From an uncultured Pelagibacteraceae bacterium (lineage in GTDB: Bacteria; Pseudomonadota; Alphaproteobacteria; Pelagibacterales; Pelagibacteraceae): 64,000 nt of DNA. Where the stretch lies: the NCBI GenBank assembly GCA_902581405.1, contig CACHOJ010000006.1, positions 1 to 64,000 of the forward strand, given 5' to 3'. Positions 1 through 64,000 of this stretch are shown in pieces (positions within the stretch are counted from its first letter, which is position 1; each line of letters starts with the position of its first letter). Position numbers and translations under genes: made by a program. The notes under the pieces are model-generated. The model did not search any database and was not told the origin of the DNA. It saw only the letters and a list, made by a program, of their open reading frames with translations.

Positions 1-822
1 GCTTAGTCTATTATAATCTTTTTCTGTTGTAATTATTTCTAACTTATTTTGAAATGCAATTTCTTTTATTTTACGTAAATCTTTATTTTTAAAATTATAA
101 TGATCAGGAAATATATATTTCCTAGATATATTAAATTTATATTTTTTAAGAGTTTTTTCAAACTCATCAGGGTTACCTATTCCACAAAAAAATAAATAAT
201 TCTTTTTTCTATTAAACTTACTTAGATTTACCGGTACATAATTTGAATAAAATAAATTTTTGTTAAATTTTTTTAGAATTGATGAAAGTATTCTATTTTT
301 CTTATTTCCAATTAAAAATATTGCACTATATCTTTTTAATATTTTTAAGTTTTCTCTTAAAGGCCCTGCGGGCAGTAAATATCCATTTCCAATACCATAA
401 GTAGTATTAAAGCAAGCTATTGATATGTCATAATTTATTTTTTTATCTTGCAAACCATCATCTAAAATAGCTACATTAAATCTTTTCTCAGCTTTATCTA
501 AGCTTAAACTTCTATTATGGTCACTAATCAATTTTCCATGACTTTGAAGGATTTTTATTTCATCGATCTGATCAGAATATTTTTTTTTTATAAATACAGT
601 TTTATATTTTTTTTTTATAATTTTATTTATTTCAATGCATAAAGATGTTTTCCCTGTTCCGCCTACGAATATATTTCCAACACATATAGTCTTAATTTTG
701 TAATTTTTTTTAGTGAGAAAATTTTTAAAAAAATTTATTAAAAAAGTAAAAATTGAAATTGGAATAAGTAAAAATGAAATATAATTTTTGTCATTTAAAT
801 ATGTTGGCTTTATTATTTTCAT
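1..822 (-). CDS. lpxK: Tetraacyldisaccharide 4'-kinase LpxK (partial; C-terminus beyond window start)
   Basis: My own minus-strand translation from the CAT at 820-822 reads MKIIKPTYLNDKNYISFLLIP...ICVGNIFVGGTGKTSLCIEINK..., with a Walker-like GGTGKT motif; next to waaA. Confidence 0.85.
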   Translation of the reverse strand, partial: MKIIKPTYLNDKNYISFLLIPISIFTFLINFFKNFLTKKNYKIKTICVGNIFVGGTGKTSLCIEINKIIKKKYKTVFIKKKYSDQIDEIKILQSHGKLISDHNRSLSLDKAEKRFNVAILDDGLQDKKINYDISIACFNTTYGIGNGYLLPAGPLRENLKILKRYSAIFLIGNKKNRILSSILKKFNKNLFYSNYVPVNLSKFNRKKNYLFFCGIGNPDEFEKTLKKYKFNISRKYIFPDHYNFKNKDLRKIKEIAFQNKLEIITTEKDYNRLS

Positions 823-2064
823 TTAAATAAATTTATTAAGCTCTAATAAGTTTTGTTTTAATATGTTATACCCAATGTATTTTAATCTTTTATTTACATT
901 GTTACTTTGTGAAAAATTAATTTTTTGACGAACTAAAGACTTCATTTTTGCTATAGAATTTAATTTTGAAGCAACATTTAACCTATTTAATGTTTCATAG
1001 ACTTCTTTAAAATTCTCTATATTGGGACCATATAAAATATAATTTCCTAATCTGGCAGGTTCCAAAGGGTTTTGTCCTCCGTGTGGTATTAGAGACCCGC
1101 CTAAAAATACAACTTTAGATAAAGAATAAAATTTTGTAGCCTCACCGTAGCTATCAACAAGATATATGTCGGTATTCTTTTCTAAATTTCCAGATTTAGA
1201 ATGTAGTTGAGTTTTTATATTAATACTCTTTAGTTCATCCAGTATCTCCTTTTTTCTATTAATATGTCTTGGTATTATTATAGTTATTAAGTTTTTAATT
1301 TCAGACTTAAGTTCTTTATGTACTTTTCCTATAAATAGTTCTTCATTTTGATGAGTGCTTGCCGCACAAAAAATATTTTTTTTAGTAAATTTTTTTCTAA
1401 GGATTGAAATATTACTTTTTTCTTTATCTGTTTCTCCAAAAAATTTTAAATTTCCAATATGCTTAATATTTTTTGTTCCAAGTAAATATAAATACTTTTT
1501 AGACTCCAAATTTTGGGGTAACGCGAGAGTTATTTTTTTAAAAATCCTATTTGAAAAAGTTGGAAAAAATTTCCACCTATTAAAAGATTTTTTTGTAATT
1601 CTTGCATTTAAAAGAACTAATGGAATTTTTTTCTTGTCCAAATTATTATACATATTGGGCCATATTTCAGAGTCAACGAAGATTGCTAGTTTTGGTCTCC
1701 AATAACTAATAAAATATTTTGTTAAAATATTTAAATCGAATGGATAGAATTGGTGAATAGTTTTCTTAAATTTAAACTTCGAAAAAATTTGTGATGAACT
1801 CGTAGTAGATGAAGTAATTAAAATTCTTTTAATTCTTTTGTCTTTCTCAAATTTTTTAACAATTGGAATTATACTTAATATTTCACCTATACTAGCACCA
1901 TGTATCCAAATTGTACCATCAACATAATTTTTTTTAGCAAATACTCCATATTTTTCTAAAAATCTAGTTTGATCTTCTTTTCCTAAAAATATTCTTATAA
2001 AAATGATAATTGGAGAAAAAAGCAAAGCCAGAAATAATAAAAAATTATAAATAATAAACATCAA
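823..2064 (-). CDS. waaA: 3-deoxy-D-manno-octulosonic acid transferase (Kdo transferase)
   Basis: 413 aa; WIHGASIGE, FVDSEIWPN, GGSLIPHGGQNPLEPA motifs of the KdtA family. Confidence 0.93.
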   Translation of the reverse strand: MMFIIYNFLLFLALLFSPIIIFIRIFLGKEDQTRFLEKYGVFAKKNYVDGTIWIHGASIGEILSIIPIVKKFEKDKRIKRILITSSTTSSSQIFSKFKFKKTIHQFYPFDLNILTKYFISYWRPKLAIFVDSEIWPNMYNNLDKKKIPLVLLNARITKKSFNRWKFFPTFSNRIFKKITLALPQNLESKKYLYLLGTKNIKHIGNLKFFGETDKEKSNISILRKKFTKKNIFCAASTHQNEELFIGKVHKELKSEIKNLITIIIPRHINRKKEILDELKSINIKTQLHSKSGNLEKNTDIYLVDSYGEATKFYSLSKVVFLGGSLIPHGGQNPLEPARLGNYILYGPNIENFKEVYETLNRLNVASKLNSIAKMKSLVRQKINFSQSNNVNKRLKYIGYNILKQNLLELNKFI

Positions 2065-3803
2065 CTTTTGTTTATTTGTTTATTATAATAACTCTTATAA
2101 ATATCAGATTTGTTTAACAGCTCTTCATGACTACCAGAGTCTGATACTATACCCTTATCCATAACATAAATTTTATCTGAATTTAATATAGTTGATAGTC
2201 TGTGAGCAATGACAACTGTTGTTTTATTCATGGTTAATTTATTTAGAGCTTTTTGTATTTTTTCTTCAGTCTCGGAGTCGAGTGAGGATGTGGCTTCATC
2301 AAGAAGAATAATTTTACTATCTTTTAAAAATGCCCTTGCAATCGAAACTCTTTGCTTTTCTCCACCAGAAAGTCTAACACCATTCTCTCCAATTACAGTT
2401 TGATATTTGTTCTCAAGTTTATCAATAAATTCTGAGCACATAGAAAGTTCAGCTGCCAAATATATTTCTTTATCACTGGCATCAGGTTTTGCATATTTAA
2501 TATTATTAAAAATAGTGTCATCAAATAATGTTACATTTTGATCAACTATAGAAATCTCTCTTCTTAAAGAATATAAATTAACCTCTTTAATGTTTTGTCC
2601 ATCTATTTCCAAAGAACCTGACTTCGGATCATAAATTCTAGGAATTAAACTTAACATTGTTGACTTGCCAGACCCACTTTGTCCAACCAAAGCTGTCATT
2701 TTACCACCTTTAATCTTTATATTTATGTCATTTAAGACTTTACTATCTATGTTAGCAGAGTAGCTAAAGCTTACATTTTTAAAATCTATAGTTCCTAAAA
2801 TAAAATCTAAATTTTTATTATTATTATTAGGTTTAATTAAGTTTTTTGTATCTATTATTGGAAGAATTCTTTTTGCAGCAGATAGCCCTTGACCAATGCC
2901 AACATTAATTTGTGCCAATGATTTCACTGGTTGGTAGGCCAACATCATTGCAGCTAAAAAAGAAAAAAAATTATTCAAACTTAATTGATCATTCATTATT
3001 AATTTTCCTGAGTAAAAAATTAATATTGCAATCATTATGCCTGTTAGAATTTCCATAATCGGAGTGGATCTAATAAATACAGTAGCTATTTTGATAGATT
3101 TTTCCTTAAGATCATTTACAAATTTCTCTGACCTTTTATTTTCAAACTCTTCTCTCTGGAAAATTTTTATAATTTTATGATTTTTGAATATATCGATCAA
3201 ATATTTATTTAAATCACCAGATTTTTCTTGAGCCTCGGTAACTACTTTACCCATTCTTTTACCTAATTTTTTAGCAGTCAAGGATGCAAGGGGGATCATT
3301 ATTAATGCTATTAATGCCAATCTCCAATTCTGAAAAAACATTACAAATAACAAACCGATTAATGTTAGGCCATCTTTAAAAAGCGCTAAAAATGATGTAC
3401 TTAACATACCGGTTATTTGATTTACATCAAAATTAAGATTCGAAATATATTTTCCAGTATGTTTATTTTCTATATTTTCTGTATCAGCTTTTATAAAAGA
3501 GTTAAGCATATTAATTTGTATTTCTTTTTTTACTTCTTCTGCAATTTTTATCATAGTAACTTTTGCCATATATAGAGAGATACCCTTTGTGGCGAAAGCT
3601 AATATTATAAATAACGGAATAATTATAAGTAAACTTTGATCTCGGTTAATAAAAATTTTTTCAATTGCCGGGTCTAATAGCCAAGCAGTCGCTGATGTAC
3701 TGCCGGCAACTAAAATCGAGAAAAATACAGCAAGAAAAATTTTGTTTAGATATTTTTTTGTATATTCATGGTACAGTCTTTTTAATGTTTCAATGCTCGT
3801 CAT
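2061..3803 (-). CDS. msbA: Lipid A export ABC transporter, MsbA-like ATPase/permease
   Basis: 580 aa; TM domain plus Walker A GQSGSGKST, signature LSGGEKQR, Walker B ILLDEATSSLD; next to lpxK/waaA. Confidence 0.88.
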   Translation of the reverse strand: MTSIETLKRLYHEYTKKYLNKIFLAVFFSILVAGSTSATAWLLDPAIEKIFINRDQSLLIIIPLFIILAFATKGISLYMAKVTMIKIAEEVKKEIQINMLNSFIKADTENIENKHTGKYISNLNFDVNQITGMLSTSFLALFKDGLTLIGLLFVMFFQNWRLALIALIMIPLASLTAKKLGKRMGKVVTEAQEKSGDLNKYLIDIFKNHKIIKIFQREEFENKRSEKFVNDLKEKSIKIATVFIRSTPIMEILTGIMIAILIFYSGKLIMNDQLSLNNFFSFLAAMMLAYQPVKSLAQINVGIGQGLSAAKRILPIIDTKNLIKPNNNNKNLDFILGTIDFKNVSFSYSANIDSKVLNDINIKIKGGKMTALVGQSGSGKSTMLSLIPRIYDPKSGSLEIDGQNIKEVNLYSLRREISIVDQNVTLFDDTIFNNIKYAKPDASDKEIYLAAELSMCSEFIDKLENKYQTVIGENGVRLSGGEKQRVSIARAFLKDSKIILLDEATSSLDSETEEKIQKALNKLTMNKTTVVIAHRLSTILNSDKIYVMDKGIVSDSGSHEELLNKSDIYKSYYNKQINKS

Positions 3804-4670
3804 TTAGAAAATTTTTCCAACTAAAATATTTATAAAAATAATCATACCCAAAATATTATTACTTTTAAATTTTTTCAAACAAGTAGATGGATTGTTAACC
3901 TCAAGATCTTTAATTTGATATATGCTTAAATGATAAAAAGTTACAATTAAAGATAAAAAGTATGGAAATTTAAAATTCATTAAAATACCAATTGTGATTA
4001 AACAAATAAAAAAAAGTAAGTAACATAATGAAATAAATTTTTTTGGATTATCTTTAAATTTAATTGAAGTAGATTTAACTCCTATAATTTCATCATCTTT
4101 AATATCTTGATATCCATAAATTGTGTCGTATCCCAGTGTCCAAAATATGGCTCCAAAATAAAAAATTATAGGTATTATGCTTATTTCATTTTTAATGGAT
4201 ATCCAGGCCAGAACAAGACCATAATTAAAGGTAATTCCTAAAAATAGTTGGGGCCAGTAAGTAAATCTCTTCATCAAAGGGTATGTGAATGCCAATGGCA
4301 TTGATAATAGTGCCATCAAAATAGTGAATTTGTTAAAATTGATTAATACTAAAAATGCAATACCACATAAACTAATTGAGTAAATTATACCTAGATTTAC
4401 AGAAACTGTGCCTGAAGCAATTGGTCTATTTTTTGTTCTTTCAACTTTTTTATCAAAATTTTTGTCTACTATGTCATTTACAATACACCCAGCAGATCTC
4501 ATTAATATTGAACCCATTAAAAATAGAAAAAAATAAAAATAAAACATGTTTAAGTCAGATTTGAAATCATAAGCAATAGCAAGACCCCATAGGCAAGGCC
4601 AAAATAAAAGCATGTAACCTATTGGCCTATTTAATCTTGTAAGCTCAATAAATAATTTAATGTTTTGCAT
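3804..4670 (-). CDS. ubiA: 4-hydroxybenzoate polyprenyltransferase
   Basis: 288 aa; RLNRPIGYMLLFWPCLWGL, NDIVDKNFDKKVERTKNRP prenyltransferase motifs. Confidence 0.92.
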   Translation of the reverse strand: MQNIKLFIELTRLNRPIGYMLLFWPCLWGLAIAYDFKSDLNMFYFYFFLFLMGSILMRSAGCIVNDIVDKNFDKKVERTKNRPIASGTVSVNLGIIYSISLCGIAFLVLINFNKFTILMALLSMPLAFTYPLMKRFTYWPQLFLGITFNYGLVLAWISIKNEISIIPIIFYFGAIFWTLGYDTIYGYQDIKDDEIIGVKSTSIKFKDNPKKFISLCYLLFFICLITIGILMNFKFPYFLSLIVTFYHLSIYQIKDLEVNNPSTCLKKFKSNNILGMIIFINILVGKIF

Positions 4671-4722
4671 AATAATTTACTTGTAAATAGCAAAGCAGAG
4701 TTTCATAATCAAATTGATTCGA

Positions 4723-5130
4723 ATGAATATAGATTACACTGTAACTGCATTAATGTTTCCTGCAATACCTCTTATAATGAGTGTTTACAGCAATAGGTTT
4801 CATACCTTAAGTGGACTTATTAGAAAAATTCATGATGAATACGTTTTCGAAAAACACACCCCACCAGAATGGAAAGATCAACTTATAAACTTAAATAGCA
4901 GAATAGGAGTGTTAAAGTTTGCCATCATGTCAGCAGCCTTCGGTTTTCTTTTTAATATGCTTACAGTTTTTGCTCTTTATTTAGACAGTTTAATTATTGC
5001 AAGAGTAATTTTTGGATCATGCTGCTTGTCCATGATGATTTCAATTATTTTTTTTATCAGAGAAATACAAATCTCAGGTAAAGCTTTAAAACTTCATCTG
5101 TCAGATATGGATGTCCAGTTTAAGGAATAA
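4723..5130 (+). CDS. DUF2721-like membrane protein
   Basis: ORF track starts at a TTG at 4714; the in-frame ATG at 4723 (MNIDYTVTALMFPAIPL...) is the likelier start; small multi-TM protein. Confidence 0.65.
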   Translation: MNIDYTVTALMFPAIPLIMSVYSNRFHTLSGLIRKIHDEYVFEKHTPPEWKDQLINLNSRIGVLKFAIMSAAFGFLFNMLTVFALYLDSLIIARVIFGSCCLSMMISIIFFIREIQISGKALKLHLSDMDVQFKE

Positions 5131-6091
5131 TTACTGCTGGACCAGTAATCTTTCTTCCTTCTAAGTCCTTGTGAGCTTGCACAGCATCTTCTAGTTTATA
5201 TTTTTTATAAATTTCTATTTTTACATTTCCTGATGAAATTTTTTTAAATAACATACTTGCTGCTTCATGTATTTCATCGCTATTTGTAAAATATTGATTC
5301 ATTGCCGGCCTTACAAAATATATACCTTTTGGTTGCAGAGATTTAGAAACAATTATTGGATCAAGTGCTCCAGATGCATTACCAAAAGAAACCATGGTGC
5401 CCCTTAATTTTAAACATTCAATTGATTTATCATAAGTTGATTTACCTACACCATCATAAACAACAGAAACACCTTTGCCATCTGTTAGTTCCATAACTTT
5501 CTTTGCAAAATCTTCTTTTGAATAATTAATTACGTGGTCACAACCATATTTTTTTGCTATCTCTATTTTTTCCTGACTTCCAACTGTTCCAATAATATTT
5601 AATCCCAAACTTTTTGCCCACTGACAAAAGAATTGTCCAACACCTCCGGCTGCTGCGTGAAATAAAACTGTTTCTCCCTCTTTTGGAACATATGTTTTGT
5701 GCAATAAATAAAAAGTTGTCATACCTTTTGTCATAGCACTCGATATAATTTCTAAATCAATATTATCTGGAACTTTAACAATATTTTTTGAAGGGTAATT
5801 TCTGTGAGTTGAATAAGAACCCAATGGAGCTGCAGCATAAGCAACTTTATCTCCAACTGAAAAATTAGAAACATTTGAACCAATTTCTTTAATTATACCT
5901 GCCGCTTCTAATCCAATTCCTGTTGGTAGTTGAAGAGGGTATAAACCTGATCTATGATAAGTGTCTATATAGTTCAAACCAATAGATACGTGTTCTATCT
6001 GAACCTCATCAGCCTCTGGTTTATCTAAAGTGATCTCCTCTAGCTTAAGAACCTCAGGACCACCTGTATTTGTTACTTTAATTGATTTCAT
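5120..6091 (-). CDS. qor: Zinc-independent quinone oxidoreductase (MDR family)
   Basis: 323 aa; GLEAAGII, AAAGGVGQFFCQWAKSLG nucleotide-binding motif. Confidence 0.9.
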   Translation of the reverse strand: MKSIKVTNTGGPEVLKLEEITLDKPEADEVQIEHVSIGLNYIDTYHRSGLYPLQLPTGIGLEAAGIIKEIGSNVSNFSVGDKVAYAAAPLGSYSTHRNYPSKNIVKVPDNIDLEIISSAMTKGMTTFYLLHKTYVPKEGETVLFHAAAGGVGQFFCQWAKSLGLNIIGTVGSQEKIEIAKKYGCDHVINYSKEDFAKKVMELTDGKGVSVVYDGVGKSTYDKSIECLKLRGTMVSFGNASGALDPIIVSKSLQPKGIYFVRPAMNQYFTNSDEIHEAASMLFKKISSGNVKIEIYKKYKLEDAVQAHKDLEGRKITGPAVIIP

Positions 6092-6106
6092 TTTTAAAAA
6101 GTAATT

Positions 6107-6943
6107 TTATTTTACAAATGTACCTTTATGATAATCCTCAACTGCTTGCAAGATTTCTTGTTTAGTATTCATAACAAAAGGGCCGCCTCTTGCAATTTTT
6201 TCACCTATTGGTTTTCCAGCAATTAGAAGGAACTTAGCATTAGTTGAGCCATAAACCTTAAGTTTCTCACCCATTTCTAAAAGTATTAGTTTTGAATTTT
6301 CAATTTTTTGATGTTGTTGACTCCCAATTTTTATTTCCCCTTTAATTAAATAAATAAATGAATTGTGAGTCGAGGGCAAATCAAAATTGAACTCTTTATC
6401 TTTATTTAATTCAATATCAAAATAAATAGGTTCAACATTATGTTTTTTTATGGGTCCTTGAGCTTTTCTAAATTTACCAGCTATGACTTTGACAATTTTT
6501 TCTTCATCTAGGTGAGTTTGCATCTGATCAGCATCTATGTAGATGTAGCTAGGTTTACTCATTTTTAATTTAGCTGGCATATTGATCCATAATTGAAACC
6601 CATGTAACCTGCCTTCTTTCATTGCAGGCATCTCAGAGTGAATAATTCCGCTTCCTGTTTTCATCCACTGAACATCTCCTGCGGTCATTCTACCTTCACC
6701 GCCTGTACTATCTTTGTGCTCAAAATCTCCAGCTAACATATATGTTACTGTTTCTATGCCTCGATGAGGATGAGGTGGAAAACCAGCGATATAGTCCTCA
6801 CTATTTTCTGAGCCAAATTCATCTAACATTAAAAATGGATCAAAGTAGTTAGGTTCAACACCAATGCTTCTTTTTAATTTTACCCCGGCACCGTCAGATG
6901 CTGGTATAGGTTCGATAATTTGTTTAACTTCAATATTTGACAT
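6107..6943 (-). CDS. Pirin family protein
   Basis: 278 aa; FPPHPHRGIETVTYMLAGDFEHKDSTGGEG pirin N-domain signature. Confidence 0.93.
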   Translation of the reverse strand: MSNIEVKQIIEPIPASDGAGVKLKRSIGVEPNYFDPFLMLDEFGSENSEDYIAGFPPHPHRGIETVTYMLAGDFEHKDSTGGEGRMTAGDVQWMKTGSGIIHSEMPAMKEGRLHGFQLWINMPAKLKMSKPSYIYIDADQMQTHLDEEKIVKVIAGKFRKAQGPIKKHNVEPIYFDIELNKDKEFNFDLPSTHNSFIYLIKGEIKIGSQQHQKIENSKLILLEMGEKLKVYGSTNAKFLLIAGKPIGEKIARGGPFVMNTKQEILQAVEDYHKGTFVK

Positions 6944-6950
6944 TTTATGT

Positions 6951-7322
6951 TTAGAATTTTTTATCTAAGCTAAAATCTTTAGTTCCATTTATGAAAATAA
7001 ATAAAAACCCACCCGCTAAAGCTATATTTTTCAAAAATGATCCAAGTTGCATTTGGTCAGAAAAATCGTTGTGGAATATTACAGCTGTTGCAATACAAAA
7101 TAAACTTAATAAACCAGCGGATATTTTTGCCTTATATCCTAGTATAATTAATATTGGTGCAATTATCTCAAGTATTATTGCTGGAATAATTAAAATTCCA
7201 GGCAATCCAAAGCTCTCCATCCACTCAATAGTTCCATCATAATTACCAATTTTAAAAAAACCATTGAGAAGGAACAATGCTGAAATTAAAATTCTTGCGA
7301 TGAGATCTAGAATATTTGTCAT
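6951..7322 (-). CDS. DoxX family membrane protein
   Basis: 123 aa, 4 TM; LIARILISALFLLNGFFKI typical of DoxX. Confidence 0.87.
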   Translation of the reverse strand: MTNILDLIARILISALFLLNGFFKIGNYDGTIEWMESFGLPGILIIPAIILEIIAPILIILGYKAKISAGLLSLFCIATAVIFHNDFSDQMQLGSFLKNIALAGGFLFIFINGTKDFSLDKKF

Positions 7323-7343
7323 TGTAATAAAATAGTATCTTGC

Positions 7344-8006
7344 CTAAACAATATCAAGCAACTGTTTAAGATTATTTATTTCATTTTTTGGTGTGTAATC
7401 TAAATTATCAAAAATTGCATTGTTTCTATTGACCCAAATTGCGTTAAAACCGTAATTGCCACCTCCAGAAATGTCCCAAGTATTTGCGCTTAAAAAAGCA
7501 ACTTCCTTCTCTTTAATATTATATTTTTTAATTGGCATATCGTAAACTTTTGAACTTGGTTTAAAAATACTTACTTCTTCTACAGACATAATATCATCAA
7601 AAATATCATTGAGATTATTTCTATTCACTAATTCATCAAGAAGAGTAGGGGTACCATTTGAAAGTATTGACAGTTTATAATTTTTTTCTCTCAATAATTT
7701 CAGGGTTTCTTTTACCTCAGGGTATGGAGATAAAATTTTGTAAAGATCCAATAATTCAGTTCTCATATCTGGATTAATATTGAAAACTTTCATTGATTTA
7801 TCTAGGCTATCTTCTGTTACTTTCCAAAAATCTTTATGCCTGCTCATTAAACTTCTAAGCCAAGTGTATTCTAACTGAGTAGTCCTCCAATAATTTGAGA
7901 AATTTTCCCATTTAATACCAATTTTATCTTTACACTTTTCAGCTGCAGAATTTACGTCAAATAGAGTTCCATATGCATCGAAAATTATTGCTTTAATATT
8001 TTTCAT
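7344..8006 (-). CDS. HAD superfamily hydrolase, haloacid dehalogenase type II-like
   Basis: 220 aa; IIFDAYGTLFDVNSAAEKC, ILSNGTP, SANTWDISGGGNYGF. Confidence 0.88.
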   Translation of the reverse strand: MKNIKAIIFDAYGTLFDVNSAAEKCKDKIGIKWENFSNYWRTTQLEYTWLRSLMSRHKDFWKVTEDSLDKSMKVFNINPDMRTELLDLYKILSPYPEVKETLKLLREKNYKLSILSNGTPTLLDELVNRNNLNDIFDDIMSVEEVSIFKPSSKVYDMPIKKYNIKEKEVAFLSANTWDISGGGNYGFNAIWVNRNNAIFDNLDYTPKNEINNLKQLLDIV

Positions 8007-8022
8007 AAATTACTTTCTTGAT

Positions 8023-8733
8023 ATGAGTAATATTAGAATATTTTTCTCTGAAAGTTTATCTCTTAATTTAACTTCTTCACTTGCTAAACCACAATCACAT
8101 TATTTGACGAAAGTCATGCGAGTGAAAATTGGAGAAAATTTTTCTTTATTTAATAAATCTGGTGAATGGTTAGCCAAAATAGACAACATTTATGATGGAA
8201 AGGTAGAATTTAGCATTAAGGAACAATTAAGAAGAAAAGAAAATTCCCTGGATATTTGGTTAGCATTTTCACCTATTAAATCAAATTATTCAAATTTTAT
8301 GATTCAGAAAGCTACAGAATTAGGAGTTACAAAATTTTTCCCTATAATTTTTGATAGGACAATTGTTAGAAAAATTAATTCTGAAAGATTGGAAAAAATA
8401 ATAATAGAGGCAACAGAACAGTCAAATAGATTGAACCCTCCATATTTAGAAAAAACTCAAAATTTGAAAACTTTTTTAGAGAAAAATCAAAGTACAATGG
8501 ATCTAATTTTTACAGATCTTAATTCTAACAACAAAAAAATCGAAGTAGATAAAAAAAGCAAAAAACCTTTGTGTATTATAATTGGACCTGAAGGAGATTT
8601 TTCTGAGAAGGAAAGAGAAGCTATTTTAAATTTTAAAGATGTAAAATCAGTTAAGATCAATGACAATATATTGAGGTCAGAGACAGCAGTTATATCTTCA
8701 ATATCAATTCTAAGTTATATCTTAAATCTATAA
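8023..8733 (+). CDS. rsmE: 16S rRNA m3U1498 methyltransferase
   Basis: 236 aa; HYLTKVMRVKIG, IIGPEGDFSEKE, NDNILRSETAVISSISIL. Confidence 0.92.
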   Translation: MSNIRIFFSESLSLNLTSSLAKPQSHYLTKVMRVKIGENFSLFNKSGEWLAKIDNIYDGKVEFSIKEQLRRKENSLDIWLAFSPIKSNYSNFMIQKATELGVTKFFPIIFDRTIVRKINSERLEKIIIEATEQSNRLNPPYLEKTQNLKTFLEKNQSTMDLIFTDLNSNNKKIEVDKKSKKPLCIIIGPEGDFSEKEREAILNFKDVKSVKINDNILRSETAVISSISILSYILNL

Positions 8734-9315
8734 ATATTTGTTAATCAATTTGATAGATTTTTTAATGTCGTCTCTGTGAGAAATCTTGGCAATATATTTT
8801 CCATCTTTTAATAGTATCACAGGTGAACTATGATCAATATTATAATCACCATTTTCAAAAAATATTTTTTGGCTAATTATTCCCCAAGATTGTGAAAGTA
8901 AAAAAATTTCGCCTGGATCTCCAGTAATTCCAACAAACTTATTATCAAAATTGCTGAGATAATCTTTTACCACATCAGGAGTATCTCTTTTAGGATCAAC
9001 GCTAATAAAAAATACTTTTATATCTTTTTTTTTATTTTTCTTAATTCTATTCATAACTATATCCATTTTATTTAATGTCATTGGACATATGTCAGGACAA
9101 TTTGTAAAACCAAAAAAAATTGCAGTTAAAGGTCCGTTAAAGGATTCTTGAGTTATTATATTATTGTTCATATCTTTAAGCTCAAAATCTGAGCCCTTGA
9201 ATGCTGCGACTGATTGATCTTTTTGTTCTTTCATTGATAAAAAGACAGGAAGCATTAAAAATAAGAATATAGTTAAGCATCCTGTTAATACTGCAATGGA
9301 GGTTTTTAATTTCAT
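8728..9315 (-). CDS. SCO1/SenC copper chaperone for cytochrome oxidase
   Basis: 195 aa; N-terminal TM, FFGFTNCPDICPMTLNKM CxxxC motif, SVDPKRDTP. Confidence 0.92.
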   Translation of the reverse strand: MKLKTSIAVLTGCLTIFLFLMLPVFLSMKEQKDQSVAAFKGSDFELKDMNNNIITQESFNGPLTAIFFGFTNCPDICPMTLNKMDIVMNRIKKNKKKDIKVFFISVDPKRDTPDVVKDYLSNFDNKFVGITGDPGEIFLLSQSWGIISQKIFFENGDYNIDHSSPVILLKDGKYIAKISHRDDIKKSIKLINKYL

Positions 9316-9351
9316 TATTGTAAAATTATATATTCGGACTATATAAATAAT

Positions 9352-10029
9352 ATGTCTTTGATAAAGAAATTATTTGGCGCATTAACTGAGAAACCTTGGG
9401 AACAAAACCAAGCAGTTATAGACAGTGGCCACTCAGGCAAAACATTTGAAATATCAAATCAAATGTCAGCAGTAATAATTATATTTGGAGTGAGCACAAC
9501 TTTATTTAGTTTAATTTTTACTGGTTACCTTTACTCACTTCCACCTGAACAGGACACGACTTTTATTCTTAAAACAAATTTACTTTGGATAAATACATTA
9601 GTTTTAATTTTAGTAACAATATTTTTTAATAAGATTAGTAAAGATTTAAAAAATGGAATTACAAGTTCAATTAAAAAGAATTTAATTTATGTTGGTGGAC
9701 TAAGTTATATATTTTTATTCCTTCAATTAGCTCTGTGGTATCAATTAATGCAAACTGGAAATTTTGTTTCAACTAATACTTATTTCTCATCTTATTACTT
9801 CTTCACTGCGTTGCATGGTATACATTTGTTAGGAGGACTTTTTTTCTGGGGTAAAGTAAGTTCAAGAATTTTTAAATCAGAGGAGAGTGAATACAAAAAA
9901 GAAGAGAAAAGTATAAATGCGCTTTCTTTATACTGGTTATTTTTATTTATTGTTTGGTTAGTATTTTTTACAATAATGTTTGCGTACAATGATACTGTAA
10001 TTGAATTTTGTAAATCTTTGATTGCTTAG
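9352..10029 (+). CDS. Heme-copper oxidase subunit III family protein (paralog of 13044..13754)
   Basis: 225 aa, multi-TM; YYFFTALHGIHLLGG subunit III signature. Confidence 0.82.
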   Translation: MSLIKKLFGALTEKPWEQNQAVIDSGHSGKTFEISNQMSAVIIIFGVSTTLFSLIFTGYLYSLPPEQDTTFILKTNLLWINTLVLILVTIFFNKISKDLKNGITSSIKKNLIYVGGLSYIFLFLQLALWYQLMQTGNFVSTNTYFSSYYFFTALHGIHLLGGLFFWGKVSSRIFKSEESEYKKEEKSINALSLYWLFLFIVWLVFFTIMFAYNDTVIEFCKSLIA

Positions 10030-10036
10030 ATTTATT

Positions 10037-10228
10037 CTAAAGAAATAAAACTAACACAGATCCAAACACTGCAATAATTATTAGCAAAATGTTTACTGAT
10101 CTAAGATATTTCTTCGTTTCAGGTTTAGCCTCTCCTTTTGAAAATCTTCCAGCTCCTAAAGAAATTACAAAATAGAATGCTAGAACTAAGACAAGTATTG
10201 TTATTAAAATACCTAATTTACCAAACAT
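10037..10228 (-). CDS. Small two-TM protein next to the cox locus
   Basis: 63 aa; MFGKLGILITILVLVLAFYFVISLGAG...YLRSVNILLIIIAVFGSVLVLFL; two hydrophobic segments. Confidence 0.65.
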   Translation of the reverse strand: MFGKLGILITILVLVLAFYFVISLGAGRFSKGEAKPETKKYLRSVNILLIIIAVFGSVLVLFL

Positions 10229-10264
10229 AAATATATTGATTATATTAGTATAATTAATATGTTT

Positions 10265-10281
10265 TATGACATTTTGTCATA
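10265..10281. promoter_or_regulatory. 17-bp perfect inverted repeat TATGACA-TTT-TGTCATA in the coxB/small-TM divergent intergenic region
   Basis: Read directly: 7-bp arms, 3-bp centre; overlaps an ATGACA-N16-TATAAA promoter-like pair. Confidence 0.55.
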
Positions 10282-10315
10282 GGTATTTATAAAATTATTA
10301 TTCTATACAGGCACT

Positions 10316-11152
10316 ATGCATGCAGGAATTATATTTTTATTAGTCATCATCGGATCGATACTATTTCATATCTTTACACCTTGGTATTGGACAGACATAG
10401 CATCTAATTGGAAAGGAATGGATGATACAATAACACTTACTTTCTGGGTAGGTGGAGGAGTTTTCGTAGCTGTTTGTCTATTCATGATTTATTGCGTTTT
10501 TAGATACCAACATAAAGAGGGTAGAAGAGCAGAATATAAACCTGAAGACAAAAAATTAGAAAAAATTTTAACATGGGCAACAACATTAGGAGTTGCTGCT
10601 CTGTTAGCGCCTGGACTTATAATATGGAATCAATATGTAAATGTACCAAAGAATGCAATCGAAGTTGATGTAATGGCATGGCAGTGGGGATGGCAGTACA
10701 GATTACCAGGTAAAGATGGAAAATTAGGAACAACTCAAGTCAGGAACATCGCTGATAATAATCCGTTTGGCATCAATCCAGATGATCCATTTGGTAAAGA
10801 TGACATAATGGTAGAAAGTGATGTAATAAATTTAGAAAATAATAGACCTGTAAAAATTTTATTAAGATCTGTAGATGTACTTCATAACTGGTATGTGCCT
10901 CAGTTCAGGGCAAAAATGGATGCTGTGCCTGGGACAGTAACTTTTTATTGGTTTGAGCCTAACAAAGTTGGAGAATATGAAGTTTTATGTGCAGAGTATT
11001 GCGGAGTTGGACACTATGCTATGAGAGGTGGTGTTGAAGTTCAGGATAAAGCTGATTACGAAGCTTGGTTAGGAGAGCAAGAAACTTTTGAACAATTATC
11101 TGCTAGATATGAAAAATTAAACGTAGATGGGAACAAATTAGCTAAAAAATAA
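10316..11152 (+). CDS. coxB: Cytochrome c oxidase subunit II
   Basis: 278 aa; CuA motif CAEYCGVGHYAM, aromatic stretch MAWQWGWQYRL. Confidence 0.95.
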   Translation: MHAGIIFLLVIIGSILFHIFTPWYWTDIASNWKGMDDTITLTFWVGGGVFVAVCLFMIYCVFRYQHKEGRRAEYKPEDKKLEKILTWATTLGVAALLAPGLIIWNQYVNVPKNAIEVDVMAWQWGWQYRLPGKDGKLGTTQVRNIADNNPFGINPDDPFGKDDIMVESDVINLENNRPVKILLRSVDVLHNWYVPQFRAKMDAVPGTVTFYWFEPNKVGEYEVLCAEYCGVGHYAMRGGVEVQDKADYEAWLGEQETFEQLSARYEKLNVDGNKLAKK

Positions 11153-11195
11153 CAATTTAATAATTTAAAAAAATATATATATAAAGGATAAAAAT

Positions 11196-13034
11196 ATGTC
11201 AGACGAATACGATAACAATAAATCTTATCAAGCACAATCATCAGAGGTAATGGATGGTTCAACAGGTTCAGTGAGTCCTGACATAGATTATGTAAGACCT
11301 TCAGAAGTTGGTGAACAAGAATTGTACCATCCGCACAGTTTTATTGAGAAATGGGTATTTTGCCAAGATGCAAAAGTAATTGGTGTTCAATATTTTTTAA
11401 CTGCGGTTTTTACTGGAGTAGTTGGATTAATTTTATCTTGGTTAATGAGACTTCAACTAGGTTTTCCAGAGTTAGCTGGTTTCATGACTGCAGAACATTA
11501 TTATCAATTCGTAACCATGCATGGAATGATAATGGTAGTTTATTTTTTAACCGCACTATTTCTTGGAGGATTTGGTAATTATTTAATACCATTAATGGTT
11601 GGGGCAAGAGATATGGTTTTTCCATATGTAAACATGTTAAGTTTTTGGATGTTCTTTGTTGCCGTTGCAGTTTTGATGGCAAGTTTCTTTGTACCAGGTG
11701 GTCCTACAGGAGCTGGATGGACTTTATATCCTCCTCAAACAATTTTAGAAGGTACTCCTGGAGCAGGAATGGGAATTTTATTAATGCTTATTTCTTTATC
11801 TCTTTTTGTAATTGGATTTACAATGGGTGGACTAAATTACATGATTACAATTCTTCAAGCTAGAACTAGAGGAATGACATTAATGAGAATGCCCCTTACA
11901 GTCTGGGGTATATTTACTGCTACAGTGCTTGCAATGTTAGCATTTCCAGCATTATTGGTAAGTGCCATAATGATGACTTTAGATAAGGTTTTACAAACTA
12001 GTTTCTTCATGCCAACAATATTAAAGGCTGGTGAAGTTCTAGAATATGGTGGTGGAAGCCCAATTCTTTTCCAACACTTATTTTGGTTCTTTGGACACCC
12101 TGAGGTTTATATTGTTGCACTTCCTGCTTTTGGGATAGTTTCAGATTTAATTTCTGTTCATGCTAGAAAAAATATCTTTGGATATAGAATGATGGTTTGG
12201 GCAATTGTTGGAATTGGTGCATTAAGTTTCTTTGTTTGGGCACACCACATGTATGTAAGCGGAATGAACCCTTGGTTTGGTTTCTTCTTTGCAACAACTA
12301 CATTAATTATTGCAGTTCCAACAGCCATGAAGGTTTATAACTGGATACTAACTTTATGGAGAGGAAATATAAGAATTAACGTAGTTATGTTGTGGTGTTT
12401 AGGTTTTATAGTAACATTTGTTAATGGTGGAATTACTGGAATATTCTTAGGAAACGTATCAGTTGATGTTCCATTATCAGATACTTATTTTGTGATAGCG
12501 CACTTCCACATGGTAATGGGTATTGCACCGTTGATGGTAATTATGGGTGCAGTTTATCACTGGTTCCCATTAGTCGCGGGGAAAATGTTAGACGAAGGTC
12601 TTGGAAAATGGCATTTCTGGATTACTTTCTTAGGTGCATACTCTATTTATTTTCCAATGCACTATTTAGGATTTATTGGAGTTCCAAGAAGATATTTTGA
12701 AATGTATGATAGTCCATATATGACATCAGCAGTGGGAATGAATGAATTTATTAGTATTGCAGCATTCATAGTTGGCGCTGCACAATTTATTTTAATCTTC
12801 AATATAATTAAAACATTAAAAACAGGTAAAAAAGCTGAGCAAAATCCTTGGAAAGCTAATTCACTAGAATGGTACACTTCTACTGTTCCACCAGAACATG
12901 GTAATTTCGGTGACAGACTTCCGGTCGTGCACAGATGGCCATATGACTTTAGTGTTCCAGGGGCTAAGGAGGATTATATTCCACAAACTACTGCTCCGAG
13001 TGAAGTAATACATACAAAAGTAGAAAAAACATAA
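11196..13034 (+). CDS. coxA: Cytochrome c oxidase subunit I
   Basis: 612 aa; FWFFGHPEVY, WAHHMYVSGM, FVIAHFHMVMG heme-copper ligand motifs. Confidence 0.97.
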   Translation: MSDEYDNNKSYQAQSSEVMDGSTGSVSPDIDYVRPSEVGEQELYHPHSFIEKWVFCQDAKVIGVQYFLTAVFTGVVGLILSWLMRLQLGFPELAGFMTAEHYYQFVTMHGMIMVVYFLTALFLGGFGNYLIPLMVGARDMVFPYVNMLSFWMFFVAVAVLMASFFVPGGPTGAGWTLYPPQTILEGTPGAGMGILLMLISLSLFVIGFTMGGLNYMITILQARTRGMTLMRMPLTVWGIFTATVLAMLAFPALLVSAIMMTLDKVLQTSFFMPTILKAGEVLEYGGGSPILFQHLFWFFGHPEVYIVALPAFGIVSDLISVHARKNIFGYRMMVWAIVGIGALSFFVWAHHMYVSGMNPWFGFFFATTTLIIAVPTAMKVYNWILTLWRGNIRINVVMLWCLGFIVTFVNGGITGIFLGNVSVDVPLSDTYFVIAHFHMVMGIAPLMVIMGAVYHWFPLVAGKMLDEGLGKWHFWITFLGAYSIYFPMHYLGFIGVPRRYFEMYDSPYMTSAVGMNEFISIAAFIVGAAQFILIFNIIKTLKTGKKAEQNPWKANSLEWYTSTVPPEHGNFGDRLPVVHRWPYDFSVPGAKEDYIPQTTAPSEVIHTKVEKT

Positions 13035-13043
13035 GAGAAATAA

Positions 13044-13754
13044 ATGTCTGAACCAAAAATAGACGGCTTCGAACTTAAACCAGGGTTTAAGGGAATGGCG
13101 TCTGATACAGCGTCAGACCAAACAATGTTCAAAGGTGTACATTGGGGTAAAGCCATGATGTGGATCTTTCTATTAAGTGATACTTTTGTTTTTAGTTGTT
13201 TTTTAATTTCATACATGAAAGGAAGAGGTTCAACTCCTGTCGAGTGGCCAAATCCTAGTGAAGTATTTGCACTAGAGGCATTTGGTGTACCTGTTCCGTT
13301 ATTACTGATTGCTCTTATGACCTTTGTCTTGATCACCAGTAGTGGAACAATGGCTATCGCTGTTAAATATGGATACGAAAAAAATAGAAAAATGTGCGGA
13401 TGGCTCTTGTTAGCAACGGCGTTAGGAGGTTTAACTTTTGTTGGGATGCAGGCTTATGAATGGTCAAAATTAATTCATGAGGGTGTTAGACCTTGGGCAA
13501 ATCCATTTGGAGCTGCTCAATTTGGATCATTTTTCTTTATGATAACTGGTTTTCACGGTTTCCACGTATCTATCGGAGTAATCTTTTTATTTATATATAC
13601 TTATAAAGTCTTTGCTGGCCACTACGAAAAAGGTAAAAAGGGATGGTTCACAAAATTAAAGGGCGATTATGTAGAAATTGAGATTTTAGGTCTTTATTGG
13701 CACTTCGTAGATCTTGTATGGGTTTTTATTTTTGCATTCTTTTACTTGTGGTAA
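13044..13754 (+). CDS. coxC: Cytochrome c oxidase subunit III
   Basis: 236 aa; FMITGFHGFHVSIGVIFL, EILGLYWHFVDLVWVFIF. Confidence 0.93.
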   Translation: MSEPKIDGFELKPGFKGMASDTASDQTMFKGVHWGKAMMWIFLLSDTFVFSCFLISYMKGRGSTPVEWPNPSEVFALEAFGVPVPLLLIALMTFVLITSSGTMAIAVKYGYEKNRKMCGWLLLATALGGLTFVGMQAYEWSKLIHEGVRPWANPFGAAQFGSFFFMITGFHGFHVSIGVIFLFIYTYKVFAGHYEKGKKGWFTKLKGDYVEIEILGLYWHFVDLVWVFIFAFFYLW

Positions 13755-13762
13755 AATAAATT

Positions 13763-14122
13763 ATGGAAAATACAAATAATATTGAAAAAACAGACAAAAA
13801 AGAGGAAGCTTCCACACATAAAATTGGAATTTATCTTTGGATTTGGACTTTGTTATTCGTACTCAGTTTTTTTTCTTACATGGTCGACTGGTATCAATTC
13901 CAAGGAATGCTAAGATGGTCATTAATATTATTCTTCATGTTCCTTAAAGCTGGGCTGATAATGGCATTTTTCATGCACCTATTTTGGGAAAGATATGCAT
14001 TGGTAAACGTTCTTTTATGGCCAATGACAGCTATAGCTTGCTTCATATTTTTAATGGCAGCTGAATTTCAGTATACATTATTTTCAAGACTGTTTTATTT
14101 TGTAGTTGGAGGTGGAGCTTAA
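13763..14122 (+). CDS. Cytochrome c oxidase subunit IV-like (CyoD/CoxD family)
   Basis: 119 aa, 3 TM; HKIGIYLWIWTLLFVLSF...FLKAGLIMAFFMHL. Confidence 0.83.
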   Translation: MENTNNIEKTDKKEEASTHKIGIYLWIWTLLFVLSFFSYMVDWYQFQGMLRWSLILFFMFLKAGLIMAFFMHLFWERYALVNVLLWPMTAIACFIFLMAAEFQYTLFSRLFYFVVGGGA

Positions 14123-14123
14123 A

Positions 14124-14387
14124 ATGGATGCTTACGGTTATTTAGCTTTCTTTTTAATACTTTTTGTAATTTTTATTTATATTGTGTGGTTTGGTTATTC
14201 AGTAAAAGTTGAAAACCAAAAAGAACAAGGAGATAAAGTCTCGATAAATCCTTATGATCAAATACCTTTGCGTAGAAGATTAATTGATAAGAAAAACAGC
14301 AAAGTAGGAATATTTGATCTTGGAAATCATATCTTAATAGCGGGTGTTATATTACTTGTAATATTTGTTTCACTGAATGTTGAGTAA
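14124..14387 (+). CDS. Small two-TM protein of the cox operon, unknown
   Basis: ORF track starts at 14106; the ATG at 14124 (MDAYGYLAFFLILFVIFIYIVWFGY...) avoids the overlap with the upstream CDS; TM segment at each end. Confidence 0.7.
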   Translation: MDAYGYLAFFLILFVIFIYIVWFGYSVKVENQKEQGDKVSINPYDQIPLRRRLIDKKNSKVGIFDLGNHILIAGVILLVIFVSLNVE

Positions 14388-14389
14388 TA

Positions 14390-15304
14390 GTGACCACAAA
14401 TACAATTAAAAAAAAATCAGTTTCAATAAGTTTTTTATCTTACTTTAAATATCTTTTATTATTAATGAAGCCAAGAGTAATGTCTTTGGTTATTTTTACT
14501 TGTGCTGTTGGGTTATTAACAGCTCCTGTTTCAGTTTCATTTCTAAATTCAATAATTGCAATTTTTTTTGTTACTATGGGCGCAGGTGCTGCAGGTGCTC
14601 TAAATATGTGGTATGAGGCTGATCTTGATAAATTAATGACAAGAACTTGTCTTAGACCAATCCCTACTGGAAAAGTAAACAGGGAGCATGCTCTTTTATT
14701 TGGTACATTGCTATCAGTTATTTCTGTAGCCGGACTTTATTATTTTTCAAATTTAACATCAGCTTTACTATTATCTATAACAATAGCATTTTACGTATTT
14801 GTTTATACAATTTGGTTAAAAAGAAAAACACCACAGAACATTGTTATTGGAGGAGCATCTGGAGCGTTGCCTCCAGTTATTGGCTGGACAATAGCTACTA
14901 ACTCGCTAACATTTGAACCAATAACATTTTTCTTAATAATATTTTTTTGGACCCCATCTCATTTTTGGGCTCTTAGCCTTTATAAAGCAGATGACTATCA
15001 AAAAGCTAAAATCCCAATGCTACCGATTACTAATGGAATTGAAGAGACAAAGAAGAATATATTTGTTTATTCATTAATAATGTTACCGATAGTAATTTTG
15101 CCTTATTATATCGGGTTTGTTGGCGAAACATTTCTTATTGTTTCTTTATTACTGACATTTTATTACAACTATGTCTGTTACGATCTTCTTAAATTCAAAA
15201 AAAACAAATTTGAAATAAAGAAGGCTAAAAAGGTATTCTCTTACTCAATTTTTTACTTATTTTTGCTTTTTGTCTTATTTTTGGTAGACCAGATCATAAA
15301 ATAA
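14390..15304 (+). CDS. ctaB: Protoheme IX farnesyltransferase (heme O synthase)
   Basis: 304 aa, GTG start; LLMKPRVMSLVIFT, NMWYEADLDKLMTRTCLRPIPTG. Confidence 0.95.
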   Translation: MTTNTIKKKSVSISFLSYFKYLLLLMKPRVMSLVIFTCAVGLLTAPVSVSFLNSIIAIFFVTMGAGAAGALNMWYEADLDKLMTRTCLRPIPTGKVNREHALLFGTLLSVISVAGLYYFSNLTSALLLSITIAFYVFVYTIWLKRKTPQNIVIGGASGALPPVIGWTIATNSLTFEPITFFLIIFFWTPSHFWALSLYKADDYQKAKIPMLPITNGIEETKKNIFVYSLIMLPIVILPYYIGFVGETFLIVSLLLTFYYNYVCYDLLKFKKNKFEIKKAKKVFSYSIFYLFLLFVLFLVDQIIK

Positions 15305-15345
15305 ATAATCCTATTTATTTTATAGGAAAATGGTAAAAAAAATTC

Positions 15346-16716
15346 ATGAAGTATGTAAGTACAAGAAATAATTCTAAAGAATATAGTTTTGAAGAGGTTT
15401 TCATCAAAGGTTTAGCTGATGACGGGGGACTTTATGTGCCTACATCTTTAAAAAAATTCAGTTCAGATGAATTGTCAGAGCTTAAAAATCTTAATTATAA
15501 TGATTTATCTACTGAAATAATAAATCAATTTTCATCAGACTTTATTTCAAAAGATGATCTTACATCATTAATTAAAAAATCTTATTCAACTTTTAGAGAA
15601 AAAGAAGTTGTTAAAATATCAAACATTGGAGATCTCAAATTATTAGAGTTATTTCATGGTCCTACATTAGCTTTCAAAGATGTGGCAATGCAGTTTATTG
15701 GTAACTTATATGAATATTATTTAAGTAAAAATGATAAAAAAATTAATATTGTTGTAGCAACTTCAGGTGATACTGGTGCTGCCGCTATAGATGCAATTAA
15801 AGGCAAATCAAACTTAAATATTTTTGTCTTACATCCTAATAATAGAATTTCACCAGTGCAAAGAAAGTTAATGACAACCGTAGAAGACAAAAATGTTTTT
15901 AATATTGCAATTGACGGAAATTTTGATGATTGCCAAAATATTGTTAAGCAAATGTTTTCGGATTTAAATTTTTCTAAATCAATAAATATGTCAGGGGTTA
16001 ATTCTATTAATTGGGCAAGAATAATTGCTCAAGCAGTTTATTATTTTTATACTTATTTTAAAATTAATGAAGATAAACCAATTTCCTTTTCAGTGCCAAC
16101 TGGAAATTTTGGAGATGTCTTTGCTGGATATCTTGCAAAAGAAATGGGATTACCAATAGACAAGCTAATCGTTGCAACTAATGAAAATGATATTTTGCAT
16201 AGAGCGATCTCTAATGGTGATTATATTTCTAAAAAAGTTAAAGAAACACTTTCTCCAAGTATGGATATTCAATTAGCAAGTAATTTTGAAAGATTAATTT
16301 ATTATGTGAATAATTCTAATTCTGACATTACATCAGATATAATGAAAAAAGTTAAGTATAATGAATATAAAATAGAAAAATCAAACTTAGACATTATCCA
16401 AAAAGATTTTATTTCAGAAAGTTGTGATGAAAATGAAACTTTAGAAATTATTAAAAAAAATTTTGAGATAAATAGTATCATATTAGATCCCCACACTGCA
16501 GTTGGAGTAGGAGCTGCAAATAAGCTTAATTTAAATGATTGTGTAGTTTTATCTACTGCTCATCCATGCAAATTTCCAGCTGCAACAGATAAGGCTATAA
16601 ATAAACATGAAGAACTACCTATAGAGCTACAATATGTCCATAGTAAAGAGGAAAATTTTCAACTATTAAAAAATGAAGCAGAGGCAGTTAAAAATTTCGT
16701 TAAAAGTAAATTATGA
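15346..16716 (+). CDS. thrC: Threonine synthase
   Basis: 456 aa; MKYVSTRNN, HGPTLAFKDVAMQF PLP-lysine motif, ATSGDTGAAA. Confidence 0.95.
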   Translation: MKYVSTRNNSKEYSFEEVFIKGLADDGGLYVPTSLKKFSSDELSELKNLNYNDLSTEIINQFSSDFISKDDLTSLIKKSYSTFREKEVVKISNIGDLKLLELFHGPTLAFKDVAMQFIGNLYEYYLSKNDKKINIVVATSGDTGAAAIDAIKGKSNLNIFVLHPNNRISPVQRKLMTTVEDKNVFNIAIDGNFDDCQNIVKQMFSDLNFSKSINMSGVNSINWARIIAQAVYYFYTYFKINEDKPISFSVPTGNFGDVFAGYLAKEMGLPIDKLIVATNENDILHRAISNGDYISKKVKETLSPSMDIQLASNFERLIYYVNNSNSDITSDIMKKVKYNEYKIEKSNLDIIQKDFISESCDENETLEIIKKNFEINSIILDPHTAVGVGAANKLNLNDCVVLSTAHPCKFPAATDKAINKHEELPIELQYVHSKEENFQLLKNEAEAVKNFVKSKL

Positions 16717-17198
16717 AGTTAAAAGTAAACGATCAAATCCCTGACGTAAAAATATTCCATTTAGTTGATGGTGAACCTAAGGAACAAAATATATCTGAGG
16801 TATTAGGATCAAAAAAAATATTATTATTTGGTTTACCTGGTGCATTTACAGCTACATGCTCTAAATTTCATTTACCAGGTTACGTTAAAAATGCTCAACA
16901 AATCTTAGATAAAGGTATTGATAAAATATTTTGCCTAGCTGTTAATGACCCTTATGTAATGAATGCTTGGGGTGAAGCGAATAGTATAGGAGAAAATATA
17001 AATATGTTAGCTGATCCTTATTTGTCATTTACTAAGCTTATTGGTGCTGAAGTTGATAGAAACTCAAAAGGTATGGGAATGAGATCAAGCCGTTATGCAA
17101 TGGTTATAGAAAATCTTCAAGTTCAAAATATCCAAGAGGAAGAGGAAACTAAAAATTGTAGAGTATCCTCTGCAGAGGGAATTTTAGGTATTATTTAG
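16713..17198 (+). CDS. Peroxiredoxin (Prx5/AhpC-TSA family)
   Basis: 161 aa; LFGLPGAFTATCSKFHLPGY catalytic Cys motif. Confidence 0.93.
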   Translation: MKLKVNDQIPDVKIFHLVDGEPKEQNISEVLGSKKILLFGLPGAFTATCSKFHLPGYVKNAQQILDKGIDKIFCLAVNDPYVMNAWGEANSIGENINMLADPYLSFTKLIGAEVDRNSKGMGMRSSRYAMVIENLQVQNIQEEEETKNCRVSSAEGILGII

Positions 17199-17206
17199 CA
17201 AGACGA

Positions 17207-17225
17207 GGCGTTCTGTTGCCATGTG
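17207..17225 (+). repeat. Copy 1 of direct repeat GGCGTTCTGTTGCCATGTG
   Basis: 18/19 identical by eye to 17824..17842. Confidence 0.8.
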
Positions 17226-17226
17226 A

Positions 17227-17664
17227 CTATTTTCTTTTTCCTTTATAAATATTTTTTCCAAACCTATTATTTTTTTTGTCCCCACCTGTACAATAAAGCA
17301 CCAATAAATATATATACAATCCTAAAGATATAACTAAAAATACAAGCGACAAACCCTCCGAAGATTTTTCGGTTAAACGCTCCATTATATCAAAAGGCAA
17401 AGGAAGTAAAATAAACCATCCGCTTTTATTAATATCATGTAATCTCCTGACAGTGACTGCAATACCAGGGATTATCATTGCAAGAGCGAATATTGAAATT
17501 GTTCCGATAAATAATTTTATTGAAATAAATATCGTAGATATAGAAATTGCATAACCAAATGCGAGAAATAAATAAAAAAACCAAAATTCAGATCTAGATG
17601 CTCTACCTTTGAAATTAGCATATTTGTCTTTTACACATGTTTTTATTGCATTTTTAAAATTCAT
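17227..17664 (-). CDS. DUF805 family membrane protein
   Basis: 145 aa; FKGRASRSEFWFFYLF, RRLHDINKSGWFILL signatures. Confidence 0.88.
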   Translation of the reverse strand: MNFKNAIKTCVKDKYANFKGRASRSEFWFFYLFLAFGYAISISTIFISIKLFIGTISIFALAMIIPGIAVTVRRLHDINKSGWFILLPLPFDIMERLTEKSSEGLSLVFLVISLGLYIYLLVLYCTGGDKKNNRFGKNIYKGKRK

Positions 17665-17684
17665 AAATCTTCCATTATTAAATG

Positions 17685-17698
17685 GGCGTTCTGTTACC
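17685..17698 (+). repeat. Copy 2 of the repeat, GGCGTTCTGTTACC
   Basis: 13/14 identical to the core of copies 1 and 3; embedded in GGGCGTTCTGTTACCCGG. Confidence 0.75.
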
Positions 17699-17745
17699 CG
17701 GCAATAGAATAGAAAATAGCATATTTGCTCGTTTTATCAAAATAC

Positions 17746-17778
17746 TTCATTGAAACTTCATTGAATCTTCATTGAACT
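17746..17778 (+). repeat. Three tandem 11-mers (consensus ACTTCATTGAA)
   Basis: Read directly: acttcattgaa acttcattgaa tcttcattgaa. Confidence 0.8.
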
Positions 17779-17796
17779 TTATTTAAAGAAAACAAG

Positions 17797-17805
17797 TGTG
17801 GATAA
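17797..17805 (-). promoter_or_regulatory. Perfect DnaA-box sequence (TTATCCACA on the minus strand)
   Basis: Plus strand reads TGTGGATAA; function unknown. Confidence 0.4.
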
Positions 17806-17823
17806 GGGAATCCTTTAATAAGG

Positions 17824-17842
17824 GGCGTTCTGTTGCCAGGTG
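17824..17842 (+). repeat. Copy 3 of direct repeat GGCGTTCTGTTGCCAGGTG
   Basis: 18/19 identical by eye to copy 1. Confidence 0.8.
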
Positions 17843-17847
17843 CTCCG

Positions 17848-18270
17848 TTAGGAGTTTGCAGCTCCTCTAGCAATTAAATCTACTTCGTTGTTTAAAACAT
17901 CACTTGAGTGACCCTTAACCCAGTTCCATTTTATCTTAAATTCATTTGTTAGATTATCCAGTTCAGTCCAGAGCTCTTTATTTTTAACTGGTTGTTTATT
18001 TGCAGTTTTCCACCCATTTTTTTTCCAATTATGTATCCATTCAGTTATTCCTGATTTCACATATTTAGAGTCTGTGAAAATCTGAACACTGCTTCCTTTA
18101 GGAATTTTTTTAAGAGCTTTAATTGGAGCAAGCAACTCCATTTGATTATTTGTGGTATCTTTTTTGCTACCCTTTATCTGAATTTTTTTTTTATCATCAA
18201 TAATAATTGCAGCCCATCCACCATTTCCTGGATTACCTAAGCACGATCCATCAGTATAGATTTTTATCAT
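17848..18270 (-). CDS. rnhA: Ribonuclease HI
   Basis: 140 aa; IYTDGSCLGNPGNGGWAAI, NNQMELLAPIKAL, WNWVKGHSSDVLNNEVD. Confidence 0.96.
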   Translation of the reverse strand: MIKIYTDGSCLGNPGNGGWAAIIIDDKKKIQIKGSKKDTTNNQMELLAPIKALKKIPKGSSVQIFTDSKYVKSGITEWIHNWKKNGWKTANKQPVKNKELWTELDNLTNEFKIKWNWVKGHSSDVLNNEVDLIARGAANS

Positions 18271-19235
18271 TAGGAGTAATCCTTAAAAGAATTTAGTTTT
18301 CTATGAAAATTTAATTTATCTAAATATTCTTTTGGGTCTTTTATCTTTATCAATGCTTTTTTTGGAGTATTTAAATAATCATATGATCTTGTAAGAAGAT
18401 ATCTTAAAGCTGATCCTCTACATAAAGTATTGAAATTATTCTTTTCTTTAGTATTTAATTTACGTATTGATTGGTAACCTCTTAATAATTGAGCAGATTT
18501 ACTTTTATCTAGTACAAAAATTTTATTTCTTTTTTTAAAACATAGTGCATTAACACATGTAGCCAATTCATAAGCTAAAAAATCGTTTGCAGAAAAATAA
18601 AAATCAATAAAACCATAATATTTTTTCTTATAGAAAAAAATATTATCAATAAAAAGATCGCTGTGTATTATTCCATTTGGCATATTTTCTGGCCATTTTT
18701 TCTTAATATCGACTAAGTCGTTTCGCATAGTATTTATTAAATTACTTGAAAGTTTATTAATTCTTCGATCAATTCTACTTAGCAAAGGTCCCCAGGAATT
18801 TATTGAAAGTGAATTTTTTCTATATAATCTTAATTTTTTAGCAGCTAAATGTAGAAGAGCTGCATTTTTTCCAACTTGAAAACAGTCTTTATTTGTCAGT
18901 TGATTTTTGTCTTTTCCATCTAAAAAACTCACTAAACATGCTGTTTTATTTTTAATTTTGAATAAGTATTTACCTTTTTTATTCTTTATTGGCTCAGGAC
19001 ACTTAATTTTCTTTTTAGATAAACCAAACATCAAGTTCATAAAAAAAGGCAAATCTTTTTTCTGAACTCTTTTTTCAAAAATGGTTAATATTATTTTTCT
19101 GTTATTTGTTTTTATTAAGTAGTTTGTATTCTCAATTCCTTTTTTTATGCCTGAAAAAGATATAATTTTACCAACATTAAAGTTTTTCTCGATCAAGCTA
19201 AGATCGCTCCCATTTATTCTTGTATATACAGCCAT
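18270..19235 (-). CDS. thrB: Homoserine kinase (APH-fold ThrB)
   Basis: 321 aa; MAVYTRINGSDL, IIHSDLFIDNIFF, GFIDFYFSANDFLAYELA. Confidence 0.92.
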   Translation of the reverse strand: MAVYTRINGSDLSLIEKNFNVGKIISFSGIKKGIENTNYLIKTNNRKIILTIFEKRVQKKDLPFFMNLMFGLSKKKIKCPEPIKNKKGKYLFKIKNKTACLVSFLDGKDKNQLTNKDCFQVGKNAALLHLAAKKLRLYRKNSLSINSWGPLLSRIDRRINKLSSNLINTMRNDLVDIKKKWPENMPNGIIHSDLFIDNIFFYKKKYYGFIDFYFSANDFLAYELATCVNALCFKKRNKIFVLDKSKSAQLLRGYQSIRKLNTKEKNNFNTLCRGSALRYLLTRSYDYLNTPKKALIKIKDPKEYLDKLNFHRKLNSFKDYS

Positions 19236-20179
19236 TAATTTAATTTTCCTGGAATCTTAAATGTTACGTCCTCTTTTACTATTTCAACTTCCTCTATTTC
19301 TACAGTAAATTTTTTTTTAATATTTTCTATGAATTCATTAACTAATACTTCAGGAGCTGAGGCCCCTGATGAAATACCTATTGTTTTGCATTTAGATATT
19401 TTTTCAAGTGGAAAAGTACTTTCTGAATGAATTAATTCAGCATGTTCACATCCATTATTTTTAGCTACTTCTACCAATCTAACTGAGTTAGAAGAATTTC
19501 TACTACCAATCACAAACAAATTATCACACTCTTTTGCTATCTTTTTTACTGCTGCTTGCCTATTTGTTGTTGCATAACAAATATCATCTTTTTTAGGCTC
19601 GTGAATATCAGGAAAGCGTTTTTTTAAAACATTTATAATATCTTTAGTATCATCAACCGACAATGTTGTTTGAGTAATATAAGCAAGTTTATCGTTTTTG
19701 CCTCTTTGATAATTCTTTGCATCATCTATGGTTTCAATAAGATCAATCTTTCCAATAGCTACTTGACCCATGGTACCAATTACCTCAGGATGGTTTTTAT
19801 GACCTATAAGTAAAACTTGAACATCTTTTTTATTTAAACTTTCTGCTTCTCTGTGAACTTTAGACACTAGCGGGCAAGTTGCATCAACAAATATCATATT
19901 TAAACTTTCAGCTTCTTCAGGAACAGATTTTGGTACACCATGAGCTGAAAAGATAACAGGTCTTGTTTTATCTTCAATTTCATCAATTTCCTCAACAAAT
20001 ATTGCTCCAATTTTTTTTAAGCCATCTACTACATGTTTGTTATGAACAATTTCGTGTCTTACATATACAGGGGCACCATACTTTTCTATACTTTTCTTTA
20101 CAATTTCAATTGCCCTATCAACGCCTGCACAAAAACCTCTAGGAGATGCTAAAAGAATTTTAAGATGATTATTTTTCAC
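19235..20179 (-). CDS. ispH: 4-hydroxy-3-methylbut-2-enyl diphosphate reductase
   Basis: 314 aa; ASPRGFCAGVDRAIEIV, FVDATCPLVSKVHREA, GASAPEVLV. Confidence 0.97.
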   Translation of the reverse strand: MKNNHLKILLASPRGFCAGVDRAIEIVKKSIEKYGAPVYVRHEIVHNKHVVDGLKKIGAIFVEEIDEIEDKTRPVIFSAHGVPKSVPEEAESLNMIFVDATCPLVSKVHREAESLNKKDVQVLLIGHKNHPEVIGTMGQVAIGKIDLIETIDDAKNYQRGKNDKLAYITQTTLSVDDTKDIINVLKKRFPDIHEPKKDDICYATTNRQAAVKKIAKECDNLFVIGSRNSSNSVRLVEVAKNNGCEHAELIHSESTFPLEKISKCKTIGISSGASAPEVLVNEFIENIKKKFTVEIEEVEIVKEDVTFKIPGKLN

Positions 20180-20342
20180 TTTGATCCTTCCTAAAAAAAG
20201 GGATTAAAAAAACAATACATGCAATTAGAAAAAAAAGACTGCCAAACATAGCCCAAAAGCTTCCTACACTTGATATAATAAAACCCAACGCAGAAATAAT
20301 GAATAAAATCCACCCAATTAAATTAATATTTTTATTACTCAT
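20169..20342 (-). CDS. Small two-TM protein between blh and ispH, unknown
   Basis: ATG at 20342 (MSNKNINLIGWILFIISALGFII...); the track's longer form uses an upstream TTG. Confidence 0.7.
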   Translation of the reverse strand: MSNKNINLIGWILFIISALGFIISSVGSFWAMFGSLFFLIACIVFLIPFFRKDQSEK

Positions 20343-21225
20343 TTTTTTCAATTAAATATTCGAGCAATATATGTGGAAAAGTTAATGAGGCCAATCCAAT
20401 AAAAATTACTCGATATATAGTTTCATTAAATTCGTTATAATTATTCAGAATTGATATTGAAATAACATATCCAAAAATTGTCAAAATTGTTAGTGGAAGG
20501 GCTTTTTTAATAAATACCGGTAAACCCTTTATCAAATTTTTATTTAATTCTCTAATCAAAGAAATCGAGTGCCTTATTGAATGTAAAAAGCAAAAGTAAA
20601 TCGTAAAAGCAATTATTGGATTTAGAAAATAATTTAGGATAAGTATTGACAAGTAATCCATCAATAATAATGATTTTGCTTCAAAACTTTTGTTTAATGA
20701 TAAAATAATTCCTGAAATTAAAGATAGTAAGATAAATATAAATAATACCTCATTAGATATTATTAAATTATTTGAAATATAAAAATTTAATGTTTCGAAT
20801 ATTGTTAATGTCTCTTCTTTGTGGAAAAATAAAGGTGAGGTAATTATTAATGATCCTTTTAAAAAATAAATTAATTCAAAATTTTTCTTCTGATTAATGA
20901 ATTCAGAGTCTTCTTTACCAAAATGGAAAGCGGCAATAATTAAAAACAACAAAAGTAACAATTTTGGAAATACTAACCAAATCAATATTGTAACTGCACC
21001 AATAAATAAATAACTCAAATAAAAAATATTCATTGATTTATATCCAAAGTATTTTATTAGCTTCTTTCCTTTAATATGATCCAGAGAACCATGAGATATT
21101 CCAATTGTTAAAATTAAGAATAATGAAATAATTAAGAAACTACCTTCTCTTAGGTATTCTATCCCAGATAAAAAAATACATAAATTAAAAAAAATTAAAG
21201 AGTGGTAAAAATTAATTTTGATCAT
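20335..21225 (-). CDS. blh: Brp/Blh family beta-carotene 15,15'-dioxygenase (retinal-forming)
   Basis: 296 aa polytopic; ISHGSLDHIKGKK, AAFHFGKEDSEF; linked to crtYBI. Confidence 0.85.
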   Translation of the reverse strand: MIKINFYHSLIFFNLCIFLSGIEYLREGSFLIISLFLILTIGISHGSLDHIKGKKLIKYFGYKSMNIFYLSYLFIGAVTILIWLVFPKLLLLLFLIIAAFHFGKEDSEFINQKKNFELIYFLKGSLIITSPLFFHKEETLTIFETLNFYISNNLIISNEVLFIFILLSLISGIILSLNKSFEAKSLLLMDYLSILILNYFLNPIIAFTIYFCFLHSIRHSISLIRELNKNLIKGLPVFIKKALPLTILTIFGYVISISILNNYNEFNETIYRVIFIGLASLTFPHILLEYLIEKNE

Positions 21226-21230
21226 TTAAT

Positions 21231-22295
21231 TTAAAAAAGAGCTTTTATAAAAATCCATTTAGGCATTTTTAATATTATTGATGAATCTTCTAAAAGATTA
21301 CTTTTATTCGACAAAAATTTTATAACAGTATTAGATTTATTATTAAACATCCTAAAAAAAATATTCGGCATTTTGCTTGGATTATTTTTCAGAACTTTCA
21401 AAAAAATATTATCGAGAAATTGATATTTCTTTTTAATTTGAAAAGTTTTCAATTTACTAATGTTTTCGATGTTTTCTCTTATATATTTACTTTGTTCTTG
21501 AATATTTAGAAAAGTATAACCAGTACTTAACCTTGTCATACCTCCAGCGGTTCCAATATTAATTTTATTTTTTACTTGGCTGATTACTGGATAAAAAAGA
21601 GGTATTGCACCCACCTCTTTATATGTAATCTTATAATCTTTTATTTTTAGATTATTCTCAATATATTCTTTAATTTGCTGATCATAGTCTTTTTGTGAGT
21701 CATCATTCATTTCTGATAACCAAGTTGTTTCAACCAATGCTGTCCTTTTTGAATATGGAAGTGTATAAAAAAAATGAACACTTCCTCTCTGTTCACAATC
21801 AAAATCCATTAGATTCATCATTTCTTCATCAAAAAATTCCTTTTTTGTTTCTATTTCTACACCACAAAAATGCTGCCATAGACCATTGTTTTGATTATCT
21901 AAATTTGGAACACTATTAAATACTAAAGAGTTATCAAAATTTAAATTTTGATCATTTTTGTGAAATGAAATATTTTTATTCTCTTTTAATCTATTGTTTA
22001 TCTTCTCATAAAATAGCCCACTATCAATACTCTGATATGGATAATTATCGCACTCCAGATGTTTAGTCCTTTGAGGCACATTTATAGAAAAATGTTTCCA
22101 ATTTTTTTTCACACAATCTTCAAAGTTATGCGGGAATGTCTTCCAAAAAGACCAAGTTTTATCTTTTTTGTATTCATTTCTTGGCTCAATAATAGCTAAT
22201 GTTTTATTTTTTAACTTATTATTTGTCTCTAATTCATATGCTAAAGATAATCCTGCGCAACCTCCTCCAATTATTACAAGATCAAAATCTTTCAT
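21231..22295 (-). CDS. crtY: Lycopene beta-cyclase
   Basis: 354 aa; FDLVIIGGGCAGLSLAYELE, GTAGGMTRLSTGYTF. Confidence 0.92.
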   Translation of the reverse strand: MKDFDLVIIGGGCAGLSLAYELETNNKLKNKTLAIIEPRNEYKKDKTWSFWKTFPHNFEDCVKKNWKHFSINVPQRTKHLECDNYPYQSIDSGLFYEKINNRLKENKNISFHKNDQNLNFDNSLVFNSVPNLDNQNNGLWQHFCGVEIETKKEFFDEEMMNLMDFDCEQRGSVHFFYTLPYSKRTALVETTWLSEMNDDSQKDYDQQIKEYIENNLKIKDYKITYKEVGAIPLFYPVISQVKNKINIGTAGGMTRLSTGYTFLNIQEQSKYIRENIENISKLKTFQIKKKYQFLDNIFLKVLKNNPSKMPNIFFRMFNNKSNTVIKFLSNKSNLLEDSSIILKMPKWIFIKALF

Positions 22296-23133
22296 TTAAA
22301 TTTATTTCCTCACTAATTAATTCGTGCTCTTTATCTCTAAGGTGATTATGTTTTTTTATCAATGATAGTTTTACTAGGTCAAATATAGATAAAATTGTTT
22401 GTAATATCTTGCCACTATCATTAACAAAAATTTTACCTGATTTATTATAATTTTGAATAGTTTGTTTTTTAATAATATTTCTTCCAATTTGTCTATAAAT
22501 TCTTCTTGCAACTAAAATTGAAAATCTAAGAGTTAATTGAATATCTTTTATTGATGAAAAGCTACTATCATAAAATAAATCTGCAGTAGCCAATGTTTCT
22601 TTTATGGTTTCAAAATTATGTTTTATATAAAACCTTTTATTTTTAGAGTCCTCTATCACATCTCTAGAAATATTTGTTAGTTGCATAGCTATTCCCAAAT
22701 CTATAGCCGATTTAAGAGAATTAGAGCTAGTGACATTTAAAATTTTTGCCATCATTAATCCAACAGTTCCTGCTACTCTATATGAATAAATTAATAATTC
22801 CTTTTTTGAATTTAATTTTACCTCGCTTTGAATATCAGACTCCACACCATCGAATAGGTCTTCTACAATTTTTGTGGAAATATTATATTCATCCATTAAT
22901 ACCCACATATTTTTTATTATCGGATTCTGAAATTCTTGATTGTTAAAATTATTTTTGAAGTTTAAAAATCTTCTTAATTTAACATCAATTGTACCTTCAT
23001 CGTCTGCTATATTGTCTAAAGTTCTACAAAAATCGTATAAATTAGAACACTTCAAGTAAGTTTCTTTTGGAAGAAAAAAACCAGCCCAGTTAAAAGATTT
23101 TGCGTATATTGATAGAAAATTTTTTTTATCCAT
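22282..23133 (-). CDS. crtB: Phytoene synthase
   Basis: 283 aa; YDFCRTLDNIADDEG, AMQLTNISRDVIED. Confidence 0.94.
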   Translation of the reverse strand: MDKKNFLSIYAKSFNWAGFFLPKETYLKCSNLYDFCRTLDNIADDEGTIDVKLRRFLNFKNNFNNQEFQNPIIKNMWVLMDEYNISTKIVEDLFDGVESDIQSEVKLNSKKELLIYSYRVAGTVGLMMAKILNVTSSNSLKSAIDLGIAMQLTNISRDVIEDSKNKRFYIKHNFETIKETLATADLFYDSSFSSIKDIQLTLRFSILVARRIYRQIGRNIIKKQTIQNYNKSGKIFVNDSGKILQTILSIFDLVKLSLIKKHNHLRDKEHELISEEINLNERF

Positions 23134-24590
23134 TACAAAATTTTGTCTAAGACTTTTGCTGAAGATAGTACTCCTGGTACACCTGCCCCAGGATGAGTGC
23201 CTGCCCCAACAAAATACAAACCATCAAAAACCTCTGATTTATTGTGAAATCTAAAATAAGCTGATTGGGTAAATTTTGGTTGAATAGAAAAACCTGAGCC
23301 ATATTTTGTATTTAACTCTTTCTCAAAATAATCTGGAGTTAAATAAAAATCCTCAACAATATTTTCACTTAGATTGGGCAGTAAACTTTCTTCCATTTTT
23401 TTAATAACTAATTTTTTCATTTTATCTCCCTCAATAGACCAATCTATACCAGATTGGTTATTGGGAACCGGCACCAACACATAAAAACAATCATGATTAT
23501 CAGGCGCCATAGATTTATCAGTAGCTGTTGGTCTATGTAAATAGTAACTAATATCGTCATTTAATTTTTTATTGTTAAAAATATCATCCAAGTGTTCCTT
23601 GTACTTATCTCCAAATTTGATGGTATGATGTTCAATGCCGTCGTAAACTTTTTTTGTTCCAAAGTAATACACAAACAAACCCATTGAATATTCCATTCTT
23701 TTCATTTTCCAATTAAAAATAGAATTACTACTATTTGTATTTGCTAATTTTGAGTAAACTGCAGGTGGATCAGCGTTGCAAATGACATTATCTGTCTCTA
23801 TTTTATCCCCGTTGCTTAGTTCAACGCCAGTTATTTTATTTTTATTTGATAAGATTTTATTTACTTCGCATCCTTTTAATATTTTTATATGTTCTTCATT
23901 CATTAGTTTTTCCATACCATTTATTATTTGTCCTGTTCCACCCATGGAGTAATGAATTCCCCATTTTTTTTCTAAATATAAAATTAATCCATATATTGAT
24001 GTTGTTGTAAAAGGATTACCACCTACCAATAGTGGGTGCATACTAAGTAATCTTCTCAATTTTTCATTTTCTATGTAAGATGAAACTAAACCATAAACAG
24101 ATTTATAACTCTTTAGGTTGAACAAAGAGGGTATTTGCTTTAACATAAACGAGGGTTTATCAAATGGTACATCTGATAATTCAGTAAATCCTTTATCGAA
24201 AATTTTTTTTGTAAAATTAACTAAATTTTTATAACCCTCGGCATCTTTTTCATTGATCTTTTTAATTTGATCAATCATCTCTTGTTCATTACCTGAGTAG
24301 TTGAATTTGAAACCGTCCTCAAAAACAAATTGATACCAGGTTTTGAGAGATCTAATTTCTAAGTAATCTTTTGAGTTTTTATTAAAAAGCTGGAATAATT
24401 CATCAATCAAATAAGGCGCTGTTATAACAGTTGGACCACCGTCAAATGTAAATCCATTTTTTCTAAAAACTCTTGCTCTTCCACCTAAATCTTTATGTTT
24501 TTCAATCAGGGTTACATTATGACCCTTAGCCTTTAATCTCAATGCTGCAGCCATACCCCCAAAACCTGATCCAATTACTATCGAATTCAT
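23133..24590 (-). CDS. crtI: Phytoene desaturase
   Basis: 485 aa; IVIGSGFGGMAAALRLKAKGHNVTLIEK, YFVGAGTHPGAGVPGVLSSAKV. Confidence 0.96.
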   Translation of the reverse strand: MNSIVIGSGFGGMAAALRLKAKGHNVTLIEKHKDLGGRARVFRKNGFTFDGGPTVITAPYLIDELFQLFNKNSKDYLEIRSLKTWYQFVFEDGFKFNYSGNEQEMIDQIKKINEKDAEGYKNLVNFTKKIFDKGFTELSDVPFDKPSFMLKQIPSLFNLKSYKSVYGLVSSYIENEKLRRLLSMHPLLVGGNPFTTTSIYGLILYLEKKWGIHYSMGGTGQIINGMEKLMNEEHIKILKGCEVNKILSNKNKITGVELSNGDKIETDNVICNADPPAVYSKLANTNSSNSIFNWKMKRMEYSMGLFVYYFGTKKVYDGIEHHTIKFGDKYKEHLDDIFNNKKLNDDISYYLHRPTATDKSMAPDNHDCFYVLVPVPNNQSGIDWSIEGDKMKKLVIKKMEESLLPNLSENIVEDFYLTPDYFEKELNTKYGSGFSIQPKFTQSAYFRFHNKSEVFDGLYFVGAGTHPGAGVPGVLSSAKVLDKIL

Positions 24591-24634
24591 AATACAGATT
24601 TTATATTATTTTGAGTAAATGTAACGTAATTAAG

Positions 24635-25132
24635 TTATGAATTAATTTTTTTTAATTCAGACTTTGCTTCTTCAAGATTTTTTTCAAAAAGATTATCTAA
24701 TTTGGACCTATCAACTGTTGTAGTCATAATCTTTTTCACAGACTCTAGTGCAATTTTAATTGATCTATCTTTGATTTCTTTGATTGCTGACTCTTTCATC
24801 TGATTTATTTTAGTTTGAGTTAAATTTTTCTTTATTTCAGAACTTTTATGAAACTTTTCATTCATGCTAATAACAAGCTGTTCTGATTCAGATTTGGCTT
24901 GATCGAGTATTTTTTTGGTTTCTCCTTCTACAGAGTTAAGTTTAGCCTGAGCCTCATCTAAGAGTTTCTTTGACTCAACTCTTAACTTTTCACTTTCTTC
25001 AATCTCCTTTTTTATATCTCCTATCATTTTTGTTAAGAGATTGTTTATATTCTGAGGAATTTTAAAATATACCAACAGACCAATAAATATAAAAAATGAA
25101 ATTGCTACCCAAAATGTTGCATCAAACGACAT
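24635..25132 (-). CDS. atpF: ATP synthase F0 subunit b
   Basis: 165 aa; N-terminal TM then long coiled coil; F0 operon context. Confidence 0.88.
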   Translation of the reverse strand: MSFDATFWVAISFFIFIGLLVYFKIPQNINNLLTKMIGDIKKEIEESEKLRVESKKLLDEAQAKLNSVEGETKKILDQAKSESEQLVISMNEKFHKSSEIKKNLTQTKINQMKESAIKEIKDRSIKIALESVKKIMTTTVDRSKLDNLFEKNLEEAKSELKKINS

Positions 25133-25712
25133 CTTTTCTCTCTTTGTTTAATTTTGCTTGATCCTCTACTATTGCAGCAATACTGCTACTATTAACTTCT
25201 TCACCTATCAGCTCTTTTATTAATTCTGCAGATGTTTCGGCTGCTATTTTGTTTATTTTTTCACCTGATTTGTTTCTAAATTCAGACAACTCGTTTTCTA
25301 CTGAACTAATTTCTTCATCAAGATCTTTTTCTAATGCATTTCTTTTTTTATTAATATCCTCTAATATTTTTTGTCTAGCTTCATTAAAGTAGTTTTTTGC
25401 TTTAATTTTACTATCTAAAATAATTTTTTCATATTCATCAATTTTTTTTTGACTTTCTTCTTTTTGTTTATCTGCTGTTTCAATATTTTCTAGTATTTGG
25501 GACTTTCTAGTTTCCAGGTTATCGCTGATTTTAGGCAATATAACTTTGGTCAGAACAATAAAAAGTATTCCAAATGTGATGATAAGCCAGAATATTTGAG
25601 ATATCCAAAACTCTGGATTGAGTTGAGGCATACCACCACTTTCAGCAGCAAATACTGTATTAAAACATGCAAAGCATGTGACGAATACAAAAATAATTAT
25701 TTTTTTTAACAT
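25122..25712 (-). CDS. ATP synthase F0 subunit b'
   Basis: 196 aa; PQLNPEFWISQIFWLIITFGILF plus coiled coil. Confidence 0.88.
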   Translation of the reverse strand: MLKKIIIFVFVTCFACFNTVFAAESGGMPQLNPEFWISQIFWLIITFGILFIVLTKVILPKISDNLETRKSQILENIETADKQKEESQKKIDEYEKIILDSKIKAKNYFNEARQKILEDINKKRNALEKDLDEEISSVENELSEFRNKSGEKINKIAAETSAELIKELIGEEVNSSSIAAIVEDQAKLNKERKDVV

Positions 25713-25715
25713 TAA

Positions 25716-25943
25716 CTAAAATGCAAATAAAATAATCAACGCAACTACTAGTCCAAATAATCCTGTAGCTTCAGCTAAAGCAAATCCTAATAATAAATTA
25801 GGGAATTGTTTTTGAGCTGCAGACGGATTTCTCATAGCACCAGATAAGTAATTACCAAAGATAATTCCAATACCAACTCCTGCACCTGCTAGTGCAATAG
25901 CCGCTAAACCTGCTCCTATCATTTTTGCTGCTTCTAATTCCAT
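25716..25943 (-). CDS. atpE: ATP synthase F0 subunit c
   Basis: 75 aa; MIGAGLAAIALAGAGVGIGIIFGNYL...FALAEATGLFGLVVALIILFAF. Confidence 0.96.
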   Translation of the reverse strand: MELEAAKMIGAGLAAIALAGAGVGIGIIFGNYLSGAMRNPSAAQKQFPNLLLGFALAEATGLFGLVVALIILFAF

Positions 25944-25960
25944 TCTTCCTCCTTTTTTTA

Positions 25961-26695
25961 TTAATGGTGTAAATTTAATGCATCATTCAAATAAATGCAT
26001 GTTAAAATTGCAAATACATACGCTTGAAGAAAAGCAACTAATATCTCCAAACCTGTAAGTGCAACTGAAAAACTTAGTGGAAGCCACCCACCAACAATTC
26101 CTAAGCTAATAACAAAACCGCCAAATACCTTCATCATCGTATGACCAGCCATCATATTTGCGAAAAGTCTTACAGATAAGCTAATCGGTCGACTTAAATA
26201 TGAGATAATCTCAATAACAACTATTAACGGCAGCAATACCATTGGAACTCCACTAGGAACAAATAATTTTAAATATCCTAATCCATGTTTTATAAATCCA
26301 ATAATTGTAACTCCAATAAAGATAAAAGCTGCTAACACAAATGTAACTATTATATGACTTGTGACTGTAAACGCATAAGGTATCATTCCAAACATGTTAC
26401 AAAATAGAACAAACATAAATAGTGAGAAAATAAAAGAAAAGTATGGTTTTGCTTTTGATCCAGCTGTATCACTTATCATTTTGGCCACAAAGGTATAACT
26501 GAGTTCTGACAATAGTTGTAATTTGTCAGGTATTAAAGTTTTTTTCTTAGCACCTAAATTAAAAATTATTAAAATAGCTAATGAGCTTATAACCATAAAT
26601 AAACTTGCATTGGTGAAAGAAATATCAACAGAGCCTAATTTTATTTCCGGTCCAATCCTATAAACATTGAATTGGTACATTGGATTTGATGCCAT
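25961..26695 (-). CDS. atpB: ATP synthase F0 subunit a
   Basis: 244 aa; SLSVRLFANMMAGHTMMKVF. Confidence 0.96.
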   Translation of the reverse strand: MASNPMYQFNVYRIGPEIKLGSVDISFTNASLFMVISSLAILIIFNLGAKKKTLIPDKLQLLSELSYTFVAKMISDTAGSKAKPYFSFIFSLFMFVLFCNMFGMIPYAFTVTSHIIVTFVLAAFIFIGVTIIGFIKHGLGYLKLFVPSGVPMVLLPLIVVIEIISYLSRPISLSVRLFANMMAGHTMMKVFGGFVISLGIVGGWLPLSFSVALTGLEILVAFLQAYVFAILTCIYLNDALNLHH

Positions 26696-26704
26696 TATAT
26701 TCTC

Positions 26705-26983
26705 TTATTTATTCTGCATTTTTTTTGCTGATTTAATTACATTCATGATACCTGCAATTACTCCTACAAAAAAAAATATTAAAATTAACCAGGGCTTAGT
26801 ACCAAACCAATTGTCTAAAATAAACCCAATAATTGTCCCAACAGCTACCGCAGCAACTAATTCTGTACTCATCTTAAAAGCGTGGCCCATTCCTGACGTC
26901 TTAGGCTCTTTATTTTCTAAATATTTAGACTTTGCTCTATTTTTTGCACTTTTAAGGCGAGTTTTGAAATCCTCATCTTTCAT
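26705..26983 (-). CDS. atpI: AtpI-like F0F1 accessory membrane protein
   Basis: 92 aa; GHAFKMSTELVAAVAVGTIIGFILDNWFGTKPW. Confidence 0.85.
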   Translation of the reverse strand: MKDEDFKTRLKSAKNRAKSKYLENKEPKTSGMGHAFKMSTELVAAVAVGTIIGFILDNWFGTKPWLILIFFFVGVIAGIMNVIKSAKKMQNK

Positions 26984-26987
26984 TAGC

Positions 26988-29561
26988 CTAAGCTACCATG
27001 TCCTCAGCTTTTTGAAGGTCAACAGCAACTAGTTGACTTATCCCTTTCTCTGGCATTGTAACCCCATATAATCTATCCATTTTTGACATTGTTAATGCGT
27101 GGTGGGTTACTATTATGAATCTTGTGGAAGTAATTTTTGTTAACTCGTTTAGAAGATTACAAAATCTAGTGACGTTTGCATCATCAAGTGGAGCATCAAC
27201 TTCATCTAATACACAGATTGGTGAAGGATTAGTTAAAAACACAGCAAATATTAGAGATAATGCCGTTAAAGCCTGCTCACCTCCTGAAAGCAGAGTAATA
27301 GATTGAAGTCTTTTTCCGGGAGGACTTACTAGCATTTCTAAACCAGCATCTAAAGGATCATCTGAGTCTACTAATTCTAATTTTGCACTACCCCCATTAA
27401 ATAACTTTGTATAAACTTCATTAAACTTTCTATTTACTCTTTCAAAAGCATCTAAAAGTCTTTCCCGACCTTTTTGGTTCAGTTCTGTGATACTCTCTTT
27501 TAGTTTTAATATTGCTGTAACAAGATCCTGTCTGTCTTGTTCCATTTTTTTTATTTCAGTTTTATACTTTTCAGTTTCATCGTCAGCTCTTAAATTAACA
27601 GAACCAAGCTTTTCTCTTTCCCTTTTTTTTTCATCTAGTAGCTCCTCTTGAGTAACTAGATCTGGAAATTCATCACTTTTTTCAAGATTTGAATAATCAA
27701 GAATTTTACTTTCTTCTAAATTTAACTCTGTCATTACCCTTTCCAAAAGATCATTTCTTCTTTTATTTAAACCCTCTATGGTAGCTCCAGAGCTTGCTTT
27801 TTTTTCCCTTATTTCAATTGAGCTTTCTTTTGTATTATTTAGCTCAATTCTTATTTCTGCAATACTATTATCTATTTTTTCAACTAAAACTTCATTTTCA
27901 TTTTTTTCATTTTCTGAAATTCTTAAATTTTCAGAAATCTTTCCTTTTTTTTCTGCTTGTGATTGAGGTTGTTTTTCTAGCAAATTTAATTTTTCTTCTA
28001 ACTTATTTTTTCTAGTGTTTAATTCGTTAACCATTTTTTCAGAATTGGTCAATAAATTTTGCCAACTTTCAAATTCCTGATCAATAATATTTATTCTCTC
28101 TTTTCTTTTTACAGATTCTCTTTTTATATTTTGGTTTTTGCTATAAGTTTCTGCGTAATCATCTTGCAATTTTTTTATTTGATCACTTTTAGAAGTTAAG
28201 GTTGAAATAGTATTGTCACTTTCAAAATCTTTAACTTTCATAGTTAAATAAGATAAATTTATAATGCACTCGTCTAAAATTTTTAGTGTCTGGTGATTTC
28301 TATTTTCAGAAATTAATTTTTTAACTTCCTCAATTTGGTTTTTTATATTATTTATAATTTCATTATTTTTTTGTAATGACTCCGCACTAAAACTATCAAG
28401 CAATGCATCCATTCTCTCTTGTTCACTTTTTAATTTTGATTTTGAATTTTCTAGGTCTTGATTTGACAGCTTCTCAGTCTCGTAGTACTTTGAATCCGTT
28501 TCAATTAAAGTATTTCTTTCCTCTTTAAGTCTTTTTTCATTTGAATTAGCGTCAATTACAATACTTTTTTCTCTATCTATATCTTCGTCTATAACTTTAA
28601 TAGAATTTTTTATTGTATCTATTTCTTCGTTTATCCTAGTACTTTCTTCATCTAAAGCTTTAAGCTCAAGATTTAATCTTTGTATCTTAGACAAATTCTC
28701 AATATTCTTTTGTCTAATTGGTTCTACTCTTTCAAGTTCGTTTTTAATTTTAGTTTCTAACTCATTAATTTTTTTATTAAATTCCTCTACTTTAGTATCT
28801 GCTTCGGTATTTACTTCATTTTCTAAACTAATTTCTTTATCAATTTCTATAAGTCTTAAATAATATAGACCCGCCTCTACTTTTTTGATTTCTTCAGAAA
28901 TTAATTTATATTTTGCTGCTTCTTCAGCTTGTTTTTCTAAACTTGCAAGTTGTCTTTCTTGCTGTCGTCTAAGCTCATCTGCTCTTTTGAGATTATTTTC
29001 TGCTGCTCCTAATCTGATTTCAGCCTCATGTCTTCTTACATGAAGTCCTGCTATTCCAGCAGCTTCTTCAAGTATTGCTCTTCTATCAGATGGTTTTGCA
29101 GTAACTAATGCTCCTATTCTTCCTTGACTTATTAATGATGGTGAATGAGCTCCAGTGGATAGATCTGCAAAAAACATTTGCGCATCCTTTGCCCTAACTT
29201 CTTTGTTGTTTATGTAAAACTTTGACCCTTTATCTTTTTCAATTTTTCTTCGAATTTCTATTTCATCCAATTCGTTATATTGATGAGGGCCATCTTTATT
29301 TTCATTATTTAAACTTAAAACTACTTCAGCAATATTCTTTGATGGTTTATTTGACGTACCTGAAAATATAACATCTTCCATCCCTGAACCTCGCATACTT
29401 TTTGCCGAGGTTTCTCCCATGCACCACCTAAGTGACTCAACTATATTTGATTTGCCACAACCGTTAGGCCCGACAATACCAGTGAGCCCTTTTTCAATAA
29501 GAAAATTTGTTTTCTCTGCAAATGACTTAAAGCCATTTAATTGGATTTTTTTAAACTCCAT
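26988..29561 (-). CDS. smc: SMC-family chromosome segregation ATPase, short (857 aa)
   Basis: Walker A GPNGCGKSNIVESLRW, signature TLLSGGEQALTALSL, Walker B CVLDEVDAPLDDANV. Confidence 0.92.
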   Translation of the reverse strand: MEFKKIQLNGFKSFAEKTNFLIEKGLTGIVGPNGCGKSNIVESLRWCMGETSAKSMRGSGMEDVIFSGTSNKPSKNIAEVVLSLNNENKDGPHQYNELDEIEIRRKIEKDKGSKFYINNKEVRAKDAQMFFADLSTGAHSPSLISQGRIGALVTAKPSDRRAILEEAAGIAGLHVRRHEAEIRLGAAENNLKRADELRRQQERQLASLEKQAEEAAKYKLISEEIKKVEAGLYYLRLIEIDKEISLENEVNTEADTKVEEFNKKINELETKIKNELERVEPIRQKNIENLSKIQRLNLELKALDEESTRINEEIDTIKNSIKVIDEDIDREKSIVIDANSNEKRLKEERNTLIETDSKYYETEKLSNQDLENSKSKLKSEQERMDALLDSFSAESLQKNNEIINNIKNQIEEVKKLISENRNHQTLKILDECIINLSYLTMKVKDFESDNTISTLTSKSDQIKKLQDDYAETYSKNQNIKRESVKRKERINIIDQEFESWQNLLTNSEKMVNELNTRKNKLEEKLNLLEKQPQSQAEKKGKISENLRISENEKNENEVLVEKIDNSIAEIRIELNNTKESSIEIREKKASSGATIEGLNKRRNDLLERVMTELNLEESKILDYSNLEKSDEFPDLVTQEELLDEKKREREKLGSVNLRADDETEKYKTEIKKMEQDRQDLVTAILKLKESITELNQKGRERLLDAFERVNRKFNEVYTKLFNGGSAKLELVDSDDPLDAGLEMLVSPPGKRLQSITLLSGGEQALTALSLIFAVFLTNPSPICVLDEVDAPLDDANVTRFCNLLNELTKITSTRFIIVTHHALTMSKMDRLYGVTMPEKGISQLVAVDLQKAEDMVA

Positions 29562-29569
29562 CCAATGAG

Positions 29570-30151
29570 TTATATCAGTTTTTCAATATATTTTTTTAAT
29601 TTTTTATAGTTTTTAGGATTTTCGAACTTTTCACCGTTGATTATAAGTGTTGGAGTTGCCTCTATTTTGAAGTTTTTTGCCCCATCGATTCGGTCTTCTA
29701 AAATAAAATCTTCAATTTTTGAGTTGGCAATACAATTATCAAAATTTAATTTAAAACCAGATTCTTGAACTACTCTTTTTAAATTTTTATTGAGATCCTC
29801 AATTGTACTTCCTCTTACCCAGCTACTTTGATTGTTGTATAAGTGATGAAGTATTTCTGATTTTCCGTCATTCCTACAATGAGCTATTTTTGCTGCATTA
29901 AATGCAGCTATATCTAGAGGAAAATTTCTATATTCAATCGAAATTAAATTTTTATCTATAAAATCAGTTTTTAGCTTTGGATAAATGTCTCTATGAAAAT
30001 CTCCACAATGACTACAAGTCAAAGACTCGAACACCACAAGTTTTACTTTTGCATCAACATTGCCGTCTTTAATATGTTTAATTTCTGCTGTTGCGTTAAA
30101 ACTAATAAAAAATATCGATATTATGAACGTTTGTATTAATATTTTTTTCAT
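29570..30151 (-). CDS. DsbA-like periplasmic thiol oxidoreductase
   Basis: 193 aa; signal peptide, FESLTCSHCGDFHRD CxxC, ATPTLIINGEKF. Confidence 0.9.
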   Translation of the reverse strand: MKKILIQTFIISIFFISFNATAEIKHIKDGNVDAKVKLVVFESLTCSHCGDFHRDIYPKLKTDFIDKNLISIEYRNFPLDIAAFNAAKIAHCRNDGKSEILHHLYNNQSSWVRGSTIEDLNKNLKRVVQESGFKLNFDNCIANSKIEDFILEDRIDGAKNFKIEATPTLIINGEKFENPKNYKKLKKYIEKLI

Positions 30152-30627
30152 CTTGTTTTAAATATTTTATTTAACTCTAATAGAGATTGTTTAATTCTAT
30201 CATTCTTAATATTGGTAATCTTCTTAATATTTTTGCTATTTGTCGCATTATTAATTTTATTATCTCTAGTTTTTTTGAATTCTCCCTCAAAGGTCTTTAA
30301 CCTTATATTATCGACCACATTATAACCAAAAAAAATATTTATTTTTTTTAAAATTTCTTTCTTAGAATATTCTAGTTCAACTTCATTTCCTCTTTTAACC
30401 ATTATACTTAAATAGCTTCCATTTAATTTTGAGTTTTTATAAGAAATTGGATAGCAAACATTAAATAATTCTTTGCCAACAAGAAATTTCCAATTATCTA
30501 AAGTATTTGAATAAATTTGTCCTTTTTTATTCAATATTCTTTTTGCTTCTTGGGGCAATGTATCTTTAAAAGATCTTAGTCCTTGAACAGATTTATTTCT
30601 CTGCTTAGTATTATATTTAAAATTCAT
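30148..30627 (-). CDS. DUF721/DciA-like protein
   Basis: Internal ATG at 30627 (MNFKYNTKQRNKSVQGLRSF...) chosen over the track start; alphaproteobacterial mutY-DUF721-dsbA-smc synteny. Confidence 0.75.
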   Translation of the reverse strand: MNFKYNTKQRNKSVQGLRSFKDTLPQEAKRILNKKGQIYSNTLDNWKFLVGKELFNVCYPISYKNSKLNGSYLSIMVKRGNEVELEYSKKEILKKINIFFGYNVVDNIRLKTFEGEFKKTRDNKINNATNSKNIKKITNIKNDRIKQSLLELNKIFKTR

Positions 30628-31614
30628 ATGACAAATCAAAACATACCAAATAAAATTTTAAAATGGTACGACAATAATAAAAGAAATCTTCCTTGGCGAA
30701 AAAAAGTCTCTAAAAGTCAAAAAGAATATTCTACTTTAGTAAGTGAATTTATGTTGCAACAGACTCAAGTAAAAACAGTAATCCCATATTTTGAAAATTT
30801 TACCACGAAAATCCCAGATTTAATAAGTTTATCAAAAGTTAGAGATGCTAAATTGATGAAATGTTGGGAGGGTTTAGGATATTATTCAAGAGCAAAAAAT
30901 CTAAAAAAAACAGCAAAAATAATTATAAATAAATTTAAGGGAAAGCTTCCAAATAATGAGGAAGGTTTAAAATCGCTACCTGGGATAGGAGATTATACTG
31001 CAAAAGCTATTATGGCAATTGCATTCAACAATAAAATAATCCCACTAGATGGAAATGTTGAAAGAGTTTTGAAAAGAGTATTTTATTTAAAAAAAGAAAA
31101 AGAAATTTCTAAAGAGAATTTACATAAAAAAAAATCTTTTTTTGGGGAAACAAACAGAGCTAGTGATTATGCTCAAGCCATAATGGAAATAGGCGCATTA
31201 ATTTGTAAACCAACAAAACCAATTTGTAATCAATGTCCAATTTCTAGAGATTGTAAATCTTTTAAAAAAAACGATTTTCAGATTGTAAAAATAAATAAAT
31301 TTAATAAACAAATATTTTTTGAGGCAAATATTTTTCAAAATAAAAAGAATAATTATTACCTTTTAAAAAACAGAAAATTTAATTTTTTAAAGGATATGCC
31401 TATATTTCCAATGAATGAGATAACTAAAATAAAATTTAGAAAACACGTGGGAAAAAGGATCAATATAAAAATGTCTAATATGGATATGAGAATTGCAATT
31501 ACGATGAAAAATAATTTACCAGAAAAGAAAAATGGTTTTTTTGTTGATGTAAAAGACTTAACTAATTTGACTTTACCTTCATTTACAAAGAAAATAATTA
31601 ATACTATCAGATAA
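30628..31614 (+). CDS. mutY: A/G-specific adenine glycosylase
   Basis: LVSEFMLQQTQVKTVIPYF, LPGIGDYTAKAI, C-X6-C-X2-C-X5-C Fe-S motif; ATG at 30628 in frame with the track ORF. Confidence 0.93.
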   Translation: MTNQNIPNKILKWYDNNKRNLPWRKKVSKSQKEYSTLVSEFMLQQTQVKTVIPYFENFTTKIPDLISLSKVRDAKLMKCWEGLGYYSRAKNLKKTAKIIINKFKGKLPNNEEGLKSLPGIGDYTAKAIMAIAFNNKIIPLDGNVERVLKRVFYLKKEKEISKENLHKKKSFFGETNRASDYAQAIMEIGALICKPTKPICNQCPISRDCKSFKKNDFQIVKINKFNKQIFFEANIFQNKKNNYYLLKNRKFNFLKDMPIFPMNEITKIKFRKHVGKRINIKMSNMDMRIAITMKNNLPEKKNGFFVDVKDLTNLTLPSFTKKIINTIR

Positions 31615-31618
31615 ATTA

Positions 31619-32749
31619 ATGAAAAAAATTGCAATAATTGGTGGAGGAATATCGGGGTTATATTTTGCAAATATTTTAAATAGTGAAAAAAATTTTGAAT
31701 ACAAAATATTTGAAAAAAAAAATAATTTTAATTTCCAAGATGGTTATGGAATTCAACTATCAGTAAATAGTATTAAGTTATTGAATAACATAGGATTTAA
31801 AAATCTACCTGCATCTGAAGTTAGCTTTCCGTCAAAAGTGAATTTCATACAAGCAAATAACTCTAAAAAAATTTGCGATATAGACCTTACACAATTTAAT
31901 GATCCATTAAATCGATACACAACACTAAAAAGATCAACATTATTAGAATTTTTATTTAAGAATGTGCCTGAAAATCAGATTAAATTTAATTCAAATATAA
32001 CAAAAATAGAAAAGGCGAATGGCTTCAGAATTACTTTGGATGAAAATACACATGAGGAATTTGATTATTTGATAATTGCTGATGGTATTTTTTCAAAAAC
32101 GAAGTCATTGATATTGAATGATATTACAAATCCAAAATATAACTTTAATGTCGCTCTTAGAGGTAAGTTAAGGGGTGATTATGGTAGTAATATTTCTATT
32201 TATATGGCATCAAACAGTCATTATGTGATCTATCCGATAAACCAAAATAATGAATATAATTTTGTAGCTATCATAAAAAAAAAATTATCATCAGATGAGC
32301 TAAGAAATTATGATTTATTTAAATCTAATGAGTTTTTAAGCTCTTTAAGATCAAATTTACAAAAAACATCACAAATAAGCTTTGGAAATTTAAGTGAATT
32401 AAAATCTTTTCCTGTTTACGTAAGCAGCAAATTTCCGAGTTTAAATGAACAAAATATATTTTTATCCGGTGATGCTCTGTTCACTTTCCCACCATCATTT
32501 GCTCAAGGTGCGTCCCAAAGTATTGAGACCGCAAACGATATATTAAAAAGTATTTTAAATGGTTCAACTGAATACTATCAAAAAAGAATTGAAAATATTT
32601 CCTCTATAAATGACAAATCAAAATTTAACCATTTTTCATTCCATTTATCAAATCCTTTAAGTGTCTTTATTAGAAATAATATTTTGAAGTTTCTCTCAAA
32701 AAATAAAACATTTCTTGAAAATTATTTGGGTAAAATTTATAGATCTTAA
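31619..32749 (+). CDS. FAD-dependent aromatic monooxygenase/hydroxylase (UbiH/salicylate hydroxylase-like)
   Basis: 376 aa; IAIIGGGISGLYFANIL, IADGIFSKTK, LSGDALFTFPPSFAQGASQSIE. Confidence 0.85.
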   Translation: MKKIAIIGGGISGLYFANILNSEKNFEYKIFEKKNNFNFQDGYGIQLSVNSIKLLNNIGFKNLPASEVSFPSKVNFIQANNSKKICDIDLTQFNDPLNRYTTLKRSTLLEFLFKNVPENQIKFNSNITKIEKANGFRITLDENTHEEFDYLIIADGIFSKTKSLILNDITNPKYNFNVALRGKLRGDYGSNISIYMASNSHYVIYPINQNNEYNFVAIIKKKLSSDELRNYDLFKSNEFLSSLRSNLQKTSQISFGNLSELKSFPVYVSSKFPSLNEQNIFLSGDALFTFPPSFAQGASQSIETANDILKSILNGSTEYYQKRIENISSINDKSKFNHFSFHLSNPLSVFIRNNILKFLSKNKTFLENYLGKIYRS

Positions 32750-33819
32750 TTTGTAGGTCTTAGTCTTTGTCGTAAATCATCAATTGGCTTTAAAGAATTT
32801 CCAGATTTATAATGCCAAAATGTCCATCCATTACAACTTTCTGCACCAATAATTTTTGCTGCCACTTTATGGATTGATCCTTCTGATTGTTGATATTTTA
32901 TACTACCATCTATCATAATTTTTGCATTTACTTTTTTCTTTTGGTCATAAATTTCTGTTCCAGGTTTAATCAGACCCATTTCAACTAATGATCCGAAAGG
33001 AATTCTTGGTTTAGTTCTGTTATTTTGTAAAGTATCTAGATATTCATCTTTTATGATATTTGTATTCTCTAATCTTTTCTTAGCAGCATCGAAATAATAT
33101 TTTTCTTTTTCAATTCCAAAATAATTTCTACCTAATTTTTTTGAAACAACAGCTGTAGTACCGGATCCTAAAAATGGATCCAAAATGAAATCATTTTTGT
33201 TTGATGAAGCTAATATTATTCTATGAATTAAAGACTCTGGCTTTTGTGTAGAATGAACTTTTTTTCCATTTTTTTTTAATCTTTCTTTTCCATTACAGAT
33301 TGGGAAATTCCATGTGGATCTCATCTGCAGGTCATCATTTAAACATTTTAATGATTGATAATTAAAAGTATATTTGGATTCTTCGCTTTTTGAGGCCCAA
33401 ATAATCGTTTCATGTGCATTGGTAAACCTCGTTCCTCTAAAATTTGGCATTGGGTTATTTTTATTCCAAATTACATCATTTAGTATCCAAAAACCCAGAT
33501 TTTGGATCGTAGTACCAACTCTAAATATATTGTGGTAGCTACCTATAGCCCAAATTGTTCCATCCTTTTTTAAAATTCTTTTACATTCTTTTAACCACTC
33601 AAAAGTAAATTCATCATAGCTTTTAAAACTTTCAAATTGATCCCATTTATCATTAACAGCATCCACTTTAGATCTATCCGGTCTTCTTAATTCTTTTTTT
33701 AATTGAAGGTTATAGGGAGGGTCAGCGAAAATAAGATCAAAAGTTTCGTCAGGAATTTTTTTTAATTCCTTTAAACTGTCTCCATTAATAATTTTATTTT
33801 TTAAAGTTTTAACACTCAT
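32746..33819 (-). CDS. ccrM: CcrM-type adenine-specific DNA methyltransferase (predicted GANTC)
   Basis: 357 aa; DLIFADPPYNLQLK, DPFLGSGTTAVVSKKLGRNYFGIE; C-terminal extension with NGWTFWHYK typical of CcrM. Confidence 0.92.
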   Translation of the reverse strand: MSVKTLKNKIINGDSLKELKKIPDETFDLIFADPPYNLQLKKELRRPDRSKVDAVNDKWDQFESFKSYDEFTFEWLKECKRILKKDGTIWAIGSYHNIFRVGTTIQNLGFWILNDVIWNKNNPMPNFRGTRFTNAHETIIWASKSEESKYTFNYQSLKCLNDDLQMRSTWNFPICNGKERLKKNGKKVHSTQKPESLIHRIILASSNKNDFILDPFLGSGTTAVVSKKLGRNYFGIEKEKYYFDAAKKRLENTNIIKDEYLDTLQNNRTKPRIPFGSLVEMGLIKPGTEIYDQKKKVNAKIMIDGSIKYQQSEGSIHKVAAKIIGAESCNGWTFWHYKSGNSLKPIDDLRQRLRPTN

Positions 33820-33832
33820 TTTTTAAATATTA

Positions 33833-33861
33833 ATTAGACTCCAGAGAAGAGTCCGCGTCAA
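33833..33861 (-). promoter_or_regulatory. Predicted sigma70-like ccrM promoter TTGACG-N17-TCTAAT containing two GANTC sites
   Basis: Minus strand TTGACGCGGACTCTTCTCTGGAGTCTAAT; -35 at 33861-33856, -10 at 33838-33833; GANTC at 33837-33841 and 33849-33853. Confidence 0.6.
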
Positions 33862-33894
33862 CCTGTGATTGAATTATTTTGAGACTACTTGTTG

Positions 33895-34473
33895 CTATTT
33901 TTTTTTAAGACTCAATATGTTGTGTATTGGACTGAATGTTTTGCGATGAAACCTAGTTATTCCATATTTTCTAATAGCGTTAGTATGATCTTTGGTTCCA
34001 TAACCTGCATTTGAGTCCCATTTGTATTTTTTGAAACTTTCTGACATTTTGAGTATCAGTTTATCTCTTGATACTTTTGCAACAATTGATGCTGCAGATA
34101 TCTCTTTTATTTTTTGATCTCCTTTGATTACTGTTTTTGTAATGTAATTATTCAAATCTGGGGATTTATTTCCATCAACAAGTACTAAATTTGGTTTAAC
34201 TTTTAGTTTTTTTATTGCTCTCTTCATAGCTAATAGACTTGCATTTAATATATTAAGTCTTTCTATTTCTCTAATTGATGCTGATCCAATAGCCCAAATA
34301 GAATTTTTTTTTATATACTTAGATAATTTTTCTCTCTCAATTTTTTTCAGTTTTTTAGAGTCTTTAATTTCTTTTTTATTTATTTTAGGATTAAATATAA
34401 CCGCTGCAGCATAAACTGGACCAATCAAACTACCTCTACCAACTTCGTCAACACCAGCAACAATTTTTTTCAT
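33895..34473 (-). CDS. rnhB: Ribonuclease HII
   Basis: 192 aa; VAGVDEVGRGSLIGPVYAAAV, AASIVAKVSRD. Confidence 0.95.
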   Translation of the reverse strand: MKKIVAGVDEVGRGSLIGPVYAAAVIFNPKINKKEIKDSKKLKKIEREKLSKYIKKNSIWAIGSASIREIERLNILNASLLAMKRAIKKLKVKPNLVLVDGNKSPDLNNYITKTVIKGDQKIKEISAASIVAKVSRDKLILKMSESFKKYKWDSNAGYGTKDHTNAIRKYGITRFHRKTFSPIHNILSLKKK

Positions 34474-34607
34474 TGAGCTATAAAAAAATGATACAAAAAT
34501 ATTCCGATAATTAATCCTTTAATGAATATGATCCGCAATAATCCATAATTAGAAATATTAAGTTTTTCTTTCCACCAACTTATATATTTTTTATGTATTT
34601 CTATCAT
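34470..34607 (-). CDS. Small putative one-TM protein, not in the supplied ORF track
   Basis: Own translation MIEIHKKYISWWKEKLNISNYGLLRIIFIKGLIIGIFLYHFFIAQ*; stop overlaps the rnhB start as ATGA. Confidence 0.55.
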   Translation of the reverse strand: MIEIHKKYISWWKEKLNISNYGLLRIIFIKGLIIGIFLYHFFIAQ

Positions 34608-34614
34608 TTTAGAT

Positions 34615-35319
34615 TTAAACAGATATTTTTAATTCATCTATTTTTTTCCTGATTAATTTTAAATCAGCCCAAGAATATTTTTTTTGATCAGCCTGTCTTA
34701 ACAAGTAGGCAGGATGAAATGTTATCATTGTTAAATATGTTTTGTTATGAATGATTAGCTCTTTCCAAACACCTCTTTCTTTTGAAATTTTTATTTTGGA
34801 ACCAAAAAGCGACTCCATGGCTGTACTACCCATTAGAATTAAAATTTTAGGATCAATTATCGCGATATGTTGCCTAAGATAATTTGAGTATCTATTTATT
34901 TCTGATGGCTCAGGCTTTCTATTATTTGGTGGTCTATAATTTACAACATTAGTTATATAAATATTGTTCCTTTTTATCTGAATTGCCTCTAGCATTTTGT
35001 TTAATAATATTCCTGCATCTCCAACAAAAGGTTTTCCTTGTTCATCTTCTTTTTGCCCAGGTCCTTCGCCTATAATCATTATTTTACTTTGATTGTTCCC
35101 ATCAGCAAATACTAATTGCTTAGCATTATTTTTCAGCTCACAATTATCTATATTTTTAATTTCATTTCTCAATTTAGAAAGTAGTTTAATTTTATCTTCT
35201 AGTTGTGGTTTAGTTTTTAGTCTGTTAATTGGTTTATCACTAAATATATACTCAATTTCGTTTGAGTTAAGCTTTTCAAGGTTTAATATGTCATTTTGAT
35301 TTTTGAAGTTTAAAGTCAT
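34615..35319 (-). CDS. Uracil-DNA glycosylase (family 4-like)
   Basis: 234 aa; IIGEGPGQKEDEQGKPFVGDAGILLNKML, TNVVNYRPPNNRKP, TFHPAYLLR. Confidence 0.9.
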   Translation of the reverse strand: MTLNFKNQNDILNLEKLNSNEIEYIFSDKPINRLKTKPQLEDKIKLLSKLRNEIKNIDNCELKNNAKQLVFADGNNQSKIMIIGEGPGQKEDEQGKPFVGDAGILLNKMLEAIQIKRNNIYITNVVNYRPPNNRKPEPSEINRYSNYLRQHIAIIDPKILILMGSTAMESLFGSKIKISKERGVWKELIIHNKTYLTMITFHPAYLLRQADQKKYSWADLKLIRKKIDELKISV

Positions 35320-35329
35320 AAATTTATAT

Positions 35330-37003
35330 ATGAAAATTTTGATCGTAATTTTATCATTTTTAGCACTTCAAACCAGCACATATTCAAGCACTTCTGAAAA
35401 TAATAAATTCAACCAGAAGTACTTATCTAATTATTTTTCTGCTTTAGTCTCATCTGGAAATCAAAAAAACGAAGAAGCACTTGAATACTTTAATTCATCA
35501 AAATTTTTAATTCAAAAACATGATAATTTTTTAAAAAAATATGTTTTTTCCTTAGTTTTAAATGGACAAGTTAAAAAAGGAATAGATCAAATAAAAATTT
35601 CAAAAAATGATATCAACTCAAATACTTTCGAGCTTAATCTTCTATTTTTAGTTGATAGTTTAAAGAAAAAAGATTTTAAGCAAGCAAATAAAAGATTTAA
35701 AGAATTTCAGTTTAATAAAGATGATGGAACATATGAATATGTAATTTATAAAATTTTAAAAGATTTCAATTATCTATTTCTAAAAAAAGAAACTGTTGAG
35801 GATAACAAGTATGGAACATTAAGTTTAATTTCTTCAGCTTTTCAAAATTGTTATTTAAATTCCCCAAACACCAGCTCATATTTTGGAAAATTATTAAATA
35901 GTTCTGATGGTGATTATTCTCGATACATGTTCTTTTATTTTGCAAACTTAATTGAAAATAATGATATTAAAAAAGTTATTAAAGTTTCTAAAACGATCGA
36001 GTCTATTGGTGACAGTATATTATTACATCAAATCAAAGATTGGATAGATAATGCTGAATACAAAAAATTTGAGTCCCATTTTTCATGCTCCAACGAAAAT
36101 GATATTTTAGCAGAGATTTTCTATTTGATAGCTAATTTATTTTCAACACAAAATATTTACGATCAGTCCAATTTTTATTTAAGAATCTCTGAATACTTAA
36201 ATCCTAAGTTTTACTTTAACCAGTCTCTCCTTGCTGAAAATTATTACTTAAATAACAATAACAACCAAGCTACTAAAATTTTAGAAAAATTTAAAAAAAA
36301 AGATAAATTATATTTTTGGTATAAAACAAAAAAGATAGGGAGAATATTATCTGAAGATAATAGTGAGGAAGAGGCTATCAAGTATATAAATAAGAATTTT
36401 AATTCTATAAAAAAACCTACAGAAAAAATACTTTATGATTATGCGAATATAAATAAAGGTTTTGAAAAGTATGAAATTGCAATTGAATATTATACAGAGT
36501 TACTCAAAAATGTTGATCAAAGTTCATATGCAATCTCAAGAATTTTATATAGGAGGGGGAGCAGTTATGAACGAACAGGAAATTATGAGAAGGCTGACAG
36601 AGATTTAATTGAAAGTTTAAAAATGTATCCAAATGAACCATACACATTAAATTATCTAGCTTATAGCTGGTTAGAAAGAAATTATAAAATAGATGAAGCC
36701 ATAAATATGATACAAAAAGCGCACAAACAAAAAGAAAATGATCCATACATCACCGACTCTGTTGGATGGGGATTTTATTTAATTGGTGATTATATCAATG
36801 CTGAAAAATATCTTAAAAAAGCATTACAACTAATGCCAGATGATCCAATTGTTAATGATCATTATGGTGATGTCCTTTGGAAACTAGACAAAAAATTACA
36901 AGCAAAATATTATTGGCAAGCAGTTTTAGGACTTGAAGAGACAGAAGATGAAATGAAATCGAAAGTAAAATTGAAATTATTAGAAGGTTTAGAAAAATCA
37001 TAA
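35330..37003 (+). CDS. Secreted/periplasmic TPR-repeat protein
   Basis: In-frame ATG at 35330 gives signal peptide MKILIVILSFLALQTSTYSS; C-terminal TPRs (ADRDLIESLKMYPNEPYTLNYLAYSW...). Confidence 0.85.
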   Translation: MKILIVILSFLALQTSTYSSTSENNKFNQKYLSNYFSALVSSGNQKNEEALEYFNSSKFLIQKHDNFLKKYVFSLVLNGQVKKGIDQIKISKNDINSNTFELNLLFLVDSLKKKDFKQANKRFKEFQFNKDDGTYEYVIYKILKDFNYLFLKKETVEDNKYGTLSLISSAFQNCYLNSPNTSSYFGKLLNSSDGDYSRYMFFYFANLIENNDIKKVIKVSKTIESIGDSILLHQIKDWIDNAEYKKFESHFSCSNENDILAEIFYLIANLFSTQNIYDQSNFYLRISEYLNPKFYFNQSLLAENYYLNNNNNQATKILEKFKKKDKLYFWYKTKKIGRILSEDNSEEEAIKYINKNFNSIKKPTEKILYDYANINKGFEKYEIAIEYYTELLKNVDQSSYAISRILYRRGSSYERTGNYEKADRDLIESLKMYPNEPYTLNYLAYSWLERNYKIDEAINMIQKAHKQKENDPYITDSVGWGFYLIGDYINAEKYLKKALQLMPDDPIVNDHYGDVLWKLDKKLQAKYYWQAVLGLEETEDEMKSKVKLKLLEGLEKS

Positions 37004-37006
37004 TTA

Positions 37007-37855
37007 ATGAAATTTGAAAAGATTAAATCACATGCAAAAATTAATTTATCTCTAAATGTTCTAGGAAAAAAAAACTCTAAACTTCATAACTTAGAAACTA
37101 TAGTTGGTTTTCTAGACTTACATGACGATATTTACATAAAGAAAACAAATAAAAAAAACCATATAATAAAATTTACTGGAAATTTTTCTAATAAAATTCC
37201 AAAAAAGAATACTATCAGTAATTTATTAAAAGTTTTAGATAAAGCAAAAAAACTAAAAAATCAAAAATATCTTATTTCAATTAAAAAAAATATACCCCAA
37301 GAAGCAGGGTTGGGAGGTGGGTCAATGAATGCAGCTTCCTTAATAAATTATTTGATTAAAAAAAATATAATCTCATTGAAAATGAAGGAAAAACAAAATT
37401 TATGTTCAAAAATTGGTTCAGATGTTATTTTAGGTACAGATCAAAAAAATCTTGTATTAGCTTATAAAAATAAAATAAAAAAAATTAAAAAAAACCTTAA
37501 AATTTTTACTTTGTTGATTAAACCCAATTTTGGTTGTTCTACAAAAAACATATATGCTCAAGTCAGAAATTATTCAAAACCTCAATTTTCTAAAATTAAA
37601 TCAAAAAATATTAAATTCAATTCTCTTTCAAAAATGAAAAATGATTTAGAGCTAATATCTTTGAACATGTATCCAAGACTACGGAAACTTAGAGATTTTT
37701 TTTTGAGTATAGATAAAAATTCTCATGTAAGAATGACAGGATCAGGTTCAACAATTGTGGGATACTTTATGTCCAAAAAAGCCGCACTAAATGCAAAGAA
37801 ATTATTAAAAAAAAAATATAAAAACTATTGGTGTAATTTATCAAAAACTATATAA
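37007..37855 (+). CDS. ispE: 4-diphosphocytidyl-2-C-methyl-D-erythritol kinase
   Basis: 282 aa; KSHAKINLSLNVLGK, IPQEAGLGGGSMNAA, VRMTGSGSTIVGYF. Confidence 0.93.
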   Translation: MKFEKIKSHAKINLSLNVLGKKNSKLHNLETIVGFLDLHDDIYIKKTNKKNHIIKFTGNFSNKIPKKNTISNLLKVLDKAKKLKNQKYLISIKKNIPQEAGLGGGSMNAASLINYLIKKNIISLKMKEKQNLCSKIGSDVILGTDQKNLVLAYKNKIKKIKKNLKIFTLLIKPNFGCSTKNIYAQVRNYSKPQFSKIKSKNIKFNSLSKMKNDLELISLNMYPRLRKLRDFFLSIDKNSHVRMTGSGSTIVGYFMSKKAALNAKKLLKKKYKNYWCNLSKTI

Positions 37856-37886
37856 AGATTTTTTTTGTGATATATGAAATTAATTT

Positions 37887-37961
37887 TGGGGTGTAGCCAA
37901 GTGGTAAGGCAGCGGTTTTTGGTACCGCCATTCCTAGGTTCGAATCCTAGCACCCCAGCCA
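37887..37961 (+). tRNA. tRNA-Gln (anticodon TTG), CCA encoded
   Basis: Acceptor TGGGGTG/CACCCCA, anticodon stem-loop GCGGT-TTTTGGT-ACCGC, T-arm CTAGGTTCGAATCCTAG, discriminator G then CCA. Confidence 0.96.
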
Positions 37962-37964
37962 ATT

Positions 37965-39239
37965 ATGTTTAATTTTTTAAAAAAAATTTTAAAAACCAGC
38001 AGAGAACCTAATCTTAGAGAAAGATCTTTTTCAAAAATATATAATAACACTGAGGTTTCTAAAATTTTTGATGCTATATCAAATTTCAACGAAACCAGTG
38101 AGATTAGATATGTAGGAGGATGTGTTAGAAAAATATTAAATCAAGAAGAAGTAGATGACATAGATTTAGCAGTAAATTTAAATCCAAATGAAGTTAAAGA
38201 ATGTTTGCAATCAAATAATATTAAATTCTTTGAAACAGGAATAGAACACGGAACTATAACAGCTAATTTAGGTAAGAAGAATTTTGAGATTACGTCTTTG
38301 AGAGAGGATGTAGATACTGACGGAAGGCATGCAAATGTTAAATATACCAACGATTGGCTAAAAGACTCATTAAGAAGAGATTTTACATTTAATTCTATTT
38401 ATGCAGACAAAGAGGGCAATCTGTTTGATCCAAATGGTGGAGCCGAACATTTAGAAGAGGGCAAGGTTACATTCATCGGAGATCCAAATAAAAGAATTCA
38501 AGAAGATTACTTAAGAATATTAAGATATGTTAGATTTTTTCTAAATTATAGCAAAGAATCTCATCATTTATCAGTACAAAAATCTATCAAGCAAAATATT
38601 TCAGGCATTGGCAACCTTTCAAAGGAAAGATTAATTAGTGAATTAAAAAAAATTATTTTATCAAAGAGCATTCTAAAAATATCTGAAGACCCTTTTTCTT
38701 TGGAAATTTTAAAAACTATTTTTCCTCAACTCGTAAATTTAAACTGTTTAGGTAAACTAAATAATTATTCAAAAAGTTTATTAAATAAAAAATCATTTGT
38801 TTTTTTGATTTCTTATTTAATAATTGATGAGACGGATAATGCGAATTATTTTTTATTTAAATATAATCTTTCTAACGAAAACAAAAAAAGAATAAAATTT
38901 TTAATTGATAACTATTATCTATTCTCTGAAAAAGATTATTTTAGTAAGAAAAATCTTAAACGAATTTATTATTTTAATGACAAATCTTATGTTATTGATT
39001 TATTAGATTTGAAAATTTTCAATTCTAAAGTGGCATCAAACAAACTCATTGAGTTAAAAAAATATTTTGAAAAATTTGAAAAGCCTATTTTTCCTTTAAA
39101 TTCTAGGGATTTGCTTGACAAATATAAAGCAAAAGAAGGCAAAGATTTTGGACAAAAAATTAAGTTGCTTGAGAATATTTGGTTAAATAATAGCTTTAAA
39201 TTGAGTAAAAAAGAAGTTGATGAAGTTTTTAGTAATTAA
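37965..39239 (+). CDS. tRNA nucleotidyltransferase / poly(A) polymerase family protein
   Basis: 424 aa; [52 protein letters not shown]. Confidence 0.92.
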
Positions 39240-39712
39240 ATATATTTAACGTCTTTAATTTCAAAATTTTTAACACCAGCAGGTGTTTTAATTTCAACTA
39301 AATCTCCTTTATTTTTGCCAATCAGACCCATACCTATCGGTGATTTAAAGTATATAAGTTTTTCTTTTAAGTCAGCCTCATCTTTTCCAACAATTTTATA
39401 TTTAACATTTTCGTCGGTATCTAAGTTTTGAAGTAGTATTGTAGAACCAAATATAACTTTTCCATCATTATCTAATTTAGAAACATCAATTACATTAGCT
39501 CTAGCTATAATATCTTCAACTTCTTGAATCCTACCTTCATTATGTGATTGTTGTTCCTTAGCCGCATGATATTCAGCATTTTCTTTTAGATCCCCGTGAG
39601 ACCTTGCCTCGGCTATCGAAGCTACTATTTCAGGTCTTTTTTTTTCTTTTAAAAAAATTAATTCTTCTTTTAATTTTTCTAATCCTCTAACTGTAATGGG
39701 TTCTTTTTCCAT
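39236..39712 (-). CDS. greA: Transcription elongation factor GreA
   Basis: 158 aa; [35 protein letters not shown]. Confidence 0.97.
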
Positions 39713-39715
39713 ATT

Positions 39716-40543
39716 TTATCTCCATTTTGCAACAGGAGGTAGAGACATTAAAATAGCCTCAACATTTCCATTAGTTTGCAAACCAAATTTTGTACCTCTA
39801 TCGTATAGCAAGTTAAACTCAACATAACGACCTCTTTTTTCTAACTGAATTTCTTTTTGTTTATTTGTCCATTGTTTTTTATATTTTTTTAATATTATCT
39901 CTCTAAAGATATTTTTAAAGCTTATTCCAACTTCCCTGACAAAACTAAAATCCTTTTCCCAATTCTCTTTTTTATAATCAAAGAAAATACCTCCTATTCC
40001 TCTTGGCTCTTTTCTATGGGGTAAGTAAAAATATTCATCACACCATTTTTTATATTTTTTGTAATAGTTTTTATTATGTTTATCACATGAAACTTTTAAT
40101 TCTTTATGAAACCATTTTTCTAAACTTTTATCTTTTAGACAAGGCGTAACATCCATACCTCCACCAAACCATCCATGTGAGGTATAAATATATCTAGTAT
40201 TAAAATGCATTGCTGGAACGTGAGGGTTTTGCATATGCATTACTATTGATATGCCTGATGCCCAAAAACTGGGGTTCTTATCACCACCTGGCATTCTATT
40301 TCTAAATTTTTTTGAAAATTTTCCGTAAACCTCTGAAAAATTCACTCCAACTTTTTCAAAAATTTTTCCATTTTCTAATATTCTAAATTGGCCTCCACCT
40401 TCATTAGATTTTTTTCCTCTTTCCCAATTATTAATTTTAAAAATATTTTTTTTACCCTCTAATTCCTCTATTTCTTGACAAATCACTTCTTGTAAAGTTT
40501 TAAACCAATTTCTAGCTAATTTTTTTTTTATTAATTCGTCCAT
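39716..40543 (-). CDS. hemF: Oxygen-dependent coproporphyrinogen III oxidase
   Basis: 275 aa; HFNTRYIYTSHGWFGGGMDVTPCL, RYVEFNLLYDRGTKFGLQTNGNVEAILMSLPP. Confidence 0.97.
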   Translation of the reverse strand: MDELIKKKLARNWFKTLQEVICQEIEELEGKKNIFKINNWERGKKSNEGGGQFRILENGKIFEKVGVNFSEVYGKFSKKFRNRMPGGDKNPSFWASGISIVMHMQNPHVPAMHFNTRYIYTSHGWFGGGMDVTPCLKDKSLEKWFHKELKVSCDKHNKNYYKKYKKWCDEYFYLPHRKEPRGIGGIFFDYKKENWEKDFSFVREVGISFKNIFREIILKKYKKQWTNKQKEIQLEKRGRYVEFNLLYDRGTKFGLQTNGNVEAILMSLPPVAKWR

Positions 40544-41055
40544 AAATAATTAGTTTGTCTTATATTTTCAGAAAGAATAATTGCAACTGATGAAGCTAAA
40601 TTTAGAGATCTTTTTTTTTCAACCATTGGTATTTTTATTCTATGATTCGCTATTTTATGAACTTTTTGAGGAACACCAGAACTTTCTCTTCCAAATAAAA
40701 GTGTATCTCCATCTTTAAATTTAAAGTCCATATATGTTTTATTTGCTTTAGTTGTCATCAATATTACTCTATCGTTTTTTTTTGCTTTAAAAAAATCCTC
40801 AGAGCTTTTGTACGTTTTGATCATACTTTCATCCAGGTAATCCATCACTACTCTTTTAAAACGCTTATCGCTAAGAAGGAAACCACAAGGCTCAATTATC
40901 TCCAATATTGCACCTAGGCAAGAGCAAGTCCTAGCAATTGCTGCTGTGTTTTGGGGTATATCTGGCTCGTAAAGTGCGATTTTTGGCCTAGAATTATTTG
41001 TTTTGTGTGTCATTCTTGCTATGGAAAAAATATCTTTTTCTTCATATGAAATCAT
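40531..41055 (-). CDS. trmL: tRNA (cytidine/uridine-34 2'-O)-methyltransferase
   Basis: 174 aa SPOUT; ALYEPDIPQNTAAIARTCSCLGA, LLFGRESSGVPQ, RSLNLASSVAIILSE. Confidence 0.93.
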   Translation of the reverse strand: MISYEEKDIFSIARMTHKTNNSRPKIALYEPDIPQNTAAIARTCSCLGAILEIIEPCGFLLSDKRFKRVVMDYLDESMIKTYKSSEDFFKAKKNDRVILMTTKANKTYMDFKFKDGDTLLFGRESSGVPQKVHKIANHRIKIPMVEKKRSLNLASSVAIILSENIRQTNYLWTN

Positions 41056-41081
41056 ATATTAAGAAAAAATTAAAATAATAA

Positions 41082-41600
41082 ATGTCTGACTCAGATAAAA
41101 AAAAACCAAATAGAAGAGACTTCATATTAACGGCAACAACAGCTGCGGGGGCTGTCGGTGTTGGTGCTGCAGTATGGCCATTGGTTGATCAAATGAACCC
41201 CGATGCTTCTGTGAAAGCACTAGCCAGTACCGAGGTAGATGTAAGCTCAGTTCAACCTGGTCAATCGATAACTGTTATATGGAGAGGAAAACCTGTTTTT
41301 ATTAAAAGAAGAACTCAAGATGAAATCGATAGTGCAAGAGCTGTAGATTTAAGCGAATTAAAACATCCAGAAAAAGATGAGGATAGAGCTAAAGATCCAG
41401 AATGGCTTGTTATGCTAGGAGTATGCACTCACCTTGGATGTGTTCCTTTGACAGATAAGGGTGATTACAATGCATGGTTTTGTCCATGCCATGGTTCTCA
41501 CTATGATACATCAGGTAGAATTAGAAAAGGTCCAGCTCCAACAAATATGGAAGTTCCTAAATATGAATTTGTAAATAGTAACACTATAAAAATAGGATAA
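41082..41600 (+). CDS. petA: Ubiquinol-cytochrome c reductase Rieske iron-sulfur subunit
   Basis: 172 aa; N-terminal RRDF Tat-like motif, CTHLGCVP and CPCHGSHYD. Confidence 0.97.
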
Positions 41601-41611
41601 TAAAAATATAA

Positions 41612-42880
41612 ATGAGTGATCACGAATACACACCGAAGTCAAAAGTTGGAAAATGGTTTAATGATAGACTTCCATTGCTTACATTAGCAAACCATTTAAC
41701 TGACTACCCAACACCAAAAAATCTAAATTACTGGTGGACTTTTGGAGGCATTTTAACTTTTTGTTTAATAACTCAAATCATTACAGGAATTATTTTAGGT
41801 ATGCATTATGTAGCTCATGCTGATTTAGCTTTTCAAAGCGTTGAACATATAATGAGAGATGTAAACTATGGTTGGTTAATAAGATACGTGCATGCAAATG
41901 GTGCTTCAATGTTTTTTTTAGCTGTTTATATTCATATTTTTAGATCTCTATATTATGGATCATATAAATCACCGAGAGAAGTTATTTGGATTATTGGTAT
42001 GTTGATTTATTTTTTAATGATGGCTACTGCATTTATGGGTTACGTTCTACCATGGGGGCAAATGAGTTTCTGGGGTGCAACAGTAATTACAAATTTGTTT
42101 AGTGCCATTCCTTTAGTAGGAGATAGTATAACTACTTGGTTATGGGGAGGTTACTCAGTAGATAATCCAACTTTGACAAGATTTTTTAGTTTGCATTATC
42201 TTTTTCCATTTTTAATTTTAGGATTAGTCATTCTTCATATTTGGGCACTTCATGTCCCAGGAAATAATAATCCGATTGGTATAGATATAAAAAAACCGTC
42301 AAAAGACACTGTTCCTTTTCATCCATACATAGTGATTAAAGATTTATTTGCGCTTTTGATATTTTTAATAATTTTTGCTTTTTTTGTATTCTTTTCACCT
42401 AATATATTAGGACATGCAGACAATTATATCGAGGCAAATCCATTAGTTACACCAGCTCACATAGTGCCAGAGTGGTATCTGTTACCTTTCTATGCGATAC
42501 TGAGATCAGTGCCCGATAAGTTGCTTGGGGTTATAGCGATGTTTGCGGCAATATTTGTATTAGTTATTCTTCCATGGTTAGATACTTCTAAAGTTAGATC
42601 AACTGTCTTTAGACCAATATACAAACAGTTTTACTGGTTTTTAGTAGCAGATGTTTTGATACTTGGATACGTTGGTGCAATGCCAGCAGAAGGACTGTAT
42701 TTATTGATCGCAAGAGTTGCCACTGCTTATTATTTCGCTCATTTTTTAATAATACTTCCATTTTTAGGAATGAAAGAAAAGACTACACCATTACCACTTA
42801 GTATTACAGAGCCTGTGCTAGGAGGTTCTGCTGATATGGCGATGGCTAAAAATAATTCTGATTATAAAGAGAAGTTGTGA
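41612..42880 (+). CDS. petB: Cytochrome b of the bc1 complex
   Basis: 422 aa; [60 protein letters not shown]. Confidence 0.97.
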
Positions 42881-43662
42881 AAAACTTTTTCAAATTAATC
42901 ATCTTTGTTACTCTAATTTCAAGTCTATTTTTTTCAAATGTAAACGCTGCTGGTGAGAAACAAGAACTATTGAAAGTTGATTGGAGCTTCAAAAGTTTTT
43001 TTGGAAAGTTTGATAGAGCATCTTTGCAGAGAGGGTATCAGGTCTATTCAGAAGTTTGTGCATCATGTCATTCTTTGAAACATTTAAGTTATAGAAATTT
43101 AGCAGAAAAAGGGGGACCAGAATTCACAGAGCTTGAAGCTAAAGCAATTGCTTCAAATTTTGAAGTTACAGATGGACCAAACAGCGATGGAGAAATGTTT
43201 GAAAGACCTGCAAAACTATCCGACAAATTTGTTATGCCATATGCAAATGTCCAGGAAGCCATAGCAGCTAATGGTGGGGCATATCCACCAGATATGTCAG
43301 TATTAGTAAAAGCTAGAGGTGGTGGAGCAAATTATATTTATTCTGTCTTAATGGGATATGAAGATCCTCCAGCAGGCATGGAACTCGATGATGGTGTATA
43401 TTATAATAAATATATGTACGGTAATAAAATTAAAATGGCATCTCCTTTAGATGATGACATCGTAGAGTATATTGATGGAACAAAAGCAACTGTCGATCAA
43501 ATGGCCAAAGATGTAACAACTTTTTTACAATGGACTGCAGAACCACATCTGGAAACAAGACATAAAATGGGTTTTAGAGTAATAATTTATTTAATAGTAT
43601 TAACTATATTGGTTTACTTTAGTATGAAAAAAATATGGTCACGTATTGAAACGAAAGTTTAA
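42877..43662 (+). CDS. petC: Cytochrome c1
   Basis: 261 aa; signal peptide, [16 protein letters not shown] heme motif, C-terminal TM. Confidence 0.96.
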
Positions 43663-44715
43663 TATATCTCCATCATTAACTATATAATCTTTACCTTCCA
43701 ATCTCATTTTTCCAGCTTCCTTAGATTTTAACCAACCTTTATTTTTTAAAAAATCTTCAAATGATATTGTTTCGGCCCTAATGAAACCCTTTTCAAAATC
43801 AGAGTGAATTTCTCCAGCAGCCATAGGTGCTGTTGAGTCTCTTGTAATTGTCCAAGCCCTTGATTCTTCAGGACCAGATGTAAAAAAAGTTTGTAAACTT
43901 AAAAGATCATATCCTTTTCTAATTAATGAATTAAGACCAGTCTCAGACATGCTTATCATATCCATGTAGTTTTTTTTTTCATTTTCATCTTCAAGTTGAT
44001 TAATTTGATTTTCTATATCTGCTGATATTATTAATGTATTTTCTTCCCCAAATTTTTTTATAAATTCCTTAGTATATTTATTTCCTGATTTAATACTTTC
44101 TTCATCAACATTGCATACATATAGCTTTGGTTTGGTTATAAGAAGACCGCTATTTTTCAAAGTTTTGTGATCAAATCCATTTGTAATTAATGTTAAATCT
44201 TCGTCCTGGTTAATTATTTTTTGTGCTATTTCTAATAATTTTAACTCCTCATTTTCAACGTTTTTTTTATTTTTCTTATCAAGTCTTTTTTGAATAGACT
44301 CTAAATCTGCAAGTTTCATTTCGGTTTCGATTATCTCCAAATCTCTGACTGGATTGACATCGGGATTTACATTTTGAATATCTTCTGAGTCAAAACACCT
44401 TATCATATGAATAATTGCATCAACCTCACGGATATGCGATAAAAATTTGTTACCAAGTCCTTCTCCTTTAGAAGCTCCCTTGACAAGTCCTGCGATATCC
44501 ACAAAGGATATTGTTGTATTTATTTTTTTTTTTGATTCTGAAATGATAGCTAATTGATCAAGTCTTTCATCTGGAACTGCAACTATACCAATATTTGGAT
44601 CAATTGTACAAAAAGGAAAATTTTCTGCTTGTGCTTTAGCTGAGTTAGTCAAGGCATTAAATAAAGTTGATTTACCAACGTTAGGCAATCCAACGATTCC
44701 ACATTTAAAACCCAT
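43639..44715 (-). CDS. ychF: Redox-regulated GTPase/ATPase YchF
   Basis: 358 aa; [40 protein letters not shown]. Confidence 0.97.
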
Positions 44716-45276
44716 TTAATTATTATTAACTGTACTTGAAAATAAATCTAATTTTTTATCAATTAAGATGCTTAGAGAGTCAATAATATTATTGGTAATT
44801 GAGTCCAAGTGAACTTGTTCGTCCTCATTAAAATCGTTCAAAACATAGTCAGAAACAGATATTTTACTCTCTGGTTTGCCTATACCGATACGAACTCTTG
44901 AATATTCCTTCCCAATAAATTTATCAATCGATGCAATACCGTTATGACCTGCACTTGAACCACCAAACTTAGCTTTTATTTTACCAAACTCCACATCTAA
45001 GTCATCATGGAACACAATTACATCTTCAGCATCTATTTTAAAGTATTCAAGTAATTCTCTAATACATATTCCAGAATTATTCATGAATGTTAATGGTTTG
45101 ATTGCATATATTTTCTTATCACCTATATTTCCTGTAGTTAGCAGTCCTTTAAACTTAGGTTTTTGTTTTGATAATCCAAACTTTTGATTTATGGCATCTA
45201 CGATTTTAAAACCAATGTTGTGTCTATTATTCTGACTATTTGGAGTCGGATTTCCTAAACCAACAAGTAACAACAT
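44716..45276 (-). CDS. pth: Peptidyl-tRNA hydrolase
   Basis: 186 aa; LLVGLGNPTPNSQNNRHNIGF, GGSSAGHNGIASI. Confidence 0.96.
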   Translation of the reverse strand: MLLLVGLGNPTPNSQNNRHNIGFKIVDAINQKFGLSKQKPKFKGLLTTGNIGDKKIYAIKPLTFMNNSGICIRELLEYFKIDAEDVIVFHDDLDVEFGKIKAKFGGSSAGHNGIASIDKFIGKEYSRVRIGIGKPESKISVSDYVLNDFNEDEQVHLDSITNNIIDSLSILIDKKLDLFSSTVNNN

Positions 45277-45312
45277 ATCAAATTAAATTTTGAAAAGAAC
45301 TTTCACTATTTA

Positions 45313-46029
45313 TTATTTTTTCTCTGATGAAGATTTATCTTCTTCTTTAGATTTATCACCTTCTGCTTTATCTACCTCAGTTGAAGCTTTTTCTCCACTA
45401 TCAGCACCTGCTTCAACTCCCTCTTTTGCTTCTCCTTCTCCTGTCTCTGCTGGTTTCTCAGGTTCTTTAACAACTGTAGGAGCTGCAACCGTCGCAATCA
45501 CAAAATCTCTTCCTTGAATAGTTGGGGTTACATTTTCTGGCAAATTAATAGATGAGATTTTTATACTTGTTCCTATATCTAATCCTTCCAAATCAACAAC
45601 GAGCTCAGTAGGAATATTTTCTGCAGGACATCTTAGCTCAACTTGACGCCTTACAATATTTAGAACACCTCCTCTTTTAAGTCCTGGGGATAATTCATTA
45701 TTTATAAATTTCACGGGTATTTCTAAAATAATTTTACCACCTTTTACAATTCTCATGAGATCAATATGGATTGGCTCATCAGTAACTGTATCGAAAGAAA
45801 TATTTCTTGTTAAAACCTTCTGTTCTTTACCATCTAGATTTATTGATATTACATTTGATAAAAAATTTTCTTTGTTAATTAAATTTTTAATTTCTTTAGT
45901 TGAGATTGTAATTTTCTGATTTGGATCTTCTCCACCATAAATTATTCCTGGAACATTACCATTATTTCTTAGGTCTTTTACTTGACCCTTGGTTTTAGTA
46001 TCTCTAATTATAGCTTGTATTGTGCTCAT
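45313..46029 (-). CDS. rplY: 50S ribosomal protein L25/CTC family with acidic C-terminal tail
   Basis: 238 aa; VKDLRNNGNVPGIIYGG, IPVKFINNELSPGLKRGGVL; tail rich in E/K/A/S. Confidence 0.94.
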   Translation of the reverse strand: MSTIQAIIRDTKTKGQVKDLRNNGNVPGIIYGGEDPNQKITISTKEIKNLINKENFLSNVISINLDGKEQKVLTRNISFDTVTDEPIHIDLMRIVKGGKIILEIPVKFINNELSPGLKRGGVLNIVRRQVELRCPAENIPTELVVDLEGLDIGTSIKISSINLPENVTPTIQGRDFVIATVAAPTVVKEPEKPAETGEGEAKEGVEAGADSGEKASTEVDKAEGDKSKEEDKSSSEKK

Positions 46030-46071
46030 AAATTGCTGGTTTTTAACTGATGTATGGTAATTTTACAAGAG

Positions 46072-47004
46072 TTATTTAAATAGATCTGAAACAGATGTCG
46101 AATTAGAAATCCTCTTTATAGCTTCAGCTAACAATACTGATATTGATAATACCTCAATATTTCGCGCTTTTTTAAATTTATCTGAACTGTCTATGCTGTC
46201 AGTAATTACTAAATTTTTAATTTTTGAATTTTTAATATTTTTTACCGCATCTCCACTAAAAACGCCGTGAGTAGCATACACATGAACTTCTCTGGCACCT
46301 CTTTTTAGCAATGCATCTGCTGCATTTACTATAGTTCCTCCTGAATCAATTATATCATCAGTCAGGATACAAACTTTATTTTTAACATTTCCAATAACAT
46401 TCATAACTTGTGATTTACCTGGGCTTGGTCTTCTTTTATCAACTATTGCCAAACCAACATCTAATTTTTTTCCTAATGCTCTTGCTCTTTCCACTCCTCC
46501 TACATCAGGCGCAACACAAATTAAATTTTTATTTTTTATTTTTCTTTTTATGTGCTTAGCAAAAATTGGCGTAGCAAATAAGTTATCTACTGGAATATCA
46601 AAAAATCCTTGAATTTGTCCAGCATGTAAATCTACAGTTACTACTCTGTCAGCACCTGCATTAGTTATCAAGTTAGAGACTAATTTTGCAGATATAGATG
46701 TTCTCGGCACAACTTTTCGATCTTGTCTTGCATAACCAAAATATGGTATTACTGCAGTTATATTTTTTGCTGATGATCTTCTTAGTGCATCGATGCACAA
46801 AAGTAATTCCATCAAATTATCATTTGCTGGTGAAGAAACTGATTGAATAATAAAAATACTATTTCCTCTTATATTTTCATTAATTTCGATATATATCTCC
46901 CCATCAGAAAATTTTCTAATACTAGTGTTAACTAATTTATTTTTAAGATTTTTAGAGATTTTACTACTTAACTGTTTGTTGCTATTTCCAGTGAGAATCT
47001 TCAT
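46072..47004 (-). CDS. prs: Ribose-phosphate pyrophosphokinase
   Basis: 310 aa; [41 protein letters not shown]. Confidence 0.97.
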
Positions 47005-47018
47005 TATTTGAGAATAAT

Positions 47019-47771
47019 CTATTTAATCATAATTACAGAAATATTTCTACCATAATCATTTAATTTATTTTTTAAAGATTTTCTTGCGCTAAAAAAATTG
47101 TTACTTGTTTTATAAGTATCTTTTTTGATAATTTCAACGTTTTTCACACCTAAATTCAAAAAGTTTTGTCTGATATATCCATTCAAGCTAAAATAAATTT
47201 TATTATTTTTATAATTAAAAAATTTTTTATTAGATTTTTCTTTGGTAATGAACTTATTTAAGAAATCTCTCTTTACTTCATAGTTCTTATTGCTAATACA
47301 AGGGCCTACTACAACTATCAAATCTTTAAAATTACTACCCTTGATTTTGAACTCTTTTAAAGTTGTGGATACTATTTTTTTGAATGCACCCCTCCATCCA
47401 GCATGAATTGCACTTATCAAATTATTAACAGGGTCATAGATTAAAATTGGTGCACAATCTGCTGTAAGAATACCTAAAGCAATACCCTTTCTATCTGTTA
47501 ACAATGAGTCACCCTCTAATCTTTTTTTAGGAATTTTGCTTATTTTATGAACAATATTACTATGGATCTGATTTAAAAGGACTAGGTTGTTCTTACTACA
47601 GCCTATTTTCTTACAAACCTTTTCTATATTCTTTGTGATATCTTTAATTTTATCATTAGATCCAAAACCACAGTTTAAACTCTTATAAATACCTTTTGAG
47701 ACGCCACCCTGTCGGTCAAAAAAACCATGTCTAATATTTTTAAATTTGATCAGCTTTTTTGACTTAATCAT
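47019..47771 (-). CDS. pgeF: Laccase-domain purine nucleoside phosphorylase / peptidoglycan editing factor (YfiH)
   Basis: 250 aa; [38 protein letters not shown]. Confidence 0.93.
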
Positions 47772-48853
47772 TATTCAAAACCAAAAAAATTGTTATTATT
47801 GAATTTATATCCAAATATCACTTTAAAAAGTTTACCCATTTGTTTTTCTTCAAGAAGTCGAGTTAATGTTTCTGACATATATTTTTTTTGTTTTTTTGTC
47901 ATTTTTCTTTCTAAAATTTGAGCTCTTTTGATTATCCCCATTCTCTCAAGGAAAAATTTCTGACTGACAATATTGGTTACTTTAAGGTTATTTTGAACAA
48001 AAAACTCTTTTAATAAACTGAAATTTACCAGCGAGGTTATGTCGGCTTTGCCAAGATTCCTGAACATATTTTCCATTGAAATTTTTTTATTATCCATAAC
48101 AGCCTGTATAGTATTTAAGTTTCTGCTTGTTGAATAACCATAATCAATTAACAGAATACCCCCTGTGAGTTCAGAAATTTTTTTTATTATTTTGCTTAAT
48201 TCTAAAAATCCTTTTTTTGGAAATTCAATAAATTTTAGTTTTTCTAATGTTTTGAAAGATCTGACTTGATCTCTATCTTGATTATTACCTGTTATAAAAA
48301 TTTCAGAAATATTATCTTTACTTTCAAAAGTAAAACATTTTTCAAAAAATTGGTTATTTTTGTTAGTAAATTGTTTAATCGGGATTGCATCAAAAAATTC
48401 ATTTCCAAAAAAAATAACTGGTCCATTATTAATTGAATTAAAGTTTGTAATCCATTTTACTTTTTTATTATTTATTTTTTTTTTTTGTAATTTTTTTAAA
48501 AAATTACTCTTTTCATATAAATAAATCTTTGTAGCTTTGTTAATTTCAGGAAAACTTTTTAATGTATTTATTAAAATCTTTGTTAAACTGCCATCTCCAG
48601 GCCCCAGTTCTATAAAATTAAATTTTTTTGGTTTGCCCATTTTTTCCCAAGTTGAAATTAACCATATAGTTATAATTTCTGAAAAGAGATTTGATATAGT
48701 TGGAGATGTTATAAAATCTCCATTTTCTCCAAATGGATCTTTACTTGTGTAATAACCTACTTTTGGTTCATAAAGAACTTTTTCAACAAATTCATCAACT
48801 GGTATTGGACTCTTTAATTTAATGTTAAATATTTTGTTATGTATTTTTGTCAT
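47771..48853 (-). CDS. MidA/NDUFAF7-like SAM-dependent methyltransferase
   Basis: 360 aa; YEPKVGYYTSKDPFGENGDFITSPTISNLFSE, IELGPGDGSLTKIL. Confidence 0.92.
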   Translation of the reverse strand: MTKIHNKIFNIKLKSPIPVDEFVEKVLYEPKVGYYTSKDPFGENGDFITSPTISNLFSEIITIWLISTWEKMGKPKKFNFIELGPGDGSLTKILINTLKSFPEINKATKIYLYEKSNFLKKLQKKKINNKKVKWITNFNSINNGPVIFFGNEFFDAIPIKQFTNKNNQFFEKCFTFESKDNISEIFITGNNQDRDQVRSFKTLEKLKFIEFPKKGFLELSKIIKKISELTGGILLIDYGYSTSRNLNTIQAVMDNKKISMENMFRNLGKADITSLVNFSLLKEFFVQNNLKVTNIVSQKFFLERMGIIKRAQILERKMTKKQKKYMSETLTRLLEEKQMGKLFKVIFGYKFNNNNFFGFE

Positions 48854-49610
48854 TTCTATTAAAATAAATGATAAATCCAGTCAAAACCATTATTGCGCTT
48901 AAAAATATTCCCATACTAATATTTCCAAAAAGGTATCCGATGTGTTTATCTGGTTCTCTAAAAAATTCTGAGCTAATTCTAAAGCATCCGTAAATTATCA
49001 AAAACATGATAGAGCATTTTCCAACTTTATAATTTTTGTTAAAAAAAAATAAATTCATTAATATAAACAAAACTATTCCCTCCAGGAAAGCCTCATATAA
49101 TTGAGATGGGTGTCTTAATTTATTATCATAACTTGGAAAATAAACTCCCCAATTAGAATTTGTGACTTTTCCTACCAATTCTCCGTTAACAAAATTAGAA
49201 ATTCTTCCAAGAAAAATTCCTATTGGAGCGGTTATTGCGACTAAATCTAAAAAAATATAAATATCTTCATTTTTTTTTTTTGAAAATAAGTATGTAGAAA
49301 AAATTACACCAATTACTCCTCCATGAAATGACATGCCACCATTCCATATAATCAAAATTTCAATTGGATTACTCAAAAAATATGTAAAATTGTAAAAAAT
49401 TACATAGCCTAACCTGCCTCCAATTATAATTCCAATTATTAAATATGAGATGTAATCTTCAAAAAATTTTCCAATAATATCATTTTTAATGAGTATTTTT
49501 TTACAATATATCCAACCAAAAATAATGCCAAAAATATATGCTAATGAATACCACCTTATACCAAAAGAAAATACCTCAAATGCGACTGGGTCAAAATTAT
49601 TAGTAAACAT
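48837..49610 (-). CDS. lgt: Prolipoprotein diacylglyceryl transferase
   Basis: 257 aa; MSFHGGVIG, LGRISNFVNGELVG, HPSQLYEAFLEG. Confidence 0.96.
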   Translation of the reverse strand: MFTNNFDPVAFEVFSFGIRWYSLAYIFGIIFGWIYCKKILIKNDIIGKFFEDYISYLIIGIIIGGRLGYVIFYNFTYFLSNPIEILIIWNGGMSFHGGVIGVIFSTYLFSKKKNEDIYIFLDLVAITAPIGIFLGRISNFVNGELVGKVTNSNWGVYFPSYDNKLRHPSQLYEAFLEGIVLFILMNLFFFNKNYKVGKCSIMFLIIYGCFRISSEFFREPDKHIGYLFGNISMGIFLSAIMVLTGFIIYFNRNDKNT

Positions 49611-49660
49611 TAATATAATTTATTATAAGTTAGTAAATATAATTCTGTTAAATAATTATT

Positions 49661-49903
49661 ATGTCAAAATCAAGGTTCGTATTTGATAAATTCGCAAAGC
49701 TAATTGAACAAGGTTTAATTAACTACAAAGATATTTCTGATGAGATAATATCTATACTTAAATCTAAAAGAGACGAAATTGTATTTAAAATGAAATTAGC
49801 AAGCAAAGAAGAGGTTGAAATTTTAAACAAAAGAATAAGCATTCTTGAAAAAAAGTTACAAGAGAAAAAAAAAAGAAAAAAAACTAGTAAGGTAAAGAAA
49901 TAG
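49661..49903 (+). CDS. UbiK/YqiC (BMFP) family accessory factor
   Basis: 80 aa; MKLASKEEVEILNKRISILEKKLQE coiled coil. Confidence 0.8.
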   Translation: MSKSRFVFDKFAKLIEQGLINYKDISDEIISILKSKRDEIVFKMKLASKEEVEILNKRISILEKKLQEKKKRKKTSKVKK

Positions 49904-51200
49904 TTACTTTAAGACCTCCCAATCTCGATTTATTAAATTTAATATCTCCACCATGAGATTTCACAATATCAGATGAGATTGATAATCCTAAACCAACACT
50001 TGATTTAGAATCAGATCTACTTTTATCTACTTTATAAAATGGTTTAGTAATATTTTGAAATTCTGATTTATCTACTCCTGGACCATCATCATCTATTGAA
50101 ATAAGAATAATTGAGTTTTTTTTTTCTGAATTTACTGAAATTTTTTTTGCATATTTAACTGAATTGTCTAATAAATTATTAATACATCTTGTAATAAGGT
50201 TTTTTCTGCCGTTAAAATAAATTTTCTTTGCTATTTTTTTCTCAATATTTTTATTATCATATTTAGAAACTATTTCATCTAGAAGTTCAGAAATATTAAA
50301 TGTTTCGGTTTTGTCTTGAGCTCCTGTGCTTGTAAACTGGAGATATTCATTCAGCATTTTTTCCATTTCATCAACATCTTTTGATATTTTTTCCGATAGA
50401 TCTTTGTCTTTTATTATCGCAAGCTGTAGTTTAATTCTTGTCAAAGGTGTTCTTAAATCATGACTAATACCAGACAACATTTCAGATCTTTGATTTAAAT
50501 GTCTAAGAATCCTTTTTCTCATTTTTTCAAATTCAAGACCAGCTTTTCTTATTTCTAAAGCACCAGATGGTCTAAACTCCTCAATCTCCTCGCCTCTACC
50601 AAATCTTTCTGATGCTTGTGCAAGTTTTGTTATTGGTCTTGTTTGATTTTTGAGGAAAATCATTGCAACTGCTATCATTAAAATCGCAGGAACTGTTATC
50701 CAAAAAGCAAATATCCTTATTGATGATGCCTGAATTCTTTCTTTAGGAAAGAATATTTGCAAAACCCCATCTCTAAATTTAATTCTTAAATCTACAACTT
50801 CTTTATAAGAAATAGTATTAAACCAGTGTTCTCCAATTTTAGGTTTTAATTCTCTCCTTAAAGTTCTGTCCATTGGACTGAACCATCTTTCAACTTTAAT
50901 ATCCGGTAGTTTTTCATCCTCTAAAAATCTAACAGAAAAACTAAAATTTTTATTATAAAGATCAGTAACTATTTTTTTATTATATTCATTCTCATTGTCA
51001 TAAATATCAATAATAGTAACTATTTCACTCACCAAAGCTCTTGTTAGTCCTTTGTTTGTCTTTATCCATAAACTATCAAAAAAAACTAAAGATATAGTGA
51101 TCTGTAAAATTACTATTGGTACTGCTACAATTAGTAATCCTCTATAAAATAACCGTTTAGGTAATATGTTTTTAAAAAATTTACTCAATCCAAAGAACAT
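49884..51200 (-). CDS. EnvZ-like sensor histidine kinase
   Basis: 438 aa; HAMP region, MLSGISHDLRTPLTRIKLQLA H-box, GLGLSISSDIVKSHGGDI. Confidence 0.93.
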   Translation of the reverse strand: MFFGLSKFFKNILPKRLFYRGLLIVAVPIVILQITISLVFFDSLWIKTNKGLTRALVSEIVTIIDIYDNENEYNKKIVTDLYNKNFSFSVRFLEDEKLPDIKVERWFSPMDRTLRRELKPKIGEHWFNTISYKEVVDLRIKFRDGVLQIFFPKERIQASSIRIFAFWITVPAILMIAVAMIFLKNQTRPITKLAQASERFGRGEEIEEFRPSGALEIRKAGLEFEKMRKRILRHLNQRSEMLSGISHDLRTPLTRIKLQLAIIKDKDLSEKISKDVDEMEKMLNEYLQFTSTGAQDKTETFNISELLDEIVSKYDNKNIEKKIAKKIYFNGRKNLITRCINNLLDNSVKYAKKISVNSEKKNSIILISIDDDGPGVDKSEFQNITKPFYKVDKSRSDSKSSVGLGLSISSDIVKSHGGDIKFNKSRLGGLKVTISLPY

Positions 51201-51858
51201 ATCCTTCTCCTCTTATAGTTTGTAGATATTTGGGATTTTTTGGATTTTCTTCAATTTTCTTTCTTAGTCTGGTGACGATCACATCAATTGATCTCTCTTT
51301 ACTTAAATCTATCAGGTCTGCAATTTCATCTCGTTGAAATATCTTTCCTGGAGAATTTATCATTTTGTCCAAAATCATTTTTTCAGTATTGTTAATTTTT
51401 AAACTTTGGTCTTTTTTGAAGATAAGTTGTTTTTTAAGATCAATTTTTATATCCCCAAATTCAATTATTCTCTTAATTTGTAATGATTTGGTTTTAGTCA
51501 GAATATTATTTATTCTTAAAATTAGCTCTTTGGGCTCAAATGGTTTTGTCAAATAATCATCTGCTCCTAACTCTAATCCCTCTATTCTCTCTGATGGTTC
51601 TCCTTTAGCAGTTAGTAGTAAAATTGGAGTATCAATTCTTTTTTTATGTTCATGAGTGAATTCTAATCCTGTTTTACCTGGCATCATTATATCTAATACT
51701 ATTAAATCAAATTTGACTATTTTAGTTTTTTCAATTGCTTCAATTGAATCTTTAGCAGTTGAAACAAGATAGTTATTTTGGTTAAGGTACTCTCTTACAA
51801 GATCTCTAATTCTATCATCATCATCAACTATTAATATATGAGCTTTAAATTTTTTCAT
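51181..51858 (-). CDS. OmpR-family response regulator
   Basis: 225 aa; ILIVDDDDRIRDLV, LIVLDIMMPGKTGLE, DVIVTRLRKKIE...RGEGYVL. Confidence 0.95.
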   Translation of the reverse strand: MKKFKAHILIVDDDDRIRDLVREYLNQNNYLVSTAKDSIEAIEKTKIVKFDLIVLDIMMPGKTGLEFTHEHKKRIDTPILLLTAKGEPSERIEGLELGADDYLTKPFEPKELILRINNILTKTKSLQIKRIIEFGDIKIDLKKQLIFKKDQSLKINNTEKMILDKMINSPGKIFQRDEIADLIDLSKERSIDVIVTRLRKKIEENPKNPKYLQTIRGEGYVLWIE

Positions 51859-52288
51859 TGATAATTTTTTTTAGAACTTTGTCGAAACTTATAACCTCAT
51901 TGGACTCTGAACTTAAAAATGCATCATATATTCTTTTTTTTTGAGCAGAAAATATTTCATCAAAGATCTTTTTACCATTTTCAGTCAAATATACGTGCTT
52001 AACTCTGGTATCAACCTCATCCCTCTTGAATTCTATAGCATTAATTTCTACTAAATCATTTAATACTCTATTAAGACTTTGTTTAGTCACTTTAAGTTTT
52101 TTTAATAAAGTTGAAATAGTTATACCTTCATACAAAGAAATTAGATGTATTACTTTATTATGAGCAGTTCCCAATGCATGTTTGTCCAAAACCTTTTTGG
52201 CATCAGCGACAGTTTCTCTATATCCATTGAATATTTTTTCAATATATTCTTTTAATTGATGATCTTTAAGATATAAAAGTTTTTTCAT
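51845..52288 (-). CDS. MarR-family transcriptional regulator
   Basis: 147 aa winged helix; LKKLKVTKQSLNRVLNDLVEINAIEFKRDEVDTRVKHVYLTENGKKIF. Confidence 0.9.
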   Translation of the reverse strand: MKKLLYLKDHQLKEYIEKIFNGYRETVADAKKVLDKHALGTAHNKVIHLISLYEGITISTLLKKLKVTKQSLNRVLNDLVEINAIEFKRDEVDTRVKHVYLTENGKKIFDEIFSAQKKRIYDAFLSSESNEVISFDKVLKKIINEKI

Positions 52289-52302
52289 AATGGTAAGTTA
52301 TA

Positions 52303-52331
52303 TTGACATATTATATATACAAAGATATTTT
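52303..52331 (+). promoter_or_regulatory. Possible ilvE promoter, TTGACA-N17-TATTTT
   Basis: Consensus -35 in the 61-bp marR/ilvE divergent intergenic region; weaker -10. Confidence 0.35.
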
Positions 52332-52349
52332 TTCTAAAAAATAAATCTA

Positions 52350-53231
52350 ATGATACCGTTCGATAAAAGAGAGGGAAAAATTTGGTACAATGGTGATCTT
52401 GTTGAATGGCAAGATGCCAAAGTGCATGTAATTAGTCATGGACTTCACTACGCTAGCCTAGTTTTTGAGGGGCTTAGAGTTTACGATGGTGAAATTTTTA
52501 AATTACAAGAACATACTGATAGATTATATCATTCAGCAAAAAGAATGGATATCACAATCCCTTATACAAAAGATGAAATTAATGCAGCATGTAATCAAAT
52601 AATAAAAATTCAAAATGTTCAGAATGGTTATGTAAGACCTTTCGCTTGGAGAGGTAGTGAAATGATGGGGGTATCAGCTCAAAAAACAAAAATTAATGTT
52701 GCAGTTGCCACTTGGGAGTGGGGAGATTATTTCGATCCTAAGTTGAAAACTGAGGGGATTAAATTAAATATTTCAAATTGGCGAAGACCTGCACCAAATA
52801 CCATTCCCTGGGACAGTAAAGCGGCTGGCTTATATATGATTTGTACACTTTCAAAACATGAAGCTGAAAGACAAGGGTATAGTGAGTCTTTAATGTTAGA
52901 CCATGAAAATAATGTTGCAGAGTCAACAAGTGCTAATATTTTTTTTAAAGATAAAAATGGAGAACTTCATACACCAATTCCAGACTCTTTCTTAAATGGA
53001 ATTACAAGACAAACTGTAATTGAGCTTGCGAAATCAAAAAATATTAAAGTACATGAAAGAAAAATAAAACCTGATGAACTTTCTAACTTTGAAGGATGTT
53101 TTTTAACAGGAACAGCTGCAGAAATTACTCCCATATCACAAATTGCTGAAAATAATTATGAAGTTTGTGATGTAATTTTAGATTTGTTGGACAGTTATGG
53201 AAAACTAGTTAGAAAAAAGAAAGCTGCTTAA
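52350..53231 (+). CDS. ilvE: Branched-chain amino acid aminotransferase
   Basis: 293 aa; HGLHYASLVFEGLRVYDG, VAESTSANIFF, FLTGTAAEITPI. Confidence 0.96.
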   Translation: MIPFDKREGKIWYNGDLVEWQDAKVHVISHGLHYASLVFEGLRVYDGEIFKLQEHTDRLYHSAKRMDITIPYTKDEINAACNQIIKIQNVQNGYVRPFAWRGSEMMGVSAQKTKINVAVATWEWGDYFDPKLKTEGIKLNISNWRRPAPNTIPWDSKAAGLYMICTLSKHEAERQGYSESLMLDHENNVAESTSANIFFKDKNGELHTPIPDSFLNGITRQTVIELAKSKNIKVHERKIKPDELSNFEGCFLTGTAAEITPISQIAENNYEVCDVILDLLDSYGKLVRKKKAA

Positions 53232-53812
53232 TCTTTATTATCTTCAGAAATAGCGTGATCAATCCCTTTTCTTAAATATTCATAAGCTGTATACAAAGTA
53301 AGGAAAGCAGAAAGCCATAATAAAATTATCCCAATAGTCTGAGCATTATAATCTTGGAAATTTATAATTTTATTTCCAGTGTCGCCTGTAAGCAAAATAG
53401 AAATTGAAAACATTTGGAGAAAAGTTTTTACTTTTGCTAAACTTGAAACAGGTAGTTTAACACTTCCTTTTGCCAAAAATTCTCTTAAACCAGATATTAG
53501 TATCTCTCTTGTTAATATAATTATAGCAGCTATTACTTCATAATTTTTAATAGTTCCATCCATAACTAACAATATTAGTGCTGTTGCTACTATAATTTTA
53601 TCTGCAATTGGATCTAATAATTCACCAAGTTTAGACTCTTCTTTAAACATTCTGGCTAATAATCCATCTAAAAAATCTGTAAATGATGCGATTACAAATA
53701 AAGCAAATGGAATTACATCTCCATAAAAACCTGGTAAATAAAATGTAAAAACAAATATAGGGACAATTATAATTCTACCTATTGTTAGATAATTTGGAAT
53801 TTTGATTTTCAT
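53228..53812 (-). CDS. pgsA: CDP-diacylglycerol-glycerol-3-phosphate 3-phosphatidyltransferase
   Basis: 194 aa; [30 protein letters not shown]-alcohol phosphotransferase motif. Confidence 0.94.
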
Positions 53813-55674
53813 TCGTGAAAGAAATTATATATCTTTTTAGCAACTTTTTCCTCAACTCCCTCAACAGTTTTTATTTCATCTAAGCTAGCTGACTCAACAG
53901 CTCTTGCTGAGCCGAAATGGTTTAAAAGAGCTCTTTTTCTTATAGATCCAATACCATCAATTTGATCAAGTAAAGACTTGCTAATACCTTTTTTCCTTTT
54001 AGCTCTATGAGCGCTAATCGCAAATCTATGAGACTCATCTCTTAATCTTTGTAAGAAAAATAGAGTAGGATCATTCTTTTCAAACTTAAATTCTTTGCCA
54101 TTATGAAAAAAGGTTTCATTTCCACTATTTCTAAATTTACCTTTAGCAATTGCTATCATAGGAATATCATGCAAGCCTAATTCATTAAGCGTTTCTCTTG
54201 CTACAGAATATTGACCTTTTCCTCCATCAATTATTACTAAGTCTGGCATGGTTAAATAATGGTCCTTCTCTTGAACAGCTCTTTTAAATCTTCTGTTTAA
54301 AACTTCACGCATCATTCCATAATCATCTTGTTCATTTTTTTTAATCTTAATATTAAATTTTCTATATCTTTTTTTAATAAAACCTTCCTCTCCATATGTA
54401 ATTAGTGCGCCTACACTATTAGTTCCCTGAATATGACTATTGTCATAAACTTCGACTAAATTAATATTATTTTCTAAATCAAATTTTTTAGAAACATTAT
54501 CAAATAGTTCTTTGTTATTTTGGCTTTCGTAAATTTTTCTATTTAAGCTGTCCTTTGCATTTTTGAGTGCTTGATTTACAACTTTGAGTTTAGATCCTTT
54601 TTTCGCTACTGAAATATTTATTTCTTTATTCTCTTTTTGTGAAAGTGTTTTTTCAATTAAAACTTTTTCTTTAATATCTTCGCTTAAAATAATCGAGCTC
54701 GGCACACTTTTGTTTTCATAGAATTGAGAAACAAATGAGTTAAGAATTTCTTTAATATTATCATCTGGATCATGTTTCGGAAAAAAAGCTTGATTACCCC
54801 AATTTTGTTTTGACCTGTAGAAAAAAACCTGAATACACGCTTTTCCAGATTCTTTGTAGCCAGCTATTACATCTGCCTCTACTAAATTTGCCTCATTTAT
54901 TCTTTGAGATGACTGAATAATATTTAAAGACTTTATTCTATCCCTTAATATTGCAGCTTTTTCAAAATCTAAATCTTCACTAGCCTTTTCCATTTGGTTT
55001 GATAAATTTTTTTGAATTTTTCTTGATTTCCCTGATACGAATTCAATTGCGTTGTCTACAGACATCTTATATTCATTCTCTTCTATATATCCAACACATG
55101 GCCCAGAACATCGCTTAATTTGATAAAGAATACATGGTCTCTCTCTTTTTTTAAAAACTGTGTCATCACAAACTCTAAGCTGAAAAATTTTTTGGATCAT
55201 TTTAATCGTCCAATTTGCAGACCCGGCTGAAGCGAATGGTCCAAAATAAAAACCTTCCTTAGTTTTTTTTCCTCTGTGTCGTCTAATTTGAGGCCATTTA
55301 TCTTGATTACCAATAAAAATAAATGGAAATGATTTATCGTCTCTTAAGAGAATATTAAATCTAGGTTTATACTTTTTAATTAAGTTTGCTTCTAAAAGTA
55401 GTGCCTCACTCTCATTTGAGGTACTGGTAATTTCAATTTTGGTTGTTTGAGATAACATTCTCTCAGTTCTAATTATATGATTTTTCTCTGATACATAACT
55501 TTTTAACCTATTTGGCAAGTTTTTTGCCTTACCAACATAAAGTATCTCGTTTTTAGAATTTAACATCCTATACACTCCAGGAAGTTTGGGTATAAGCGGT
55601 AACTCTTTTTTTATAGCTTCTTTACCGATATCAGAGCTTATCATGGCTTCTTTTTTTTGAAATTTGAATACCAA
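53809..55674 (-). CDS. uvrC: Excinuclease ABC subunit C
   Basis: 621 aa; [38 protein letters not shown]; an internal ATG at 55644 is an alternative start. Confidence 0.96.
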
Positions 55675-56056
55675 CGGATGAACAATCTTTCATGATTTCT
55701 AATTTCTCAATTTGAAGACTTATTTTATCAATTCTTTTGTCTTTGAATAGTTCATCGAATACATCTTCCGCTAATGTTTCAAGAAAATTATAATGTTTAT
55801 TTTTGATAAGTTTTTTTATCAATTTTACAATTTTTGCATAATTTACGATTGATTTAATATCTTTATCGTTAGAAGGTTTTTTGTCTTCATAATTCACCTC
55901 TAAATTAAATTTTACTTTCTGGGGAGCTTTTTTTTCAAAATCAAAATAACCAAGTTTTAAGTCAAGAATAAGCTCTTTAATAAGTACCTTTTTTTCGTAA
56001 TTAAATAGGGTTTTATTCTTATCTATTTTAATAATTTTAAGATTATTTTTTCTCAT
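55631..56056 (-). CDS. folB: Dihydroneopterin aldolase-like protein
   Basis: 141 aa; [37 protein letters not shown]. Confidence 0.87.
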
Positions 56057-56057
56057 A

Positions 56058-56987
56058 TTATTTAAGTCTTGAGGTAATATAATCTAAAATGACTGGATTA
56101 TAATATTGAAAACAATCAGCCATATTCATTACGTGTCCTGGATTTTTTTGTTTTGAAACATTTTCTTTCCAGTCATATCCTCCTACCACACATTTTTTTC
56201 CATTAACTTTATAATTCTCTGAAATAACAATTCTTTTAACACCAGGGACTTCTTCTAACCAATCTGATAACAGTCCTTCATACTTATCTCTAGGATGAGT
56301 AAAGGCTAGAACGGGTACATTATTTGATTTTTTAATATTATCAATCTGTCTTTGTCTTAGCTCTGCAGGACCTGGGCGCTTTTTAGCAAATTTTTTTAGT
56401 GCCTCTTCAGGACCAACTTTTTTGACTTTATATTTTTTGGAAAGTTTACCAAAACAAGCTTGCATGTACGATATACCTCCACCTACTTTATCAGGATGAG
56501 CAGCTAATAACATTAAAGTTAATAGACCACCACAAGAGTGACCTGATATAATAATCTGTTTTCTGGGAACTCCTATATTTACAAATTTTTCAACCAATTC
56601 TAAGTTTTTTTCAACTCTTTTATCTAATTTATGTTTACCCACATAAGGGGTTTTAGATTTCCACCAGCTTTTTTTCAATGACATATCCCCCGCAAAGTCA
56701 TTAGAGCAAAAGTTATAAACCATAATTTTCTTACCATTAATTTCCTCATCGACTAGAGATGCTTGATTTTTTAGATCCATTGCCCAAACACATTCACTCT
56801 TTTTTGCCTCATCATTTGTGTTTTGACCATGATTAAAAATAATGATAATTTTATTTTTAGGGTCCTCAACAACAAAACCTTCTTTTATTTTAGCTGATTT
56901 AGTAATAAATCCACTTTTTAAAATTTTATTAGCATGAACATTATTAGAGATTAATAAAAATATTAAAATTAAAAAAATTTTTTTCAT
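56058..56987 (-). CDS. Secreted alpha/beta-hydrolase-like protein
   Basis: 309 aa; signal peptide, GHSCGG nucleophile elbow, late conserved His region KNPGHVMNMADC. Confidence 0.75.
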   Translation of the reverse strand: MKKIFLILIFLLISNNVHANKILKSGFITKSAKIKEGFVVEDPKNKIIIIFNHGQNTNDEAKKSECVWAMDLKNQASLVDEEINGKKIMVYNFCSNDFAGDMSLKKSWWKSKTPYVGKHKLDKRVEKNLELVEKFVNIGVPRKQIIISGHSCGGLLTLMLLAAHPDKVGGGISYMQACFGKLSKKYKVKKVGPEEALKKFAKKRPGPAELRQRQIDNIKKSNNVPVLAFTHPRDKYEGLLSDWLEEVPGVKRIVISENYKVNGKKCVVGGYDWKENVSKQKNPGHVMNMADCFQYYNPVILDYITSRLK

Positions 56988-57720
56988 TCTTTACTTCCCA
57001 CAATATCTGGTGTTTGCCAGTTTAGATTTTGACCACTATCAATAGCTAAGACTTGCCCTGTAATAGATATATTTTTAATAAAAAAGTCAACAGTATTACA
57101 TACCTGTTCAACATCTACTTGTCTTTTTAATGGAGTTGCCATGTATTGTTTTTTGAAATGTTTCTCACTTTGCCTCTTGTTTTTGATTGTAGGGCCTGGT
57201 GCAATACCATTTACTCTTATTTTTGGAGCTAAACTCATTGCACTAGTCTTGGTCAAAGTATAAAGACCAGTTTTACTGATAGTATAAGAAAAAAAGTATG
57301 GTGTTAGTTTAAATACTCTTTGATCAATTATATTAATAATATTGTTATTTTTTCCTTTAATATTTTTAGCAAATTCTTTTGATAGAAGAGCAGGTGTTCT
57401 TAAATTAGTTCTTAAGTGATGCCCCCAACTATCAGTAGTAAAATTCTCTAATTTGTCATTTTCAAAAAGTGATGCGTTGTTTATCAGACAGTCAAAATAT
57501 TTAAGTTTACTTTTTGCAAACTTAACAATTTTGTTTACATCTTTTTCTACACTTAAATCTCCTTTTACCAAATAAACCTTTGTACCATTTTGTGATAATT
57601 CTTTTTTAAGATTTTCTGCTTTTATTTTTGATTTGTTGAAATGAATAACTATTTCAATCCCTTTGCCAGAGAGTCTTCTAGCTATAGCAGCTCCAATTCT
57701 GGTGGCCCCTCCTGTAATAA

Positions 57721-57739
<19 letters not shown>
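56984..57739 (-). CDS. SDR oxidoreductase, pteridine reductase/FolM-like
   Basis: 251 aa; TGGATRIG (TGX3RXG), [29 protein letters not shown]; next to folB. Confidence 0.8.
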
Positions 57740-62130
<4,391 letters not shown>

Positions 62131-62142
62131 GTAATTGTAAAA

Positions 62143-62526
62143 TTATTTTGATTTTCTTTTTTTTTCTAACCCAAAAATAGGAGAATTCCTGAATCTCAGA
62201 ACTAATATAGCTATTGCAATTAGCACGATTGCTCCAGCTTCATACAACAATACTTCTGGATTTATTGATTTTCCTTGCAATATTATAAATCTAGCAAGTG
62301 CTGTAATAGCAATAAACAATGGTAAAGTTATTTGAATGGATTGACTTTCCCAAAATACTCTAACCATTGCTAAAACTTCTAAGTATAGAAAAAGTAACAG
62401 CAAATCAGCTAAAGTGACTTTTTGAACTTCAATCATTTGATATATTTCTATACCGAATGCAATAACAGTAGCCCCAAGTATTATTACTAAAGCTAATAAT
62501 TGAATTTGTTTTACAATATTCTCCAT
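62143..62526 (-). CDS. PsiE-like small membrane protein
   Basis: 127 aa, 4 TM; LLFLYLEVLAMVRVFWESQSIQITLPLFIAITALARFII. Confidence 0.8.
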   Translation of the reverse strand: MENIVKQIQLLALVIILGATVIAFGIEIYQMIEVQKVTLADLLLLFLYLEVLAMVRVFWESQSIQITLPLFIAITALARFIILQGKSINPEVLLYEAGAIVLIAIAILVLRFRNSPIFGLEKKRKSK

Positions 62527-62552
62527 AAAATTATTTTATAAATGATATTCTA

Positions 62553-63500
62553 TTAATTTGCAGCTAAATATTTCTCTGCCTCTAATGCAGCCATACAGCC
62601 CATTCCTGCTGCAGTTACTGCCTGCCTATAAATTTTATCCTTCACATCTCCAGCTGCGTAAACTCCTGGAATGTTAGTCTCGGTAGAATCGCTTTTAGTA
62701 ATTAAATACCCTGTACTATCCATTTCTAGCTGATCTTTAAATAAAGATGTAGCAGGATCATGTCCAATAGCTATAAATAATCCATCTATCTTTAAATCTG
62801 ATGTTTCATTAGTTTTAACATTTTTAATTTTTAATCCTTTTACATTTTTTGGCTCATCATCACCTATTACTTCTTCAACAACAGAGTCCCAAATAATCTC
62901 AATTTTTTTATTTTCCATTAATTTTTTTTGTAATAGTTTCTCAGCTCTAAGTTCATCTCGTCTATGAATTAATTGTACCTTTGATGCAAATTTTGTAAGA
63001 AACATAGCTTCTTCTACTGCAGCATTTCCCCCACCAACAACTGCAACTGTTTTATCTTTAAAAAAAAAGCCATCACATGTTGCACATGCCGATACTCCAA
63101 ATCCTTTAAATTTTTGTTCAGACTCAATGTTTAACCATCTTGCTTGTGCTCCAGTAGAAATAATAATTGAGTCTGCAGTATATTTTTGTCCTCCATCACC
63201 AATTGCCTCAAACGGTTTAGATTTTAAATTTACTGATTGGATATGATCTTCAACTAAATCGGTTCCAACTGCCTTTGCCTGTTCCCTCATTTGTTCCATT
63301 AACCATGGTCCTTGAATAACATCTGCAAATCCAGGGTAGTTCTCAACATCAGTAGTTATAGTTAATTGACCACCCGGTTGCATACCAGCAACTAACATTG
63401 GTTTAAGCATGGCTCTTGCAGCGTAAACGGCAGCAGTATAACCAGCTGGCCCTGATCCAATTATTAACACTTTTGTATGTTTAGTTGGTTTTTCACTCAT
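62553..63500 (-). CDS. trxB: Thioredoxin reductase
   Basis: 315 aa; IIGSGPAGYTAAVYAARA, CATCDGFFF redox motif, GVYAAGDV. Confidence 0.97.
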   Translation of the reverse strand: MSEKPTKHTKVLIIGSGPAGYTAAVYAARAMLKPMLVAGMQPGGQLTITTDVENYPGFADVIQGPWLMEQMREQAKAVGTDLVEDHIQSVNLKSKPFEAIGDGGQKYTADSIIISTGAQARWLNIESEQKFKGFGVSACATCDGFFFKDKTVAVVGGGNAAVEEAMFLTKFASKVQLIHRRDELRAEKLLQKKLMENKKIEIIWDSVVEEVIGDDEPKNVKGLKIKNVKTNETSDLKIDGLFIAIGHDPATSLFKDQLEMDSTGYLITKSDSTETNIPGVYAAGDVKDKIYRQAVTAAGMGCMAALEAEKYLAAN

Positions 63501-63520
63501 ACAGGTCTATATAGTAAATA

Positions 63521-64000
63521 ATGAGCAAATTAAAAGGTATATTATTGACTGAGGGCATGCACGGTATGCTTAGCCAAGTAGAAGGTTTAGCCAAAGCTCT
63601 TGATCTTGATTTTACTCACCACAAGGTTGAACTTAAAAGTTTATGGAGTTTAATTCCAGCAAAATTTACACCAATTTCTCAAAATGTTTACAAAAAAATA
63701 AAACATTCAGATTTTGATATAATAATTTCTTGTGGAAGAAAAAGTATAATTCCATCAATCCATTTAAAAAGTATCTCAAACAAAAAAGTTTTTAATATTC
63801 ATATACAAGATCCAAAAATAAACTTTGATTATTTTGATTTTATTGTAGCACCCGAACATGACGGAATTAGTGGTTCAAATATAATTAATACGAAAGGTGC
63901 AATTCACTATCTTACAAAAGACGAAATAGAAGAAAATAAGGATTACTTAAACTCATTTATAAAAAAAGATAACAGAAAGATTTGGTGCCTAATTATGGGT
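63521..64000 (+). CDS. ELM1-like (DUF1022) family protein, partial at window end
   Basis: Own translation from ATG 63521: MSKLKGILLTEGMHGMLSQVEGLAKALDLDFTHHKVELKSLW...IISCGRKSIIPSIHLK...IHIQDPKIN... Confidence 0.75.
   Translation, partial: MSKLKGILLTEGMHGMLSQVEGLAKALDLDFTHHKVELKSLWSLIPAKFTPISQNVYKKIKHSDFDIIISCGRKSIIPSIHLKSISNKKVFNIHIQDPKINFDYFDFIVAPEHDGISGSNIINTKGAIHYLTKDEIEENKDYLNSFIKKDNRKIWCLIMG

Follow-up and report, generated by a model that had tools for sequence, protein, structure and literature searches.

A three-core array between prx and rnhA

The window analyzed here, a 64,000-nt stretch of contig CACHOJ010000006.1 from an uncultured Pelagibacteraceae bacterium (GCA_902581405.1), carries a peroxiredoxin gene, prx (16713..17198, plus strand), which converges on rnhA, the gene for RNase HI (17848..18270, minus strand). 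Between these two genes, which we read as the right and left host flanks, respectively, of a secondary integration site, lies a gene for a 145-aa DUF805 membrane protein (17227..17664, minus strand; PF05656, E = 4e-24). Pfam matches to DUF805, Redoxin, RNase H, APH, and LytB bear out the gene identities given in the initial annotation of this DNA.

The gap also holds three copies of the motif GGCGTTCTGTTRCC, all in the same orientation (17207-17220, 17685-17698, and 17824-17837). No further copy was found in the window with up to two mismatches allowed, and dinucleotide-shuffled versions of the window averaged 0.07 copies and never reached three. Extended to 25 nt on the minus strand, these copies constitute three cores: core copy 1 at the prx-side junction (17207..17231; TAGTCACATGGCAACAGAACGCCTC), starting 9 nt from the prx stop at 17198; core copy 2 at the internal junction (17685..17709; CTATTGCCGGGTAACAGAACGCCCA); and core copy 3 at the rnhA-side junction (17822..17846; GGAGCACCTGGCAACAGAACGCCCC), with one mismatch against the tmRNA 25-mer described below and with the rnhA stop (17848, minus strand) directly past it. 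The outer pair had been described earlier as near-identical direct repeats placed after the prx stop and by the rnhA stop, and both the positions and the identity (18 of 19 nt) hold. The third copy, previously called diverged, is indeed present, roughly 20 nt 5' of the DUF805 start, although its 14-mer matches fully (R = A) and it is the flanks that diverge.

The array therefore comprises two cassettes, a gene-less att element with a 139-bp repeat unit (cassette 1; 17710..17823, minus strand) and the DUF805 cassette (cassette 2). Cassette 1 consists of a right arm, CTTATTAAAGGATTCCCTTATCC, followed by iterons and a left arm. The iterons are three 11-bp direct repeats (TTCAATGAAGt; TTCAATGAAG three times) at 17745..17779 on the minus strand, 45 bp from core copy 3, and are candidate integrase arm-type sites. 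The left arm, of the D type (17700..17740, minus strand), includes a promoter-like element, TTGATA-16-TATTTT with TG before the second hexamer, which is a consensus match only; it points through core copy 2 into DUF805, and the number of such matches is within the shuffle range. Similar left arms were found at four other loci (L123, L219, L353, and L363).

The repeat copies the 3' tail of tmRNA

The 25-nt repeat is a copy of the 3'-end hairpin of the host permuted tmRNA gene. The source assembly (1.12 Mb, 78% complete) contains four occurrences of the motif, the three in the window and an exact one on contig C9, and this last copy is the final stretch of the permuted (two-piece) tmRNA gene, recognized both by ARAGORN (tag ANESYALAA) and by Rfam (alpha_tmRNA, RF01849, 227.7 bits), whose consensus itself ends ACCuGGCAACAGAA. 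Besides the window copies, the tmRNA gene is the only place in the host genome with an exact copy of the repeat. Since the C9 copy is the tmRNA 3' end, the natural reading of the repeat is on the minus strand, GGGGCACCTGGCAACAGAACGCCCC, which forms a 25-nt hairpin with a GCAA loop. No Rfam RNA was detected at the window copies themselves. A second SAR11 family has a different tmRNA tail (GGGAGGCACCGGGCAACAGAAGTCTCCC), and it is this sequence that is repeated at L257, the only two-core locus seen in that family, which indicates that the core sequence follows the host tmRNA. Elsewhere in the window, Rfam matched a bablM sRNA (RF01784, 49.6 bits) at 33816-33885 on the minus strand, a motif first described from Pelagibacter.

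A hairpin of this kind could act as a bidirectional transcription terminator between convergent genes, in which case the repeats would be terminators and the enclosed gene incidental. The predicted stability of the GCAA-looped 25-mer (-11.8 kcal/mol, z -2.5), the T run that follows it in its own tmRNA, and the position of bare cores between convergent rnhA and prx in relatives all fit such a role. However, only weak folding is predicted for the window copies (-4 to -6 kcal/mol), no terminator was detected there, and termination leaves unexplained the hybrid cores, the arms that cassettes share and their iterons at a constant distance, the single orientation of the cores within each array, and the precise empty and filled sites presented below. 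We regard this reading as very improbable.

Empty and filled intervals in related genomes

The rnhA-prx interval was classified at 95 loci. A short gap with no core was present at 40, including a deep clade in which the two genes overlap or abut, while 16 had a single bare core (a bare attB) in a gap of 34-37 nt, 22 carried an insert between the genes, and 17 had prx out of reach, 12 of these keeping a core. Among the 22 filled intervals, ten were without a recognizable core, seven had one, three had two, one (the window) had three, and one had four. On an rnhA tree covering 78 of the 95 loci, with state labels assigned by us and loci with prx out of reach counted as filled, the filled state required 15 changes, at least nine of them forced by supported branches. 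As in additive islands, the number of repeat-bounded inserts at this one locus varies across strains, with gain and loss repeated.

Two genomes are particularly instructive for the window. Genome G147 (locus L217) has an empty site, in which the rnhA stop is followed by the core and then by prx, the gap being 36 nt, and prx is 98% identical to that of the window; it exemplifies the single-repeat sites without DUF805 that a comparison of relatives had been suggested to look for. Genome G031 (L013/L355), the sister of the window, has the same core and iteron-bearing right arm, with a cytosine methyltransferase instead of DUF805.

Hybrid cores and the point of exchange

Alignment of the window with the empty G147 site (L217) revealed that both flanks are shared exactly at the core edges. 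At the rnhA end the window reads rnhA-TAAC-core-cassette, and at the prx end it reads cassette-GGCAACAGAACGCC-TCGTCTTGCTAAATAATACC-prx; comparison of these junctions with the empty site demonstrates that both host flanks are intact. Core copy 1 is a hybrid, its left half being cassette-derived and its right half, together with the TCTTGCTAAATAATACC flank, host-derived and matching the empty-site flank of L217. This pattern extends to other strains. Many host cores end in CTGCCC, not CGCCCC, and in filled loci the host right half, CTGCC, was present in 5 of 7 prx-side cores versus 0 of 21 rnhA-side cores (p = 2e-4; tally by eye), while the host left half, GGTRCACC, remains on the rnhA side at five loci (L225, L234, L235, L239, and L360). 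These reciprocal hybrid cores place the strand exchange within CACCTGGCAACAGAAC. Reciprocal hybrid junctions are a classical mark of conservative site-specific recombination, and here they fall within the core and are accompanied by empty attB sites in relatives.

Taken together, the chimeric junction cores, the arms, and the iterons point to site-specific integration rather than duplication. The earlier proposal of a repeat-bounded, locally inserted DUF805 cassette is supported by the empty sites, by the alternative cargo, and by the genome-wide counts given in the next section, whereas the duplication-mediated origin offered alongside it is not favored. Local duplication, or an exchange of segments by homologous recombination between the tmRNA-derived repeats, draws some plausibility from the high recombination rates reported for SAR11 (PMC2217521), but efficient RecA exchange requires more than 25 bp, the cassettes are mostly unrelated in sequence, and their boundaries are exact; such an origin is scarcely credible.

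On this sequence evidence, we favor the explanation that small, non-autonomous integrative cassettes with a tmRNA-tail core use the prx-rnhA gap as a secondary attachment site, and we give the explanation as a whole a probability of roughly 0.8. The primary attachment site would be the tmRNA tail. Comparison of the loci shows that cassettes integrate by a conservative, reciprocal exchange inside the core, which makes the core at either end a hybrid, that they stack in one orientation, and that they are repeatedly gained and lost. Their cargo is a single gene or a few genes, DUF805 here and restriction-modification systems, secreted enzymes, and others elsewhere, and no recombinase was detected in them. 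Once a cassette is excised, the core at rnhA would stay behind as a bare attB. A phage, an island, or a host gene would provide, in trans, a tyrosine recombinase that acts on the core, and the 11-12-bp iterons found about 45 bp from the core in some cassettes would be its arm-type binding sites or those of an accessory factor. As expected of integrative elements, direct repeats of the 3' end of an RNA gene bound the insert; the target in the window is rnhA-prx, not an RNA gene. The points that count against this explanation are that no integrase was found, that iterons occur in about 5% of right arms and are lacking in the DUF805 cassette, and that 10 of the 22 filled intervals are coreless.

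Arrays, cargo, and arms across SAR11 genomes

Of 119 genomes of the genus with a completeness of at least 85% (the source genome, at 78%, being included with them), 113 contain the exact 19-mer CACCNGGYAACAGAACGCC, and the reversed-pattern control gave 0. By our count, 41 of these genomes carry at least two copies. With usually 1-4 motifs per genome, and four in the source genome, the repeat does not occur at the hundreds of unrelated intergenic sites that would have marked it as a generic element. Public contigs matching the repeat are titled Pelagibacteraceae, Pelagibacterales, or Ca. Pelagibacter. Core copies cluster in one orientation at spacings of about 100 bp to several kb, forming arrays of 2 to 6 cores, and they recur at the tmRNA tail, at rnhA-prx, at a PNPase-ketoacyl synthase locus, at an M23-peptidase locus, and at an ABM-domain locus. 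Arrays adjoin the tmRNA gene in five cases (L036, L038, L039, L040, and L353). The same core with cassettes was also observed at the PNPase locus (L309, L312, L313, L321, and L362), the M23 locus (L319 and L352), and the ABM locus (L310, L311, and L314), and a five-core array was observed at a MatE/SNase locus (L035).

We collected 95 distinct core-to-core segments, with a median length of 754 bp and mostly under 2 kb, of which 20 contain no ORF of at least 80 aa, 44 contain one, and 31 contain two or more. The cassette ORFs are strongly biased in strand, 106 being opposed to the core orientation and 17 not (p ~7e-17), and the 123 ORFs form 85 families. Their Pfam names include Tsp45I, Mrr, DpnI, C5 and N6/N4 methylases, trypsin, polysaccharide lyase, inverse autotransporter, and glycosyltransferase, and the restriction-modification cargo was further backed by PADLOC.

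Homologues of DUF805 are patchy, occurring in 27 of 201 genus genomes, and many rnhA-prx intervals are without the gene; it is thus far from being an invariable resident of this interval, the condition under which an insertion would have been doubtful. Core-bounded cassettes contain relatives at rnhA-prx (L360, 32%), at the M23-peptidase locus (L352, 58%), and within a tmRNA array of five cores (L353, 36%), and this presence at three different loci identifies DUF805 as recurrent cargo. The cassette system itself does not depend on DUF805. Three divergent strains (L331, L337, and L349) have a DUF805 gene beside rnhA with no detectable core and with prx undetected in the stretch fetched; these coreless genes are possibly decayed cassettes.

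Tandem 11-12-bp repeats were present, under a strict rule, in 16 of 310 right arms (~5%), all starting 41-59 nt after the core, compared with 6 of 1409 windows placed further downstream and 1 of 6200 shuffled arms (p = 2e-8). The iterons of cassette 1 recur in L013 and L028, and none were found in the DUF805 cassette itself. This subset of arms therefore has the short tandem direct repeats, of period 11-12 and at a fixed distance from the core, that are characteristic of the attP of an arm-binding tyrosine integrase. In position and spacing the iterons presumably resemble integrase arm-type sites such as those of the lambda P' arm, and they may be binding sites of this type for the recombinase or its accessory factor.

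Search for the recombinase

None of the core-bearing loci was found to encode an integrase of its own in searches with an HMM of SAR11 integrases, which could miss divergent ones; the elements would thus be non-autonomous, or their recombinase too divergent. Viral records carrying a 23-mer of the repeat contain no integrase either, and the 23-mer matches in IMG/VR, considered as leads to a phage helper, were rejected because they represent the phages' own permuted tmRNA (tag ADENLALAA) and not an attP. The tmRNA of these marine phages (viral contigs L085-L092) ends in the exact SAR11 25-nt tail, so that a phage could in principle carry an attB-like site into the cell. Matches to shorter cores were dismissed as chance hits to GC-rich phages; an integrase is present in one GC-rich phage record that has a 16-mer match, and this match also looks like chance. 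Searches of viral and phage records for the iteron patterns returned nothing or unrelated coding matches only, BLAST of the arms against INPHARED gave E ~1 or worse among the matches listed, and no viral or phage record searched held the core together with the arms. Larger SAR11 integrases (446-513 aa) were discarded as helpers, there being no core within about 9 kb of them. No circular excised form was visible in the assemblies. Given that neither a recombinase in the cassettes nor a phage record with core and arms was found, we infer an integrase acting in trans.

One host protein is a candidate. Nearly all Pelagibacteraceae genomes carry, at a fixed locus by an MGMT gene and sugar genes that vary, a single-copy 317-aa tyrosine recombinase (for example, at L075, 1456-2409, minus strand). 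Most of the genomes have no other PF00589 protein, and the resemblance of this one to XerD is only distant (73-81 bits, the cut-off being 330). Pelagibacteraceae may have replaced the usual Xer pair. The near-universal, single-copy presence of the 317-aa protein at a fixed locus would suit a dedicated cassette integrase, and hence a chromosomally resident, integron-like system. Against this, the second SAR11 family is without the gene, has two XerC/D-like proteins, and still has one two-core array; no XerC/XerD pair was found beside the 317-aa gene, so the protein may instead be the chromosome-dimer resolvase; and its length leaves no arm-binding domain, a poor fit with iteron-bearing arms. 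We therefore consider this assignment unlikely.

Relation to known systems

SAR11 bacteria, which rank with the most abundant cells in the ocean, have very small genomes, and the variable regions of these genomes were reported to lack integron signatures. A short sequence marking the exact points at which single genes enter, stack, and exit would account for some of the gene differences between strains, those in secreted enzymes and restriction-modification among them. A single search string would allow the cassettes to be catalogued in metagenomes, and the question of the missing recombinase is now well posed. Searches of openly accessible journal papers turned up no account of SAR11 cassettes bounded by tmRNA tails, and such repeats go unmentioned in 'Ecogenomics of the SAR11 clade'. 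New features are the derivation of the core from the tmRNA tail, the use of this core away from RNA genes, and the occurrence of the system in SAR11.

The arrays resemble integrase-less integron arrays (CALIN) in their small cassettes, single orientation, strong gene-strand bias, and recombinase in trans. They differ from CALIN in that the site is a 25-nt tmRNA tail, with no attI or integron integrase and with extended arms on the cassettes. No attC-type R''-L''-L'-R' box pair (RYYYAAC...GTTRRRY) was apparent by eye in the 25-mer and arms, no integron integrase (intI) was recognized, as the SAR11 tyrosine recombinase scored 26-28 bits against the TIGR02249 cut-off of 265, and Wilhelm et al. 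found no attC signatures at SAR11 variable regions (PMC2217521). A broader proposal is that SAR11 owns a genus-wide integron-like platform unrelated to attC/IntI, in which cassettes with a tmRNA-tail site, each carrying one gene or a few, form stacked arrays at several fixed loci, and in which the recombinase, whether resident or infectious, acts in trans; we advance it tentatively, as a possibility that is somewhat doubtful at present.

Tycheposons of Prochlorococcus and Methylophilaceae share att sites at RNA-gene ends, tyrosine recombinase logic, and cargo variation, but they measure 4-200 kb (PMC10872708) and encode a tyrosine recombinase; the much smaller SAR11 units are not large elements of this kind, and none was found to have a recombinase of its own. 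Genomic islands and prophages also integrate in tmRNA genes, using the tmRNA 3' end as attB (reviewed in PMC11915505), and are, unlike the SAR11 cassettes, large and equipped with their own integrase.

The closest precedents are the additive islands with tRNA-end repeats of Methylophilaceae and Actinomarinales. In 'Ca. Actinomarinales', small cassettes that terminate with a directly repeated portion of a tRNA gene accrete at hot spots (PMC7771536); there, in contrast to SAR11, the tRNA genes lie within a sugar island, and the phylum is a different one. In 'Ca. Methylopumilus', additive flexible genomic islands contain repeats of the last 20 nt of tRNA-Lys and inserts from 330 bp up (PMC10872708), so that in both cases streamlined aquatic bacteria have inserts of variable content bounded by copies of an RNA-gene 3' end. 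Whereas 'Ca. Methylopumilus' uses a tRNA end at one island, the SAR11 core is the tail hairpin of a permuted tmRNA at several non-RNA loci, and the SAR11 system additionally features iteron-bearing arms and gene-less att elements.
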